NCBI GenBank assembly: GCA_003671075.1
Contig: QWPT01000013.1
Coordinates: 1 to 45,049, forward strand
Direction of reading: 5' to 3'
DNA length: 45,049 nt
Source: Planctomycetota bacterium
Lineage (GTDB): Bacteria > Planctomycetota > Phycisphaerae > Phycisphaerales > SM1A02
Part shown: in pieces, positions 1-45,049 of the stretch
Layout: the number at the start of each line of letters is the position of its first letter
Numbering within the stretch: the first letter of the stretch is position 1
Notes under the pieces: generated by a model
What the model was told of the DNA's origin: nothing
Seen by the model: the letters and a program-made list of their open reading frames with translations, nothing else
Databases searched by the model: none
Translations under genes and position numbers: made by a program

Positions 1-2
1 AC

Positions 3-1994
3 ACAAGCAGTTCTGATTCGATGACCAACGTGCAGTTCGTTGGCAACTATGCGCAAGCAACAAACAGCAGCACCACATACGGCGGCGCGATTTGGGGATA
101 CGCCTTTGGCCCGTTCACCAACTGTGAGTTCCGAGCCAACTACGCCACAGGCAGCGACGCCTACGGCGGCGCGATCTGGTGCTACGGCGGCAACTGGACC
201 AACTGCACGTTCGGTTCGAACTCGGCCAACACGCCCGCAGGCACCGCGCAGGGCGGCGCGGTGCGCATTGAGCGTGGCTACACCTCCGAGGCCAACTTCA
301 CCAATTGCAACTTCCAGAACAACAACACCGACGGCAACTCGACCGCGGGTGGCGCGATCTACCGCTACGGCTACGCGTTGAACTGCGCCAACTGCACCTT
401 CACGGGTAACAGCGCCCAGCAGGGCGGAGCGGCGAAATACGAATGGGATGGGAACGATTACCAAATCGCCTTCACACAATGCCGCTTCGAGAAGAACAGC
501 GGCAACCAAGGCGCAGCGCTCTGGCTCTACGGCATGCGCCGCCTCCAGCTCACCGACTCCACCTTCTCCCTCAACCTCGCGTTTGACTCCGGCGGCGCGG
601 TCTGGCTCGCGGGCTACTCCATGTACAGCTCGCAGTTCGCACGCAACACCTTTTACGGCAACATCGCCACCAATGGCGGCGGACTCTACATGAGCAACGT
701 CGGGGGTTGCTGGCCCCTCCCCATCGACAGCTGCCTCTTCGCTTCCAACACCGCGACCACCGGCGGCGGCATCTTCAACCCCAACAGCTCCTGCGTCTAC
801 CCCGCCGTCATCAACTCGACTTTCTGCGGTAACACGCCGTCGAACATCGAGGGCTACTGGCAGAACGACGGCAACAATGTGTTTGGCACTGGCACCGACT
901 GCAACAACAACGGCGTCTGCGACGGCGCGGACATCGGCATCGGCACCAGCGCGGACTGCAACATTAACGGCACGCCCGATGAGTGCGATATCGCGAGCGG
1001 CAGCGCCAACGACATCAACTCCAATGGCATCCCCGATTCGTGCGAGGCCGACTGCGATAGCGACGGCATTCCCGATGCCTACGCGGTGGCCAACGACATC
1101 GTGCCTGACTGCAATGCCAACAGCCAGCCCGACTCGTGCGACATCGCCAACGGCACGAGCCCGGACCTCAACCTCAACAACATTCCTGACTCGTGCGATA
1201 CCGACTGCAACGCTAACGGGAATCCCGACGATTACGACATCAGCACGGGCGCGGCTCCTGACTGCAACGCCAACGCGATCCCCGATTCCTGCGACATCAC
1301 TTCCGGCGCGGCCATCGACTGCAACGCCAACGGCATCCCTGACTCGTGCGACATTTCCACGGGCACCTCGACCGACTGCAACGCCAACGCCATCCCCGAT
1401 TCCTGCGACATCGCGGGCGGGATGCTCGACTGCAATTCAAACGGTTTGCCTGATGCGTGCGACATTGCGTCGGGCAGTAGCACCGATCTGAACTCCAACT
1501 CGATTCCCGACGACTGCGAAATCGACTGCAACCAGAACGGCGTCCCCGACCGATACGACATCGCGTCGGGTACGGCGCAAGATTGCAATAGCAACGGCAC
1601 TCCTGACTCGTGCGACATCGCGGCGGGAACCAGCGCCGATGTCGATAGCAACGGCGTGCCTGACACTTGCCAGACCGACTGCGACGCCAACAACATCCCC
1701 GATAGTTACGAAGTCTCGTCCGGAAGCGGTCGCGATTGCGACGGTAACGGCGTGCTCGACGCGTGCCAGATTCTTGCGGGCGCGGCCGACATCAACGGCA
1801 ACGGCATTCTCGACACCTGCGAGTGCGTGTGTGACCTCAATCTTGATGGCAACATCGGCGGCGCTGACCTGTCGATCGTGCTCGGGTTCTGGGGTGTGGT
1901 CACGACCTTCCCGCGGGCGGACTTCAACAACAACGGCGTGGTGAACGGCGAAGACCTCGCGATCCTGCTTTCGCAATGGGGTCCGTGCCAATAA
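3..1994 (+). CDS. Secreted beta-helix protein with TSP3-like repeats and dockerin-like C-terminus (5' end cut)
   Basis: The frame is open to the left edge of the window, so the N-terminus and any signal peptide lie outside; the first ATG at 21 is probably internal. About the first 285 residues are degenerate repeats of the type GGAIW...NCTF...N.A, as in right-handed parallel beta-helix or polymorphic outer-membrane proteins. Next come about 18 short Asp/Asn-rich repeats of the form DCNANGIPDSCDI, resembling thrombospondin type 3 or EF-hand-like calcium loops. The last 55 residues hold two DLNLDG / DFNNNG loops with the shape of dockerin type I repeats, a C-terminus common in planctomycete exported proteins. 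Likely a cell-surface or extracellular calcium-stabilised protein; the ligand is unknown. A strong hairpin follows the stop. Confidence 0.85.
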   Translation, partial: TSSSDSMTNVQFVGNYAQATNSSTTYGGAIWGYAFGPFTNCEFRANYATGSDAYGGAIWCYGGNWTNCTFGSNSANTPAGTAQGGAVRIERGYTSEANFTNCNFQNNNTDGNSTAGGAIYRYGYALNCANCTFTGNSAQQGGAAKYEWDGNDYQIAFTQCRFEKNSGNQGAALWLYGMRRLQLTDSTFSLNLAFDSGGAVWLAGYSMYSSQFARNTFYGNIATNGGGLYMSNVGGCWPLPIDSCLFASNTATTGGGIFNPNSSCVYPAVINSTFCGNTPSNIEGYWQNDGNNVFGTGTDCNNNGVCDGADIGIGTSADCNINGTPDECDIASGSANDINSNGIPDSCEADCDSDGIPDAYAVANDIVPDCNANSQPDSCDIANGTSPDLNLNNIPDSCDTDCNANGNPDDYDISTGAAPDCNANAIPDSCDITSGAAIDCNANGIPDSCDISTGTSTDCNANAIPDSCDIAGGMLDCNSNGLPDACDIASGSSTDLNSNSIPDDCEIDCNQNGVPDRYDIASGTAQDCNSNGTPDSCDIAAGTSADVDSNGVPDTCQTDCDANNIPDSYEVSSGSGRDCDGNGVLDACQILAGAADINGNGILDTCECVCDLNLDGNIGGADLSIVLGFWGVVTTFPRADFNNNGVVNGEDLAILLSQWGPCQ

Positions 1995-2031
1995 GCCTGC
2001 ACATAAGAAGATTCGATCGATCGCGTACTTA

Positions 2032-2077
2032 CCGCGCCGCTGCGCCTGCCTCACCGAGGTCAGGCGCAGCGGCGCGG
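2032..2077 (+). terminator. Strong hairpin terminator after the beta-helix gene
   Basis: A perfect 17-bp inverted repeat (2032-2048 with 2061-2077) encloses a 12-base loop that itself contains CCTC/GAGG. It is followed by TTT at 2078-2080. It lies 37 bases after the stop codon, which fits intrinsic termination of the upstream gene. Confidence 0.8.
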
Positions 2078-2118
2078 TTTCATTGAGCATCGTCCTGCTG
2101 TTTTTCGCTGGCCCGTGG

Positions 2119-2124
2119 TACGGT
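2119..2124 (+). promoter_or_regulatory. Candidate -10 box, start-proximal
   Basis: TACGGT lies 7 bases before the ATG at 2132, and no Shine-Dalgarno sequence is seen. It is a weaker match to the TANNNT pattern than others in this window. Inferred leaderless start. Confidence 0.35.
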
Positions 2125-2131
2125 TCACCGC

Positions 2132-3583
2132 ATGCTTTCGCGCTTTCGCTCAGGACATTTGCCCTTTCCGCGCGCGAACACTGCGCGCGTCGCTCTGCTG
2201 ACTCTGGTCGCCACCATCGGATCGACGCTGCTGGCGGCCGATCAGGTCGATGCCAGCAAATCGACAACGACCCAATCGAGCACGCCGTCTACCCATCCAA
2301 AGGAAGCGCTCAAAAAGTCGGTGTCGATCAAGGTGAAATTGCGCAGCGGCGCGCGTGTTCATGGGCTGATTTCGAGTTTCGATGGTGAAGGCATCGACGG
2401 CGAGGGCGTCATCGAAATCGATGAGCCCAAGCCCAAGCGCGGCAAGATCACCACCGATTTCAAACGCCTGCGCTGGACCGAGATCGCCACATCCGACCTC
2501 GAAACCCTCGCCGAGCGCGTGCTCGACGAGCGTCAGGCCGACGACCTTGTGTTGCAAGGCGAGCTCATGCTGCTGATCGGCGCCGATGCCAGCGCAAACA
2601 AGGCGTTTGTGCGCGCGGTGAAGCTCGATCCCGCAACCAAGCCCGCGGTCGAACTCGCTCGCACCCGCGCGACCGCCGCCATTCTGCGCGTTGAAACCGA
2701 GGAGCGTGTTGCCAAGAGCGCGCTGATGAGCGAACGCATTCCCAAGTCGGGCGCGCAGCCGTGGCCGGTGCTCACGCTCGACGAACAGCTGGCCGCGATT
2801 GCCGAAATGAAGACGCGCGCGCAAACGATCTGCTCCGACGCGGGCATTCGGCCAAACATGGTGGAAACCCGCTATTTCCTGCTGTTCAGCGCCGCCGAAC
2901 CTGCGGCGATGCAGGAGTGCGCCCGCAGCCTCGACGCGATGTACGAGAAAGTCCTCGAACTCTTCGGCATTCCCGCCGGGCTCAACCTGTTCTGGGGCAA
3001 GGCCGTCATCTTGCTCGAGCAAACCGAGGATGAATTTCGCGCCGTGGAGGCCGCGGGTTTCAAATCGATGACGCCGCGCGGAGTCGTCGGGCTTTGCCAC
3101 CAGATGGGGCCGATGGTCTTCGTGAACATGTTCTGGTCGAACGACCAGGATCGCTTTGACTCAACGCTCATCCACGAAACGGTGCACGGAATCATGCATC
3201 GCTACTTCAGCGCCGAGCGACTTCCCGCTTGGGCCGATGAGGGGCTGAGCGAATACATCGCGTCGGTGAGCTTCAAGAGTTCGCCGGTTGACAAGGGCCG
3301 GCTTCCGCAGGCGCTTGACTACATTCGTTCGGGGCGCAGCGTGGCCGCGGTGATGCGGCTGAACTACGACGATCGTTCCTGGCCCGGGCCCGACGCGATT
3401 GGTTACGCCGTGGGCTACGCGGCGATCAAGCTCATGGTGCGACAGCAGCCCGACGCCTTTGGTCGGTGGATCCGCGCAGTCAAAGGCGGAAAGCCTTGGG
3501 AACAGGCGCTGAGCGAAGACTTCGGCCACTCGGTTGACGCGTTCGCGCCGACGGTGGAGCAGTGGTATCGCACCAAGAACTGA
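2132..3583 (+). CDS. Exported gluzincin-type (MA-like) metallopeptidase, DUF1570-like
   Basis: A 483-residue protein with a basic then hydrophobic N-terminus (residues 11-37) that looks like a signal peptide. Residues 348-352 read HETVH, a zinc-binding HExxH motif, followed by WADEGLSEY with Glu370 or Glu374 as the probable third ligand. This is the arrangement of the peptidase MA-like (gluzincin) families common in planctomycetes. The N-terminal third (residues 60-130) is unassigned. Activity and substrate are inferred only; some family members may be non-proteolytic. A second protein with the same catalytic layout is encoded at 25112-26476. The gene ends 9 bases from the convergent pilB gene. 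Confidence 0.75.
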   Translation: MLSRFRSGHLPFPRANTARVALLTLVATIGSTLLAADQVDASKSTTTQSSTPSTHPKEALKKSVSIKVKLRSGARVHGLISSFDGEGIDGEGVIEIDEPKPKRGKITTDFKRLRWTEIATSDLETLAERVLDERQADDLVLQGELMLLIGADASANKAFVRAVKLDPATKPAVELARTRATAAILRVETEERVAKSALMSERIPKSGAQPWPVLTLDEQLAAIAEMKTRAQTICSDAGIRPNMVETRYFLLFSAAEPAAMQECARSLDAMYEKVLELFGIPAGLNLFWGKAVILLEQTEDEFRAVEAAGFKSMTPRGVVGLCHQMGPMVFVNMFWSNDQDRFDSTLIHETVHGIMHRYFSAERLPAWADEGLSEYIASVSFKSSPVDKGRLPQALDYIRSGRSVAAVMRLNYDDRSWPGPDAIGYAVGYAAIKLMVRQQPDAFGRWIRAVKGGKPWEQALSEDFGHSVDAFAPTVEQWYRTKN

Positions 3584-3592
3584 CGCCCGCGA

Positions 3593-5728
3593 TCAGATGG
3601 TCGCTTCGGTCACGCTCAGCACTTCCTCAACCGTTGTCTTACCGAGCTTGACCTTGGCGAAGCCGTCTTCGCGCAGCGTGCCCATGCCGCGTTCAACGCA
3701 GAGCCGACGGAACTCGACGACATTCGGATTCGACGCGATCTTGTCGCGCAGGAAGTCGTCGAGCACCAGCAACTCGTAAAGGCCAAGTCGTCCCGAATAG
3801 CCGGTCTGGCGGCAGTGCGGGCAACCTGCGCCAACGCGCAGCGTCGGCGAGTCGATGCCGTGGGTGATGACGAAGTCGCGCATGTCGTCGTCGATAACGC
3901 GATCGACCGCGCACTTCGGGCAAATCTTGCGAACAAGACGCTGCGCGAGCACGCTGCTGAGCGCGGCGCCGACCAGAAACGGCTCAACGCCGATGTTGAT
4001 CAAACGGGTGATCGAGCTGGGCGCGTCGTTGGTGTGCAGCGTCGAAAGCACGAGGTGACCAGTGAGCGCGGCCTGAATGGCGGTGGTCGCGGTTTCGCTG
4101 TCTCGAATTTCGCCGAGCATCACAACATCGGGGTCTTGACGCAGCAGCGCCTTGAGCGCCTTGGCGAAAGTCATGCCGATGCGCTCATGCGTCTGAATCT
4201 GCGTGATGCCGCTGAGGTTGTATTCGATCGGATCCTCGACGGTCGAGATGTTCATCTTGCGCGTGTCCATCTGCCGGATCGACGAATACAGCGTGGTCGT
4301 CTTTCCGCTTCCGGTCGGACCCGTCACCAGGATGATGCCGTGGGGTTGCTCGATCTGCTTCTTCCAGATCGTCAGCGCGTCCTCGGCAAAGCCGAGTTCC
4401 TCGAGACCGACGCTGATCGAGCGGCTGTCGAGAATACGCATCACAGTCTTCTCGCCCTTGGGCGTGGGAACCGTCGAAACGCGGAGGTCGATCTTGCGGC
4501 CGAGGACCGTCGCGCGAATGCGGCCGTCCTGCGGAAGGCGGCGTTCGGCGATGTCGAGGTTCGCCATGATCTTGATGCGGCTGGTGAGCGCGGCGTGCAA
4601 TTTGCGCGGCGGCGTGAGCATTTCAAAGAGCAGGCCGTCGATGCGATAGCGCACCTTGAGGACCTTCTCGTCAGGCTCGATGTGAATATCCGACGCGCCT
4701 TCCTTGAGCGCGAGCTGGATGATGTGATTCACAAACTTCACAACCGGCGAACTCTCGGCCTCAGCCTCGATGTCGCGCTCGTTGACATCTTCCTTCTCGA
4801 GCTCGAGTTCTTCTTCCTCCTCAACGCCGTTGAGAATGGAATCCATGTCCATGTCGCTGCTGTTGGCGTGGGCGGTGGCCTCGTGGACCGATTGGATCGC
4901 GCCGAGAATGTCGCCAGGGGCGGCGAGGACATTGCGAATGCCCATCACGCCGAGGCGACGCTTGATTTCATCGATGAGGAAGACATCGTCGGCGTTGGCG
5001 GTGGCCACGACCGGACGCGATCCCTCGCGCTTGAGCGGAAGAACCTGGTTGGTGGTGCAGAACTCCGCAGTGAGCTTCTGGAAAAGCTCGCGGTCGAACG
5101 CATCATGAGCCTTGGCGTCGATGATGACGAAAGGCATGCGGGCAAGCTCGGCGATCACGGCCTGCGCGGCGCGCTCGTCGATGCCCTGCTCTTTGAGAAT
5201 TTCGATGTAGTGGCGGCCAGGCGCTTGGCGCTGGATGCGCACGGCGGCGACGATTTGCTCGGGATTGGCGATTGCGCGCGAAACCAGCAGCTCATCGAGG
5301 CTTTGGCCATTGTGCTCTTCGTCGGGAGTCCAGAGTTCGTTGAGGTCCTCGTCTTGATGAGACGGGCGCACGGGTGCGGGTGCGGCGGCGGGCTTGGGCG
5401 CGAGTTCCGGCGCAGCCGCGCTGGGCACTTGCTGGCCGTACTCCATGTCTTCTGCTTCGGCTTCTGCTTCTGCTTCTGCTTCAGCTTGAGCTTCAGCTTC
5501 GGCCTCAGCTTTGGCGGCAGCTTCAGCTGCTGCCATGGACTGCGCATCGACCGACGGCGCCGAGGGACGGGGCGTCGAGGGACGGGGCGTCGTCGTTGAA
5601 GTCTGCTTGGCGGTTTCTCCGCCGACCGTCGCATGTGCGAGTTTTGGCGAGGGAACACGCTCGACCGGCGCCTTTGCATTGGGCGCGCCGAGCTGACTCA
5701 GAATGTCATCGATGTTGAACCTGCCCAT
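3593..5728 (-). CDS. pilB: Type IV pilus assembly / type II secretion ATPase PilB/GspE
   Basis: Hexameric ATPase that powers pilus or pseudopilus assembly at the inner membrane; 711 residues. The ATG at 5728 is chosen because AGGAGG lies 7 bases upstream; the open frame runs further back. A Pro/Ala linker and a long Glu/Ala tract (residues 66-93) precede the MshEN-like N-terminal domain (about 140-290). An acidic patch sits at 303-325. The ATPase core has Walker A GPTGSGKT (470-477), the Walker B region VVMLGEIRD (535-543) with Glu540, and the His-box region around 559-568. A four-cysteine zinc motif (CPKC at 603-606, CPHC about 40 residues on) marks the GspE/PilB branch rather than PilT. It is last in the pilMNOP-like operon; whether it serves a pilus or type II secretion cannot be decided here. 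Confidence 0.93.
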   Translation of the reverse strand: MGRFNIDDILSQLGAPNAKAPVERVPSPKLAHATVGGETAKQTSTTTPRPSTPRPSAPSVDAQSMAAAEAAAKAEAEAEAQAEAEAEAEAEAEDMEYGQQVPSAAAPELAPKPAAAPAPVRPSHQDEDLNELWTPDEEHNGQSLDELLVSRAIANPEQIVAAVRIQRQAPGRHYIEILKEQGIDERAAQAVIAELARMPFVIIDAKAHDAFDRELFQKLTAEFCTTNQVLPLKREGSRPVVATANADDVFLIDEIKRRLGVMGIRNVLAAPGDILGAIQSVHEATAHANSSDMDMDSILNGVEEEEELELEKEDVNERDIEAEAESSPVVKFVNHIIQLALKEGASDIHIEPDEKVLKVRYRIDGLLFEMLTPPRKLHAALTSRIKIMANLDIAERRLPQDGRIRATVLGRKIDLRVSTVPTPKGEKTVMRILDSRSISVGLEELGFAEDALTIWKKQIEQPHGIILVTGPTGSGKTTTLYSSIRQMDTRKMNISTVEDPIEYNLSGITQIQTHERIGMTFAKALKALLRQDPDVVMLGEIRDSETATTAIQAALTGHLVLSTLHTNDAPSSITRLINIGVEPFLVGAALSSVLAQRLVRKICPKCAVDRVIDDDMRDFVITHGIDSPTLRVGAGCPHCRQTGYSGRLGLYELLVLDDFLRDKIASNPNVVEFRRLCVERGMGTLREDGFAKVKLGKTTVEEVLSVTEATI

Positions 5729-5745
5729 CCCATGCCTCCTCGATC

Positions 5746-6495
5746 TCAGTTTGTACCGTTGCTGATGCCACCGACAATGACGCGGAAGATGGCCTCGCGC
5801 TGGAGGTCCTCGTTCCACGCGCGCAGAACGATGCCGTCCTTGGTGATCTCACTGATGGTGAAGACCACCGTGCTGCCGTTGATGGAGAGCGTCTCGCCGA
5901 CGCGCAGCACCTGGCCATTGACATGCGCCATCGAATTCGCAGGGTTTGAACTCACCATCGACGACTGCACCACCACGGCCGAAGCCGCGGCCGCGCACGC
6001 CGAATCCCAGCCCATGCCACGCGACGGATGCGAGTCCTCAGGCATCATCACCGGCGACGCAACCTTGGTGGCGTTGGAGGACTTGATTTGCAGGACCATC
6101 TCTTCGCCGGCGATGATGAATGGATTCTTGCGGAGTTCCTCGCGGAGAATCTGCATCTTGGCGTAGGCCTCGGCGTCGAGCGATTCGAGCGGACTTGGGC
6201 CGTCCGTCTTCTCAGCCTGATCCTTGAGGAAGGTGTCGACCAGCGACTCCGCCTCGGTGTTCATGACTTCGCTCGCGCCGGCCCGGCCGATTGCGCGCAT
6301 CGAGAACAGACTGATCACCGCGATGGCCGCGACGCCGGTGAAGAGCATCGCGCCGAAGCCGAAACGCTTGCGGGAATTTCCTGCGGCAACGGAGATCGCC
6401 TCTTTGCCGTCCTCGAAAGAGAGCGGCATGCTGCGAGGTTCGTCGTCGGCAGGCATGCCGAGTCCGTGTTCATTGTTGTTCTGCATGGAGGTCAC
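5746..6495 (-). CDS. PilP/GspC-like inner-membrane protein of the pilus operon
   Basis: A 249-residue protein with a cytoplasmic N-terminus, one transmembrane helix near residues 47-68, and a periplasmic part ending in a small beta domain (VNGQVLRVGETL ... ITKDGIVLRAW). That domain resembles the HR/PilP fold that contacts the secretin. Its place after pilO and before pilB is where pilP sits in pilMNOP operons. Sequence similarity to PilP is weak by eye, so the name rests on position and layout. The start at 6495 is GTG and overlaps the pilO stop (GTGA); the ATG at 6486 is an alternative. The pilB gene follows after 17 bases. Confidence 0.6.
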   Translation of the reverse strand: MTSMQNNNEHGLGMPADDEPRSMPLSFEDGKEAISVAAGNSRKRFGFGAMLFTGVAAIAVISLFSMRAIGRAGASEVMNTEAESLVDTFLKDQAEKTDGPSPLESLDAEAYAKMQILREELRKNPFIIAGEEMVLQIKSSNATKVASPVMMPEDSHPSRGMGWDSACAAAASAVVVQSSMVSSNPANSMAHVNGQVLRVGETLSINGSTVVFTISEITKDGIVLRAWNEDLQREAIFRVIVGGISNGTN

Positions 6496-7091
6496 TTGCT
6501 CCCGGCGGCGATCGCCGCGTTGGCACTGCCATCGTTGAAGTAGATGCTCAGCGTGAACTCGGCGCGCATCGAGCCGCCGACCATCGCGTTTGCATCGTCG
6601 CGCGGCCCCATGCCCAACTTCGTGATCTTCATCTGGTGCACGCGGGTGATGCGTGGAAGAGCCTCGACATCGAGCAGGAACTGGTAGTAGCCGTCGAAGT
6701 TGCCTTCGATGGTGGTCTTGAGCGGAAGCTCCATCGCCATGCCGGCAGGAACGACCTTCTCGCCCTTGACCGAACGGACGGCGAGGTTGGACTTCTGCGC
6801 CAGCTGAGTCACCTGCTCGAGAATGCGATCAACGCCTTCGCGGTCAGGCAGCTTCTGGTTGAGGCGCTCGAGCTCCTCCTCGCGCTCCACGATCTCGCGA
6901 CCGAGGTCGCCGATGCGTGAAGTCAGACGACGAAGATTCTCCAGACGCACATTCTTGGCGCTGATTTCAGCGCGCGCCTTGGCGATCTCATCGTTGCGCG
7001 GGGCAAAGACGAAGAAGTAGGAAGCGATCGGAACGGCCATGAGAACGGCCACGAATGCGAGATCACGCAGTCCACGGTTATGCGAATTCAT
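6492..7091 (-). CDS. pilO: Type IV pilus inner-membrane protein PilO
   Basis: A 199-residue bitopic protein: transmembrane helix at about residues 11-30, coiled coil at about 35-85 (EIAKARAEISAKNVRLENL and onward), then a ferredoxin-like periplasmic domain with the typical PilO stretch FDGYYQFLLDVEALPRI. PilO pairs with PilN in the periplasm to form the alignment platform between the cytoplasmic PilM ring and the outer-membrane channel. The start overlaps the pilN stop (ATGA), and its own stop overlaps the next start, so the proteins are translationally coupled. Confidence 0.88.
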   Translation of the reverse strand: MNSHNRGLRDLAFVAVLMAVPIASYFFVFAPRNDEIAKARAEISAKNVRLENLRRLTSRIGDLGREIVEREEELERLNQKLPDREGVDRILEQVTQLAQKSNLAVRSVKGEKVVPAGMAMELPLKTTIEGNFDGYYQFLLDVEALPRITRVHQMKITKLGMGPRDDANAMVGGSMRAEFTLSIYFNDGSANAAIAAGSK

Positions 7092-7954
7092 TCCTTCACC
7101 TCGTTTTCCTTAGCGGCAGCCGTTGCGGTGCCGGTTGCTTCTTCATTGATGAGCGCAGGGGCGGTATCGATTTCCGCGGTCTTGACCGGTGCCATTGGGA
7201 CAACGGTCATGATCTTGGCACCGTCAAGCGTGCCACGAGCGATCGGATCGGTTGGAGTGCGGAGGTCGTCAAGACCAGGCCATCCGCGCACATCGGCGTT
7301 GGGCTCGATCTTCATCGAGATCTTGAACTGGCGCATGCGCTGACCACGCAGTTCCTTCTCCTCGCTCACCTCGAGATGGATGCTCGAGAGGAAGGGGAGA
7401 TTGTTGAGCGCGCCCATCCAGCGGCTCACATCGAGGTCGTCGGGGGCGACGCCGGTCAGCAGCACATTCACGCGCCGACGAACCGCCTCGGGCTTGGCCG
7501 GAGCCTCGGGCTCCTTCGACTTGGTCATGCGGCGGGCCTTCGCGGCTTCCTTCGCCTGCGCGCCAGACTGCTTGTTGCTCTTGAGCTCTTCGCTCTTCAT
7601 CTCGAACTCAAGGAGCGAGAGGTCGGGCGGCATGGTGTTCACCAAGCAAGCCAAAAGAACCGAGCGCGGAATCGGCTCGATCAGACCGCGCGCGAGCTCG
7701 GCCTTCTCGACCATCTGCGCGCGCATCGCCTCGAGACGCTTCATCTCGGCGATTTCCTTGGCGGCCTTCTCGGTCTCGTCATTGATCGATGTCTGCGCGG
7801 CCCGAACCGCGGCCCACTGCCGGTTGGTGACCAGGAACGCGGAGAAGACCGCGCCCATGACAATCACAAACAGTGCGAGCGCGAAGATGCCGCTGCGTCG
7901 CTCACGCGCGTCGCGTACATAGTCCTCGGGGAGAAAACTCTTCTTGCTTAACAT
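7088..7954 (-). CDS. pilN: Type IV pilus inner-membrane protein PilN
   Basis: A 288-residue protein. The ATG at 7954 is chosen because GAGGA lies 5-6 bases upstream and the protein then begins with MLSKKSFLPEDY, the usual N-terminal segment of PilN that binds a groove in PilM. One transmembrane helix spans about residues 20-41, followed by a coiled coil (45-85) and a ferredoxin-like periplasmic domain. Two things lengthen it compared with the usual roughly 180-200 residues: a charged Lys/Ala/Glu/Pro insertion (about 120-150) and a C-terminal extension ending TATAAAKENEVKE. It lies 32 bases after pilM and overlaps pilO. Confidence 0.85.
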   Translation of the reverse strand: MLSKKSFLPEDYVRDARERRSGIFALALFVIVMGAVFSAFLVTNRQWAAVRAAQTSINDETEKAAKEIAEMKRLEAMRAQMVEKAELARGLIEPIPRSVLLACLVNTMPPDLSLLEFEMKSEELKSNKQSGAQAKEAAKARRMTKSKEPEAPAKPEAVRRRVNVLLTGVAPDDLDVSRWMGALNNLPFLSSIHLEVSEEKELRGQRMRQFKISMKIEPNADVRGWPGLDDLRTPTDPIARGTLDGAKIMTVVPMAPVKTAEIDTAPALINEEATGTATAAAKENEVKE

Positions 7955-7986
7955 GGTGTTCCTCGGAGTTCTGAGGGCAATGCTGA

Positions 7987-9252
7987 TCAGAGATCGGTGG
8001 GTGATGAAGCGAGGCCGCATGCAACGGCCCAGCCAGAGTGGGATGACTGAGGATCGGGCAGGCCCTTCGGAGCCGCGCCGTTCACAAGGAAACGCGCCAT
8101 CGGATCGCCGACCTTCGCGGGAAGGCGAAGTCCAGACGCCAACGACTGGCAGAGGCCGGTATCGCGCGCCTCGCCGCCGAGAAAGACAACGCGATCGATG
8201 CGGCGATCGCGGTAAAGCGAGCCGTGGTAGCGCGTGCACATGCTGAGTTCGTCGGCGAGACTCTCGATGGTTTCGCGAGCCTCGGTGCTCACGCTGCGCG
8301 GCGCATCGGTCGGGATCGCGGTACCGAGTGCCGGCGCAATGCCGACTACGCGGCGGTCGGTGGCGATGGCGGCAACCGAACTACCGTTGCTCGCGGCAGC
8401 CTCATCGCTCTCAGCCTTCGCAGCGGCCATGCGCAGAAGCGCCATGCCACCGTCGGCGGAGTTCGATGGAGCAAACTGCGCGGGCGAACCGATGCGCATC
8501 GGCTTGATTCCCTCGGCGAGTCGCGCAGTGCGGGCCTCGGCAACCGTACAACGGCGCGCCTCAGCAATACGGGTGTCGATGGTGCGACCGGCAATGGTGA
8601 TCGACTTGGCGAAGACGAGCTTCGCGCCGTGGCAGATGGCGACTTTGGTGCCGCCGTAGCCGAGGTCGATGTACATGGTGGCGATGTTGTCGTCCTCACC
8701 GCGGCGATTCACATGATCAAACGCGTGAACCAGCGCGGAAATCTCGCCATGCACACCAACAACATTGAGCTTGGTGCGACGGGCAAGGTCGACATAACGC
8801 ATCACATCGTCGCGCGACATCGCAAAGGAGATGTGCTCGACCTTTGCGGTTCCATCGCGCGTGGTTTCGCAAACCTGGTTGGTGCGAACCACGAGCGCCT
8901 CGGGATCGCAGCCGAGACCAATGGCAATCTGCAGGCGAATAAAGGCCTCAGCGCGCTCGGCCTCGGTTGAAGGCACGCCGATGTGCTGCACCAACATGTG
9001 CTGCGAGAAAGGCGCGACCACCAAACGGCTGCCGCGGAAGTGATTCTCGCGCAGAACCTCAGGAAGTTCACGACTCAGAAACTCGAAGCGTTCCTCAATG
9101 GGACGCGAGCGCAGGTCATCGTTGAACGGCACGAAGGCCGCTGCGGAAATCGTGGGCAGATCGCCGACGGTCGATTGCACCAGCTTGACGCCGGAGCTAC
9201 CGAAGTCAGCAAGGATCGGGGAATAGTGCGAGCGGAACATGCCGAAGGGCAT
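7987..9252 (-). CDS. pilM: Type IV pilus assembly protein PilM (actin-like ATPase)
   Basis: A 421-residue cytoplasmic protein with the actin/FtsA-like phosphate motifs ADFGSSGVKLVQ near residues 15-26 and YIDLGYGGTKVAI near 195-207. PilM forms a ring that recruits PilN and couples PilB/PilC to the membrane complex. The ATG at 9252 has GGAGG 8 bases upstream; the next Met (residue 5) lacks this. First gene of the operon pilM-pilN-pilO-pilP-like-pilB. No secretin gene (pilQ) or platform gene (pilC) lies in the window. Confidence 0.88.
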   Translation of the reverse strand: MPFGMFRSHYSPILADFGSSGVKLVQSTVGDLPTISAAAFVPFNDDLRSRPIEERFEFLSRELPEVLRENHFRGSRLVVAPFSQHMLVQHIGVPSTEAERAEAFIRLQIAIGLGCDPEALVVRTNQVCETTRDGTAKVEHISFAMSRDDVMRYVDLARRTKLNVVGVHGEISALVHAFDHVNRRGEDDNIATMYIDLGYGGTKVAICHGAKLVFAKSITIAGRTIDTRIAEARRCTVAEARTARLAEGIKPMRIGSPAQFAPSNSADGGMALLRMAAAKAESDEAAASNGSSVAAIATDRRVVGIAPALGTAIPTDAPRSVSTEARETIESLADELSMCTRYHGSLYRDRRIDRVVFLGGEARDTGLCQSLASGLRLPAKVGDPMARFLVNGAAPKGLPDPQSSHSGWAVACGLASSPTDL

Positions 9253-9352
9253 CGCGACAACCTCCAGAACGGCGGGACATATCCGAGCGAAAGTTCGGAC
9301 GTTCGGTGATCGGCAAGAAATTGGGGTGAAGTGAGCGCGGCGACCGAGAAGC

Positions 9353-9368
9353 CCGCCGATAGCGGCGG
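9353..9368 (-). terminator. Possible hisS terminator
   Basis: In the 166-base gap between hisS and pilM, a 6-bp GC-only stem (CCGCCG/CGGCGG) with a four-base loop is followed on the minus strand by GCTTCTC. A smaller palindrome lies at 9403-9415. The T-run is poor, so this is tentative. Nothing else recognisable is in the gap apart from the pilM ribosome-binding site. Confidence 0.35.
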
Positions 9369-9418
9369 ACTACTCCGTGCAGACGGAAGTCGGTCGATAG
9401 ACGCTGATAATCAGCGAT

Positions 9419-10750
9419 TTAGGCTCGCGCGAGCGCCGACACTGCGTCCGCGATGCCCGCCAGCGCCACGACTTGCTGCGATCCGCCGTCGAGGTTCTTC
9501 AGCACAACATTTCCCTCAGCGAGCTCGGCGCCGAGAATGACTGCCGAGCGCGCGCGGTTTTTTCCCGCGTCGCCCAGCAGCTTCCCGACATTGCGCGTGG
9601 CCTTGGAACTGGTGCGCACATGCAGGCCGGCTCGACGCAGGGCCGACACCAGCCGAGGCAACTGCGCCTCGGCAAGATCGCCGCCCGCAGAGATCACGAA
9701 GACATCGGGACGCGGCAGCAGCGTTGCGCCGTCATCGGGAAGAAGTTTGCGATCGCGCAGGACATTCGCCAGCACAACATCGCCCATGCCGAAACCACAG
9801 GCGGGCATCTTGGGGCCGCCGAATAGTTCGACGAGGCCGTCATAACGCCCGCCCCCCGCCACCGCGCGCTCGGCTCCGGAAACCTCGTGGAATTCAAACA
9901 CGGTGCCGGTGTAATAGGCCAGACCGCGCACGATGCCAATGTCGACCGAGCACCATTCGAGAATGCCCGCCGCGTCGGCCGCAGCGCGCAATTCATCGAG
10001 TGCGGTGAATTCATCGGTGGAAACCCCAATTTTTGCCGCCAACGCCGTGAGTGTTTCGGCGAGCGGTTGGGTTGCGCGCGCAGCGGTGTCGAAGCGCGCC
10101 ACACCGTCGGCGTTCAAACCAAGCGCCTCAGCGCGCTGCGCGAACTCCTCGGGCTTGAGCTTGTCGCGGCGGTCAAGCAGCGTCATGGCATCGGCGGATT
10201 TCTCGGCCGAAACCCCGAGTGCGCCGAGCATGCGCGCGATAGCAACGCGATGCGAAAGTCGAACCTGCACATCCTTGGGCGTGAGACCAAGTCGCTCGAG
10301 CGCAAGGATCGCGCAGGAAATCACATCGATGTCGGTTGCCGCGCCTTCGACGCCGCAGATGTCGATGTTCCACTGCACGAACTCGCGCAAACGGCCGCGC
10401 TGCGGACGCTCGGCGCGGAACATGTTGGGAATGGCGAACCACTTCACCGGCACCGGGAGCGAGCCCGCACGCGCCGCGACCATGCGCGCAAGCGTGGGCG
10501 TGAACTCGGGCCGCAGCGCGTAGTCGTTCTCACCGCCCGCGCGGCGAAACGAGAACAACTCGTTGACGATCGCCTCACCAGATTTCGCCGTGAACAGTTC
10601 GAGGTGCTCGAAGGTCGGTCCTTCGATCTCGTCAAAGCCGCAATCGATCGACGCGCTGCGCCACGCGTTCTCGATGTGCCTGCGCACGGCGAGATCGCCA
10701 GGGTAAAAGTCGCGAGTGCCTTTCGGAGCCTGAAAAGAGTGAGTTGCCAT
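9419..10750 (-). CDS. hisS: Histidyl-tRNA synthetase
   Basis: Class II aminoacyl-tRNA synthetase that charges tRNA-His; 443 residues, normal length. It starts with the family signature KGTRDFYP. Motif 2 reads FRAERPQRGRLREF, the His-specific motif RGLAYYTGTVFEF is near residue 255, and motif 3 lies in AVAGGGRYDGL. The C-terminal anticodon-binding domain (about 345-443) includes VLGAELAEGNVVLKNL. In the His motif, Ala stands where most bacterial enzymes have Asp (RGLDYYTG), and motif 2 reads LREF rather than YRQF; I take this as a lineage variant. TACTCT lies 7 bases before the ATG, with no Shine-Dalgarno. Confidence 0.95.
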   Translation of the reverse strand: MATHSFQAPKGTRDFYPGDLAVRRHIENAWRSASIDCGFDEIEGPTFEHLELFTAKSGEAIVNELFSFRRAGGENDYALRPEFTPTLARMVAARAGSLPVPVKWFAIPNMFRAERPQRGRLREFVQWNIDICGVEGAATDIDVISCAILALERLGLTPKDVQVRLSHRVAIARMLGALGVSAEKSADAMTLLDRRDKLKPEEFAQRAEALGLNADGVARFDTAARATQPLAETLTALAAKIGVSTDEFTALDELRAAADAAGILEWCSVDIGIVRGLAYYTGTVFEFHEVSGAERAVAGGGRYDGLVELFGGPKMPACGFGMGDVVLANVLRDRKLLPDDGATLLPRPDVFVISAGGDLAEAQLPRLVSALRRAGLHVRTSSKATRNVGKLLGDAGKNRARSAVILGAELAEGNVVLKNLDGGSQQVVALAGIADAVSALARA

Positions 10751-10757
10751 TGCGCGC

Positions 10758-10763
10758 AGAGTA
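10758..10763 (-). promoter_or_regulatory. Candidate -10 box of hisS, start-proximal
   Basis: TACTCT on the minus strand ends 7 bases before the hisS ATG. With no ribosome-binding site in the gap, transcription would begin at or next to the start codon. Confidence 0.5.
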
Positions 10764-10783
10764 GCGGCAGCAGCGCGCGCCCG

Positions 10784-11371
10784 TTACGCGGTTCGTCGCA
10801 CGGGAAGGATCCAGGCAATGATCACTGCGCACATGGTCCACGCAAAAATCGTGTCCAACCAGAACGCGCCGATGAACGCCAGTGGCATGTGCATGAAGTT
10901 GCCCATGACGCCAAAGCAAGCCGTCGATGCGAAGAGCGCGATGGTGAATCCGACATAGGCTCGGCGACCGAACCCGCCGCTGACCGATGAAAGCACGCAC
11001 GCCATCAGCAGCGCGCTGACGAACTCAACGGCAAAGCCGCGCACGAACTCCATGAGATCCATCGGCTCGCTCCCGCCCTTGTGAAACAGGATCAACGCCG
11101 TCGGCCCCGTGCGCATCCGCGTCTCGAACGAATCGAACTCGGCCTGCTTCGCGGGGTCCTCCGTGCCTTGCCCATAGCCGGCGGGCACATGGGGAACGAA
11201 GTACGCGCCGTCCTCGGGCAGCTCGGTTGCGAGCGTGCTCACGATGGCGCTCTCGCTGCTCGTGCCCACGGTGGGAAAGGCGAACTTGTAGAGATCCAGC
11301 GCTGCCCAGGCGGTGAATCCCCACATGAACATTGCGATGGCCGCGAGGAATGCTGCGAGAAGGTGACGCAT
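10784..11371 (-). CDS. Hypothetical four-helix membrane protein
   Basis: A 195-residue protein I do not recognise. The first helix (residues 4-28) is followed by an extracytoplasmic loop of about 75 residues with a PHVPAGYGQG stretch. Three more hydrophobic segments follow, at about 108-130, 136-158 and 165-190, with few charges between them. It ends 33 bases upstream of hisS on the same strand, but hisS seems to have its own promoter. No catalytic motif is visible. No convincing Shine-Dalgarno sequence precedes the ATG. Confidence 0.65.
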   Translation of the reverse strand: MRHLLAAFLAAIAMFMWGFTAWAALDLYKFAFPTVGTSSESAIVSTLATELPEDGAYFVPHVPAGYGQGTEDPAKQAEFDSFETRMRTGPTALILFHKGGSEPMDLMEFVRGFAVEFVSALLMACVLSSVSGGFGRRAYVGFTIALFASTACFGVMGNFMHMPLAFIGAFWLDTIFAWTMCAVIIAWILPVRRTA

Positions 11372-11474
11372 GGCTGTGCTGCTCCGTGTGCTGCGAGCGC
11401 GCAGCCTACGCGATCACGATCTGACGGGTCAGTTCATGCGCGTCGGTCAGGTCATCTGCGGCGCCCGATGCGCG

Positions 11475-13172
11475 TCACCACTCGGGTCCGCCCGAATAGC
11501 GGCCATACACATCGGCCATCGCCTGAACCTGCTCGCCGAGCGTGCAGCGCACCAACGACGCCGCCACCAGCGAAGGCATCACATTCTCGCCCTTGCGCGC
11601 GGCGGTGCGAATCGCAGTGAGCGCGCGCTTGACCTCGTCGTTCGAACGCGATGCGCGCATCTTGGCCAGGCGCGCGTTCTGCTCGGTTTCGACCGCGTGC
11701 GGAATTTCGAGGATCTCGACCTGCTTCTCGTCGTTGCCGTCGGTGTAAGCATTCATGCCGACAACGATGCGGTCGCCCGCCTCCATCTCCTGGCCGAAGC
11801 GGTAGCTGGCCTCGGCGATCGAGCGGCGGAAGTAGCCCTTGTGAACGCCCGCCACCACGCCGCCGATGTCGTCAATTTCCTTGATGATCGCGTTGGCGTC
11901 CTTCTCCATCTGGTCGGTCAGCGCCTCGACAAACCACGACCCGCCCAGCGGATCGACGGTGCGATGCACGCCCGACTCATGCGCGATGATCTGCTGCGTT
12001 CGCAACGCAACCCGCACCGCCTGCTCGGTGGGAAGACCGAGCGTCTCGTCCATCGAATCGGTGTGAAGACTCTGGCAACCGCCAAGCACGCCCGCCATCG
12101 CCTGCAGCGCAACGCGCACGATGTTGTTGAGCGGCTGCTGCTCGGTCAGCGAGCAACCCGCAGTTTGCACATGGGTGCGCATGAGCAGCGATCGCTCGTT
12201 CTTGGCGCCGTAGCGCTCCTTCATCGCCTTCGCCCAAATGCGGCGAGCGGCGCGAAGCTTGCAGATTTCCTCGAAGAACTCGTTGTGGCTGTTGAAGAAG
12301 AACGACAACCTCGGCGCAAAGCCATCGACATCGAGGCCGCGCTTGATGCACTCCTCGACATACTCCATGCCGTCGCGCAGCGTAAACGCGAGCTCCTGCG
12401 TGGCGTTCGAACCCGCCTCGCGAATGTGGTAGCCCGAAATGGAAACCGAGTTCCACTTGGGCAGATGCAGCGATGCAAATTCGATGGTGTCGACCACCAA
12501 CTTCACATGCGGCTCGGGCGGATAGATGAACTCGTTCTGCGCATGGAACTCCTTGAGGATGTCGTTCTGCAGCGTGCCGCCGAGCGCCGTCCACGGAATG
12601 TTGCGCTCCTGCGCGTGCGCGAGATACATGCCCCAAATCACGGCCGCGGGCGCATTAATCGTCTGCGACACCGTGACCTCACCAACAGGAATGTCGGCGT
12701 AAAGACGGTGCATGTCCTCGATCGACGCGATGGCGACGCCGCAGCGGCCAACCTCGCCCGCCGAGAGCGCGTCGTCGGAATCGCGACCCATGAGCGTGGG
12801 CAGATCGAACGCTGTCGAAAGGCCAGTGTTGGCCTTGGTTCCCTTGGCGTTCTCGAGCAGATACTTGAAGCGCTTGTTGGTGTCGTCGGCCGAGCCGAAG
12901 CCCGCAAACTGACGCATGGTCCAAAGCCGCGAGCGGTACATCGTCTTGTGCACGCCGCGCGTGAACGGATACTCGCCGGCCTCGCCGATGCGCGCATGCG
13001 CCTTGGACGGATCGGTGGGATCCTGCGTGACAACGCTGTCGGGGCCGTAGCGTTCGCCAACGGCGTAGCCCGAGATCGTGACCGTCTCGGGATCAATGCG
13101 GGCCGACTCCGGCTTGGAGGCGTTGCTCTTGCTGTGCGGGCTGTTGGCGGCGTGGGTGTTCGCGGTGCTCAT
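11475..13172 (-). CDS. B12-dependent acyl-CoA mutase large subunit, isobutyryl-CoA mutase-like
   Basis: Catalytic TIM-barrel subunit of the methylmalonyl-CoA mutase superfamily; 565 residues, the size of IcmA-type subunits that bind a separate small B12 subunit. No B12-binding domain (DxHxxG) is fused or encoded in this window. The superfamily stretches WTMRQFAGFG, SGYHIREAG, FAPRLSFFF and DPLGGSW are present. Two pocket positions separate substrates in studied enzymes: methylmalonyl-CoA mutase has Tyr89 and Arg207, isobutyryl-CoA mutase has Phe and Gln. Here they are Phe89 (RQFAGF) and Gln212 (AQNEFIYPP), as in isobutyryl-CoA mutase. The ATG at 13172 is chosen because it gives the family N-terminus; the open frame runs further upstream with unlikely sequence. 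A possible -10 TATTCT lies at 13214-13219. Confidence 0.85.
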   Translation of the reverse strand: MSTANTHAANSPHSKSNASKPESARIDPETVTISGYAVGERYGPDSVVTQDPTDPSKAHARIGEAGEYPFTRGVHKTMYRSRLWTMRQFAGFGSADDTNKRFKYLLENAKGTKANTGLSTAFDLPTLMGRDSDDALSAGEVGRCGVAIASIEDMHRLYADIPVGEVTVSQTINAPAAVIWGMYLAHAQERNIPWTALGGTLQNDILKEFHAQNEFIYPPEPHVKLVVDTIEFASLHLPKWNSVSISGYHIREAGSNATQELAFTLRDGMEYVEECIKRGLDVDGFAPRLSFFFNSHNEFFEEICKLRAARRIWAKAMKERYGAKNERSLLMRTHVQTAGCSLTEQQPLNNIVRVALQAMAGVLGGCQSLHTDSMDETLGLPTEQAVRVALRTQQIIAHESGVHRTVDPLGGSWFVEALTDQMEKDANAIIKEIDDIGGVVAGVHKGYFRRSIAEASYRFGQEMEAGDRIVVGMNAYTDGNDEKQVEILEIPHAVETEQNARLAKMRASRSNDEVKRALTAIRTAARKGENVMPSLVAASLVRCTLGEQVQAMADVYGRYSGGPEW

Positions 13173-13320
13173 CTGCAATTGGTCCTGCGCTGCGCGCTGT
13201 TTCGGAACGAGGGAGAATAGCACTTCTCGCTCAGATATCGGCGCGAAACGGCTGTCGTCGGCGCGCGAAATGTCTGTAGATAACCCGCGGTTCGCGCCAT
13301 GCACCGCCCCGCTCCTTCGC

Positions 13321-13326
13321 CATAAT
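13321..13326 (+). promoter_or_regulatory. Candidate -10 box of the Hhe-like gene
   Basis: CATAAT, one mismatch from TATAAT, lies 6 bases before the ATG at 13333, with no Shine-Dalgarno. I see no clear -35. The 160-base gap 13173-13332 also serves the divergent mutase gene. Confidence 0.45.
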
Positions 13327-13332
13327 GGGCTC

Positions 13333-16300
13333 ATGAGCGAACCATCGAATGAAGGCGTGCCCCGCGCCGCGGATCTGGTCATTGATGCCGCAAGCACCAC
13401 CGCCGCATCGCTCGAACAGAACGGAATTCCCTGCGTCCGCACCGTGACCGTGAGCGCGTTCGAACGACTGCACGCAACCACGCTGTGCATCAACATCGAG
13501 AACGAAGCCGCGGTCCGCTACGAGCGCGGCCTGGAAACCATCCCCGAAGCAACTTCGCTCGCGGTCGATGTTTCTGATTTCATTGTTCCACTGCCCATTC
13601 TGCGCCGCTCGAGTGAACGCGAGCCGATCGACCTCACCGCGACCCTCGTCGACTCGACGGGCCGCGTGGTCGCAACCGCACGCCATCGCCTCATCGTCGT
13701 GCCCGCTTCGCACTGGTGCGGACTCGCCAACGCACCGGAATCGCTGGCGTCGTTCGTCACTCCAAACACGCCAGCGTTGCGAGAACTTCTGCTGGCCGCG
13801 TCAGCGCGTTTGCAGCAAAGCACGGGAAATGGCGCGCTCGACGGCTATCTCTCCAAGAGCGCCGAGCGGACGCAGTTGATCGCCGAAGCCTGCTACCAAT
13901 CGCTCGCCGAACGCGGGATCGTCTACATCGTTGCGCAGCCCAGCTTCGAGGAACAGGGACAGAAGGTCCGCAACGCCGCCGAAGTTCTTGCCGATGGCGC
14001 AGGGAATTGCCTGGATCTCTCGGTCACGCTCGCGGCCATTCTTGAAGCCGCCGGCCTTGCGCCCGCGATCGCCATCGGCGACGGGCACGCCGTCGTCAGC
14101 TTCGCCACCACCGACGACCAATTCTCCGATGCGATACACGAAGGCGCATCGCGCATGGCCAATCGCATTGAACTGGGCGAGTATCGCGCGATCGAATCAA
14201 CGGGCGCGTGCTCCGAGCGCTGTTCATTTTCGCAAGCGTTGACTGAAGGCGAGCGCTTCGTGCGCGAGGCTTCCGAAAGTATGCGCGTGCTCGATGTGCG
14301 CGCGGCGCGGCGTTCGGGAATTCATCCGCTTCCCGATTTACTCGACGCCAAGCAAGGCGCTTCGCTGGACACTCGCCGCCCCGTAAAAAACACGCCGTGG
14401 AAAGTGGTGCAGCCCACCGCCCTTCCGCCGCTTCCCAAAGTCAACCGCACGCGCAGCCAAGAGCGACTCGATGATTGGCAGAAGCGTCTGCTTGATCTGA
14501 CCCTGCGCAACCGGCTGCTCAATGACCGCGAAAAACTCGGCATTCCGCTGATGATCGCCGGCGACGAACCGCTGGCGCATCTTGAGAACCTTCTCTGGAA
14601 CGAGAAGCCGATGAAGTTGGTCGCGCGCGGTTCGACGCGGCTCACCACCGAAAATGTTGCGGCGCAGGCTCGCGCTCGCAGCGAGAACGAGTTCGACGCC
14701 GCAGGAATGATCGCCGAGCTCAACCGCTCCTGGCTGCGCTCGACGCTTGATGAAGGCGAACTTTTCAACCGAGCCACCAAGGCGTTTCGCGAAGCCAAGA
14801 GTTCGCTGGAAGAAACCGGCGCGCGCTCGCTCTACATCGCCATCGGCTTTCTCGAGTTCCGCGTTGAACCGCGTGACACGCCCGTGCAGGCGCCGCTGCT
14901 GTTGGTGCCGATGGAAATGCAACGTATCTCGCGAAGCGAGGGATTTCGCCTGACTCCCGTTGCCGAAGAAACCGTGCCCAATGTGGCGTTGGTCGAGTAT
15001 CTCCGCAGTGAATACAGTCTTGATATCGACATCGCCGGTGCCATCAGCGACGACGAACACGGCGTCGATGTACCCGCACTGCTCGCACGAGTGCGCAAAA
15101 TGGTGAGCGATGTCAAGGGCGCGCGCGTCGTTTCAGCAGCAAAGCTAGGTAACTACTCGTTCAAGAAATTGCCGCTGTTCCAAGAGATGCGCAAGAACGC
15201 CAAGAAGCTTGTGGAACATCCCGTGGTGAGCACGCTGATTGGCCGCGAACGATCAAAGTCCATTCCGAACAAGCCGCTGATCACCGCCGATGAAATCGAT
15301 GCGGGCGCGCCCTTCACCACCGTGCGGCTGCCGCTGGCCGCGGATTCATCGCAGATCGCTGCAATTTGCTCGGCGGTCAGCGGCGCGACCTTTGTGCTGC
15401 AAGGTCCGCCAGGAACTGGCAAGAGCCAGACCATCACCAATCTGCTTTGCGAAAGCCTCGCGCAAGGAAAGCGCGTGCTCTTCATTGCCGAAAAGAGCGC
15501 GGCGCTTGATGTGGTGAGCGATCGACTCAACAAGGCCGGACTCGGTTGCTTTGCTCTCGATCTGCACGCTGACCACGCAACCAAGACTGCGTTTGTTGCG
15601 CAGGTGAAACGCGCCTTCGACGCGCTTGACGCGCGCGCGGCACCGGGATCGCGCAAGTTCGACACCATTGCTGCGGGGCTTGACCGCTCGCGCGCCCGAC
15701 TGGCTTCGGCCTGCAGCGCGTTGCACGACTCGCGCGGCGACGCCATGACCGCGCACCACGCGATCGAGCGCATCGCGGAGATCAGCGATGCCACCAACGC
15801 ATCGATGCGCGCGCAAGAGGGCGCGTTGGCAACGGCGCTCGACGGCGTTCTGCCCGTGCAAGCAACTGAAGACAGCGTGCATGCGCGACTGACCGCCGTC
15901 GCCACGCTCGCCAACGCCATCGACGAATATCCTGGCGCAATTGCCTGCCCCATCGCTGATTTTTCCCCTTCTACCTTGCTCAACGCCGATCAGGCCGCGC
16001 AGTTTGGTCGCGCTGCTGGTGAGGCAAGCGCGCACATCGCCGCGAGTGAAGCCGCTGGTGCGCAACTCGCGCTCATGATCGGCGCCACGCCGCCGCGCAC
16101 GTTCGCGGGTCTAACCGAACTGCTGAAAATTGCGCGCACACTCGCCATCGACGCGCCCGGTGCAGGATTCCTTGTTGAATGCGCGCTTGCCGCTGATCAC
16201 GCCAAACGCCTGGCGCTGGTAAAAAAGACACTCGACGAATGCGCGCGTGCCGAGCAAGCCGAAACGGAATTGGCGAAGTCATACGACCGCGCGGTCCTTG

Positions 16301-18633
16301 AACTTCCGTTGGTATCGATGGTGGGCGATTTGCGCGCCACTCGCGAGAAGTTCGTGCTCTTTCGTTGGCTCGCCGCCCGCAAGGCGCGCGCATCGCTGCT
16401 GCGCCTCGCAAAAAGCCCGCCTCCGAGCGGACACGATGCGGTGTTGAGTGAAACCGAGCGCGTGCTCGCGTTGAGCGTGACCATCCTCACCGCGCAGCCG
16501 CACAAAGAAAGCGTTGCCCGCTACGCAAGCGCCGACGAGTCGGCCGTTGATTTCGCCGCGACTGAACAAACGCTCACTCGCGCGCGCCTCACCGCCGACA
16601 CGATTCGTGCTTCCTTTCCCAAGGAAGCCGCGCTCATCGCCATCCAAGCGCCCAAGGTGGTTGGTCAACCTGCGTTGCGCGCCGCGACCGACGCTCTCAG
16701 CGCCCCGCTCGACAAGCTCAAGCCCGTGCTGGCAAACATCGATCGCATGCTTTCGCCGCTTCCGCCATTTTCTGCGGCAAATCCCAGTGCCAGCAACGCC
16801 GACACCGCCACCATGCGTGAGCGTCTCGACCGCGCCGCCACCCACGCCGCGGACTTTCCTGCTTGGAGCGCGTGCACGGTTGCGCGTGCGCAGGCAACGG
16901 CGCTCGGACTCGAGAGCATTGCGAAAGCCATGCTCGGCGCAACGCTTCCCACCTACAACGCGCAACGGGTTACCGAGTCCGCGCTCCTCACCGCCTGGAC
17001 GCGTGCGCGCCTGCGTGATGAAGCTCCATTGGCTGATTGCGGCGTCGACAAAATGGATCTTCTGCGCCGGGACTTTCTCGCCGCCATCGCCGAGTATCGC
17101 AAGGGTGCAGCCGCAGCCGTGGCGACCCTGGTCCGCGATCGCGCGCGCGTGCTGTTCACCGCCGACAACGACGATGCCATGCGCAGCGCGCTGCGCACCC
17201 TTCAAGAACTGCGCGCACTCACCACCATTCGCCGCCCCATCCGTCGGGTGATGCTCGAAGGCGCGCCCGCAATCATCGCGCTCATGCCCATCGTGCTGGC
17301 CAGTCCCCTCTCGGCAAGCACGCTTCTTGCGCCGGAATTCCCTGCATTTGACCTCGTGGTCTTCGATGAAGCCTCGCAGATTCCCGTGTGGGATGCGGCT
17401 TGTGCGATCTCGCGCGGCAAGGCCAGCGTGATCGTCGGTGATTCCAAGCAGCTTCCGCCCACAAACTTCTTTGACCGCAAAGACTCACCCTCCGACGACT
17501 CCGACGCTGAAGGCGATCTCGGCAACCAACTTGAAAATCTCGAGAGCGTGCTCGACGAGTCCATCGCCGCGGGATTTGGTTCTCTCTCGCTGAACTGGCA
17601 CTACCGCTCGCGCGACGAGCGTCTGATTGAGTTTGCCAATCGCAAAAGTTATGGCGGAACGCTGCAGACCTTCCCCGCTTCTCACCGCGCCCATCCCAAT
17701 CTCGGCGTCGAATTCCGCTTTGTTGGCGGCATTTACGACCGCGGAAATACCGCGACCAATCGCATCGAGGCGGTGGCGGTGGTGGCGGAGCTCACGCGCC
17801 GGCTGCTTGATGATGATGCCTGCACCGCCAATCGCTCGCTCGGCGTGGTGACTTTCAGTCAGGCGCAGCAGACGCTGGTGCAGGATCTGCTCGACGAGGC
17901 TGTTGACAAGGATGGCAAGCTTCGCGAGCGCATGGCCGAGGCGGCAAAGCTCGGCGAAGAGGTCTTCGTTAAAAACCTCGAGAATGTGCAGGGCGATGAG
18001 CGCGCGACCATGCTGTTTTCCATCTGCTACGGCCGCGATGCCAACGGCGTGATGTATCACAACTTCGGCCCGCTCAACCTCGCTGGTGGCGAGCGGCGTT
18101 TGAATGTCGCCGTCACGCGCGCGCGAGAAAAGATCGTGCTCTTCACATCGATTCGTTCGAGCGATCTCGATCCAGCCAAGTGCAACAAGGCCGGCGCACA
18201 GCATCTGCGCGAATACCTCGCCTACGCGGAGTTGGGCGTCATTCCTTCGACGAGCGGTTCGCGCGACACTCCGCGCGAAGTCGATGTCAGTGCCATCGAG
18301 AGCGCGATCAAAGACGCGCTCGAAAGCCGCGGCTGGCGCGTCGATTTGCATGTCGGTCGTTCACGCGACTATCGCGTGAGTTTGGCGCTTGCGCACAAGT
18401 CTGCGCACACGTCTGCGCACACGTCTGCGCCCGAACGCTGGGTGCTCGGCGTTGAACTCGATGGCGCGTTCTACGCCGCGGCGCCCTCGGTCATCGACCG
18501 AGAAACCGTGCGCGACGGCGTGCTCAAATCGTTGGATTGGCGCATTCTGAAAGTGTCTTGCGTCGACTGGTTGCGCGATCCGAGCAAAGTCATCGAACGC
18601 ATCGATGCCGCAGCGCGTGCGCCGAAAGTTTGA
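13333..18633 (+). CDS. Hhe-like giant protein: transglutaminase-like, DUF4011, SF1 helicase, Vsr/MTES-type nuclease remnant
   Basis: A 1766-residue protein. A transglutaminase-like segment has Cys226 (GNCLDLS) and His252 (GDGHAVV). DUF4011 begins near residue 379 with WQKRLLDLTLRNRLLN. A superfamily 1 helicase follows: Walker A GPPGTGKS (691-698), Walker B DEAS (about 1345-1348), motif III GDSKQLPP, motif IV region NWHYRSRDE, motif VI NVAVTRAREK (about 1590). The C-terminus (1650-1760) resembles Vsr/MTES_1575-type endonucleases: GVELDGAFY and LDWRILKVSCVDW. This order matches Hhe (DUF4011-helicase-Vsr), described as a single-gene anti-phage system. In the nuclease part the usual catalytic Asp of the YRIDLAV-type strand reads Ser1683 (YRVSLAL), followed by a short Ala-His-Thr-Ser repeat, so cleavage activity is doubtful. 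The ATG at 13333 is chosen for its -10 box and plausible N-terminus. Defence role is inferred. Confidence 0.85.
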   Translation: MSEPSNEGVPRAADLVIDAASTTAASLEQNGIPCVRTVTVSAFERLHATTLCINIENEAAVRYERGLETIPEATSLAVDVSDFIVPLPILRRSSEREPIDLTATLVDSTGRVVATARHRLIVVPASHWCGLANAPESLASFVTPNTPALRELLLAASARLQQSTGNGALDGYLSKSAERTQLIAEACYQSLAERGIVYIVAQPSFEEQGQKVRNAAEVLADGAGNCLDLSVTLAAILEAAGLAPAIAIGDGHAVVSFATTDDQFSDAIHEGASRMANRIELGEYRAIESTGACSERCSFSQALTEGERFVREASESMRVLDVRAARRSGIHPLPDLLDAKQGASLDTRRPVKNTPWKVVQPTALPPLPKVNRTRSQERLDDWQKRLLDLTLRNRLLNDREKLGIPLMIAGDEPLAHLENLLWNEKPMKLVARGSTRLTTENVAAQARARSENEFDAAGMIAELNRSWLRSTLDEGELFNRATKAFREAKSSLEETGARSLYIAIGFLEFRVEPRDTPVQAPLLLVPMEMQRISRSEGFRLTPVAEETVPNVALVEYLRSEYSLDIDIAGAISDDEHGVDVPALLARVRKMVSDVKGARVVSAAKLGNYSFKKLPLFQEMRKNAKKLVEHPVVSTLIGRERSKSIPNKPLITADEIDAGAPFTTVRLPLAADSSQIAAICSAVSGATFVLQGPPGTGKSQTITNLLCESLAQGKRVLFIAEKSAALDVVSDRLNKAGLGCFALDLHADHATKTAFVAQVKRAFDALDARAAPGSRKFDTIAAGLDRSRARLASACSALHDSRGDAMTAHHAIERIAEISDATNASMRAQEGALATALDGVLPVQATEDSVHARLTAVATLANAIDEYPGAIACPIADFSPSTLLNADQAAQFGRAAGEASAHIAASEAAGAQLALMIGATPPRTFAGLTELLKIARTLAIDAPGAGFLVECALAADHAKRLALVKKTLDECARAEQAETELAKSYDRAVLELPLVSMVGDLRATREKFVLFRWLAARKARASLLRLAKSPPPSGHDAVLSETERVLALSVTILTAQPHKESVARYASADESAVDFAATEQTLTRARLTADTIRASFPKEAALIAIQAPKVVGQPALRAATDALSAPLDKLKPVLANIDRMLSPLPPFSAANPSASNADTATMRERLDRAATHAADFPAWSACTVARAQATALGLESIAKAMLGATLPTYNAQRVTESALLTAWTRARLRDEAPLADCGVDKMDLLRRDFLAAIAEYRKGAAAAVATLVRDRARVLFTADNDDAMRSALRTLQELRALTTIRRPIRRVMLEGAPAIIALMPIVLASPLSASTLLAPEFPAFDLVVFDEASQIPVWDAACAISRGKASVIVGDSKQLPPTNFFDRKDSPSDDSDAEGDLGNQLENLESVLDESIAAGFGSLSLNWHYRSRDERLIEFANRKSYGGTLQTFPASHRAHPNLGVEFRFVGGIYDRGNTATNRIEAVAVVAELTRRLLDDDACTANRSLGVVTFSQAQQTLVQDLLDEAVDKDGKLRERMAEAAKLGEEVFVKNLENVQGDERATMLFSICYGRDANGVMYHNFGPLNLAGGERRLNVAVTRAREKIVLFTSIRSSDLDPAKCNKAGAQHLREYLAYAELGVIPSTSGSRDTPREVDVSAIESAIKDALESRGWRVDLHVGRSRDYRVSLALAHKSAHTSAHTSAPERWVLGVELDGAFYAAAPSVIDRETVRDGVLKSLDWRILKVSCVDWLRDPSKVIERIDAAARAPKV
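18391..18426 (+). repeat. Three 12-bp tandem repeats inside the Hhe-like gene
   Basis: Three in-frame copies of GCGCACACGTCT (the first with one change) encode Ala-His-Thr/Lys-Ser repeats. They fall between the two core strands of the C-terminal nuclease domain. Confidence 0.85.
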
Positions 18634-18645
18634 TGCGTGCGCCGA

Positions 18646-19866
18646 TCAGCGCAGCTTGCCGCACGATGGATCAGGAATCTTCACTGGCTCCCATCGCGAA
18701 GCGAGTTGGCGCTTGCCGTCGGTTGCCTCGATGATCCACACGCTCTTGCGCGGGAAACGCTCGTTGGCTGCGGGCGCGATCGTTCCCGTGATCCCCTCGA
18801 AAGGGGTCGACGACGACGCGAACTCGCGCATCGCTCGTCCCACGGTGGCGCGGGTGACGACTCCGCCTGATTGCGCACGCGCGATCGCGGCCACCGCTAT
18901 CCGGGTGGCGTCATAGCCGAGCGCCGCGAACGCCGTTGGCTCCGCGCCGCCAAAGCGCTGGCGATAGCGGGCGACGAACGCATCGACCGCCGGTTCGCCC
19001 TTGCCCGCAAGCCACGCGTGCGTGCTGTAGTAGACAACACCGAGGCCCTGCGCGTTGAATATCTCGGGCTCGTCAAATGAATCAGGCCCAAGCACCGCGC
19101 CGGTAAATCCGCGCATGCGCAGTGCGCTCGTTACGCGTGGTCCGTCTTGAGGCAGCGCGGCGAGATAGATCGCTTGCGGCTTCTTGGCCAATGCCGTGGT
19201 GATCGCGCCTTCCACATCGCTCGAGAACGCCACCACCGCGGTCTTGCCCGCAGGAAGTCCACGAAACGCCGTAGTAAACGCCGCGCCCACCGCGCTGGCA
19301 AACTCGCTCTTGGCGTCGAACAGCACGACGGTTTCGCGCACGGCGAGCCGCTCGTACGCAAACTCCGCCATGGCCGCGCCTTGCATTGGATCGGAATAGC
19401 AGGCAAATGAAAGCAATTCCGCGCCCGACATCGTAAGCAGGCACGGGTCGGTCGCGCCCGCCACCATCACTGGCGTGCCGGCAGCGGCGAACGCGGGCAT
19501 CGCCACACGCAGTTCGTCGGAGTCGGTGAATCCCACCGCAACCACCGCCTCGCGCGCCGCATCGACCGCAGCGGCATCATTGAAATACACCGCGCGAAAG
19601 TCGGCGCCATGTTCTTCGACCGCCAGCATCGCCCCGCGCTTTCCCTCGGAACCGAGAGAAGCCTGCCCGAGCGAATCGTCGAACACGATGGCCAACTTGG
19701 TCACGCCCGCGTCGCTGCCCGCGTTTCCCGACGCGCGACAACCCGCGACCAGCAGAAGTGCAAGCAACAGCAGACTGGGCGAATCTATGTTTGACAATGG
19801 CATGCGTGTGTTCATCCGGGTGTTCATCCGTCTGTTCATCCGTGTTGTCATCCGAGCGTCCATCAT
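18646..19866 (-). CDS. LivK-like substrate-binding lipoprotein (type 1 periplasmic binding fold)
   Basis: Up to 406 residues. A lipobox LLLVAGC is followed by a Ser/Gly/Ala linker, then a type 1 periplasmic-binding fold (Leu/Ile/Val-binding, ANF receptor-like): AIVFDDSLGQ, GVVYYSTHAWLAG, FVARYRQRFG and AALGYDATRIAVAAI. Such proteins deliver amino acids or other small ligands to ABC transporters or act as sensors; no permease or ATPase genes are nearby, so it may be an orphan. The start is uncertain. The ATG at 19866 adds 21 residues made of Met-Asn-Thr-Arg repeats encoded by a 12-bp tandem repeat; the ATG at 19803 gives a normal lipoprotein signal peptide. Neither has a clear ribosome-binding site. 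Convergent with the helicase gene, 12 bases apart. Confidence 0.8.
   Translation of the reverse strand: MMDARMTTRMNRRMNTRMNTRMPLSNIDSPSLLLLALLLVAGCRASGNAGSDAGVTKLAIVFDDSLGQASLGSEGKRGAMLAVEEHGADFRAVYFNDAAAVDAAREAVVAVGFTDSDELRVAMPAFAAAGTPVMVAGATDPCLLTMSGAELLSFACYSDPMQGAAMAEFAYERLAVRETVVLFDAKSEFASAVGAAFTTAFRGLPAGKTAVVAFSSDVEGAITTALAKKPQAIYLAALPQDGPRVTSALRMRGFTGAVLGPDSFDEPEIFNAQGLGVVYYSTHAWLAGKGEPAVDAFVARYRQRFGGAEPTAFAALGYDATRIAVAAIARAQSGGVVTRATVGRAMREFASSSTPFEGITGTIAPAANERFPRKSVWIIEATDGKRQLASRWEPVKIPDPSCGKLR
19807..19854. repeat. Four degenerate 12-bp tandem repeats at a gene start
   Basis: Four units ending TTCATCCG or GTCATCCG lie over the 5' end of the binding-lipoprotein gene. On the minus strand each carries an in-frame ATG, giving several possible starts. 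Confidence 0.8.
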
Positions 19867-19982
19867 GGGCTCACGGATATTCGCACAACCCGGTCGGCCG
19901 CGCCGTTGCAGTTCAGCGAATTGTCTGTCATCCTTCGGGGAATCTGTCCCGCCGCCATTTCTCGATACGCAAGAGGCAATCC

Positions 19983-20507
19983 ATGATTCGTAGCAGCCAC
20001 CGCTCCATCGCGCTCCGTTGGTTACTCCCCGTGCTTGCGTTCGCCATGTGCGGATGTGCGTCCACGAAGTACGCGCTGCCGACTCCCGCGCAAAAGCTCG
20101 ACTTCCAAAACGCCATCCACGGCGATCTCGATGCCACCGCCTCGCTCGCTCTCACCGAAGACGCGATTTACACGCATCTCGAGCGATTCATGTACACCCA
20201 CCCCGAGCTCTACGGGTCAACCTATGCGCTCGACCCCGCCTACGCCGGCAAGGAGCTCGCGCCCTATGTCTACCGCGTCAACGGCAAGTTGCTCCGCAAA
20301 GACCTCGCGGTCGGCGACTACGACTACTCCCATCTGCCTTGGTTCACCTTGCCGATGTCGCTCAAGTTGCCCGTGTGGTCGGATGCGTACTTCGACGCTG
20401 GCGGCGGCGACATCATGATGATGACCTACTCGGCGCCGATCATGAAGGACGGCCGCGCCATCGGCGTCCTGACCGCGGATTTCCCGCTCAAGCTCAAGGC
20501 CGAGTAA
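19983..20507 (+). CDS. Cache-domain lipoprotein
   Basis: A 174-residue protein with a signal peptide ending at a lipobox-like site (LAFAMCGC, residues 18-25), so it is probably lipid-anchored. The remainder matches the shape of a Cache sensor domain: HPELYGSTYALDP, APYVYRVNG, DYDYSHLPWF, a WSDAYFDAGGG stretch, then MMTYSAPIMKDGRAIGVLTADFPL. Such domains usually sit in front of phosphatase, histidine kinase or chemoreceptor modules; here the protein stops right after the domain. GAGG lies 6 bases before the ATG. It may bind a small carboxylate or amine and hand the signal to another protein; no partner is encoded next to it. Confidence 0.75.
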   Translation: MIRSSHRSIALRWLLPVLAFAMCGCASTKYALPTPAQKLDFQNAIHGDLDATASLALTEDAIYTHLERFMYTHPELYGSTYALDPAYAGKELAPYVYRVNGKLLRKDLAVGDYDYSHLPWFTLPMSLKLPVWSDAYFDAGGGDIMMMTYSAPIMKDGRAIGVLTADFPLKLKAE

Positions 20508-20527
20508 ACCCCGCTATTTCGCGGGGT
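20508..20527. terminator. Bidirectional hairpin between convergent genes
   Basis: ACCCCGC/GCGGGGT pairs over 7 bp with a 6-base loop, directly after the Cache lipoprotein stop. It covers the last codons of the convergent dehydrogenase gene. There is no long T-run. Confidence 0.55.
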
Positions 20528-21377
20528 ATTCGTACACGCCGCGACCGCTCTTGTCGCCGAGGCGCCCCGCCTGCACCAGCTGGCGCAGCATCGGGCACGG
20601 GAAAAACTTGGGGTTTCCGAGTTCGCGGTACAGCACCATCATGATGTCGTGGCACACATCGAGGCCAATGAAGTCGGCCAGGCGCAGCGGACCCATCGGA
20701 AAATTACAGCCCAGCAGCATGATCTGATCGATGTCCTCGGGCTTCGCCACGCCTTCCATCCACGCGTAGAACGCCTCGTTGATCATCGGCATCAGCACGC
20801 GGTTCGACACGAAACCCGCGCGATCATTGGCCGGAACCGGCGTCTTGCCCATCGCCTTCGAAAGCTCGATGGTGCGCTGCGTGGTTTCCTCGCTCGTCGC
20901 GATGCCCTTGATGACCTCGACCAACTTCATGATCGGCACCGGGTTGAAGAAGTGCATGCCGATCACGCGGTGCGCATCGGAACCGACGGCGCTGGCGAGG
21001 TCGGTGATCGAAATGCTCGAGGTGTTGGTGGCGAGCACGACATCGGCGCGAAAATTCGCTTGCATCGCCTTGAAGATCTTCTTCTTGACCTCGACATGCT
21101 CCGTCGCCGCCTCAACAACCCAGTCGGCGCTCTTGGCCTCGGCCATGTCGGTCACATAGCACAGGCGCTTGAGCGCAGCGTCCGCGGCGTCTTGCTGCAG
21201 CTTGCCCTTCTCAACAAGGCGCGCGAGGATCTTGGCATGGCCGGCCTTCGCCTTGTCGAGCGCAGCCTGACTCACATCGATCTGGATCGCGGCGATCCCC
21301 GACTGCGCAGCGGTGAGGGCGATGCCTGAACCCATGGTTCCGGCGCCGATGACGGCAATGGTCTTGACTGTGGACAT
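20514..21377 (-). CDS. 3-hydroxybutyryl-CoA dehydrogenase
   Basis: A 287-residue NAD(P)-dependent dehydrogenase that interconverts 3-hydroxybutyryl-CoA and acetoacetyl-CoA. The N-terminal Rossmann fold carries VIGAGTMGSGIA (residues 9-20). The catalytic His is His142 in GMHFFNPVPIMKLVEVI, after TNTSSISIT. The C-terminal helical domain starts at FVSNRVLMPMINEA and ends with YEYPAK. Length and layout match the short Hbd/PaaH type without a fused hydratase. The ATG at 21377 is chosen because a TACATT box lies 9 bases upstream; the bases between are C-rich (CCTCCCCCT) and cannot serve as a Shine-Dalgarno. Confidence 0.92.
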   Translation of the reverse strand: MSTVKTIAVIGAGTMGSGIALTAAQSGIAAIQIDVSQAALDKAKAGHAKILARLVEKGKLQQDAADAALKRLCYVTDMAEAKSADWVVEAATEHVEVKKKIFKAMQANFRADVVLATNTSSISITDLASAVGSDAHRVIGMHFFNPVPIMKLVEVIKGIATSEETTQRTIELSKAMGKTPVPANDRAGFVSNRVLMPMINEAFYAWMEGVAKPEDIDQIMLLGCNFPMGPLRLADFIGLDVCHDIMMVLYRELGNPKFFPCPMLRQLVQAGRLGDKSGRGVYEYPAK

Positions 21378-21386
21378 AGGGGGAGG

Positions 21387-21392
21387 AATGTA
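21387..21392 (-). promoter_or_regulatory. Candidate -10 box of the hydroxybutyryl-CoA dehydrogenase gene
   Basis: TACATT on the minus strand, 9 bases before the ATG. The box, the spacing and the C-rich spacer are repeated almost exactly before nuoG. Confidence 0.55.
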
Positions 21393-21410
21393 GCAGCCGC
21401 CAAGGTGATT

Positions 21411-21440
21411 TTGCAGTCGCGTCGGCATCGTGGCTACACT
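21411..21440 (+). promoter_or_regulatory. Candidate promoter of the 518-residue unknown protein
   Basis: TTGCAG (21411-21416) and TACACT (21435-21440) are separated by 18 bases. This would give a leader of about 45 bases before the ATG at 21492. It is divergent from the dehydrogenase promoter. Confidence 0.45.
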
Positions 21441-21491
21441 GCGGACTGGCGGTCGTGCGGATCGTTTGGAACAACATTTTCGGAATTGAAC

Positions 21492-23048
21492 ATGAAGACG
21501 ATCGATCCACATGCGGCGGATCAGGCGGCGCGCACTCGTACCGCTCGAGAAGTCGCCGAGCTCTTCGCAACGCTCGCGGCCCAGCGCCCCGAGGTACTCG
21601 ATGCGCTCCACGCGCTGCTGGTCGCGTTGACCGCGCCGCCGTCAGCGACAGCGGCGGTGCCCGCGCCCCCGCTCGCACCGACGGACAACGACGAACCCAC
21701 GACGACCGATTCGGCGACCGATCCGGCGACCGATCCGACGACACGCTGCTGCGCTGAGGAGCAGCACCTGGATCTACCGATCACCCAAATGGGTGTCGTC
21801 GAGGTCAAGCCGAAGCCACTGCCGACCATACCAAAGCGAGCAACGCATGTGCCCGACGAGAAGGACAAGGCGAGCCTGCAGGCCCTCATGGGGCGCTTCG
21901 GCGGACCCGCTGCGGAGAGCGCAGGGCTTGGCGTGCCCAGCGCCAATCCAACGCTCGACCTGCACGAAGGCTGCTGGAGCCCCGAGTCGCGGACAGCGAG
22001 ATCACTCGCGCGGTTCGCTCGGACCCAGGCGAAGCGAATGAGGTCGCTGCGGCGAGCGCGCCATGAGCAGCGCGAGTTGCCGCCGACCGACGGATTCCTC
22101 GCAGATGCGTGCATTGAGGATTGGTCGAGCGACGCCGCGCGCATCGCTCGCCTCGCGCCAAAGCAGTTCCGCGAAGCGGAACGCTGGTACTCGCTGACCG
22201 CTCATGCGCTTCAGGAAATCGCAGAGTGGCTGGAAGCGCACCCGAGTGCGGAGCTTGGTGGTGGCCTGACGCCACAGGCTCTCGTTGAACGGCTTGAGTG
22301 CCTTGCGATCAGCCAGAAGGGAATCTTCTGCTGGATCGAGCGCACCCTCAGCGCCAGCGTGCGCTGCGGCGTGCAGGAGTCCGTCTTCCACACGCTTCGC
22401 GCGTGGAACTCCCGCGAGTGCTTCGGCGTGTACCTCCCGTTCGGCATGCACCTTCAGCAGTCGGTGACCAGCGACGAGCGCGAGCTGGTCGAGCGCAATC
22501 TCGCCCGTTTCGAGTTGGAGCATGCCGTCGACGACGACGCGCCTGCAGCCACACAATCGCCTGCGAATACCGATCGTCCCGCCTCGCACCGAGCTGCCAG
22601 CGTCGAGCGATTCGAATCGGTGATCGAAGCGTTCGAAGCCGCGCGCGAATCATTCGGCCACGATGGCGTGATCTGCTTCACCGAGCGTGCAGAGGAGAGC
22701 GCGGCGGCATCTGCGTTCAAGCGTCCCGACGAGGTATACGAGTTCTTCGAGTCGCTGCACGGGATTGCGTGGCACCTGCGCGAGAACGATCACGCGGGTC
22801 AGCCGCTCGAAACCCTGTTCCTTCAGCGCGGCTTCAGGAAGAAGCCGTGCACGCCAGGCACCATGCGGCGGCTTCACCGCTTCTACCACATGCGATTCGA
22901 GGGAGAGCAAATCGAACTGTCGCAGCACGTCACGCTCGGATCGCGCAACCAGAGCACGTGCCTTTCGATCCACTGGTGGCATGAGAAGGAACGCGGCCGA
23001 TTTGTGGTCGGCCACTGCGGCAAGCACCTTCCGAACTCCCTCACGTAG
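21492..23048 (+). CDS. Unrecognised 518-residue soluble protein
   Basis: I do not recognise this protein. It has no signal peptide or transmembrane helix. A Pro/Asp/Thr-rich low-complexity linker (about residues 50-85, with DPATDPTT) is followed by a Cys pair and a basic stretch rich in Arg (about 165-190). The rest is mostly helical, with many Glu/Arg/Trp (EAERWYSLTAHALQEIAEW), then a second Ala/Asp linker near 350-375. The C-terminal 60 residues look like a compact alpha/beta unit with LSIHWWHEKERGRFVVGHCG and a final GKHLPNS. The ATG at 21492 is chosen because the promoter candidate overlaps longer versions. It stands alone, with a strong terminator behind it. Confidence 0.7.
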   Translation: MKTIDPHAADQAARTRTAREVAELFATLAAQRPEVLDALHALLVALTAPPSATAAVPAPPLAPTDNDEPTTTDSATDPATDPTTRCCAEEQHLDLPITQMGVVEVKPKPLPTIPKRATHVPDEKDKASLQALMGRFGGPAAESAGLGVPSANPTLDLHEGCWSPESRTARSLARFARTQAKRMRSLRRARHEQRELPPTDGFLADACIEDWSSDAARIARLAPKQFREAERWYSLTAHALQEIAEWLEAHPSAELGGGLTPQALVERLECLAISQKGIFCWIERTLSASVRCGVQESVFHTLRAWNSRECFGVYLPFGMHLQQSVTSDERELVERNLARFELEHAVDDDAPAATQSPANTDRPASHRAASVERFESVIEAFEAARESFGHDGVICFTERAEESAAASAFKRPDEVYEFFESLHGIAWHLRENDHAGQPLETLFLQRGFRKKPCTPGTMRRLHRFYHMRFEGEQIELSQHVTLGSRNQSTCLSIHWWHEKERGRFVVGHCGKHLPNSLT

Positions 23049-23071
23049 GCCGAGAGGGCCACGCAAGCAAA

Positions 23072-23098
23072 GCGGCCCAGAGCAATGCTCCGGGCCGC
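23072..23098. terminator. Strong bidirectional hairpin terminator
   Basis: GCGGCCC/GGGCCGC pairs over 7 bp, then one mismatch, then GAGC/GCTC around a three-base loop. It lies between the convergent unknown gene (ends 23048) and citrate synthase gene (ends 23123). Confidence 0.75.
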
Positions 23099-23122
23099 GT
23101 CATTTCGAGAGATTGCACGCGC

Positions 23123-24280
23123 TCACGCCTTCCACTGCAGGCTCATCGGCCCGGTGTAACTCGCCAGCGGGCGAATGATGCGGTTGCTCGCGTGCTGCTC
23201 CATGATGTGCGCGCACCATCCAGTGATGCGGCTCGCCACGAAGATCGGCGTGTACTGCGGCACAGGAATGCCGAGGATGAAGTAGGTCATGCCGCAGGGG
23301 AAGTCGACATTGGGATGGATGTTCTTGTCGCGCAACATGATCGCCTGGACTTCATCGCCCATATCAAACCACTTCTGGCTCGAGGGTCCATGCTTGGCCG
23401 CGAGCTTGAGTCCCCAGCGGCGCAGAATGCCAGCGCGGTGATCGCCGTTCTTGTAGACGCGGTGCCCGAAACCCATGAGCTTGCGCTTCTCGGCGAACGC
23501 GCGCTGCATCCACGCATCGATGGTCATCGCTCCGTTGGCGCAATCCTTGTCGACATCCTTCAGCATCTCCATTGCCATCTCGTTGGCGCCGCCGTGGAGC
23601 GGACCCTTGAGCGCGCCGATGCCGCCGCAAACAGCGCTGTGCATGTCGGTTTCGGTCGAAGCGATGGTGCGGCAAGAGAAAGTGCTCGCGTTGAAATCGT
23701 GCTCGGCGTAGAGCACCAACGACACATCCATGATGCGTGCCGCAAGTTCGTCGGGCTTCTTGCCCGTGATCGACCAGAGCAAATTCGCCGCATGACTGAG
23801 CGAAGGATCGGGATCAACCGGCGCGTGGCCATCGAGCGTGCGCTGGCACGCGCCGACAAGCGTGGGGATTTGCGCGAGAAGTCGCTTTGATTTGCGAAGG
23901 CCCGCTGCAGGAGAATTGTCCTCGCAGTCGGGGTCGAGATGCGAAAGCAGCGACACGCCCGTGCGCAGGATCGACATCGGATGCGCCTTAGGGCTCTCCT
24001 TGGCAATGCGGACGATCGCGTCGCGCACGCTGGTCGGGATCGCGCGCATCGAAGCGACTTCGGCCTTGAAGGCCGCGAGTTCGGCGGCCGACGGCTTGTG
24101 CCCAACCAGCAGCAGGAAAGACACTTCTTCGAAAGTCGCGTTCTCCGCCAAGTCGGCGATCTCGTAACCGCGATAGATGAGTTCCGTCTGCGTCACCGCG
24201 CAGATCGAGGTATCGCCGACGGTCTGGCCGGCAAGGCCACGGGTATCGACAGGCTTTGGAGCAGGGGCAGCGGTGGTCAT
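23123..24280 (-). CDS. Citrate synthase or 2-methylcitrate synthase
   Basis: Condenses oxaloacetate with acetyl-CoA (citrate) or propionyl-CoA (2-methylcitrate); 385 residues, the short dimeric type. The catalytic triad is His229 (GPLHGGANE), His273 (GFGHRVYKNGDHRA) and Asp326 (NVDFPCGMTY). Other family stretches are YAEHDFNASTF, YTPIFVASRITGW and RIIRPLASYTGP. By eye I cannot separate GltA from PrpC; a methylisocitrate lyase is encoded 4.6 kb away, but not in the same operon, so a methylcitrate role is possible. A possible -10 TAGACT (24338-24343) would give a leader of about 55 bases. Confidence 0.9.
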   Translation of the reverse strand: MTTAAPAPKPVDTRGLAGQTVGDTSICAVTQTELIYRGYEIADLAENATFEEVSFLLLVGHKPSAAELAAFKAEVASMRAIPTSVRDAIVRIAKESPKAHPMSILRTGVSLLSHLDPDCEDNSPAAGLRKSKRLLAQIPTLVGACQRTLDGHAPVDPDPSLSHAANLLWSITGKKPDELAARIMDVSLVLYAEHDFNASTFSCRTIASTETDMHSAVCGGIGALKGPLHGGANEMAMEMLKDVDKDCANGAMTIDAWMQRAFAEKRKLMGFGHRVYKNGDHRAGILRRWGLKLAAKHGPSSQKWFDMGDEVQAIMLRDKNIHPNVDFPCGMTYFILGIPVPQYTPIFVASRITGWCAHIMEQHASNRIIRPLASYTGPMSLQWKA

Positions 24281-24386
24281 GGTTGAAGTCCGTGCAATGG
24301 CGAGAAACTCGCGCGAAAGCGGCGAGATTGAACGGCGAGTCTACACCGCTCGAATCCCCCACGCCCGCGCACATTCACCGTTGCTC

Positions 24387-24583
24387 GAGGAAGCCGCCGC
24401 AGCACGATCGCACTCGACCCCACCGCCTCCAGAGGAAGCAGCCGCAGCACAATCAAGCTCGACCCCACCGCCTCCAAAGGAAGCAGCCGCAGCACAATCA
24501 AGCTCGACCCCACCGCCTCCAAAGGAAGCAGCCGCAGCACAATCAAGCTCAACCCCACCGCCTCCAGAGGAAGCAGCCGCAGC
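24387..24583. repeat. 45-bp minisatellite, four full copies plus a partial one
   Basis: Units start at 24387, 24432, 24477 and 24522, with a partial unit to 24583. The inner copies are nearly identical; the first is more diverged. Because 45 is a multiple of three and the unit has no stop in most frames, long ORFs exist on both strands. On the plus strand the frame from an ATG at 24297 to a stop at 24651-24653 reads repeats like EEAAAAQSSSTPPPP; this could be a small Ala/Pro-rich protein, but nothing else supports coding. Confidence 0.85.
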
Positions 24584-24604
24584 TGCGCCCGCCCCAAAAC
24601 GACC

Positions 24605-24632
24605 AACGGCGCCCCCTTTACGGTGCGCCGTT
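24605..24632 (+). terminator. Terminator-like hairpin after the minisatellite
   Basis: AACGGCGC/GCGCCGTT pairs over 8 bp with a 12-base loop, followed by AGCCCCCTTTGTTTCC. It would fit the end of a plus-strand transcript crossing the repeats. Confidence 0.45.
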
Positions 24633-25099
24633 AGCCCCCTTTGTTTCCGCTGACTCGCTTCCCGGCGAACCAACGTTCCCTGTGTTCTCAAGGTCGCGCG
24701 AATTTCGCGCAAACTCGAGTCCCTCCTGAATTCTCACTCGCGAGGATCCTCGTGAGCGAGCGTGTGAGCGGCAGGTTCCCTTTCCGCCGTTCACGAGCGA
24801 TTCGATCTAGTTTCGAATCACTGTCCCTTTTTACCTCCGCCCGCCTTCAGGTCCCTCAACCCGAAGGCTTGCGAACACGAGCGACTCCCTAAATCGCTCA
24901 TGCGCCACCTTTCGGCGGCTATGCCATTGTTCCGTCCATCGCGAAAAAGTGTTGCGGCTTGCATCAAAATTCGTGAAAATTACGACCTTCGTTCCTGCGC
25001 CACTTGAAAAATCGCGGTTATGGGGCAAAGCCCAACCAGGTGATTTTTCAATTGCCCGTTCCATCAAGTTCAATCGGGGCCGCGCTTTAGGCTGTCCTT
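24633..25099. other. Gene-free, locally AT-richer region with inverted repeats
   Basis: No convincing coding sequence is seen on either strand. There is a palindrome CGAGGATCCTCG near 24741 and a two-tier stem: TTGAAAAATC (25004-25013) with GATTTTTCAA (25042-25051), enclosing GGGCAAAGCCC (25023-25033). Codon-like structure is absent and base composition is lower in GC than in flanking genes. The two-tier stem ends about 60 bases before the next start codon. Confidence 0.5.
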
Positions 25100-25105
25100 T
25101 AGACT
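25100..25105 (+). promoter_or_regulatory. Candidate -10 box of the gluzincin-sigma-kinase unit
   Basis: TAGACT ends 6 bases before the ATG at 25112. There is no Shine-Dalgarno. It would drive the three-gene unit. Confidence 0.5.
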
Positions 25106-25111
25106 GAACCG

Positions 25112-26476
25112 ATGCTCATCGAGTCCGCATCTACCCTGATTCGGGTGGCAATTGCCGCCACCTGCGTGATGCTTGGAGATTCGGATCCGCTGGCGAATTG
25201 CGCGACTGGCGCGGCTTCGACGCACGCTTCAACCAACGCAGTGACATGGACGCCGGGCACCGAGGTTCGCTCAAAGCACTATCGCATTCTCAGCGATCTC
25301 GGCGTCGACGACACCCGCATCTACTCCACGCATCTCGACCTGATTTACGAGGAGTACGCGCGACGACTGTCGAGTCTCGCACAGCGCGCGCCCGAAGTTC
25401 CGTTCGTGCTCATGTTCGCCAAGGAGCAGGATTACATCGCTGAGTTGCGTAAGCGCTACGGAGTGAACGCAATCGGCAGCGGTGGCATGTTCTTCATCAC
25501 CAGCGAAGGGGCAGCGCTCGCGTTTTTTACGGAAAGTCTGCCGCGCTCGCGCGTGTTTCATGTGCTCCAGCACGAGGGATTTCATCAGTACGCCTACAGC
25601 CGATTTGTCGGCGCGCTTTCGCCGTGGCTGAACGAGGGGCTCGCTGAATATTTTGGCGAGGCGGTGGTGATCGATGGCCGCGTGATCGTCGGCCAGGCCA
25701 GCCCCGGTCCCGTCGAGCGGATCAAGAAGGCGATCGACGCAAACACCACCATCGACTTTCTTCGGCTGCTGACAATGACCAGCGAAGCGTGGAACGACAA
25801 TGTTCGCACTGGCGATGCATCGATCCAATACATGCAGTCTTGGTCGATGGTCCAGTTTCTGAGTTGGGCGGAAAATGGTCGGTATCGCGGGGCTTTCGAG
25901 GGATATCTGCAACTCATTCACTCCGGCGTTCCCAGCGAGCGCGCCTTCGTGCAGGCGTTTCAGACCAACGACTTGAAGAGCTTTGAAAACACTTGGAAGC
26001 AGTGGGCGCTCAAGACCACGCCGTCCTCGCTCGGCACCGCTGCGCTACGACTGACCTTTCTGGCCGAGGGACTGGTTGCCCTCTCGCGCGATGGCGTGAA
26101 GGTCGAATCGCTTGACGACCTACTTGCGAAATTGCGCGATCGAAACTTCTCCACCGAAGTGAGCGTGCACGGTCGCACCGAGAAGATGGAAGCGAACGAG
26201 ACGATCTTGGTGATTCCCAAAGACGAGCTCGCCGATGCGCAGCCCGTGTTCGACATGATCGTGCCCAAGCCTGCGCGGTCCACCGCCAACGACAAGAAGC
26301 GCGAGGCCGACCATCCGACCCCGCCGACGATCACGACGCGCGGACTCGAGCCGCGCGAACTGGTGTTGAAATGGACGCGACGAAAGTCGGGCGAGTTCGA
26401 CTACGAAATTCTCTCGCCCAAGAAGGCACCGCCCGCGGCGAAAGAGCCGAAGAAACCTGCGAAAGACAAAGCCTGA
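25112..26476 (+). CDS. Exported gluzincin-type protein with HExxH (DUF1570-like)
   Basis: A 454-residue protein. A hydrophobic N-terminus (about residues 6-25) suggests export. HEGFH at 154-158 is a zinc site, and Glu175 in WLNEGLAEYFGEA is the likely third ligand. The C-terminal 130 residues are charged and repeat-poor, with a Lys/Pro/Ala tail (KAPPAAKEPKKPAKDKA). It shares the catalytic layout with the protein at 2132-3583. It lies 40 bases upstream of an ECF sigma factor and a membrane kinase on the same strand, so it may be part of that signalling unit. Proteolytic activity is inferred from the motif only. Confidence 0.75.
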   Translation: MLIESASTLIRVAIAATCVMLGDSDPLANCATGAASTHASTNAVTWTPGTEVRSKHYRILSDLGVDDTRIYSTHLDLIYEEYARRLSSLAQRAPEVPFVLMFAKEQDYIAELRKRYGVNAIGSGGMFFITSEGAALAFFTESLPRSRVFHVLQHEGFHQYAYSRFVGALSPWLNEGLAEYFGEAVVIDGRVIVGQASPGPVERIKKAIDANTTIDFLRLLTMTSEAWNDNVRTGDASIQYMQSWSMVQFLSWAENGRYRGAFEGYLQLIHSGVPSERAFVQAFQTNDLKSFENTWKQWALKTTPSSLGTAALRLTFLAEGLVALSRDGVKVESLDDLLAKLRDRNFSTEVSVHGRTEKMEANETILVIPKDELADAQPVFDMIVPKPARSTANDKKREADHPTPPTITTRGLEPRELVLKWTRRKSGEFDYEILSPKKAPPAAKEPKKPAKDKA

Positions 26477-26516
26477 GTTCCCGAAGTCCCGCGCCGTGAG
26501 CGCGATCCAGACCACC

Positions 26517-27284
26517 ATGCACCAAGTTGACACCGCCTTCCTCCGACGGCTGCGCGCGCGTGATGAGCGCGCGTGGTTTGAACTGTGGGAAGCGTTCGGG
26601 CCCGTGGTGCGCGGAACGCTCTACCGATGGGGTAACGGCCGCCTCGGCGAGGAAACGCTGCGCGACCTGACCCAAGACACGCTCGCGGCGCTCACCGATT
26701 CCATCGAGCGTTTCGATCCGCAACGCGGCGTGCGCTTCTCGACCTGGCTGCTGGCGATCGCCAAGCATGTGCTCGGCGACGAGATGGACCGGCGCTATGC
26801 GTTGAAGCGCGGCGCGGGAAAGCGTGGCGCGAGCCTCGATGATTCGTGGATGGGGCAGTCGCGCGAACCGCAACCCGATGCGATCTATGAGCGCAGGGTG
26901 ATGTCGGCCAAGGTGCACTCCGCCATTCGCTGCGCACAGAAACGCTCGGAATTCGTGCATTTTGAGGCGTATCGCCTGCGCGTGCTCGAGAGCCGCAGCG
27001 GCCGCGAAATCGGCGTGCTGCTTGGCGTGAGCGAGCCGACGGTCACGCGCCACTGCCAGCGGGTGCGCGATGTGCTGCGCGAGGAATTGCGCAACGCCAT
27101 CGAACAATGGAGCTTTACCGAGGACGAGCGCGCCGAGCCGGTACGCGCGGGGCTCGCGGTTGAGGATGCGTTGTTCGATGAAGCGCTCGGCGAAATCTGG
27201 CGCGCGCAAGAAGAGATCCTTGCGCTCGACCTGAGGGCGCAGATGGCGGCGCGCGACCGCGACCCCAAGCGGGGCCAGGCGTGA
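26517..27284 (+). CDS. ECF-type RNA polymerase sigma factor
   Basis: A 255-residue sigma-70 family protein of the extracytoplasmic-function type. Region 2 includes LTQDTLAALTDSIERFDP and FSTWLLAIAKHVLGDEMDRR (about residues 45-90). Region 4 carries the helix-turn-helix EIGVLLGVSEPTVTRHCQRV (about 161-180). A C-terminal extension of about 60 residues beyond region 4 could carry control. No anti-sigma factor gene is next to it; instead its stop overlaps the start of a membrane kinase gene. That matches the planctomycete ECF groups paired with Ser/Thr kinases. A GTG at 26496 would add seven residues; I prefer the ATG, but neither has a good ribosome-binding site. Confidence 0.85.
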   Translation: MHQVDTAFLRRLRARDERAWFELWEAFGPVVRGTLYRWGNGRLGEETLRDLTQDTLAALTDSIERFDPQRGVRFSTWLLAIAKHVLGDEMDRRYALKRGAGKRGASLDDSWMGQSREPQPDAIYERRVMSAKVHSAIRCAQKRSEFVHFEAYRLRVLESRSGREIGVLLGVSEPTVTRHCQRVRDVLREELRNAIEQWSFTEDERAEPVRAGLAVEDALFDEALGEIWRAQEEILALDLRAQMAARDRDPKRGQA

Positions 27285-28882
27285 ACGGAGCTGGCTGGAC
27301 GCTCACCATTCTCGGCGTGATTGCTGCCAGCGCGGCGCTGATCGCCGCCGGACTTGCGGTCGGGCGCCTCGGCATCCTGGGCGGAATCTTCGGCGCGCAC
27401 CTCGCCCGCTGCTTCAAGCAGATTGGCCGCGAGTTCGTGCACTTCATCGGCGCGATGGCCGTCGCCCTGCTGCTTCTACCCATCGCGTTGGCGCGCATGG
27501 TGTTGCTGAAGCCCGCCGCCGCGCGAGAGGCGTTGCAGTCGAGCGGGCGCGAGTTGCGAAACGCGTTCATCGCGCTGTACGCGCTGCTGGTGGTGCAACC
27601 TCTGCGACTCCTTGGACTGCGCGCAGTGCTCAGCTACATCGAATCGCGCTTGCCCGCGGCGATGACCGGCACCGATGCGACACTCGATCACCAGAACGGT
27701 TCGCCGCGCAGCGCACGGGCCGAGTTTGTTGGCTACACGGTTCTGCGCGAACTGCAACGCGGCGGCTCGGGCGCGCGGCTCTATGTGTGCGAGCCCGACG
27801 CGCGCACGCGCATCAAGATCGGCATCGCCGACGGCTATGTGGTGATCAAGAGTTTTGACTTCGACGACGGCACCCGACTTGCCGAAATTCTGCGGGAATC
27901 ACGCTCGCTCGATGCCGCGCGCAAACTCGGACTTGTGCTCGACCACGACAGTTCGGAGCGGCGGTTTCACTATGTGATGCGCTACTACGAGGGTTTAGAC
28001 CTCGGCAAATTCACTCGGCGGCTGCACGAAACCGCCGGCGCCGATGGCCTCGATCGCGAGCGCTTGGTGATGGTGACGGCGCTGGTGCGCGACCTGGTGG
28101 CAACGCTGCGCGACTGGCATGCGGCGGGCCTTTGGCACAAAGATGTGAAGCCGGAGAATGTGATCGTTCTCGACGGGCGCGCAACGCTCATCGACCTCGG
28201 TCTGGTGACGCCGCTCGCGTCACAGATGACGCTGACCACGCACGGAACTGAGTATTTTCGCGATCCAGAACTGGTGCGCGAGGCTCTGCGCGGAGCACGA
28301 GTGTCGGAGGTCGACGCCGCGCGCTTTGACATCTACGGAGCGGGCGCGGTGCTGCACTTCGTTCTCGAAGGAACCTTCCCCGCCCACGGCGTTCTGAGCG
28401 GATTTCGCAAGCCCAGCCCCGAGAGCCTGCGCTGGATCGCTCGGCGTGCGATGGCGGATTTTCAACGGCGCTACGGCAGCGCCGAGGAGATGCTGCGTGA
28501 CCTCGACAGCGCCATCGCTGGCGGCGATCCATCGGCGGTGCGGCCAGCGGATCTCCCTTCCATGGCGCAACAGCGCGCCGATGACGCGCAAATCGAGCAT
28601 ATTGCGGCGATTTCCGCCGCCGCCGAAGCAGCGCCGCTCTCACCGCCAATCTCTCCGCCGCCACCGCCAGACTCGCGCACCAACGAACGGCTGAGGATCC
28701 GCGTGACTGATTGGTGGAGAGGAACCTACGAAATGGTTTCGGTGCGACCGTTGCCCGCGGCGATTCCCGCGCAGCAAAAGCGTGGAATCGGTCCGCCGCT
28801 CGCGGTGCTGGTGGCGGCGTTGTTCGCACTCGCAGTGATCGCAGTGATCTGGGCTTGGCTCGGCGCGAGCATCGCCACCTAA
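27281..28882 (+). CDS. Membrane-anchored Hanks-type Ser/Thr protein kinase
   Basis: A 533-residue protein. Two or three hydrophobic segments lie at the N-terminus (about residues 6-33, 50-72 and 88-108), the kinase domain at about 145-425, then a Pro-rich linker and a C-terminal transmembrane helix (about 507-529). Kinase residues are Lys190 (VVIKSF), the catalytic loop HKDVKPEN (286-293, Asp288) and metal-binding DLG (305-307). All three key residues are kept, so activity is likely, though HKD replaces HRD and DLG replaces DFG. No large extracellular sensor is present. The GTG start overlaps the sigma factor stop (GTGA), so the two are co-translated. I infer that it phosphorylates or otherwise controls the sigma factor. 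Confidence 0.85.
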   Translation: MNGAGWTLTILGVIAASAALIAAGLAVGRLGILGGIFGAHLARCFKQIGREFVHFIGAMAVALLLLPIALARMVLLKPAAAREALQSSGRELRNAFIALYALLVVQPLRLLGLRAVLSYIESRLPAAMTGTDATLDHQNGSPRSARAEFVGYTVLRELQRGGSGARLYVCEPDARTRIKIGIADGYVVIKSFDFDDGTRLAEILRESRSLDAARKLGLVLDHDSSERRFHYVMRYYEGLDLGKFTRRLHETAGADGLDRERLVMVTALVRDLVATLRDWHAAGLWHKDVKPENVIVLDGRATLIDLGLVTPLASQMTLTTHGTEYFRDPELVREALRGARVSEVDAARFDIYGAGAVLHFVLEGTFPAHGVLSGFRKPSPESLRWIARRAMADFQRRYGSAEEMLRDLDSAIAGGDPSAVRPADLPSMAQQRADDAQIEHIAAISAAAEAAPLSPPISPPPPPDSRTNERLRIRVTDWWRGTYEMVSVRPLPAAIPAQQKRGIGPPLAVLVAALFALAVIAVIWAWLGASIAT

Positions 28883-28908
28883 GCGTTCGATGCCTGTTCC
28901 ATGAGCGT

Positions 28909-29796
28909 TCAGCGCCCGTTGGTAGGGAAATCCCAACGCTCGCCCGGCGTGTACGCCAAGAGTTCGTACAGCTCCTTGCGGTTCTGCATGGAACTGAGCG
29001 CGCCGTGAAACCCGCCATCCTTCTTCAGCGCGGCAAGACCGTCCTCGACGCTACGCATGGCGATGCGCATCAGCGAAAGCGGATAGATCACAATCGACAC
29101 GCCGAGCGCGCTGAATTCATCGCGGGTGATGGGCTCGGTCTTGCCGAACTCAGTCATGTTGGCGAGGGTCTTGCCGGGCGATGCTTTCATGAATCGCGCG
29201 AACTCATCGCCGTCGTGCAGACCTTCGGGAAAGATCACATCGGCGCCGGCTTCGCGATACAGGTTTGCGCGCAGAATCATGTCTTCGAACCCCGTCACAT
29301 GCCGCGCGTCGGTGCGGGCGATGATGACAAAGTCCTTGGAATCGCGGTGATATGCCATCGCGGCGATCTTGTCGGCCATCTCGTGCGCTTCGATGAGATC
29401 CTTGCCATCGAGGTGGCCGCATCGCTTGGGGAACACCTGGTCTTCAATATGAAGCGCCGCTGCGCCCGAGCGTTCGTACTCGACGACGGTGCGTACGCAG
29501 CACTCGACCTCGCCGTAACCGGTGTCGGCGTCGGCGATCACGGGAATGCCGGCGGCGTCGCTGATTTCGCGGATGGTGCGGCACATCTCCGTCAGAGTGA
29601 TGAGCCCGATGTCGGGATAGCCCGCGACATTCGCCGTTGCGCCGCCGGAAATGTAAGTTGCATCGAAGCCCGCGCGTGCAACTGCGCGCGCGACCAACGC
29701 GTTGAACGCGCCGGGGACAAACACGGTGCCGCGATCCATCGATGCTCGAAGGCGCGCGCCTTGGTGCAGAACGGCCGGGCGATGCAGATTGCTCAT
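28909..29796 (-). CDS. prpB: 2-methylisocitrate lyase / isocitrate lyase family protein
   Basis: A 295-residue TIM-barrel enzyme of the PEP mutase/isocitrate lyase superfamily. The catalytic Cys126 is in KRCGH, the lyase signature, and Mg-binding acids lie in ADADTGYG (89-96) and HIEDQ (116-120). Size and motif fit PrpB, which splits 2-methylisocitrate into pyruvate and succinate in propionate breakdown; related enzymes cleave dimethylmalate or oxaloacetate. No prpC or prpD is adjacent, so the assignment to the methylcitrate cycle is moderate. The ATG at 29796 is chosen because TACATT lies 6 bases upstream. Confidence 0.85.
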   Translation of the reverse strand: MSNLHRPAVLHQGARLRASMDRGTVFVPGAFNALVARAVARAGFDATYISGGATANVAGYPDIGLITLTEMCRTIREISDAAGIPVIADADTGYGEVECCVRTVVEYERSGAAALHIEDQVFPKRCGHLDGKDLIEAHEMADKIAAMAYHRDSKDFVIIARTDARHVTGFEDMILRANLYREAGADVIFPEGLHDGDEFARFMKASPGKTLANMTEFGKTEPITRDEFSALGVSIVIYPLSLMRIAMRSVEDGLAALKKDGGFHGALSSMQNRKELYELLAYTPGERWDFPTNGR

Positions 29797-29802
29797 GAGG
29801 GG

Positions 29803-29808
29803 AATGTA
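29803..29808 (-). promoter_or_regulatory. Candidate -10 box of the prpB-like gene
   Basis: TACATT on the minus strand, 6 bases before the ATG, without a Shine-Dalgarno sequence. It lies in the short gap after the SpoIID gene. Confidence 0.5.
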
Positions 29809-29830
29809 GCGCCACCGATGTCGACGGCGT

Positions 29831-31333
29831 TTAGCTGTAGGCGCTGACAAGTTTGGCGCTGGGGTAGTACTTGGCCAGGATCGCGGCCGCCTTCACGCCC
29901 GATTTGGCCATTGCCTCGGAGCCGTACTGGCAAAGTCCGACCCCGTGGCCATAGCCGCATCCCTTGAGCAGCAACTCGCCGCCGCGCACGGTCGGGTCAA
30001 AGTACGCGCTCTTCACTCGTTGATTCAGCGGCTTTTTTGCCGAGGGATTCGAGGGATCTGCGCTGAGCGCCCAGCGCAGTCGCTCGGCGGGAAGCTCGCA
30101 CTTCCATCCCTTGTTGTCCTCGATGCTCACCCGCACCGGCCGCCCCTGCTCGTTGCGCGCGGTGATCTGAACCTTCTTGACCTCGCCCATGCGCGCGAGC
30201 GATGGGTAGCCTTCGAGTTGCGCCCACCGCGGAAGGACGCGGGAAATCGCGGGAACCGCGAGCGTCATCTCCCACTTGGCGTGCTTGGATGACTTCGTGC
30301 AGGCGCAGCCCTTGTGACCGCTGTCGGCGCGCAAGGGCGCAATATCGTGGCGAATCTCGCTGGAAATCGTGTCTTGCGCGCTGGCGCGCGCGCCGCCGCA
30401 GCAACTCGAGTAGTACGCCGGCACAACGCGCCCATCAAACACCAGCATCTGCCCCGCGGTATCGCGCACGGCATCGAGGCTCTTCTGATGCGTTGTCGTG
30501 CCGACCCACGCCTGGCTGCGCTCATCGGCGACCACATCGTAATGGCGGCGCGAACGCCAGATCGCCATCTCGCAAACGCCGTAACTGCGCGCGGCAATCG
30601 CCTGCGCGCGATGAGTTTCAACGCCCCATCCGTTGATGAGTTCCTTGGCAATGACGCCCGAGAGATACGTCTCCATCGGAACTTCATGAACGACATCGAA
30701 GCACGCGTCGGTGGGCACGAGGCGCAACGAGCCCGGCCAGAGGTTGCCGTTGATCTTGATGTGCTGCGCCTCGTTGGAGAGGCAGGTCACCTCGAGCGTG
30801 CCGCGCGATGGATAGTCGACCACGCGCGCCGCGCGAGTTCCCACCGCCTCAGTCACCTTCCACTTGCCGCCGACCCAGCGCAGCTCCACCGGTCCCTGCA
30901 CGAGCAGACCGCCGACGCCGTTGCCCTTCTCGACAATCCAAACCTTCGGCCCCTGCCCCTCAACGGTGACGAATGGCTTGGCTGGCGCAATCTCGCCCGT
31001 CTTGATCCGAATCGCTGGCTCCTTGGTGGGCGGCTCAGGACGATCGATCGATGGCGGCTTCTCTTGGCCTTCAGTTGGCTGCTGTGTGGGCTTGGTTGGC
31101 GCGCTCGGCGGCGGCGACGCATCGGGCGCGCCGTTCATCCCCGCGGGATTCTGCCCAGATCGCGTGCCACCGCCAGGAACGGTGGTGTTGCGCGGCGGGC
31201 GCATTCCTTGAGGCGTGTCGCAGCCGAGTCCCATGAAGGAAACCGATGCAACAGCGACAACCGCGCCAGCGGCAGCGACTGCGGAAGCGAGAAGAAACAC
31301 ACGCCGATTTCTGTCGAAGGCCTGCGAGTCCAT
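29831..31333 (-). CDS. SpoIID/LytB-domain protein, Tat-like signal
   Basis: A 500-residue protein. The N-terminus NRRVFLLASAVAAAG resembles a twin-arginine signal and is followed by a Cys that could be lipidated (FMGLGC). A Pro/Thr/Gly-rich linker spans about 40-105. The SpoIID domain follows, with VPMETYLSGVIAKE, AQAIAARSYGVCEM, the Cys-containing YYSSCCGGARASAQD, and the C-terminal GCGYGHGVGLCQYGSEAMA. SpoIID cleaves glycan strands whose stem peptides have been removed, during spore formation in firmicutes; in planctomycetes it presumably acts on their thin peptidoglycan. Ends 34 bases upstream of prpB but that gene appears to have its own promoter. Confidence 0.87.
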   Translation of the reverse strand: MDSQAFDRNRRVFLLASAVAAAGAVVAVASVSFMGLGCDTPQGMRPPRNTTVPGGGTRSGQNPAGMNGAPDASPPPSAPTKPTQQPTEGQEKPPSIDRPEPPTKEPAIRIKTGEIAPAKPFVTVEGQGPKVWIVEKGNGVGGLLVQGPVELRWVGGKWKVTEAVGTRAARVVDYPSRGTLEVTCLSNEAQHIKINGNLWPGSLRLVPTDACFDVVHEVPMETYLSGVIAKELINGWGVETHRAQAIAARSYGVCEMAIWRSRRHYDVVADERSQAWVGTTTHQKSLDAVRDTAGQMLVFDGRVVPAYYSSCCGGARASAQDTISSEIRHDIAPLRADSGHKGCACTKSSKHAKWEMTLAVPAISRVLPRWAQLEGYPSLARMGEVKKVQITARNEQGRPVRVSIEDNKGWKCELPAERLRWALSADPSNPSAKKPLNQRVKSAYFDPTVRGGELLLKGCGYGHGVGLCQYGSEAMAKSGVKAAAILAKYYPSAKLVSAYS

Positions 31334-31386
31334 GCAGCACCCTTTCGATTGTTGCGGAGGCGCGGTGTGCGCGATCCGATCCGACC

Positions 31387-32307
31387 TTAGCTCAGCTGCC
31401 GCAGCGACAATCCGTTCTGCTGCAGACGCTCACGAATCTCGTGCAGGCTGGTGGCGCCGAAGTTCTTCACGCCCATGAGCTCGGCCTCAGTGCGCGAAGC
31501 GAGTTCGCCGAGAGTTGCGATGCTGAGGAGCTGAAGAGCCTTGCGGGCGCGCACCGAAAGTTCCAGTGCAGAGATCGGCTTGTTGAGCACGGCCTCTGGA
31601 ACCATCGCCTTCAGCTCGTCGAGGATGTCCTTGCGAACACCGGGGCGACCGCCTGGACCCTCAAGGCCTTGACCGAGGCGCAGTCCCTTGGACTGAAGCA
31701 TTGCCTTGATTTCAACAAGCGACTGCTCGCCGAAATTCTTGTAGCTGAGCAACTCAGCCTCGGTGATCTTGAGAAGGTCGCCGAGCGTGCGAATCTGCAT
31801 CTTCTTGAGGCAATTGCGCGCGCGAACCGAGAGTTCGAAGTCGGTGACTGGCGTGTCGAGTATCGCGTTGCCCGGGCCGATGGCGTTGGGCTCGCTGTCA
31901 ACCTTCATGTCCTTGCTCGCCTGCACATCGCGCAAGAAAAGGCGCGCGCGCGGGTGGTTTGGATCGGTGTCGACGACCTGCACGAGCAGACGCTCGGCGC
32001 GACCGTACTCGCCGCGATCCTCGAGGATCACCGCGAGGTTGACCAGCGCGTTGAGGTGCGGCTTCTTGACGCTGGTGATTTCCGTGTACAGCGCAACGCA
32101 CTCGTTCTCTTCGCCGCAGAGGTCGAGGAGATATGCGAGCTTGAAGGTGATGTTCGGATCGTCGCTGAGCTCGCGCGCGGCGCGAAGCTCACGAATGCCG
32201 CCTTCGCGATCGCGGCCCTTCTCGAGGCGTTCCGCCTCAGCGAGGTGCTTCTTGACCACTTCAGGATTCCCAGCCTTGCCACCGATCACCGTGTCGAGTC
32301 CGCTCAT
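31387..32307 (-). CDS. TPR protein with two RNA polymerase alpha C-terminal domains
   Basis: A 306-residue protein. The first 135 residues form TPR-like helical pairs. Two copies of the RNA polymerase alpha C-terminal domain follow, at about 152-212 and 243-303. In the first, VRARNCL keeps Arg162 and Asn165 at the positions of E. coli Arg265 and Asn268, which bind UP-element DNA. In the second, Arg253 is kept but Asn is Lys256. No alpha N-terminal (assembly) domain is present, so it is not the polymerase subunit itself. It may bind A+T-rich promoter DNA, sigma factor or other regulators. The ATG at 32307 is chosen over longer versions because the upstream part is low-quality sequence; a possible -10 TACACT lies at 32380-32385. 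Confidence 0.82.
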   Translation of the reverse strand: MSGLDTVIGGKAGNPEVVKKHLAEAERLEKGRDREGGIRELRAARELSDDPNITFKLAYLLDLCGEENECVALYTEITSVKKPHLNALVNLAVILEDRGEYGRAERLLVQVVDTDPNHPRARLFLRDVQASKDMKVDSEPNAIGPGNAILDTPVTDFELSVRARNCLKKMQIRTLGDLLKITEAELLSYKNFGEQSLVEIKAMLQSKGLRLGQGLEGPGGRPGVRKDILDELKAMVPEAVLNKPISALELSVRARKALQLLSIATLGELASRTEAELMGVKNFGATSLHEIRERLQQNGLSLRQLS

Positions 32308-32457
32308 CGTTCGTGTTCTTTCGGAGAAATGCTGCGCGACGCACCGAGGGCCAACCCTGGGCGCATGCGAAGGGCGTCGAGTGTAGCCGCGGGTCGCCCC
32401 TCGCGCGGGCTTCTCCAAGCCTCGAGTGCGGTCGGGGAGAAATGGCCATCCCATAAC

Positions 32458-33861
32458 CTAGGAGAGCAGATGGAGTCGTCGCCAGCCGCCGCGCTCGAAA
32501 CGCAGCGCAACGAACACCCCGAGGATCACGAGGTACGCCGTTGCCGCGATCCACGGGCCGGTCGACTCGAGCCCGGGAAACACGCGGGTCATCGCGTACC
32601 CGCCCCCCACAATCACCGCCCAGCCGAGCACGGCGGTCACGAGACCAGGGACGAAAGTGTCGCCCGCGCCGCGCAATGCGCCGGTGTAGACGATGCCGAT
32701 GGCGTCAAGAGTCTGAAAGATCGCCGCGCAGATGAAGATTTGCGAGCCAATGGCGCGGATGCGCGCGGCGCTGTCGAGCGGCGTGCTGGCGTCGATGAAG
32801 ACGCCCGTGAGTTCATTGCGAAAGATGACAAAAATCGCCGCGCAACAGGTCATCCACAGAATCGCGATGGCCACCGCCGCGTGCGCCGAACGGGCGGCGC
32901 GGGAGAAGTCGCCCTCGCCCACATGCTTGCCGACCAGGCTGGTTGCCGCGATCGATAGCCCGACCGCTGGCATGAACGAGATGTGCACGAAGCGCATCGC
33001 CGCCCAACCCGCCGTCATGTGCTCGTTGCCGAATCCACCGGCAAGCACGGTCATGAAGATCGCCCAGCAGATCATCTCGTTGCCGAACTGCAGCCCTGCC
33101 GGCCAACCCAGACGCAAGACCTCGCCGATGGCGTGGAAATCCGGCCGCCACGCGCGACGCACCGCGAACGCTCGATTGAGGCGCGCGCCGAGAAACATGC
33201 AGAGCGGAATCAGCGCCTCGACCGCGGTACCGATCGCGGTTCCGATTGCCGAACCAGTGACGCCATAGGCGGGAATGCCTGGAATTCCAGGCAATCCAAG
33301 CTCAGGAAGCCCGCGCTCGCCGAACACAAACACATAGTTGCCGACGAGGTTGACCACATTGCCAGCGATCGCCGCAACGGTGATGACCTTGGGTCGCTGC
33401 AGTCCGAAGAAGAAGTTTGAGAGCGCCTTCGAGCTGATGGTGAAGATGCCCGCGGCGAGCAAGATGCGCGCGTACGAGGTCTCCATTTCAAGCAGGTGCG
33501 CCTCGTGGCCCATGGCGCGGAACATTGGCCCGATCACCAGCGCGAACGGGATCAACACCACAAGCCAATAGCCCAGCGCGACCCACAGCCCCGCCCATCC
33601 GTACCGAGCGATCTCCGCCGTGCGCCCCGCGCCCACGCGCTGAGCAACCAGCGTGTTGACCAGCGTGAGCATGCCGAAGCCAAACGCAATGGAAACCCAC
33701 GACCAACTGCCACCATTGCCTTGCGCCGCCACTTCGAGCGGCCCGAGCACCGACACCATCAGGCTGTCGACGAACTGCATCGACGTGTAGCTGAGCATCG
33801 CAATGACAGTCGGCCATGCCTGCGCCCAAACTTCACGGATGTCGGCGCGGGAGGGAAGCAT
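32458..33861 (-). CDS. MATE family multidrug/Na+ efflux transporter
   Basis: A 467-residue integral membrane protein with 12 predicted helices and the MATE layout of two similar halves: PTVIAMLSYTSMQFVDSLMV in helix 1, NTLVAQRVGAG after helix 2, NFFFGLQRPK, GWPAGLQFGNEM opening the second half, and TGALRGAGDT near the end. MATE proteins export cationic drugs or metabolites using Na+ or H+ gradients. A Gly/Pro/Leu loop (GLPELGLPGIPGIP) links helices 5 and 6. No clear regulator is next to it. It follows nuoG by 50 bases on the same strand. Confidence 0.9.
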   Translation of the reverse strand: MLPSRADIREVWAQAWPTVIAMLSYTSMQFVDSLMVSVLGPLEVAAQGNGGSWSWVSIAFGFGMLTLVNTLVAQRVGAGRTAEIARYGWAGLWVALGYWLVVLIPFALVIGPMFRAMGHEAHLLEMETSYARILLAAGIFTISSKALSNFFFGLQRPKVITVAAIAGNVVNLVGNYVFVFGERGLPELGLPGIPGIPAYGVTGSAIGTAIGTAVEALIPLCMFLGARLNRAFAVRRAWRPDFHAIGEVLRLGWPAGLQFGNEMICWAIFMTVLAGGFGNEHMTAGWAAMRFVHISFMPAVGLSIAATSLVGKHVGEGDFSRAARSAHAAVAIAILWMTCCAAIFVIFRNELTGVFIDASTPLDSAARIRAIGSQIFICAAIFQTLDAIGIVYTGALRGAGDTFVPGLVTAVLGWAVIVGGGYAMTRVFPGLESTGPWIAATAYLVILGVFVALRFERGGWRRLHLLS

Positions 33862-33911
33862 GGGCGGAGGCCGTCAATTTCAAGAGTTCCGACAAACAGC
33901 GAGTGCTGCGC

Positions 33912-35570
33912 TCACAACTCCACCATCTGCATATCGCTTTCCACCGTCTCCGAATGCTCGGGGGCGTGGAGGGCGTTGGACATGGAGTCGAGGCCTGCGA
34001 CCTTCGACATTTCGCTGCGGGTGGTTGCGGGGCAGTAGTCGGCGGCGGGTTTGCCGATGCGCGCGCCGAGGAGATTGAGCGCGATTTGCGCCTCGCTCTT
34101 GGCGTGCTCGATTGGATCGATCGCCTTCTCGAAAGCTTGCAGGCGGCTGTTGGCGTTCTCGAATGATCCGGCCTTCTCGATCCAGACTGCGCCAGGAAGA
34201 ACGACCGACGCCATCGCGGTGACGGCGTTGGCGAGCGTGTCGATGGCGACGACGGTGGTGAGGCCGCTGAGCGCCTTCAACAGGGATGGCGTGACCCAGT
34301 CGCTCGGATAGTTTCCGGTGACGATGGCGGCGGCGAACTTGCCGCTGGCGAGCGCGCTCTCAAATCCTTGCGCGTTGGCGACGGGCTTGCCGCCAGCGAG
34401 CGCTTCGAGCACACGGCGGACGCCGCGCGTATTGGGCGCTTTTTCAGCACGAATCGTGAAGCCGCCCGGGAAAGTCTTGTCTTCACCGAGGAAGGGAACC
34501 GGGCCGATGGCGAGCATCGCCTCGGGGTCAACCTTCAGCGCGTAACGCGCGAGGTGATAGGCGTCTTCGCAGGAGAGCATCGGGCTGACGAGCAGCGCGA
34601 GATTCTTCTTGCTGGCGGTGAGCGCATTCATCGCGCTCTCGACGGCCGCGGTTGCTTCGCGCCAAGCTTCCATCGGCTTGAGCGCGTCGAATGCGGGCTT
34701 GCCCTTGATGGCGGGCATGGTGATGCGCGACTCGGAATGCACGAATTTCCAGCCGTAACGCACTTCGTCGGTGATCCACCACTTGTTGACCGCTTCGTTC
34801 ACGCGCGGCTTGATGCGATACACGCGACCATCGTTGTGCTCGACGGAAATGTTGTCGCCGCTGGCGGTGATGCCGTCGATCGACGGAGTCTTCTTGAGGA
34901 ACCACACGCGCTGCTGGAAGAGGAAGTCCTTGTCGAGAAGCGCGCCCACGGGGCAGAGATCGACAACATTGCCCGCGAGCTCGTTGTTGAGCGCCATGCC
35001 GGGGAAGATGTCGATCTGCTCGGTGGCGCCACGGCCGTCGACCATGAGTTCGTTGGTGCCGGTGACTTCGCGGGTGAAGCGCACGCAGCGGGTGCACATG
35101 ATGCAGCGGTCGCTGTAGAGCAGGATGTTCGGGCCAACATCCTTCTTGGGCTGCTTGTTTTTGGCTTCGGTGAAGCGGCTCTGACCGCGGCCGTACTGGT
35201 AGCTGTAGTCCTGCAGGTGACACTCGCCAGCCTGATCGCACACCGGGCAGTCGACCGGGTGATTGATGAGGAGGAACTCCATGACCGACTTCTGGTTGGC
35301 CACCGCCTTGGGACTGTCGGTGTAGACCACCATGCCCTCACTCGCCGCCTGCTGGCAGGTAGGAACGAGCTTGGGGAACGCCTCGAGCTTGCCGGTCCGA
35401 GGATTCGGGGCCCAAACTTCGCCGAGGCAAATGCGGCAGTTGGCCACCACCGAGAGACCCGGGTGGTAGCAGTAGTGCGGAACCTCAACACCTTGGTCGA
35501 GGGCGGCTTGAAGGATCGTTTGTCCGGGCTTGAAGGCGTGCTTCTTGCCGTTGATCGTGAGCTCTGGCAT
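33912..35570 (-). CDS. nuoG: NADH-quinone oxidoreductase subunit G (NuoG)
   Basis: A 552-residue iron-sulfur subunit of respiratory complex I. Ligands visible: 2Fe-2S Cys34, Cys45, Cys48, Cys72; the His104/Cys108/Cys111/Cys117 cluster (HPVDCPVCDQAGEC); 4Fe-4S Cys156, Cys159, Cys162, Cys206. The rest is a shortened molybdopterin-oxidoreductase-like domain without the N7 cluster cysteines, as in mitochondrial-type NuoG. The normal role is electron transfer from the flavin towards quinone. No other nuo gene is in the window, so it is encoded apart from them. The ATG at 35570 has TACATT 9 bases upstream and no Shine-Dalgarno sequence. Formate dehydrogenase or hydrogenase subunits are less likely because no pterin-ligand Cys is seen. 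Confidence 0.9.
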   Translation of the reverse strand: MPELTINGKKHAFKPGQTILQAALDQGVEVPHYCYHPGLSVVANCRICLGEVWAPNPRTGKLEAFPKLVPTCQQAASEGMVVYTDSPKAVANQKSVMEFLLINHPVDCPVCDQAGECHLQDYSYQYGRGQSRFTEAKNKQPKKDVGPNILLYSDRCIMCTRCVRFTREVTGTNELMVDGRGATEQIDIFPGMALNNELAGNVVDLCPVGALLDKDFLFQQRVWFLKKTPSIDGITASGDNISVEHNDGRVYRIKPRVNEAVNKWWITDEVRYGWKFVHSESRITMPAIKGKPAFDALKPMEAWREATAAVESAMNALTASKKNLALLVSPMLSCEDAYHLARYALKVDPEAMLAIGPVPFLGEDKTFPGGFTIRAEKAPNTRGVRRVLEALAGGKPVANAQGFESALASGKFAAAIVTGNYPSDWVTPSLLKALSGLTTVVAIDTLANAVTAMASVVLPGAVWIEKAGSFENANSRLQAFEKAIDPIEHAKSEAQIALNLLGARIGKPAADYCPATTRSEMSKVAGLDSMSNALHAPEHSETVESDMQMVEL

Positions 35571-35579
35571 AGGGGGCGC

Positions 35580-35585
35580 AATGTA
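35580..35585 (-). promoter_or_regulatory. Candidate -10 box of nuoG
   Basis: TACATT on the minus strand, 9 bases before the ATG, with a C-rich spacer (GCGCCCCCT). It is nearly identical to the dehydrogenase box at 21387-21392. Confidence 0.55.
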
Positions 35586-35600
35586 GCCGAGGCGCGGCGC

Positions 35601-36296
35601 TTAGTGGGAAGGGCTGTTTGCGTCGGTCGATGCCGCGGGAAGAGTCGCGAGCAGGAGCTCGATGCGGCGCGGTTTGCAGGAAATCTCGCGCAGTTCCACC
35701 CGGCGGCCGTCGGCAAGGCGGATCTGCGCGGGGCCGGCGGCGAGCTGATCGAGGCTGCCGCGCAGAATCGCTGCAAGTGCGTAAGCCACTCCCGGAATCG
35801 GCAGCCGACCGATGCGGGCGAAGCCGATGTCGAGTCGAAGCCGGCCATCGGAAAGCTGCGGCGCAACGGGAAGCGAGATGACCGCCGCCCCGCTCGCGCG
35901 CACCGAGTCCTCGATGATCAGCGCCCCCTCGATCGAGGCGAGGCGGATCGTGCAGGCGGGCGCAAGTTCGGCGAGTTCGGGATCGTGCTCGATCCACTTG
36001 GGAAGCCGCGTGGCCAGCCACGAGTTGATGTCGGTGGGGTCGATGGCGACGGCCCATTCCTCCTCCGCCGGACGAATCTTGGTGATCGCTGCCACGAGGG
36101 CTTGCTCAAAAGCTTCGCCGCGGGCGACCGGATCTTCAGGAAGCCCGGCGCGGGCGACGGGAGGAAGCGCCGCAAGAAACAGCGCCGCGAACATCACCAC
36201 CGCGAGGGCGCCAACAACTTTGATCACGATGAGCACGCGCGAGGAGCGCGAGGAGCGCGGCTTGGCAGGAGAGCCGTTGGCGCGAAGTGCGCTCAC
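35601..36296 (-). CDS. Hypothetical membrane-anchored protein coupled to the ketosynthase pair
   Basis: A 231-residue protein I do not recognise. A basic N-terminus (Ser/Arg-rich) precedes a single transmembrane helix (about residues 21-46). The extracytoplasmic part contains an amphipathic stretch NSWLATRLPKWIEH and a beta-rich region that resembles lipid- or glycan-binding shapes without a clear family. The start is GTG at 36296 and overlaps the stop of the active ketosynthase gene (GTGA), so it is co-translated with the pair. This suggests a role with their product at the envelope. Confidence 0.7.
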   Translation of the reverse strand: MSALRANGSPAKPRSSRSSRVLIVIKVVGALAVVMFAALFLAALPPVARAGLPEDPVARGEAFEQALVAAITKIRPAEEEWAVAIDPTDINSWLATRLPKWIEHDPELAELAPACTIRLASIEGALIIEDSVRASGAAVISLPVAPQLSDGRLRLDIGFARIGRLPIPGVAYALAAILRGSLDQLAAGPAQIRLADGRRVELREISCKPRRIELLLATLPAASTDANSPSH

Positions 36297-37639
36297 GCGA
36301 ATCGCTTTACCACCAGCGTGTCGTTCTGTCCGCCGAAACCGAAGGAGTTCGAGAGGCAGATGTCGACCTTGGCTGCGCGCGCTGTGTTGGGCACATAGTC
36401 GAGGTCGAGGTCGGGGTCGGGCGTGTTGTAGTTGATGGTGGGCGGAAGCATGCCGTCGCGTATCGCGAGGATGCAGGTGATGAACTCAACCGCGCCGGCG
36501 GCGGCGATCAGATGGCCCATCATGCCCTTGATCGAACTCATCGGAATGTCCTTGGCATTGGCGCCAAAAACCCGCTTCACACCGCGGGTTTCGATGGAAT
36601 CGTTCTCCTTCGTGCCCGTGCCGTGCGCACTGATGTAGTCGATGGCGGCGCGACCATCGGCGCGGCGGGCGGCCGGATCGATGCCGGCCTGCTTGAGAGC
36701 AACGCCCATCGAAGCGGCGCCACCGCGGCCCTCGGGCTGAATGTCGGTGATGCGAAACGCGTCGGCGCTCGAGCCGTAGCCCGCAACTTCGGCGAGCACG
36801 GTTGCGCCGCGCGCACGGGCGTGCTCGAGACTTTCAATGACGATCATGCCCGAGCCTTCGCCCATGACAAAGCCGTCGCGGGTCGCGTCGAACGGACGCG
36901 AGGCCTTGGCGGGGTCGCCCTTCGAAGTCGAGAGTGCGGTGAGGCGGTTGAAGCCGGTCACACCGAGCACATGAATCATGGTGTGGGTGCCGCCGGAAAT
37001 CATCACATCAGCATCGCCGCGCTGGATGAGCGAGTAGGCCTCGCCGATCGCTTGCGTGCTGGCCGCGCAGGCAGTGAGGCAGTTGAGCGCGGGGCCGCGC
37101 ACGCCAAACTCACGCGCGAGGTGCGCGAGCGGCATGTTGGGCTCCTGCTCGACCTCGCACATTTTCTCGAGAACCTCGTGCGCGCACTTGGCCCACGCTA
37201 CGCCATCGACCTTCCTCTGCTCGGCGTTCCAACCGGCGAGATTGGCGGATGCGTAGTTGTCGAAATCAAGCACGCCTTCGCCAGCGCCGAGGTAAAGGCC
37301 GACGCGCTTGCGGTTCAGCGCGGCGTATCCATCGAGTCCCGACTGCTTCCACGCTTGGCACGCGGCGCCGAGGGCGAACTGCGAATTGAGGCCGGCGCTG
37401 GCGTGGACCTTCGCGTCCTTCACAAAGCGGTCGATGGAGTAATCGCGCACTTCCGCGCTGAAACTGGTGGGAAATGTGCGCGCGTCAAACCGAGTGGTCG
37501 GGCCCATGCCGCTTTCGGAGTTGAGCAGGCGCTTCCAAACACCGTTGATGTCGTGGCCGAGCGGCGTGATCCAACCCATGCCCGTAACGACGACGCGCTT
37601 CTGACCGTGCTGGTTGTTGGTGTTGGTGGCCATCGTCAT
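36293..37639 (-). CDS. Ketosynthase, active FabF/KS-alpha type
   Basis: A 448-residue 3-oxoacyl-ACP synthase of the KAS II/type II polyketide KS-alpha kind. All catalytic residues are present: Cys191 (NCLTACAAST), His339 (SAHGTGT), Lys371 and His376 (KGMMGHLIAAAG), and the C-terminal SNSFGFGGQN. It condenses malonyl-ACP with an acyl-ACP. Its ATG overlaps the stop of the upstream ketosynthase-like gene (ATGA), and its own stop overlaps the next start. The pairing with a partner that lacks catalytic residues is like KS-alpha/KS-beta (chain-length factor) pairs. Housekeeping FabF is possible, but no acyl carrier protein or fabD/fabG gene is nearby. Confidence 0.88.
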   Translation of the reverse strand: MTMATNTNNQHGQKRVVVTGMGWITPLGHDINGVWKRLLNSESGMGPTTRFDARTFPTSFSAEVRDYSIDRFVKDAKVHASAGLNSQFALGAACQAWKQSGLDGYAALNRKRVGLYLGAGEGVLDFDNYASANLAGWNAEQRKVDGVAWAKCAHEVLEKMCEVEQEPNMPLAHLAREFGVRGPALNCLTACAASTQAIGEAYSLIQRGDADVMISGGTHTMIHVLGVTGFNRLTALSTSKGDPAKASRPFDATRDGFVMGEGSGMIVIESLEHARARGATVLAEVAGYGSSADAFRITDIQPEGRGGAASMGVALKQAGIDPAARRADGRAAIDYISAHGTGTKENDSIETRGVKRVFGANAKDIPMSSIKGMMGHLIAAAGAVEFITCILAIRDGMLPPTINYNTPDPDLDLDYVPNTARAAKVDICLSNSFGFGGQNDTLVVKRFA

Positions 37640-39003
37640 GTTGAGGCTCGGGAAATCACGGCGGCGCTGTTCTGACCACCGAGGCTCGGCGTGCAGACGA
37701 GGATATTGCGCAGCGCGTGCGGCTGACTCGGCGCGGCCGAGGCCATGAGGCTGCCAGTGTTGGTCGAATTCAGACGCGCGGGAAGCCGCTGCTCGGTGAT
37801 GCATTTCACCGCGACGGCGACGGCGATGGTTCCGAAGCCAGCAACGGTGGCGCCGATGAAAGGCGCGAGGGCGATGATGGGCTTGGTGTTGATTTCGCCA
37901 GCGAACACGCGGGTGAGGGCGTTGGCCTCGAGTGCGTCGAGCGCGGGCACGCCGCAGCCGTAGGGGATGATCGCGTCGATGTCGGAGGGCTTGAGGCCGG
38001 CATCGCGCAGCGCGGCTTCGATGGCATCGGCAAGCGATTCGCCGCTGGCGTCAGGCACGAGTCCGACGGTGTCTTCGCACCAACTCTGCGATGCGCCAGT
38101 TCCCGCGAGCAACGCGTGAATGCGGGCGCCGCGCGCTTTGGCGGTGTCCTCCGCCTCCAACACGAGAATTCCGCCGCCTTCGCCCACAAGAGTGCCGCTC
38201 GAGGACGGATCGAAGGGCTTGACCTTCTTGGTTGCGTCCTCGTCGATGGTGCAGTTCGCCAGCCGACCCGCCAGTTCCTGGCGCAGGTAGCCCATGAGGT
38301 TGATCTTGCTGTCGGCGCCGCCGGAAAGGCACACATCGGCGGCTCCGCGCTCGATCACCCGCTGCGATTCGGCAAGGGAAAGCCCGCTGGAAGCCTCGTT
38401 GCAAGTGATGGTGTTCGACGGGCCCTGGCAGTCGTGGATGATCGTGACATGGCACGCGAGCATGTTGGGCAGATACTTGAGCAGCCAAAGCGGCGTGAGC
38501 TCCTGCATGCCCTGCTGCCCCCAATGCCCGGGGTCGAACTTGCCCTCGGCTTGGCCGCCTGAACCAGAGGTCGAGCCGGAGGTCGCGCTGAAGGTCGAGG
38601 TGGCCAGCGCGGCGGTGAGTTCGTCGAGATCGGCGGCGATGAGACCGGCACCGATGTGGCAGCCGACGCGGTCGGGCGCGATGGTGGGCGGATGGTCGGC
38701 GTCGGTGCCGCGGGTGGAAAGGCCCGCGTCTTTGACGGCGGTGAGCGCGCCGCCGACGGCGATCTCGATGTCGCGGGCCATGACCTTGGTGGCCTTGCGG
38801 TAGCTCTTGGGAACGAGGTCCTTCACATCGTAAGTCGCGGGCAATTCGCCACCCGATGCGGCGCTAAAGCCGCGCGCGTCGAAGGCACGAATCGGCGCGA
38901 GCGCGGAACGACCTTCGCAGAGCGCCAGCCAGAGAGGTTCGATCCCAAGGCCGTGGGCCGAGACGGGACCAAGGCCGGTGATGACGACGCGTCGGCGTGA
39001 CAT
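37636..39003 (-). CDS. Ketosynthase-like protein lacking catalytic residues (KS-beta/chain-length-factor-like)
   Basis: A 455-residue thiolase-fold protein of the FabF family with every catalytic position changed. By ungapped alignment with FabF, the Cys is Glu203 (TITCNEASSG; a Cys lies two residues earlier), the first His is Tyr348 (IIPYGCG), and Lys and the second His are Ala380 and Ala385 (LAPFIGATVAGFG). The fold-defining parts remain (VVITGLGPVSAHG, GTLVGEGGGILVLE, SLGGQNSAAVISR). A Ser/Gly/Thr insertion lies at about 136-152. It precedes the active ketosynthase and overlaps it, so the two probably form a heterodimer. The ATG at 39003 has TATACT 9 bases upstream. Confidence 0.85.
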   Translation of the reverse strand: MSRRRVVITGLGPVSAHGLGIEPLWLALCEGRSALAPIRAFDARGFSAASGGELPATYDVKDLVPKSYRKATKVMARDIEIAVGGALTAVKDAGLSTRGTDADHPPTIAPDRVGCHIGAGLIAADLDELTAALATSTFSATSGSTSGSGGQAEGKFDPGHWGQQGMQELTPLWLLKYLPNMLACHVTIIHDCQGPSNTITCNEASSGLSLAESQRVIERGAADVCLSGGADSKINLMGYLRQELAGRLANCTIDEDATKKVKPFDPSSSGTLVGEGGGILVLEAEDTAKARGARIHALLAGTGASQSWCEDTVGLVPDASGESLADAIEAALRDAGLKPSDIDAIIPYGCGVPALDALEANALTRVFAGEINTKPIIALAPFIGATVAGFGTIAVAVAVKCITEQRLPARLNSTNTGSLMASAAPSQPHALRNILVCTPSLGGQNSAAVISRAST

Positions 39004-39012
39004 AGGGTCGGG

Positions 39013-39018
39013 AGTATA
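39013..39018 (-). promoter_or_regulatory. Candidate -10 box of the ketosynthase pair
   Basis: TATACT on the minus strand, 9 bases before the ATG at 39003, with the spacer CCCGACCCT. It would drive the pair and the coupled membrane protein. Confidence 0.55.
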
Positions 39019-39065
39019 GAGAATCGCACATGACGCGCGACTGACGCGCGACTGCTTGGCGCGGC

Positions 39066-39141
39066 GTCAACTACGCGGCGCGACTTCAACCACGCGGCGC
39101 GGCGTCAACCACGCGGCGCGGCGTCAACCACGCGGCGCGGC
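39066..39141. repeat. 19-bp tandem repeat over the end of the DAHP synthase gene
   Basis: Four units of 19 bases (39066, 39085, 39104, 39123), the first two with small changes. The last unit on the plus strand contains the DAHP synthase stop (39124-39126) and its final codons; the others lie in the gap to the ketosynthase gene. Confidence 0.9.
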
Positions 39142-40482
39142 GCGGCGAGCGATCAGCATCGCCAGCTCGAGCGCCTGCTCGTAGTTGAGGCGCGGATCGA
39201 CCTGCGAGCGGTAGGCTCGCGAGAGATCGTCGTCGAGCAGACCGCGCGCTCCGCCCGTGCATTCGGTGACATCCTCGCCAGTGAGTTCGACATGCACACC
39301 CGCCAACACCGAACCCTCGGCGCGATGCACCTCGAAGGCTTGTTCGACTTCGGCGAGAATATGGCCGAATTTGCGGGTCTTTACGCTCTTTCCCGCCCAA
39401 GGCCCGCCCGTCGGCACCACGGTTTCGGTGTTTCCGTGCATTGGATCGCAGACCCAGACCACTGGCAGTCCCGCCTCGCGTACCGCGCGCAGCAGCGGAG
39501 GCAGGCCGCGGCCGATGGCGTGCGCGCCGAAGCGTGAAACCAAGACAACGCGGCCGGGCTCGCGCTCGGGCGAGAGCGCGTCGATGGTGCGCAAGAGCCC
39601 GTCGGCGCTGGTGTCGGGGCCGACCTTCACACCAACCGGATTGCGGATTCCTCGACAAAACTCCACATGCGCGCCATCAACGGCATTGGTGCGCATGCCG
39701 ATCCACGGCAGATGCGTCGACAGGTTGAACCAACCTTCACGACGCGGAACCTGCCGAGTGAGCGCGGATTCGTAGTCGAGCAGCAGCAACTCATGGCTGG
39801 TGTAAAAATCCACCCGCTGCATCTGCGCGATGGTTGCGCCCGCGAGCGACTCCATAAAACGCAGGCTTTCGCCGATGGAATCGACCATTTTCTGATACTC
39901 GGCCGCCAGCGGTGAATGCACAACAAAGGAGAGATCCCATTTCTCGGGATGATGCAGATCGGCGAAGCCACCATCGACAAGCGCGCGGACGAAGTTGAGG
40001 GTGAGCGCGCTGCGCTCGTAGCCACGCAGCAGCAGCATCGGATCGGGCGTGCGCGATTCGCGCGTGAAATCAGGGCGATTCACATTGTCGCCGCGAAAGC
40101 TCGGCAACTCGACGCCATCGCGCACTTCGTTTGCGGTGCTCCGCGGCTTGGCGTATTGCCCTGCAAAGCGGCCGATTCGGGTGATGCGCTTGCGGGTGCC
40201 GTGCACAAGCACGAGGCTCATCTGCAGCAGGATCTTGAGCTTGGCGGCGATGGCGGCCGAATTGCAATCAGCGAAATTCTCCGCACAATCGCCGCCCCAG
40301 AGGATGAAGCGTTCGCCGCGCGCCGCCTCGGCAAGCTGCAACTTCAGCGACTCGATTTCATAACTGGTGACCAACGGTGGCAGCGATGCAAGCTCGGCAA
40401 GCGTGCGCTCGAGCATCGCCGCGTCGGGATAGACGGGCTGCTGCACACTCGGGAACGACTTCCAGCTTTGCGGAGACCACAT
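39124..40482 (-). CDS. aroF: Class II 3-deoxy-7-phosphoheptulonate synthase (DAHP synthase)
   Basis: First enzyme of the shikimate pathway, joining phosphoenolpyruvate and erythrose 4-phosphate; 452 residues. It is the class II (plant/actinobacterial) type: it opens with QQPVYPDAAMLERTLAEL, followed by WGGDCAENFAD, GTRKRITRIGRFAGQYAKPR, MLLLRGYERSALTLNFVRAL and VWVCDPMHGNTE, and ends near the ECTGGARGLLD segment. The ATG at 40482 has TATTCT 8 bases upstream; longer versions run into the tRNA gene. The last residues (AAPRG) come from a 19-bp tandem repeat. The gene symbol is by function; class II genes are named variously. Confidence 0.93.
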   Translation of the reverse strand: MWSPQSWKSFPSVQQPVYPDAAMLERTLAELASLPPLVTSYEIESLKLQLAEAARGERFILWGGDCAENFADCNSAAIAAKLKILLQMSLVLVHGTRKRITRIGRFAGQYAKPRSTANEVRDGVELPSFRGDNVNRPDFTRESRTPDPMLLLRGYERSALTLNFVRALVDGGFADLHHPEKWDLSFVVHSPLAAEYQKMVDSIGESLRFMESLAGATIAQMQRVDFYTSHELLLLDYESALTRQVPRREGWFNLSTHLPWIGMRTNAVDGAHVEFCRGIRNPVGVKVGPDTSADGLLRTIDALSPEREPGRVVLVSRFGAHAIGRGLPPLLRAVREAGLPVVWVCDPMHGNTETVVPTGGPWAGKSVKTRKFGHILAEVEQAFEVHRAEGSVLAGVHVELTGEDVTECTGGARGLLDDDLSRAYRSQVDPRLNYEQALELAMLIARRAAPRG

Positions 40483-40490
40483 GGGGTGAG

Positions 40491-40496
40491 AGAATA
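40491..40496 (-). promoter_or_regulatory. Candidate -10 box of the DAHP synthase gene
   Basis: TATTCT on the minus strand, 8 bases before the ATG at 40482, without a Shine-Dalgarno sequence. It lies downstream of the tRNA gene on the same strand. Confidence 0.5.
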
Positions 40497-40556
40497 GAGA
40501 ATGGAAAACGGAAAGTGGACCGAGCCGTTGACCATTCCCGATTCTCTCGCTGCCAA

Positions 40557-40639
40557 TGCGGGCGACAGGACTTGAACCTGCACAGGTGTTACCCCACGGG
40601 AACCTAAATCCCGCGCGTCTGCCATTCCGCCACGCCCGC
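40557..40639 (-). tRNA. tRNA-Leu(UAG)
   Basis: Reading the minus strand: acceptor stem GCGGGCG pairs with CGCCCGC over 7 bp, discriminator A. The D-arm has GGAATGGCAGACGC. The anticodon stem CGGGA/TCCCG holds the loop TTTAGGT, so the anticodon is TAG and the codon is CUA. A variable arm (TGGGGTAACACC) and a T-loop GTTCAAGTC follow. The long variable arm is as expected for Leu. The 3' CCA is not encoded. Confidence 0.96.
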
Positions 40640-40649
40640 GGAGGGCGAG

Positions 40650-40655
40650 ATTGTA
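40650..40655 (-). promoter_or_regulatory. Candidate -10 box of tRNA-Leu
   Basis: TACAAT on the minus strand, 10 bases before the mature tRNA 5' end. A good -35 hexamer is not seen. Confidence 0.5.
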
Positions 40656-40742
40656 CGAATTTCCGCCTTCGAGCCGATCCAACCCAAAATGGCGGCGCTC
40701 GACCTCCTTCGAGCGCAGGCCTTGGCCTACGACGATCGCCCG

Positions 40743-41372
40743 ATGAAGACCTTCTTCCAATTCGCCTCGAACGCCGTGCCTCTGCTGGCAAGACTCCTAC
40801 TTTGCCTAGCGTTTTTGCCCTCGGGCTGGCACCACGCGATGAACTGGACCGAGTTCCAGGGCACCGAAGCCCAGCGCCTTCGGGAGTTGGGCGTGGCCTC
40901 GGCGGTGACCCATGTTGCCAACGAAACCACGGTGCAATTGAAGGGGGAGCCCCAGCCCACCTCGCCCACGGAGTTCACCGCGGTTCTGCAGGCGCGCTCG
41001 CTCCACGAGCTCACGCTCGAGTTCGACGCCAAGGGCATGCCTCGGCCGTTCATTGCGGCGTGGACGATCTCGGTGATTGAATTGCTCGGCGGCGCAATGC
41101 TGCTGATCGGGCTGTTCAGCCGGATTTGGGCCGCGGGAATCGCCTTCTGGGCCATCGCGCTTTTCGGGCTTTCTGGGCTGATACAGAACGGTTTGTGGAA
41201 CGACCTCTGGACCACCACCGCTGCAGCGCGCGCGAGCACGCTCGGACTGTTGACCATTGCGACGCTGGCGCTGGGAATCGTCTTCAAGGGCGCGGGATCG
41301 TTCAGCCTTGACGCCATGATCTTCCGCCGCGGCGCGGGCAAAGACGGCGGCGGCAAGAGCGACGGCAAGTAG
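40743..41372 (+). CDS. DoxX-like membrane protein
   Basis: A 209-residue protein with about four hydrophobic helices and the DoxX/DoxD layout: first helix LLARLLLCLAFLPSGWHH (about residues 14-31), a periplasmic loop of about 70 residues, second helix region ISVIELLGGAMLLIGLF, third AAGIAFWAIALFGLSG, and a last one GLLTIATLALGIVF. It ends in a charged Gly/Lys tail. DoxX proteins are linked to thiosulfate oxidation or redox stress in some bacteria, but most are uncharacterised. A TACGAC/GACGAT stretch at 40728-40736 may be its -10 region, though it is less clean than others. The ATG at 40743 is preferred over one at 40689, which would overlap it. Confidence 0.75.
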   Translation: MKTFFQFASNAVPLLARLLLCLAFLPSGWHHAMNWTEFQGTEAQRLRELGVASAVTHVANETTVQLKGEPQPTSPTEFTAVLQARSLHELTLEFDAKGMPRPFIAAWTISVIELLGGAMLLIGLFSRIWAAGIAFWAIALFGLSGLIQNGLWNDLWTTTAAARASTLGLLTIATLALGIVFKGAGSFSLDAMIFRRGAGKDGGGKSDGK

Positions 41373-41434
41373 AACGGACACTCGACGGCGTTGGGGAAGT
41401 CGGTGATGAGTGATCCGCTTGACCGTTGGGTCCA

Positions 41435-41440
41435 TACGAT
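41435..41440 (+). promoter_or_regulatory. Candidate -10 box of the VWA-ExbB-ExbD operon
   Basis: TACGAT ends 7 bases before the ATG at 41448. This decides between several in-frame starts (TTG 41391, ATG 41406, ATG 41439, ATG 41448). Confidence 0.45.
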
Positions 41441-41447
41441 GCGCGCC

Positions 41448-42584
41448 ATGACGCACGGGACCGCCAAACAGCGCACGCAGATGGGAAGCAGCCTCGGGGC
41501 GCGCTCCACGACGCGGGGTCGAGACGGCAAGGCGCGGCGAACGGCGGCGCGGGGCGTGCTGATTTCGCTGGTGGTTCACGGCGCGATTGCTGCGGCGATT
41601 CTCGGCACGGCGTGGGGCGTGGCTGGCGTTGCGGGCATGGGCAGGAACACTGCTCCCGTGGTCTTCACCGCTGACTTCTTCGATCCTGCGCCGAGTTTGC
41701 CGCAGGATCCGCGCGCGCGATCGGTCGCTGCTGCTGAAACTCCGCCGCAAACATCAGTAGACGAGATCCCTCCAGACGAAACCTCCCGCGACCTTGCCGC
41801 GCGGCTGCGTGAGCTTGAACTTTCCAGCACGCACAATCCTGAATTGGACGCTTTGGCGCGGCGCTTCGGCGCCCTCAGCGGGAAGGCGGGTGGGAAGGTG
41901 GACGCGAGTGGTGGCGCGAACGGTGGCGCGAACGAGGATCTAGGCGCGCTCAACGCCTCCCCCGCTTCTGGCGCGCGCGTCGGCGCCAGTTTCGCTGGAC
42001 TTGTCGCCGGCAACGCCACCAAGGTCGCCTATGTCATCGATGCCTCGGGCTCGATGATCGGCAGCTTTCCCGCCATGATCGACGAGGTCGAGCGATCGCT
42101 CATGCGCCTCGAGCCAACGCAGTCGTTCAGCGTTGTCTGCTTCCGCAAAGACGGCGCGCTTGCGTTCGGCGGCGAGGCGGCGTTGCGGCCGGCGAGCAAG
42201 GCTGCGCGTGTGGCGGCGGTGCGTTGGCTGCGCGAAACGGTGGTTCCCGCAGGCAGGTCGAGTCCGTTGCAGGCGTTGGCGATGGCGCTGGCAACGGGCG
42301 CAAACTGCGTCTTTCTGCTTTCAACGACGGTGACGGGCCCGAGTAGCCACGAACTCGACCGCGCATCGATGTTGGCGTTACTCGACCGCATCAATCCGCG
42401 CGACGGCGATGGCGGCCCGAGGCGTGCAACCATCCAGTGCATCCAATTTCTCGAACCTGACCCAGGCCAAACTCTGCAGGCAATCGCCGCTGAGCATTTC
42501 GGCGAAGGCGGCTATCGCTTCATTCCCCGCAGCGCGACTTCGCTCGACGCGGCCAACACACCAAACGACGGAGCTCGGCGATGA
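41448..42584 (+). CDS. TonB-like anchored protein with a periplasmic von Willebrand A domain
   Basis: A 378-residue protein. A basic cytoplasmic N-terminus (about 35 residues, many Arg/Lys) leads to a transmembrane helix reading LISLVVHGAIAAAILG (about 37-52). The Ser-x3-His-Gly-Ala spacing is that of the TonB anchor (S16/H20), which contacts ExbB/ExbD. After the helix come a Pro/Asp-rich stretch and a linker, then a VWA domain from about 190 with the metal site DASGS (198-202). The end of the domain lacks the usual TDG motif (LLSTTVTGP). It overlaps the ExbB gene by ATGA, so it appears to be the energised partner in place of TonB or TolA. Its periplasmic target is unknown. Confidence 0.78.
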   Translation: MTHGTAKQRTQMGSSLGARSTTRGRDGKARRTAARGVLISLVVHGAIAAAILGTAWGVAGVAGMGRNTAPVVFTADFFDPAPSLPQDPRARSVAAAETPPQTSVDEIPPDETSRDLAARLRELELSSTHNPELDALARRFGALSGKAGGKVDASGGANGGANEDLGALNASPASGARVGASFAGLVAGNATKVAYVIDASGSMIGSFPAMIDEVERSLMRLEPTQSFSVVCFRKDGALAFGGEAALRPASKAARVAAVRWLRETVVPAGRSSPLQALAMALATGANCVFLLSTTVTGPSSHELDRASMLALLDRINPRDGDGGPRRATIQCIQFLEPDPGQTLQAIAAEHFGEGGYRFIPRSATSLDAANTPNDGARR

Positions 42585-43240
42585 ACGGCAGCATCTTTTT
42601 CTACTCGCTCAACGGTAATGGATCGTTCGAATGGATCGGCAGCATGATGATTTGGCTGCTGCTGCTGCTGTCGGTGGCGAATGTGGTGTTGATCATCATC
42701 GGCGCCAACGAGAATGCGCGGAGATCGCAGTTGCCCGACCGTGCGGCCATCGACATGAGCGAGTTGATTTCCGCGGGGCGATATCAGGATGCAATCAAGC
42801 GAGCGGCCGCCGGCGAAGACGACTTCTCCCGCATTCTCTCGCGCGGACTCGAGCACGCGCCTGATGGCGTCGAGGCGATGACGCACGCGGCCGAGCAGAC
42901 TGCCGACGATCTGCTTGCGGCGCGATTGCGCGGACTTGAGCGACTGAATGTGCTTGGTCAGGTCGCGCCCATGATTGGACTTTTCGGCACGGTGTACGGA
43001 ATGATCGTTGCCTTTCAGACCATCGCTTCAACTGGCGGCGCCGCTGATCCAGCGATGCTCGCTGGTGGAATCGGCACTGCATTGGTGACCACATTTTGGG
43101 GATTGCTCATCGCCATTCCCGCAACCAGCGCCTACGCGTTGCTGCGCAATCGCACCATCGCCATCTCCGACCAAGCGCTCGCACAGGTCGACGATCTGCT
43201 TGCGATGTTCCGACCGAAGCAAGACGCGGGCAACAAGTAA
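42581..43240 (+). CDS. ExbB/TolQ/MotA-family proton channel subunit
   Basis: A 219-residue protein with three transmembrane helices: about 19-40, then a cytoplasmic region (about 45-120), then 125-146 and 160-185. The last two carry the family signatures APMIGLFGTVYGMI and GIGTALVTTFWGLLIAIP. In ExbB/TolQ complexes a pentamer forms around two ExbD/TolR chains and uses the proton gradient to drive a periplasmic partner. The start overlaps the upstream VWA gene stop (ATGA), and the next gene begins right after the stop. Confidence 0.88.
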   Translation: MNGSIFFYSLNGNGSFEWIGSMMIWLLLLLSVANVVLIIIGANENARRSQLPDRAAIDMSELISAGRYQDAIKRAAAGEDDFSRILSRGLEHAPDGVEAMTHAAEQTADDLLAARLRGLERLNVLGQVAPMIGLFGTVYGMIVAFQTIASTGGAADPAMLAGGIGTALVTTFWGLLIAIPATSAYALLRNRTIAISDQALAQVDDLLAMFRPKQDAGNK

Positions 43241-43765
43241 ATGGCGCGGCGGCGAGGGCACTTTCCCAACGCGGAAGTCGAGGCGAACCTCACGCCGATG
43301 ATCGATGTCTCGTTTTTGTTAATCATTTTCTTTGTGTTAGTCTCGCGCATTGGCGACGCTGAGCAGGCGGAACTTGCGGTGCCGATGGTGCGCGCAGGTG
43401 CGGCGGTGCGCGCTGAGGACGACGGGCGCGTGGTGCTGAATGTTGTTCCCGGCGTCGACGGCGCGAGTGCGGGATATCAGCTTGGCTCGACGATGTTCGA
43501 AGCGACGCCCGCGGGAATCGCCGAAATGGCCGAGGCGATTGCTGAGGGTTACCGCAGGAATTCGAACCTTGCGGTGCGACTGCGCGCTGATCGCTCCACG
43601 CGCTACCAATGGGTTGAACCGGCGATGCGCGCGGTTTCAACGGCGGCGCGTTTGGCTGGCGGCGGCGCGCTGCCACGACTTGATCTCGTGGTGGAAGAGC
43701 GCATCGAGCCGCTGGAAACGGGCACAAACAAGGCAAGTGGCGGAGGCTCGCGCAATGGCTCGTGA
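43241..43765 (+). CDS. ExbD/TolR-family protein 1
   Basis: A 174-residue protein. A short cytoplasmic N-terminus, the conserved NLTPMIDVSFLLIIFFVL helix with proton-carrying Asp22, then a periplasmic domain ending in a Gly/Ser-rich tail. Two TTA codons and several AT-rich codons cluster in the helix, which is unusual next to the GC-rich surroundings. It starts directly after the ExbB stop with no gap and overlaps the next ExbD gene by 11 bases. Confidence 0.88.
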   Translation: MARRRGHFPNAEVEANLTPMIDVSFLLIIFFVLVSRIGDAEQAELAVPMVRAGAAVRAEDDGRVVLNVVPGVDGASAGYQLGSTMFEATPAGIAEMAEAIAEGYRRNSNLAVRLRADRSTRYQWVEPAMRAVSTAARLAGGGALPRLDLVVEERIEPLETGTNKASGGGSRNGS

Positions 43766-44276
43766 ACACCGTCACCAACGACACGCCAATCCCGGACGCG
43801 CGCGGTTGCTGCTGTCGATCACGCCGATGATCGATGTGGTGTTTCTGCTGCTCATCTATTTCCTGCTGACCACGGGCTTCGCCTCGACTGAACGACTCTT
43901 GCGCGCGGAGGGAACGCGCGAGCAGGCAGCGCGCGAGATCGATGCCAAGAATGATCGTGCCCACGAAGAGGCGCTTGCTCTCGAAGCCGATCCGTTGGTG
44001 ATCGAGCTCGCGCGTGTGAACGGCACCACTCGCATCACGCTGTCGGGTGGACTCACGCAACCGAGCGACGCTGCGGCGCAAGATGGAACGGCGCAACTCG
44101 AGCGCATCCTGCGCGATGCGCTGCTGACGCGCGATCGACCGCAGGGATTGTTCGAAGCCGACCACCCAATTCGAATCGCACCCGCGCGCGATGTGCCGTG
44201 GGAGGATGTGGTCGGCGCGTTTAACGCGGTGGTGCGCGCGGGATATCGCGCCGTTGCTTTCGGAGGTGGCTCATGA
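43755..44276 (+). CDS. ExbD/TolR-family protein 2
   Basis: A 173-residue protein with the helix SITPMIDVVFLLLIYFLL (Asp27), then a periplasmic domain containing coiled-coil-like AREIDAKNDRAHEE and the strand-helix unit PIRIAPARDVPWEDVV typical of ExbD/TolR. It differs clearly from ExbD 1, so the two may form a heterodimer. GGAGG lies upstream of the ATG at 43755, inside the end of ExbD 1. The stop overlaps the next start (ATGA). Confidence 0.87.
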   Translation: MAREHRHQRHANPGRARLLLSITPMIDVVFLLLIYFLLTTGFASTERLLRAEGTREQAAREIDAKNDRAHEEALALEADPLVIELARVNGTTRITLSGGLTQPSDAAAQDGTAQLERILRDALLTRDRPQGLFEADHPIRIAPARDVPWEDVVGAFNAVVRAGYRAVAFGGGS

Positions 44277-45049
44277 TGGGCGTGCGCGCGGCGACCATAC
44301 TTTTGCGCGTGCTTTCGCGCGTGCCGTTGCGTACGCCGTTGCGCGTGCTTTCATGCGCGCTTTCGTGCGCGGGATCGTCGCTTGCGCAGGCGAGTGAAAT
44401 TCAAACGGGCCGCGAGCAGCAAACGGGGACCATCGGCACGGATGCGACGCGCGCCGACGCGGGTGATCGCGCGCTGAAGATGTTTCGCCAGTTGCGCAGC
44501 GATGAGATTGCGGGAAATCTCGCTGCATTGACGGCGGCGGCGGCGGCGGACGCGGGCGCGGGCGCGGACGCGGACGCGGACGCGAAACATGATGATTGGG
44601 CGCAGAGGCGCGCGGGGCTCGGTCGCGATGCGGTGATCGCTCGCAATGCAGCGAAAAGCGGCGCTGGCGCGCGCGCCGCCGAGGAACACATCGATCAGAT
44701 GCGCGCGGCATTGGCGGCGCAGATCGCTGCCGACGATCCAGCGTGCGCGCGCGAACTCGTGCTTGAATGCGCGGAAGATTTGCTGCTGCGGATGATCACC
44801 GCCGATGCAAGCGATGCGATGCTGGCGATCGGCCTGCCGACACCGCAAGAAATCGCACGAGTGCGCGCGGTTGTGCTTGTTGCCCGCGCGCGGCTGGCGT
44901 CGGAATTGCTTGCGCCCGCATGCGCGCCCACCGCCGATGTGGCGACTGACGCGATTGTGTTTCGCACGCGTTTCCTGGCCGGAATCGCAGCGCTGTGCGC
45001 GGCGGACGCAGATGAGTGCGCGCGGCGAGCGCTGGACCCTGCGTTGGCC
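44273..45049 (+). CDS. Exported protein of the ExbB/ExbD operon (3' end cut)
   Basis: The frame stays open to the window end (259 codons). The N-terminus has a long hydrophobic, Leu/Val-rich signal peptide with repeated RVLS/RTPL, ending near ALSCAGSSLAQA. A low-complexity Ala/Asp/Gly tract (about residues 85-105, from a GCGGAC-type repeat) follows; the rest is Ala/Arg-rich and mostly helical. I do not recognise a family. The ATG at 44273 overlaps the ExbD 2 stop and has GGAGG upstream. It may be the periplasmic partner of the complex. Confidence 0.65.
   Translation, partial: MMGVRAATILLRVLSRVPLRTPLRVLSCALSCAGSSLAQASEIQTGREQQTGTIGTDATRADAGDRALKMFRQLRSDEIAGNLAALTAAAAADAGAGADADADAKHDDWAQRRAGLGRDAVIARNAAKSGAGARAAEEHIDQMRAALAAQIAADDPACARELVLECAEDLLLRMITADASDAMLAIGLPTPQEIARVRAVVLVARARLASELLAPACAPTADVATDAIVFRTRFLAGIAALCAADADECARRALDPALA

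Follow-up and report, generated by a model that had tools for sequence, protein, structure and literature searches.

A chained gene cluster for a helix-anchored VWA protein and a proton motor

The window analysed here is a 45,049-nucleotide stretch of a Planctomycetota genome, and its forward strand carries, from 41439 to 45049, the genes for a VWA protein, ExbB, two ExbD proteins and a helical-repeat protein, chained by overlapping or abutting reading frames. The VWA protein with its TonB-type helix (41439..42584, +; assigned from the ORF, Pfam, alignment, AlphaFold2 and Foldseek) comprises 381 a.a. from ATG 41439, the likeliest start as judged from comparison with the sequences of relatives; the start at 41435 given in an earlier, sequence-only reading of this DNA is out of frame. 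Further in-frame starts lie at ATG 41406 and TTG 41391. The end of the VWA ORF (42584) and the start of the ExbB/TolQ-like motor subunit (42581..43240, +; 219 a.a.; PF01618 (MotA_ExbB), 1.9e-27) share an ATGA. The ExbD/TolR-like subunit 1 (ExbD1; 43241..43765, +; 174 a.a.; PF02472, 1.2e-14) abuts the ExbB end at 43240, and its reading frame overlaps by 11 nt that of subunit 2 (ExbD2; 43755..44276, +; 173 a.a.; PF02472, 8.9e-11), whose end shares another ATGA with the start of the last gene at 44273. The cluster was thus present and chained as that reading had claimed, with Pfam matches for ExbB and both ExbDs. Since a VWA homologue was found in 29 of the 31 genomes drawn as relatives (own genome counted), chance is excluded as the origin of the cluster.

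The motor subunits retain the residues of a proton motor. Thr137 (42989-42991) and Thr171 (43091-43093) of ExbB, Asp22 of ExbD1 (43304-43306) and Asp27 of ExbD2 (43833-43835) are all kept, and these positions are invariant in alignments including E. coli ExbB, TolQ, ExbD and TolR, which bears out the proposal of a complete proton-motor set beside the VWA gene. Among sequences with solved structures, ExbB is closest to TolQ (TolQ chains in the PDB, 8.5e-12). ExbD1 and ExbD2 are only 19% identical in alignment. Zorya is a defence system with a MotAB-like motor, and this comparison underlies an anti-phage reading of the cluster; PADLOC returned no match for ExbB, ExbD1 or the VWA protein (ExbD2 was left out), and the anti-phage candidate was rejected on this result.

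The anchor helix shares a Ser-x3-His motif with TonB

The helix of the VWA protein predicted by AlphaFold2 (41523..41636, +) contains the sequence VLISLVVHGAIAAAIL, in which Ser43 (41565-41567) and His47 (41577-41579), numbered from ATG 41439, form a Ser-x3-His motif. In an alignment of 30 proteins the His is invariant and the Ser is kept in at least 90%, and 78 of the 80 closest loci of the genome collection carry the motif. Measured against the longer SHLS motif, with the spacing given in the part of PMC12905483 that describes it, Ser and His are kept, Leu is replaced by Ile and the last Ser by Ala.

We scored other helices with a matrix built from the family's helices. The E. coli TonB helix outscored all 1950 decoy helices, but 552 of the 1950 scored at or above E. 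coli TolA and 254 at or above the genome's own TonB; the helix of the C26 paralogue described below was likewise not outstanding, with 345 decoys at or above it. The TonB_C loci entering this test were the 10 of 26 with a clear TonB frame from a simple ORF pick, and the matrix is narrow, a limitation that bears on the test no less than on the claim of kinship with TolA. Because TolA and the genome's own TonB are outscored by decoys, the match amounts to TonB plus the common Ser-x3-His; the suggested alignment with TonB/TolA anchors therefore held for E. coli TonB and failed for TolA, whose kinship with the helix was rejected as it scores no better than ordinary helices.

Behind the helix, a linker of about 116 residues (41637..41984, +; AlphaFold2 model) was modelled mostly with low confidence, including long runs of pLDDT <50, with helices at model residues 118-134 and 139-147. 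Its predicted length agrees with the disordered linker of ~100 residues typical of vWA force transducers. A Pfam scan up to E 1 found no TonB_C domain (PF03544) in the protein, consistent with the earlier view that a VWA domain takes the place of the TonB/TolA C-terminal domain. The TonB-like helix together with ExbB/ExbD could also suggest ordinary Ton-type uptake, with VWA substituting for TonB's receptor-binding domain; this is very improbable, since that missing TonB_C domain argues against it, as does contig C88, which encodes a distinct TonB together with its ExbB and ExbD and holds the genome's only TonB_C match, beside ExbD.

A predicted VWA fold with a degenerate MIDAS

The VWA domain (41985..42527, +; alignment, AlphaFold2 and Foldseek) matched Pfam VWA models weakly (VWA_3, 0.016, below its cut-off). 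Averaged over ten residues at a time, its AlphaFold2 pLDDT is 85-98, apart from one loop at 63, and Foldseek with the predicted domain returned VWA matches from 3.9e-10. The TonB-type anchor on a VWA domain was accordingly borne out in both parts, the Ser-x3-His and the fold. The first MIDAS motif, DxSGS (42039-42053), reads DASGS and conforms to DxSxS. DASGS was counted in 72 of the 80 loci; this count is circular, as the collection scan itself used the pattern YV[VI]DASGSM, and we set it aside in favour of the 30-protein alignment.

The window protein has Thr at the last MIDAS Asp position (42324-42326), as have 9 of the 10 other genus rows of the alignment; the tenth has Ser, and the position varies across the 80 closest loci. 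The same genome encodes a second system, on contig C26, consisting of a helix-VWA protein, a small ORF, ExbB, two ExbDs and a large ORF; its VWA is only distantly similar to that of the window (24.5 bits) and has a canonical MIDAS end, LTDG, whose Asp is without counterpart in the window VWA. With Thr or Ser in place of the third MIDAS Asp in all 11 genus rows, the metal-dependent adhesion earlier proposed for this domain is not supported. As far as the sequence allows, the window VWA domain probably does not have the standard metal site.

The last gene encodes a predicted TPR-like solenoid

The window holds the 5' part (44273..45049, +) of the last gene, the rest of which, sought since the first reading, was located on contig C19 up to 47092, giving 939 codons in all with a masked stretch inside. 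Its product is presumably exported, with an N-terminus that appears signal-like by eye. The protein was assigned as a TPR-like alpha-solenoid from the fold of an orthologue, predicted as an all-helical solenoid with a pLDDT of 84.6, with which Foldseek returned TPR and other helical-repeat proteins. If the VWA domain has a partner in the periplasm, it is most likely this solenoid.

Linkage across genomes and a genome lacking the unit

Of the 80 closest loci in the genome collection, 68 have ExbB downstream of the VWA gene, and 62 have two ExbD matches near it. Outside the order, just 8 of the 20 top matches have the motor within ~6 kb of VWA, so the expected consistent linkage of homologues to exbB/exbD held among the closest loci and broke down beyond the order. 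The 12 helix-VWA genes without a neighbouring motor among these 20 could indicate that VWA merely serves as a fixed scaffold or regulates the motor, transmitting no force; we regard this as unlikely, as 10 of these 12 still have the Ser-x3-His, as do 18 of the full 20, and as the genes are absent together as a unit in the sister genome described below. The VWA gene is detached from the motor genes in three f4-family genomes, which carry elsewhere an ExbB-ExbD-ExbD set that scores 259-263 with the family ExbB model, compared with 163 for the set beside the C26-type VWA in one of them. The unlinked ExbB of family f2 is divergent (scores of 137-146). Unrelated neighbours are also kept nearby (DAHP synthase in 47 of 60 loci, ketoacyl synthase in 38 of 60), and the linkage counts are therefore partly inherited, the whole region being syntenic.

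In the sister genome G012, exactly VWA-ExbB-ExbD-ExbD-TPR is absent between the DoxX and CBS genes, which are intact and adjacent. No match to the window-type VWA or the TPR protein was found in G012, the cognate ExbD pair is absent, and so is the cognate ExbB, the best match (90 bits) being the C26-type ExbB. This gap, seen in one draft genome, indicates by the joint absence that the five genes behave as one unit.

A DoxX gene upstream of the VWA gene

A DoxX-family membrane protein (40689..41372, +; PF07681, 2.6e-9; likelier start ATG 40743) is encoded directly upstream of VWA in 72 of the 80 loci. DoxX is kept in 54 of 60 loci, more often than the DAHP and ketoacyl synthases, stands beside VWA in 10 of the 12 loci without ExbB nearby and, where local synteny is broken, is retained in 11 of 13 loci as compared with 5 of 13 for ExbB. 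It was found in none of the 20 best loci outside the order. The retention of unrelated neighbours weakens this linkage as a simple proof of partnership, and because G012 keeps DoxX without the motor, DoxX has some independent role. DoxX is separable from the five-gene core.

DoxX relatives are linked to redox/quinone roles, and Pfam names the PF07681 match DoxD. We tentatively raise, as something well short of likely, that helix-anchored VWA transducers in this planctomycete group have in DoxX a partner so far unrecognised, which would couple the puller to a membrane protein linked to redox or quinone chemistry. Its position directly upstream of VWA is possibly a new point: DoxX, DoxD, CBS and MIDAS have 0 occurrences in the main text of PMC12204202, a literature search combining DoxX, von Willebrand and Planctomycetes came up empty, and one for DoxX with ExbD turned up, by title and listing, no such system.

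Discussion

According to the main text of Williams-Jones et al. 2025 (PMC12204202), 'vWA force transducers' carry a TonB/TolA-like helix, their genes lie next to tolQ, two tolR genes and one for a TPR protein, and the helix-anchored (Tichowtungia) type occurs in Planctomycetes. The fused TonB-helix/VWA architecture with a motor, which the sequence-only reading had pointed out, is already described there. The locus shares with these systems the helix, the disordered domain II of ~100 residues, the C-terminal vWA, the tolQ-like gene, the unlike tolR pair and the TPR gene. It differs in that the VWA gene precedes the motor, whereas in the PVC group it often lies downstream, and, relative to the Tichowtungia type, in that SHLS is half kept (the complete motif is present in many, not all, members) and that DoxX upstream and CBS downstream do not appear in that main text. 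A second family there has a pore helix with a proton-binding Asp and is without the Ser/His motif or exbD/tolR; the window locus, in contrast, has the motif and two ExbDs. That the locus is a new example of the machine type first described in 2025 is well supported. According to the same text, no function is known for vWA force transducers, and we found no experiment on any member.

We consider it probable that the locus is a vWA force transducer system, in which a proton motor moves or pulls the VWA domain. What is observed is the sequence anatomy, the conservation of the motor residues, the linkage of the genes and the absence of all five from one genome; on this basis, an ExbB pentamer and an ExbD1/ExbD2 heterodimer would form a proton-driven inner-membrane motor, with this stoichiometry being one that we infer. 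Through its Ser-x3-His helix the VWA protein would dock at the edge of the ExbB ring, as AF3 complexes of relatives place the helix on the motor (PMC12204202), and the disordered linker would span part of the periplasm. Force from the motor would then move or pull the VWA domain, which may meet the TPR-like solenoid in the periplasm, the folds of both being predicted. Counting against this model are the half-kept SHLS, the unremarkable scores of TolA and of the genome's own TonB in the helix comparison, the sparse motor linkage outside the order, the divergent f2 ExbB, the partly inherited linkage counts and the fact that the G012 gap comes from a single draft genome.

Compared with the Ton system, the locus has the Ser-x3-His anchor helix and the ExbB/ExbD motor residues in common, and is distinguished by two ExbDs and the lack of TonB_C. 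With Tol-Pal it shares the TolQ-closest ExbB and a cluster gene for a periplasmic TPR-like protein; it differs in having neither a match to a TonB/TolA-type C-terminal domain nor a TolB- or Pal-like gene among the cluster genes. In E. coli the last of the tol-pal genes is cpoB, whose product carries TPRs. The force-transducer model has a narrower version, in which the system stabilises the envelope as a functional relative of Tol-Pal, with VWA for TolA and the solenoid CpoB-like or anchoring at division or the outer membrane. This is possible though not the expected outcome: the cpoB parallel, the TPR gene within the unit and the single TonB_C protein of the genome, beside ExbD, favour it, and two OmpA-domain matches elsewhere in the genome (none on contig C19) count against it, as does G012, where the unit is not essential since the whole of it is missing.

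Surface adhesion or gliding, with VWA pulled as in CglB/AglRQS of Myxococcus, appears quite unlikely. CglB is, by the title of the paper on it, reportedly a surface adhesin, whereas the window VWA is anchored in the inner membrane and its MIDAS is degenerate. AglR/AglQ/AglS has the same count of one MotA/TolQ-like and two MotB/TolR-like subunits, as given in the relevant part of PMC9389320, and likewise involves a VWA protein; gliding was also suggested as a possible role in the main text of Williams-Jones et al. (PMC12204202). For the force-transducer system, an envelope-maintenance task is favoured over nutrient import or gliding, and our best guess is that its job would be pulling on an envelope partner together with the TPR protein.

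With five genes that form a bounded unit, a genome (G012) that is a natural null but keeps the flanking genes, and residues that can be mutated, the locus makes the vWA force transducer class testable. DoxX emerges as a possible partner, unnamed in the main text of PMC12204202, and a caution follows that the VWA domain here is probably without the standard metal site.

Gene layout and identity of the encoded proteins

The window is a piece of contig C19 of a draft genome of 3.35 Mb with a completeness of 97.6%. Upstream of the cluster lie a tRNA-Leu gene and, on the opposite strand, a class II DAHP synthase gene. A DoxX ORF (40689-41372; Pfam match 2.6e-9) precedes the gene of the VWA protein (likely start ATG 41439, end 42584), which is followed by those of ExbB (42581-43240; Pfam 1.9e-27), ExbD1 and ExbD2 (43241-43765 and 43755-44276; Pfam 1.2e-14 and 8.9e-11) and a last, TPR-like protein (from 44273). 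From the VWA gene onward, neighbouring genes share start/stop bases or abut. The last gene, left open at the window edge in the sequence-only reading, was traced in the C19 sequence to position 47092, and the next gene encodes a CBS-domain protein (PF00571, 8.5e-10).

The Pfam VWA match of the VWA protein was weak (0.016). In its AlphaFold2 model, one long N-terminal helix is joined by a linker of low confidence to a VWA domain modelled with high confidence, and the Foldseek matches listed were VWA or VWA-like domains (best 3.9e-10). ExbB retains both pore threonines (aligned with E. coli ExbB and TolQ), and both ExbD proteins retain the proton-binding Asp (aligned with E. coli ExbD and TolR), residues termed essential in a 2026 review (PMC12905483). 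For the last protein, the orthologue in locus L042 had no Pfam match, and the counterparts in loci L056 and L067 passed the TPR-model cut-off. The L142 orthologue, 45% identical to the window protein across the main match, has a predicted fold of about 40 helices (pLDDT 84.6) that resembles TPR and other helical-repeat structures in Foldseek. Between VWA and ExbB, L056 (7185-8138) and L067 (7498-8568) also encode a protein of ~320-360 residues with weak TPR matches, which has no counterpart there in the window.

On contig C26 of the same genome (L040, 4956-11583), a second, distant system runs helix-VWA, small ORF, ExbB, ExbD, ExbD and large ORF, and its VWA protein has a canonical MIDAS ending. 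Elsewhere in the window, a 1851-residue DUF4011/helicase/MTES_1575 nuclease protein (13078-18633, +; PADLOC PDC-S37 2.7e-270, Hhe 3.1e-117) is a candidate for anti-phage defence, and within 25112-28882 (+) a DUF1570 protein (25112-26476) lies near a protein-kinase-domain protein (27281-28882) on one strand.

Conservation of the unit and its natural absence

Strong VWA matches were found in 14 of 16 genus genomes, and each of the 13 genus loci retrieved together with their flanks has DoxX, VWA and ExbB (both counts include the own genome); the three genus loci lacking ExbD, TPR or CBS matches (L043, L044, L053) all end at a contig edge. We then counted the best 80 of 128 confirmed loci in a genome collection, several apparently from genomes that also bear G handles in the set of relatives. 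A same-strand ExbB ORF ended beyond the VWA ORF in 68 (two of the other 12 have <1.4 kb of sequence downstream). Two ExbD matches lay downstream in 62 loci and a single one in another 3, while 72 had DoxX within 400 bases ahead of VWA. Three family f4 genomes have no motor in the stretch retrieved around VWA, but an ExbB-ExbD-ExbD set elsewhere scores 259-263 against the family ExbB model; another set in one of them, adjoining a C26-type VWA, scores 163. The separate set in three f2 genomes is more divergent (137-146). Across the phylum sample, the VWA model was matched at E 1e-3 in 249 of 292 genomes, many across the VWA part only. Outside the order, we took the 20 best hits, each from a different genome and with 6 kb flanks: Ser-x3-His was present in 18, ExbB with two ExbDs in 8 and DoxX in none. 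The expectation that a fused helix-VWA gene would sit beside exbB/exbD in other planctomycetes is thus borne out in most of the closest loci, and in only a minority of these hits outside the order. In families f5 and f6 (L057, 9662-12090; L067, 8654-10815), two tandem helix-VWA genes precede a single motor set, possibly two transducers for each motor.

The DoxX linkage might simply reflect regional inheritance. Among 60 loci whose sequence extends at least 4 kb upstream of VWA, the unrelated control genes DAHP synthase and ketoacyl synthase were present in 47 and 38, respectively, and DoxX in 54; among 57 loci that extend at least 6 kb downstream of it, ExbB was present in 50. In the 13 loci missing both controls, DoxX still adjoined VWA in 11, and ExbB in 5. 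Regional inheritance therefore does not fully account for the DoxX linkage, although as proof the linkage carries less weight than the raw count implies.

The sister genome G012, of the same genus and 98% complete, had no match to the window VWA protein or to the TPR protein. Its best ExbB is C26-type and scores 90 bits, whereas the own gene reaches 462 in the own genome (G000). Of its four ExbD places, two form the pair belonging to the C26-type system, one adjoins TonB and one stands alone. The intact DoxX and CBS genes lie side by side there, and the stretch contains no N. The borders of this gap coincide exactly with the five-gene unit, in one draft genome and hence one event, either loss or ancestral absence. 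In the other genus genome lacking VWA (G014), the motor, TPR and CBS genes lie at a contig edge, so that the absence may come from assembly.

The anchor helix

The anchor-helix His was invariant in 30 aligned relatives, with Ser at -4 in at least 90%, and Ser stood four residues before the His of a hydrophobic segment in 78 of the 80 loci; the exceptions are L152, whose ORF is cut at the 5' end, and L220, where no such segment was found. A position matrix built on the 78 helices was scored against 1950 decoy membrane segments (maximum 5.7). E. coli TonB (8.9) exceeded all decoys, as did one (13.4) of ten TonB_C proteins scored, from ten of 26 loci in the own and related genomes. The own genome's TonB scored -8.1, with 254 decoys equal or higher, the remaining eight had 15 to 1204 such decoys, and E. 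coli TolA (-11.9) and the C26 paralogue (-9.3) were within the decoy range. The helix is thus TonB-like, as first read, in its likeness to E. coli TonB and its kept Ser/His pair, but not as a general match to all anchors of this kind. The window protein keeps the Ser and His of the SHLS motif (Ser-3X-His-6X-Leu-3X-Ser, PMC12905483), with Leu replaced by Ile and the last Ser by Ala.

A degenerate metal site

Metal-dependent adhesion had been proposed for the VWA domain. In the alignment DxSGS is retained, Thr is replaced by Ser in the second MIDAS motif, and Asp by Thr in the third, where the window protein reads LLSTTVTG versus FFLTDGE in the C26 paralogue. This third-motif position also varies across the 80 loci. 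For this protein, metal-dependent adhesion is therefore not backed, and we rejected it as unsupported.

Relation to known force transducers

Williams-Jones et al. 2025 (PMC12204202) describe vWA force transducers, with Planctomycetes among the hosts, AF3 complexes and no known function. Those transducers have an SHLS-type helix, of which the window protein keeps the Ser and His, and the window system matches them in its disordered domain II, its vWA C-terminal domain, a tolQ-like gene, two dissimilar tolR-like genes and a TPR gene. The 2026 review cites that work, with no mention of vWA in its available text, and a search of the available literature from 2024 on for vWA, force transducer and TolQ found nothing beyond PMC12204202. 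According to section 8 of that paper, the vWA fold in Myxococcus gliding belongs to AglZ; the title of the work cited for this names CglB, so that AglZ looks like a slip. As the architecture is already described there, the locus is a further example of vWA force transducers. Sequence and comparison give good support to the VWA architecture and its predicted motor coupling; the force, partner and role that the system may have, we infer. To the published description the analysis adds that the five genes form a unit with defined borders, naturally missing from one genome, that the metal site is degenerate, that DoxX is associated with the unit, that a CBS gene neighbours it in the genus, and that the genome carries a second, distant copy of the system.
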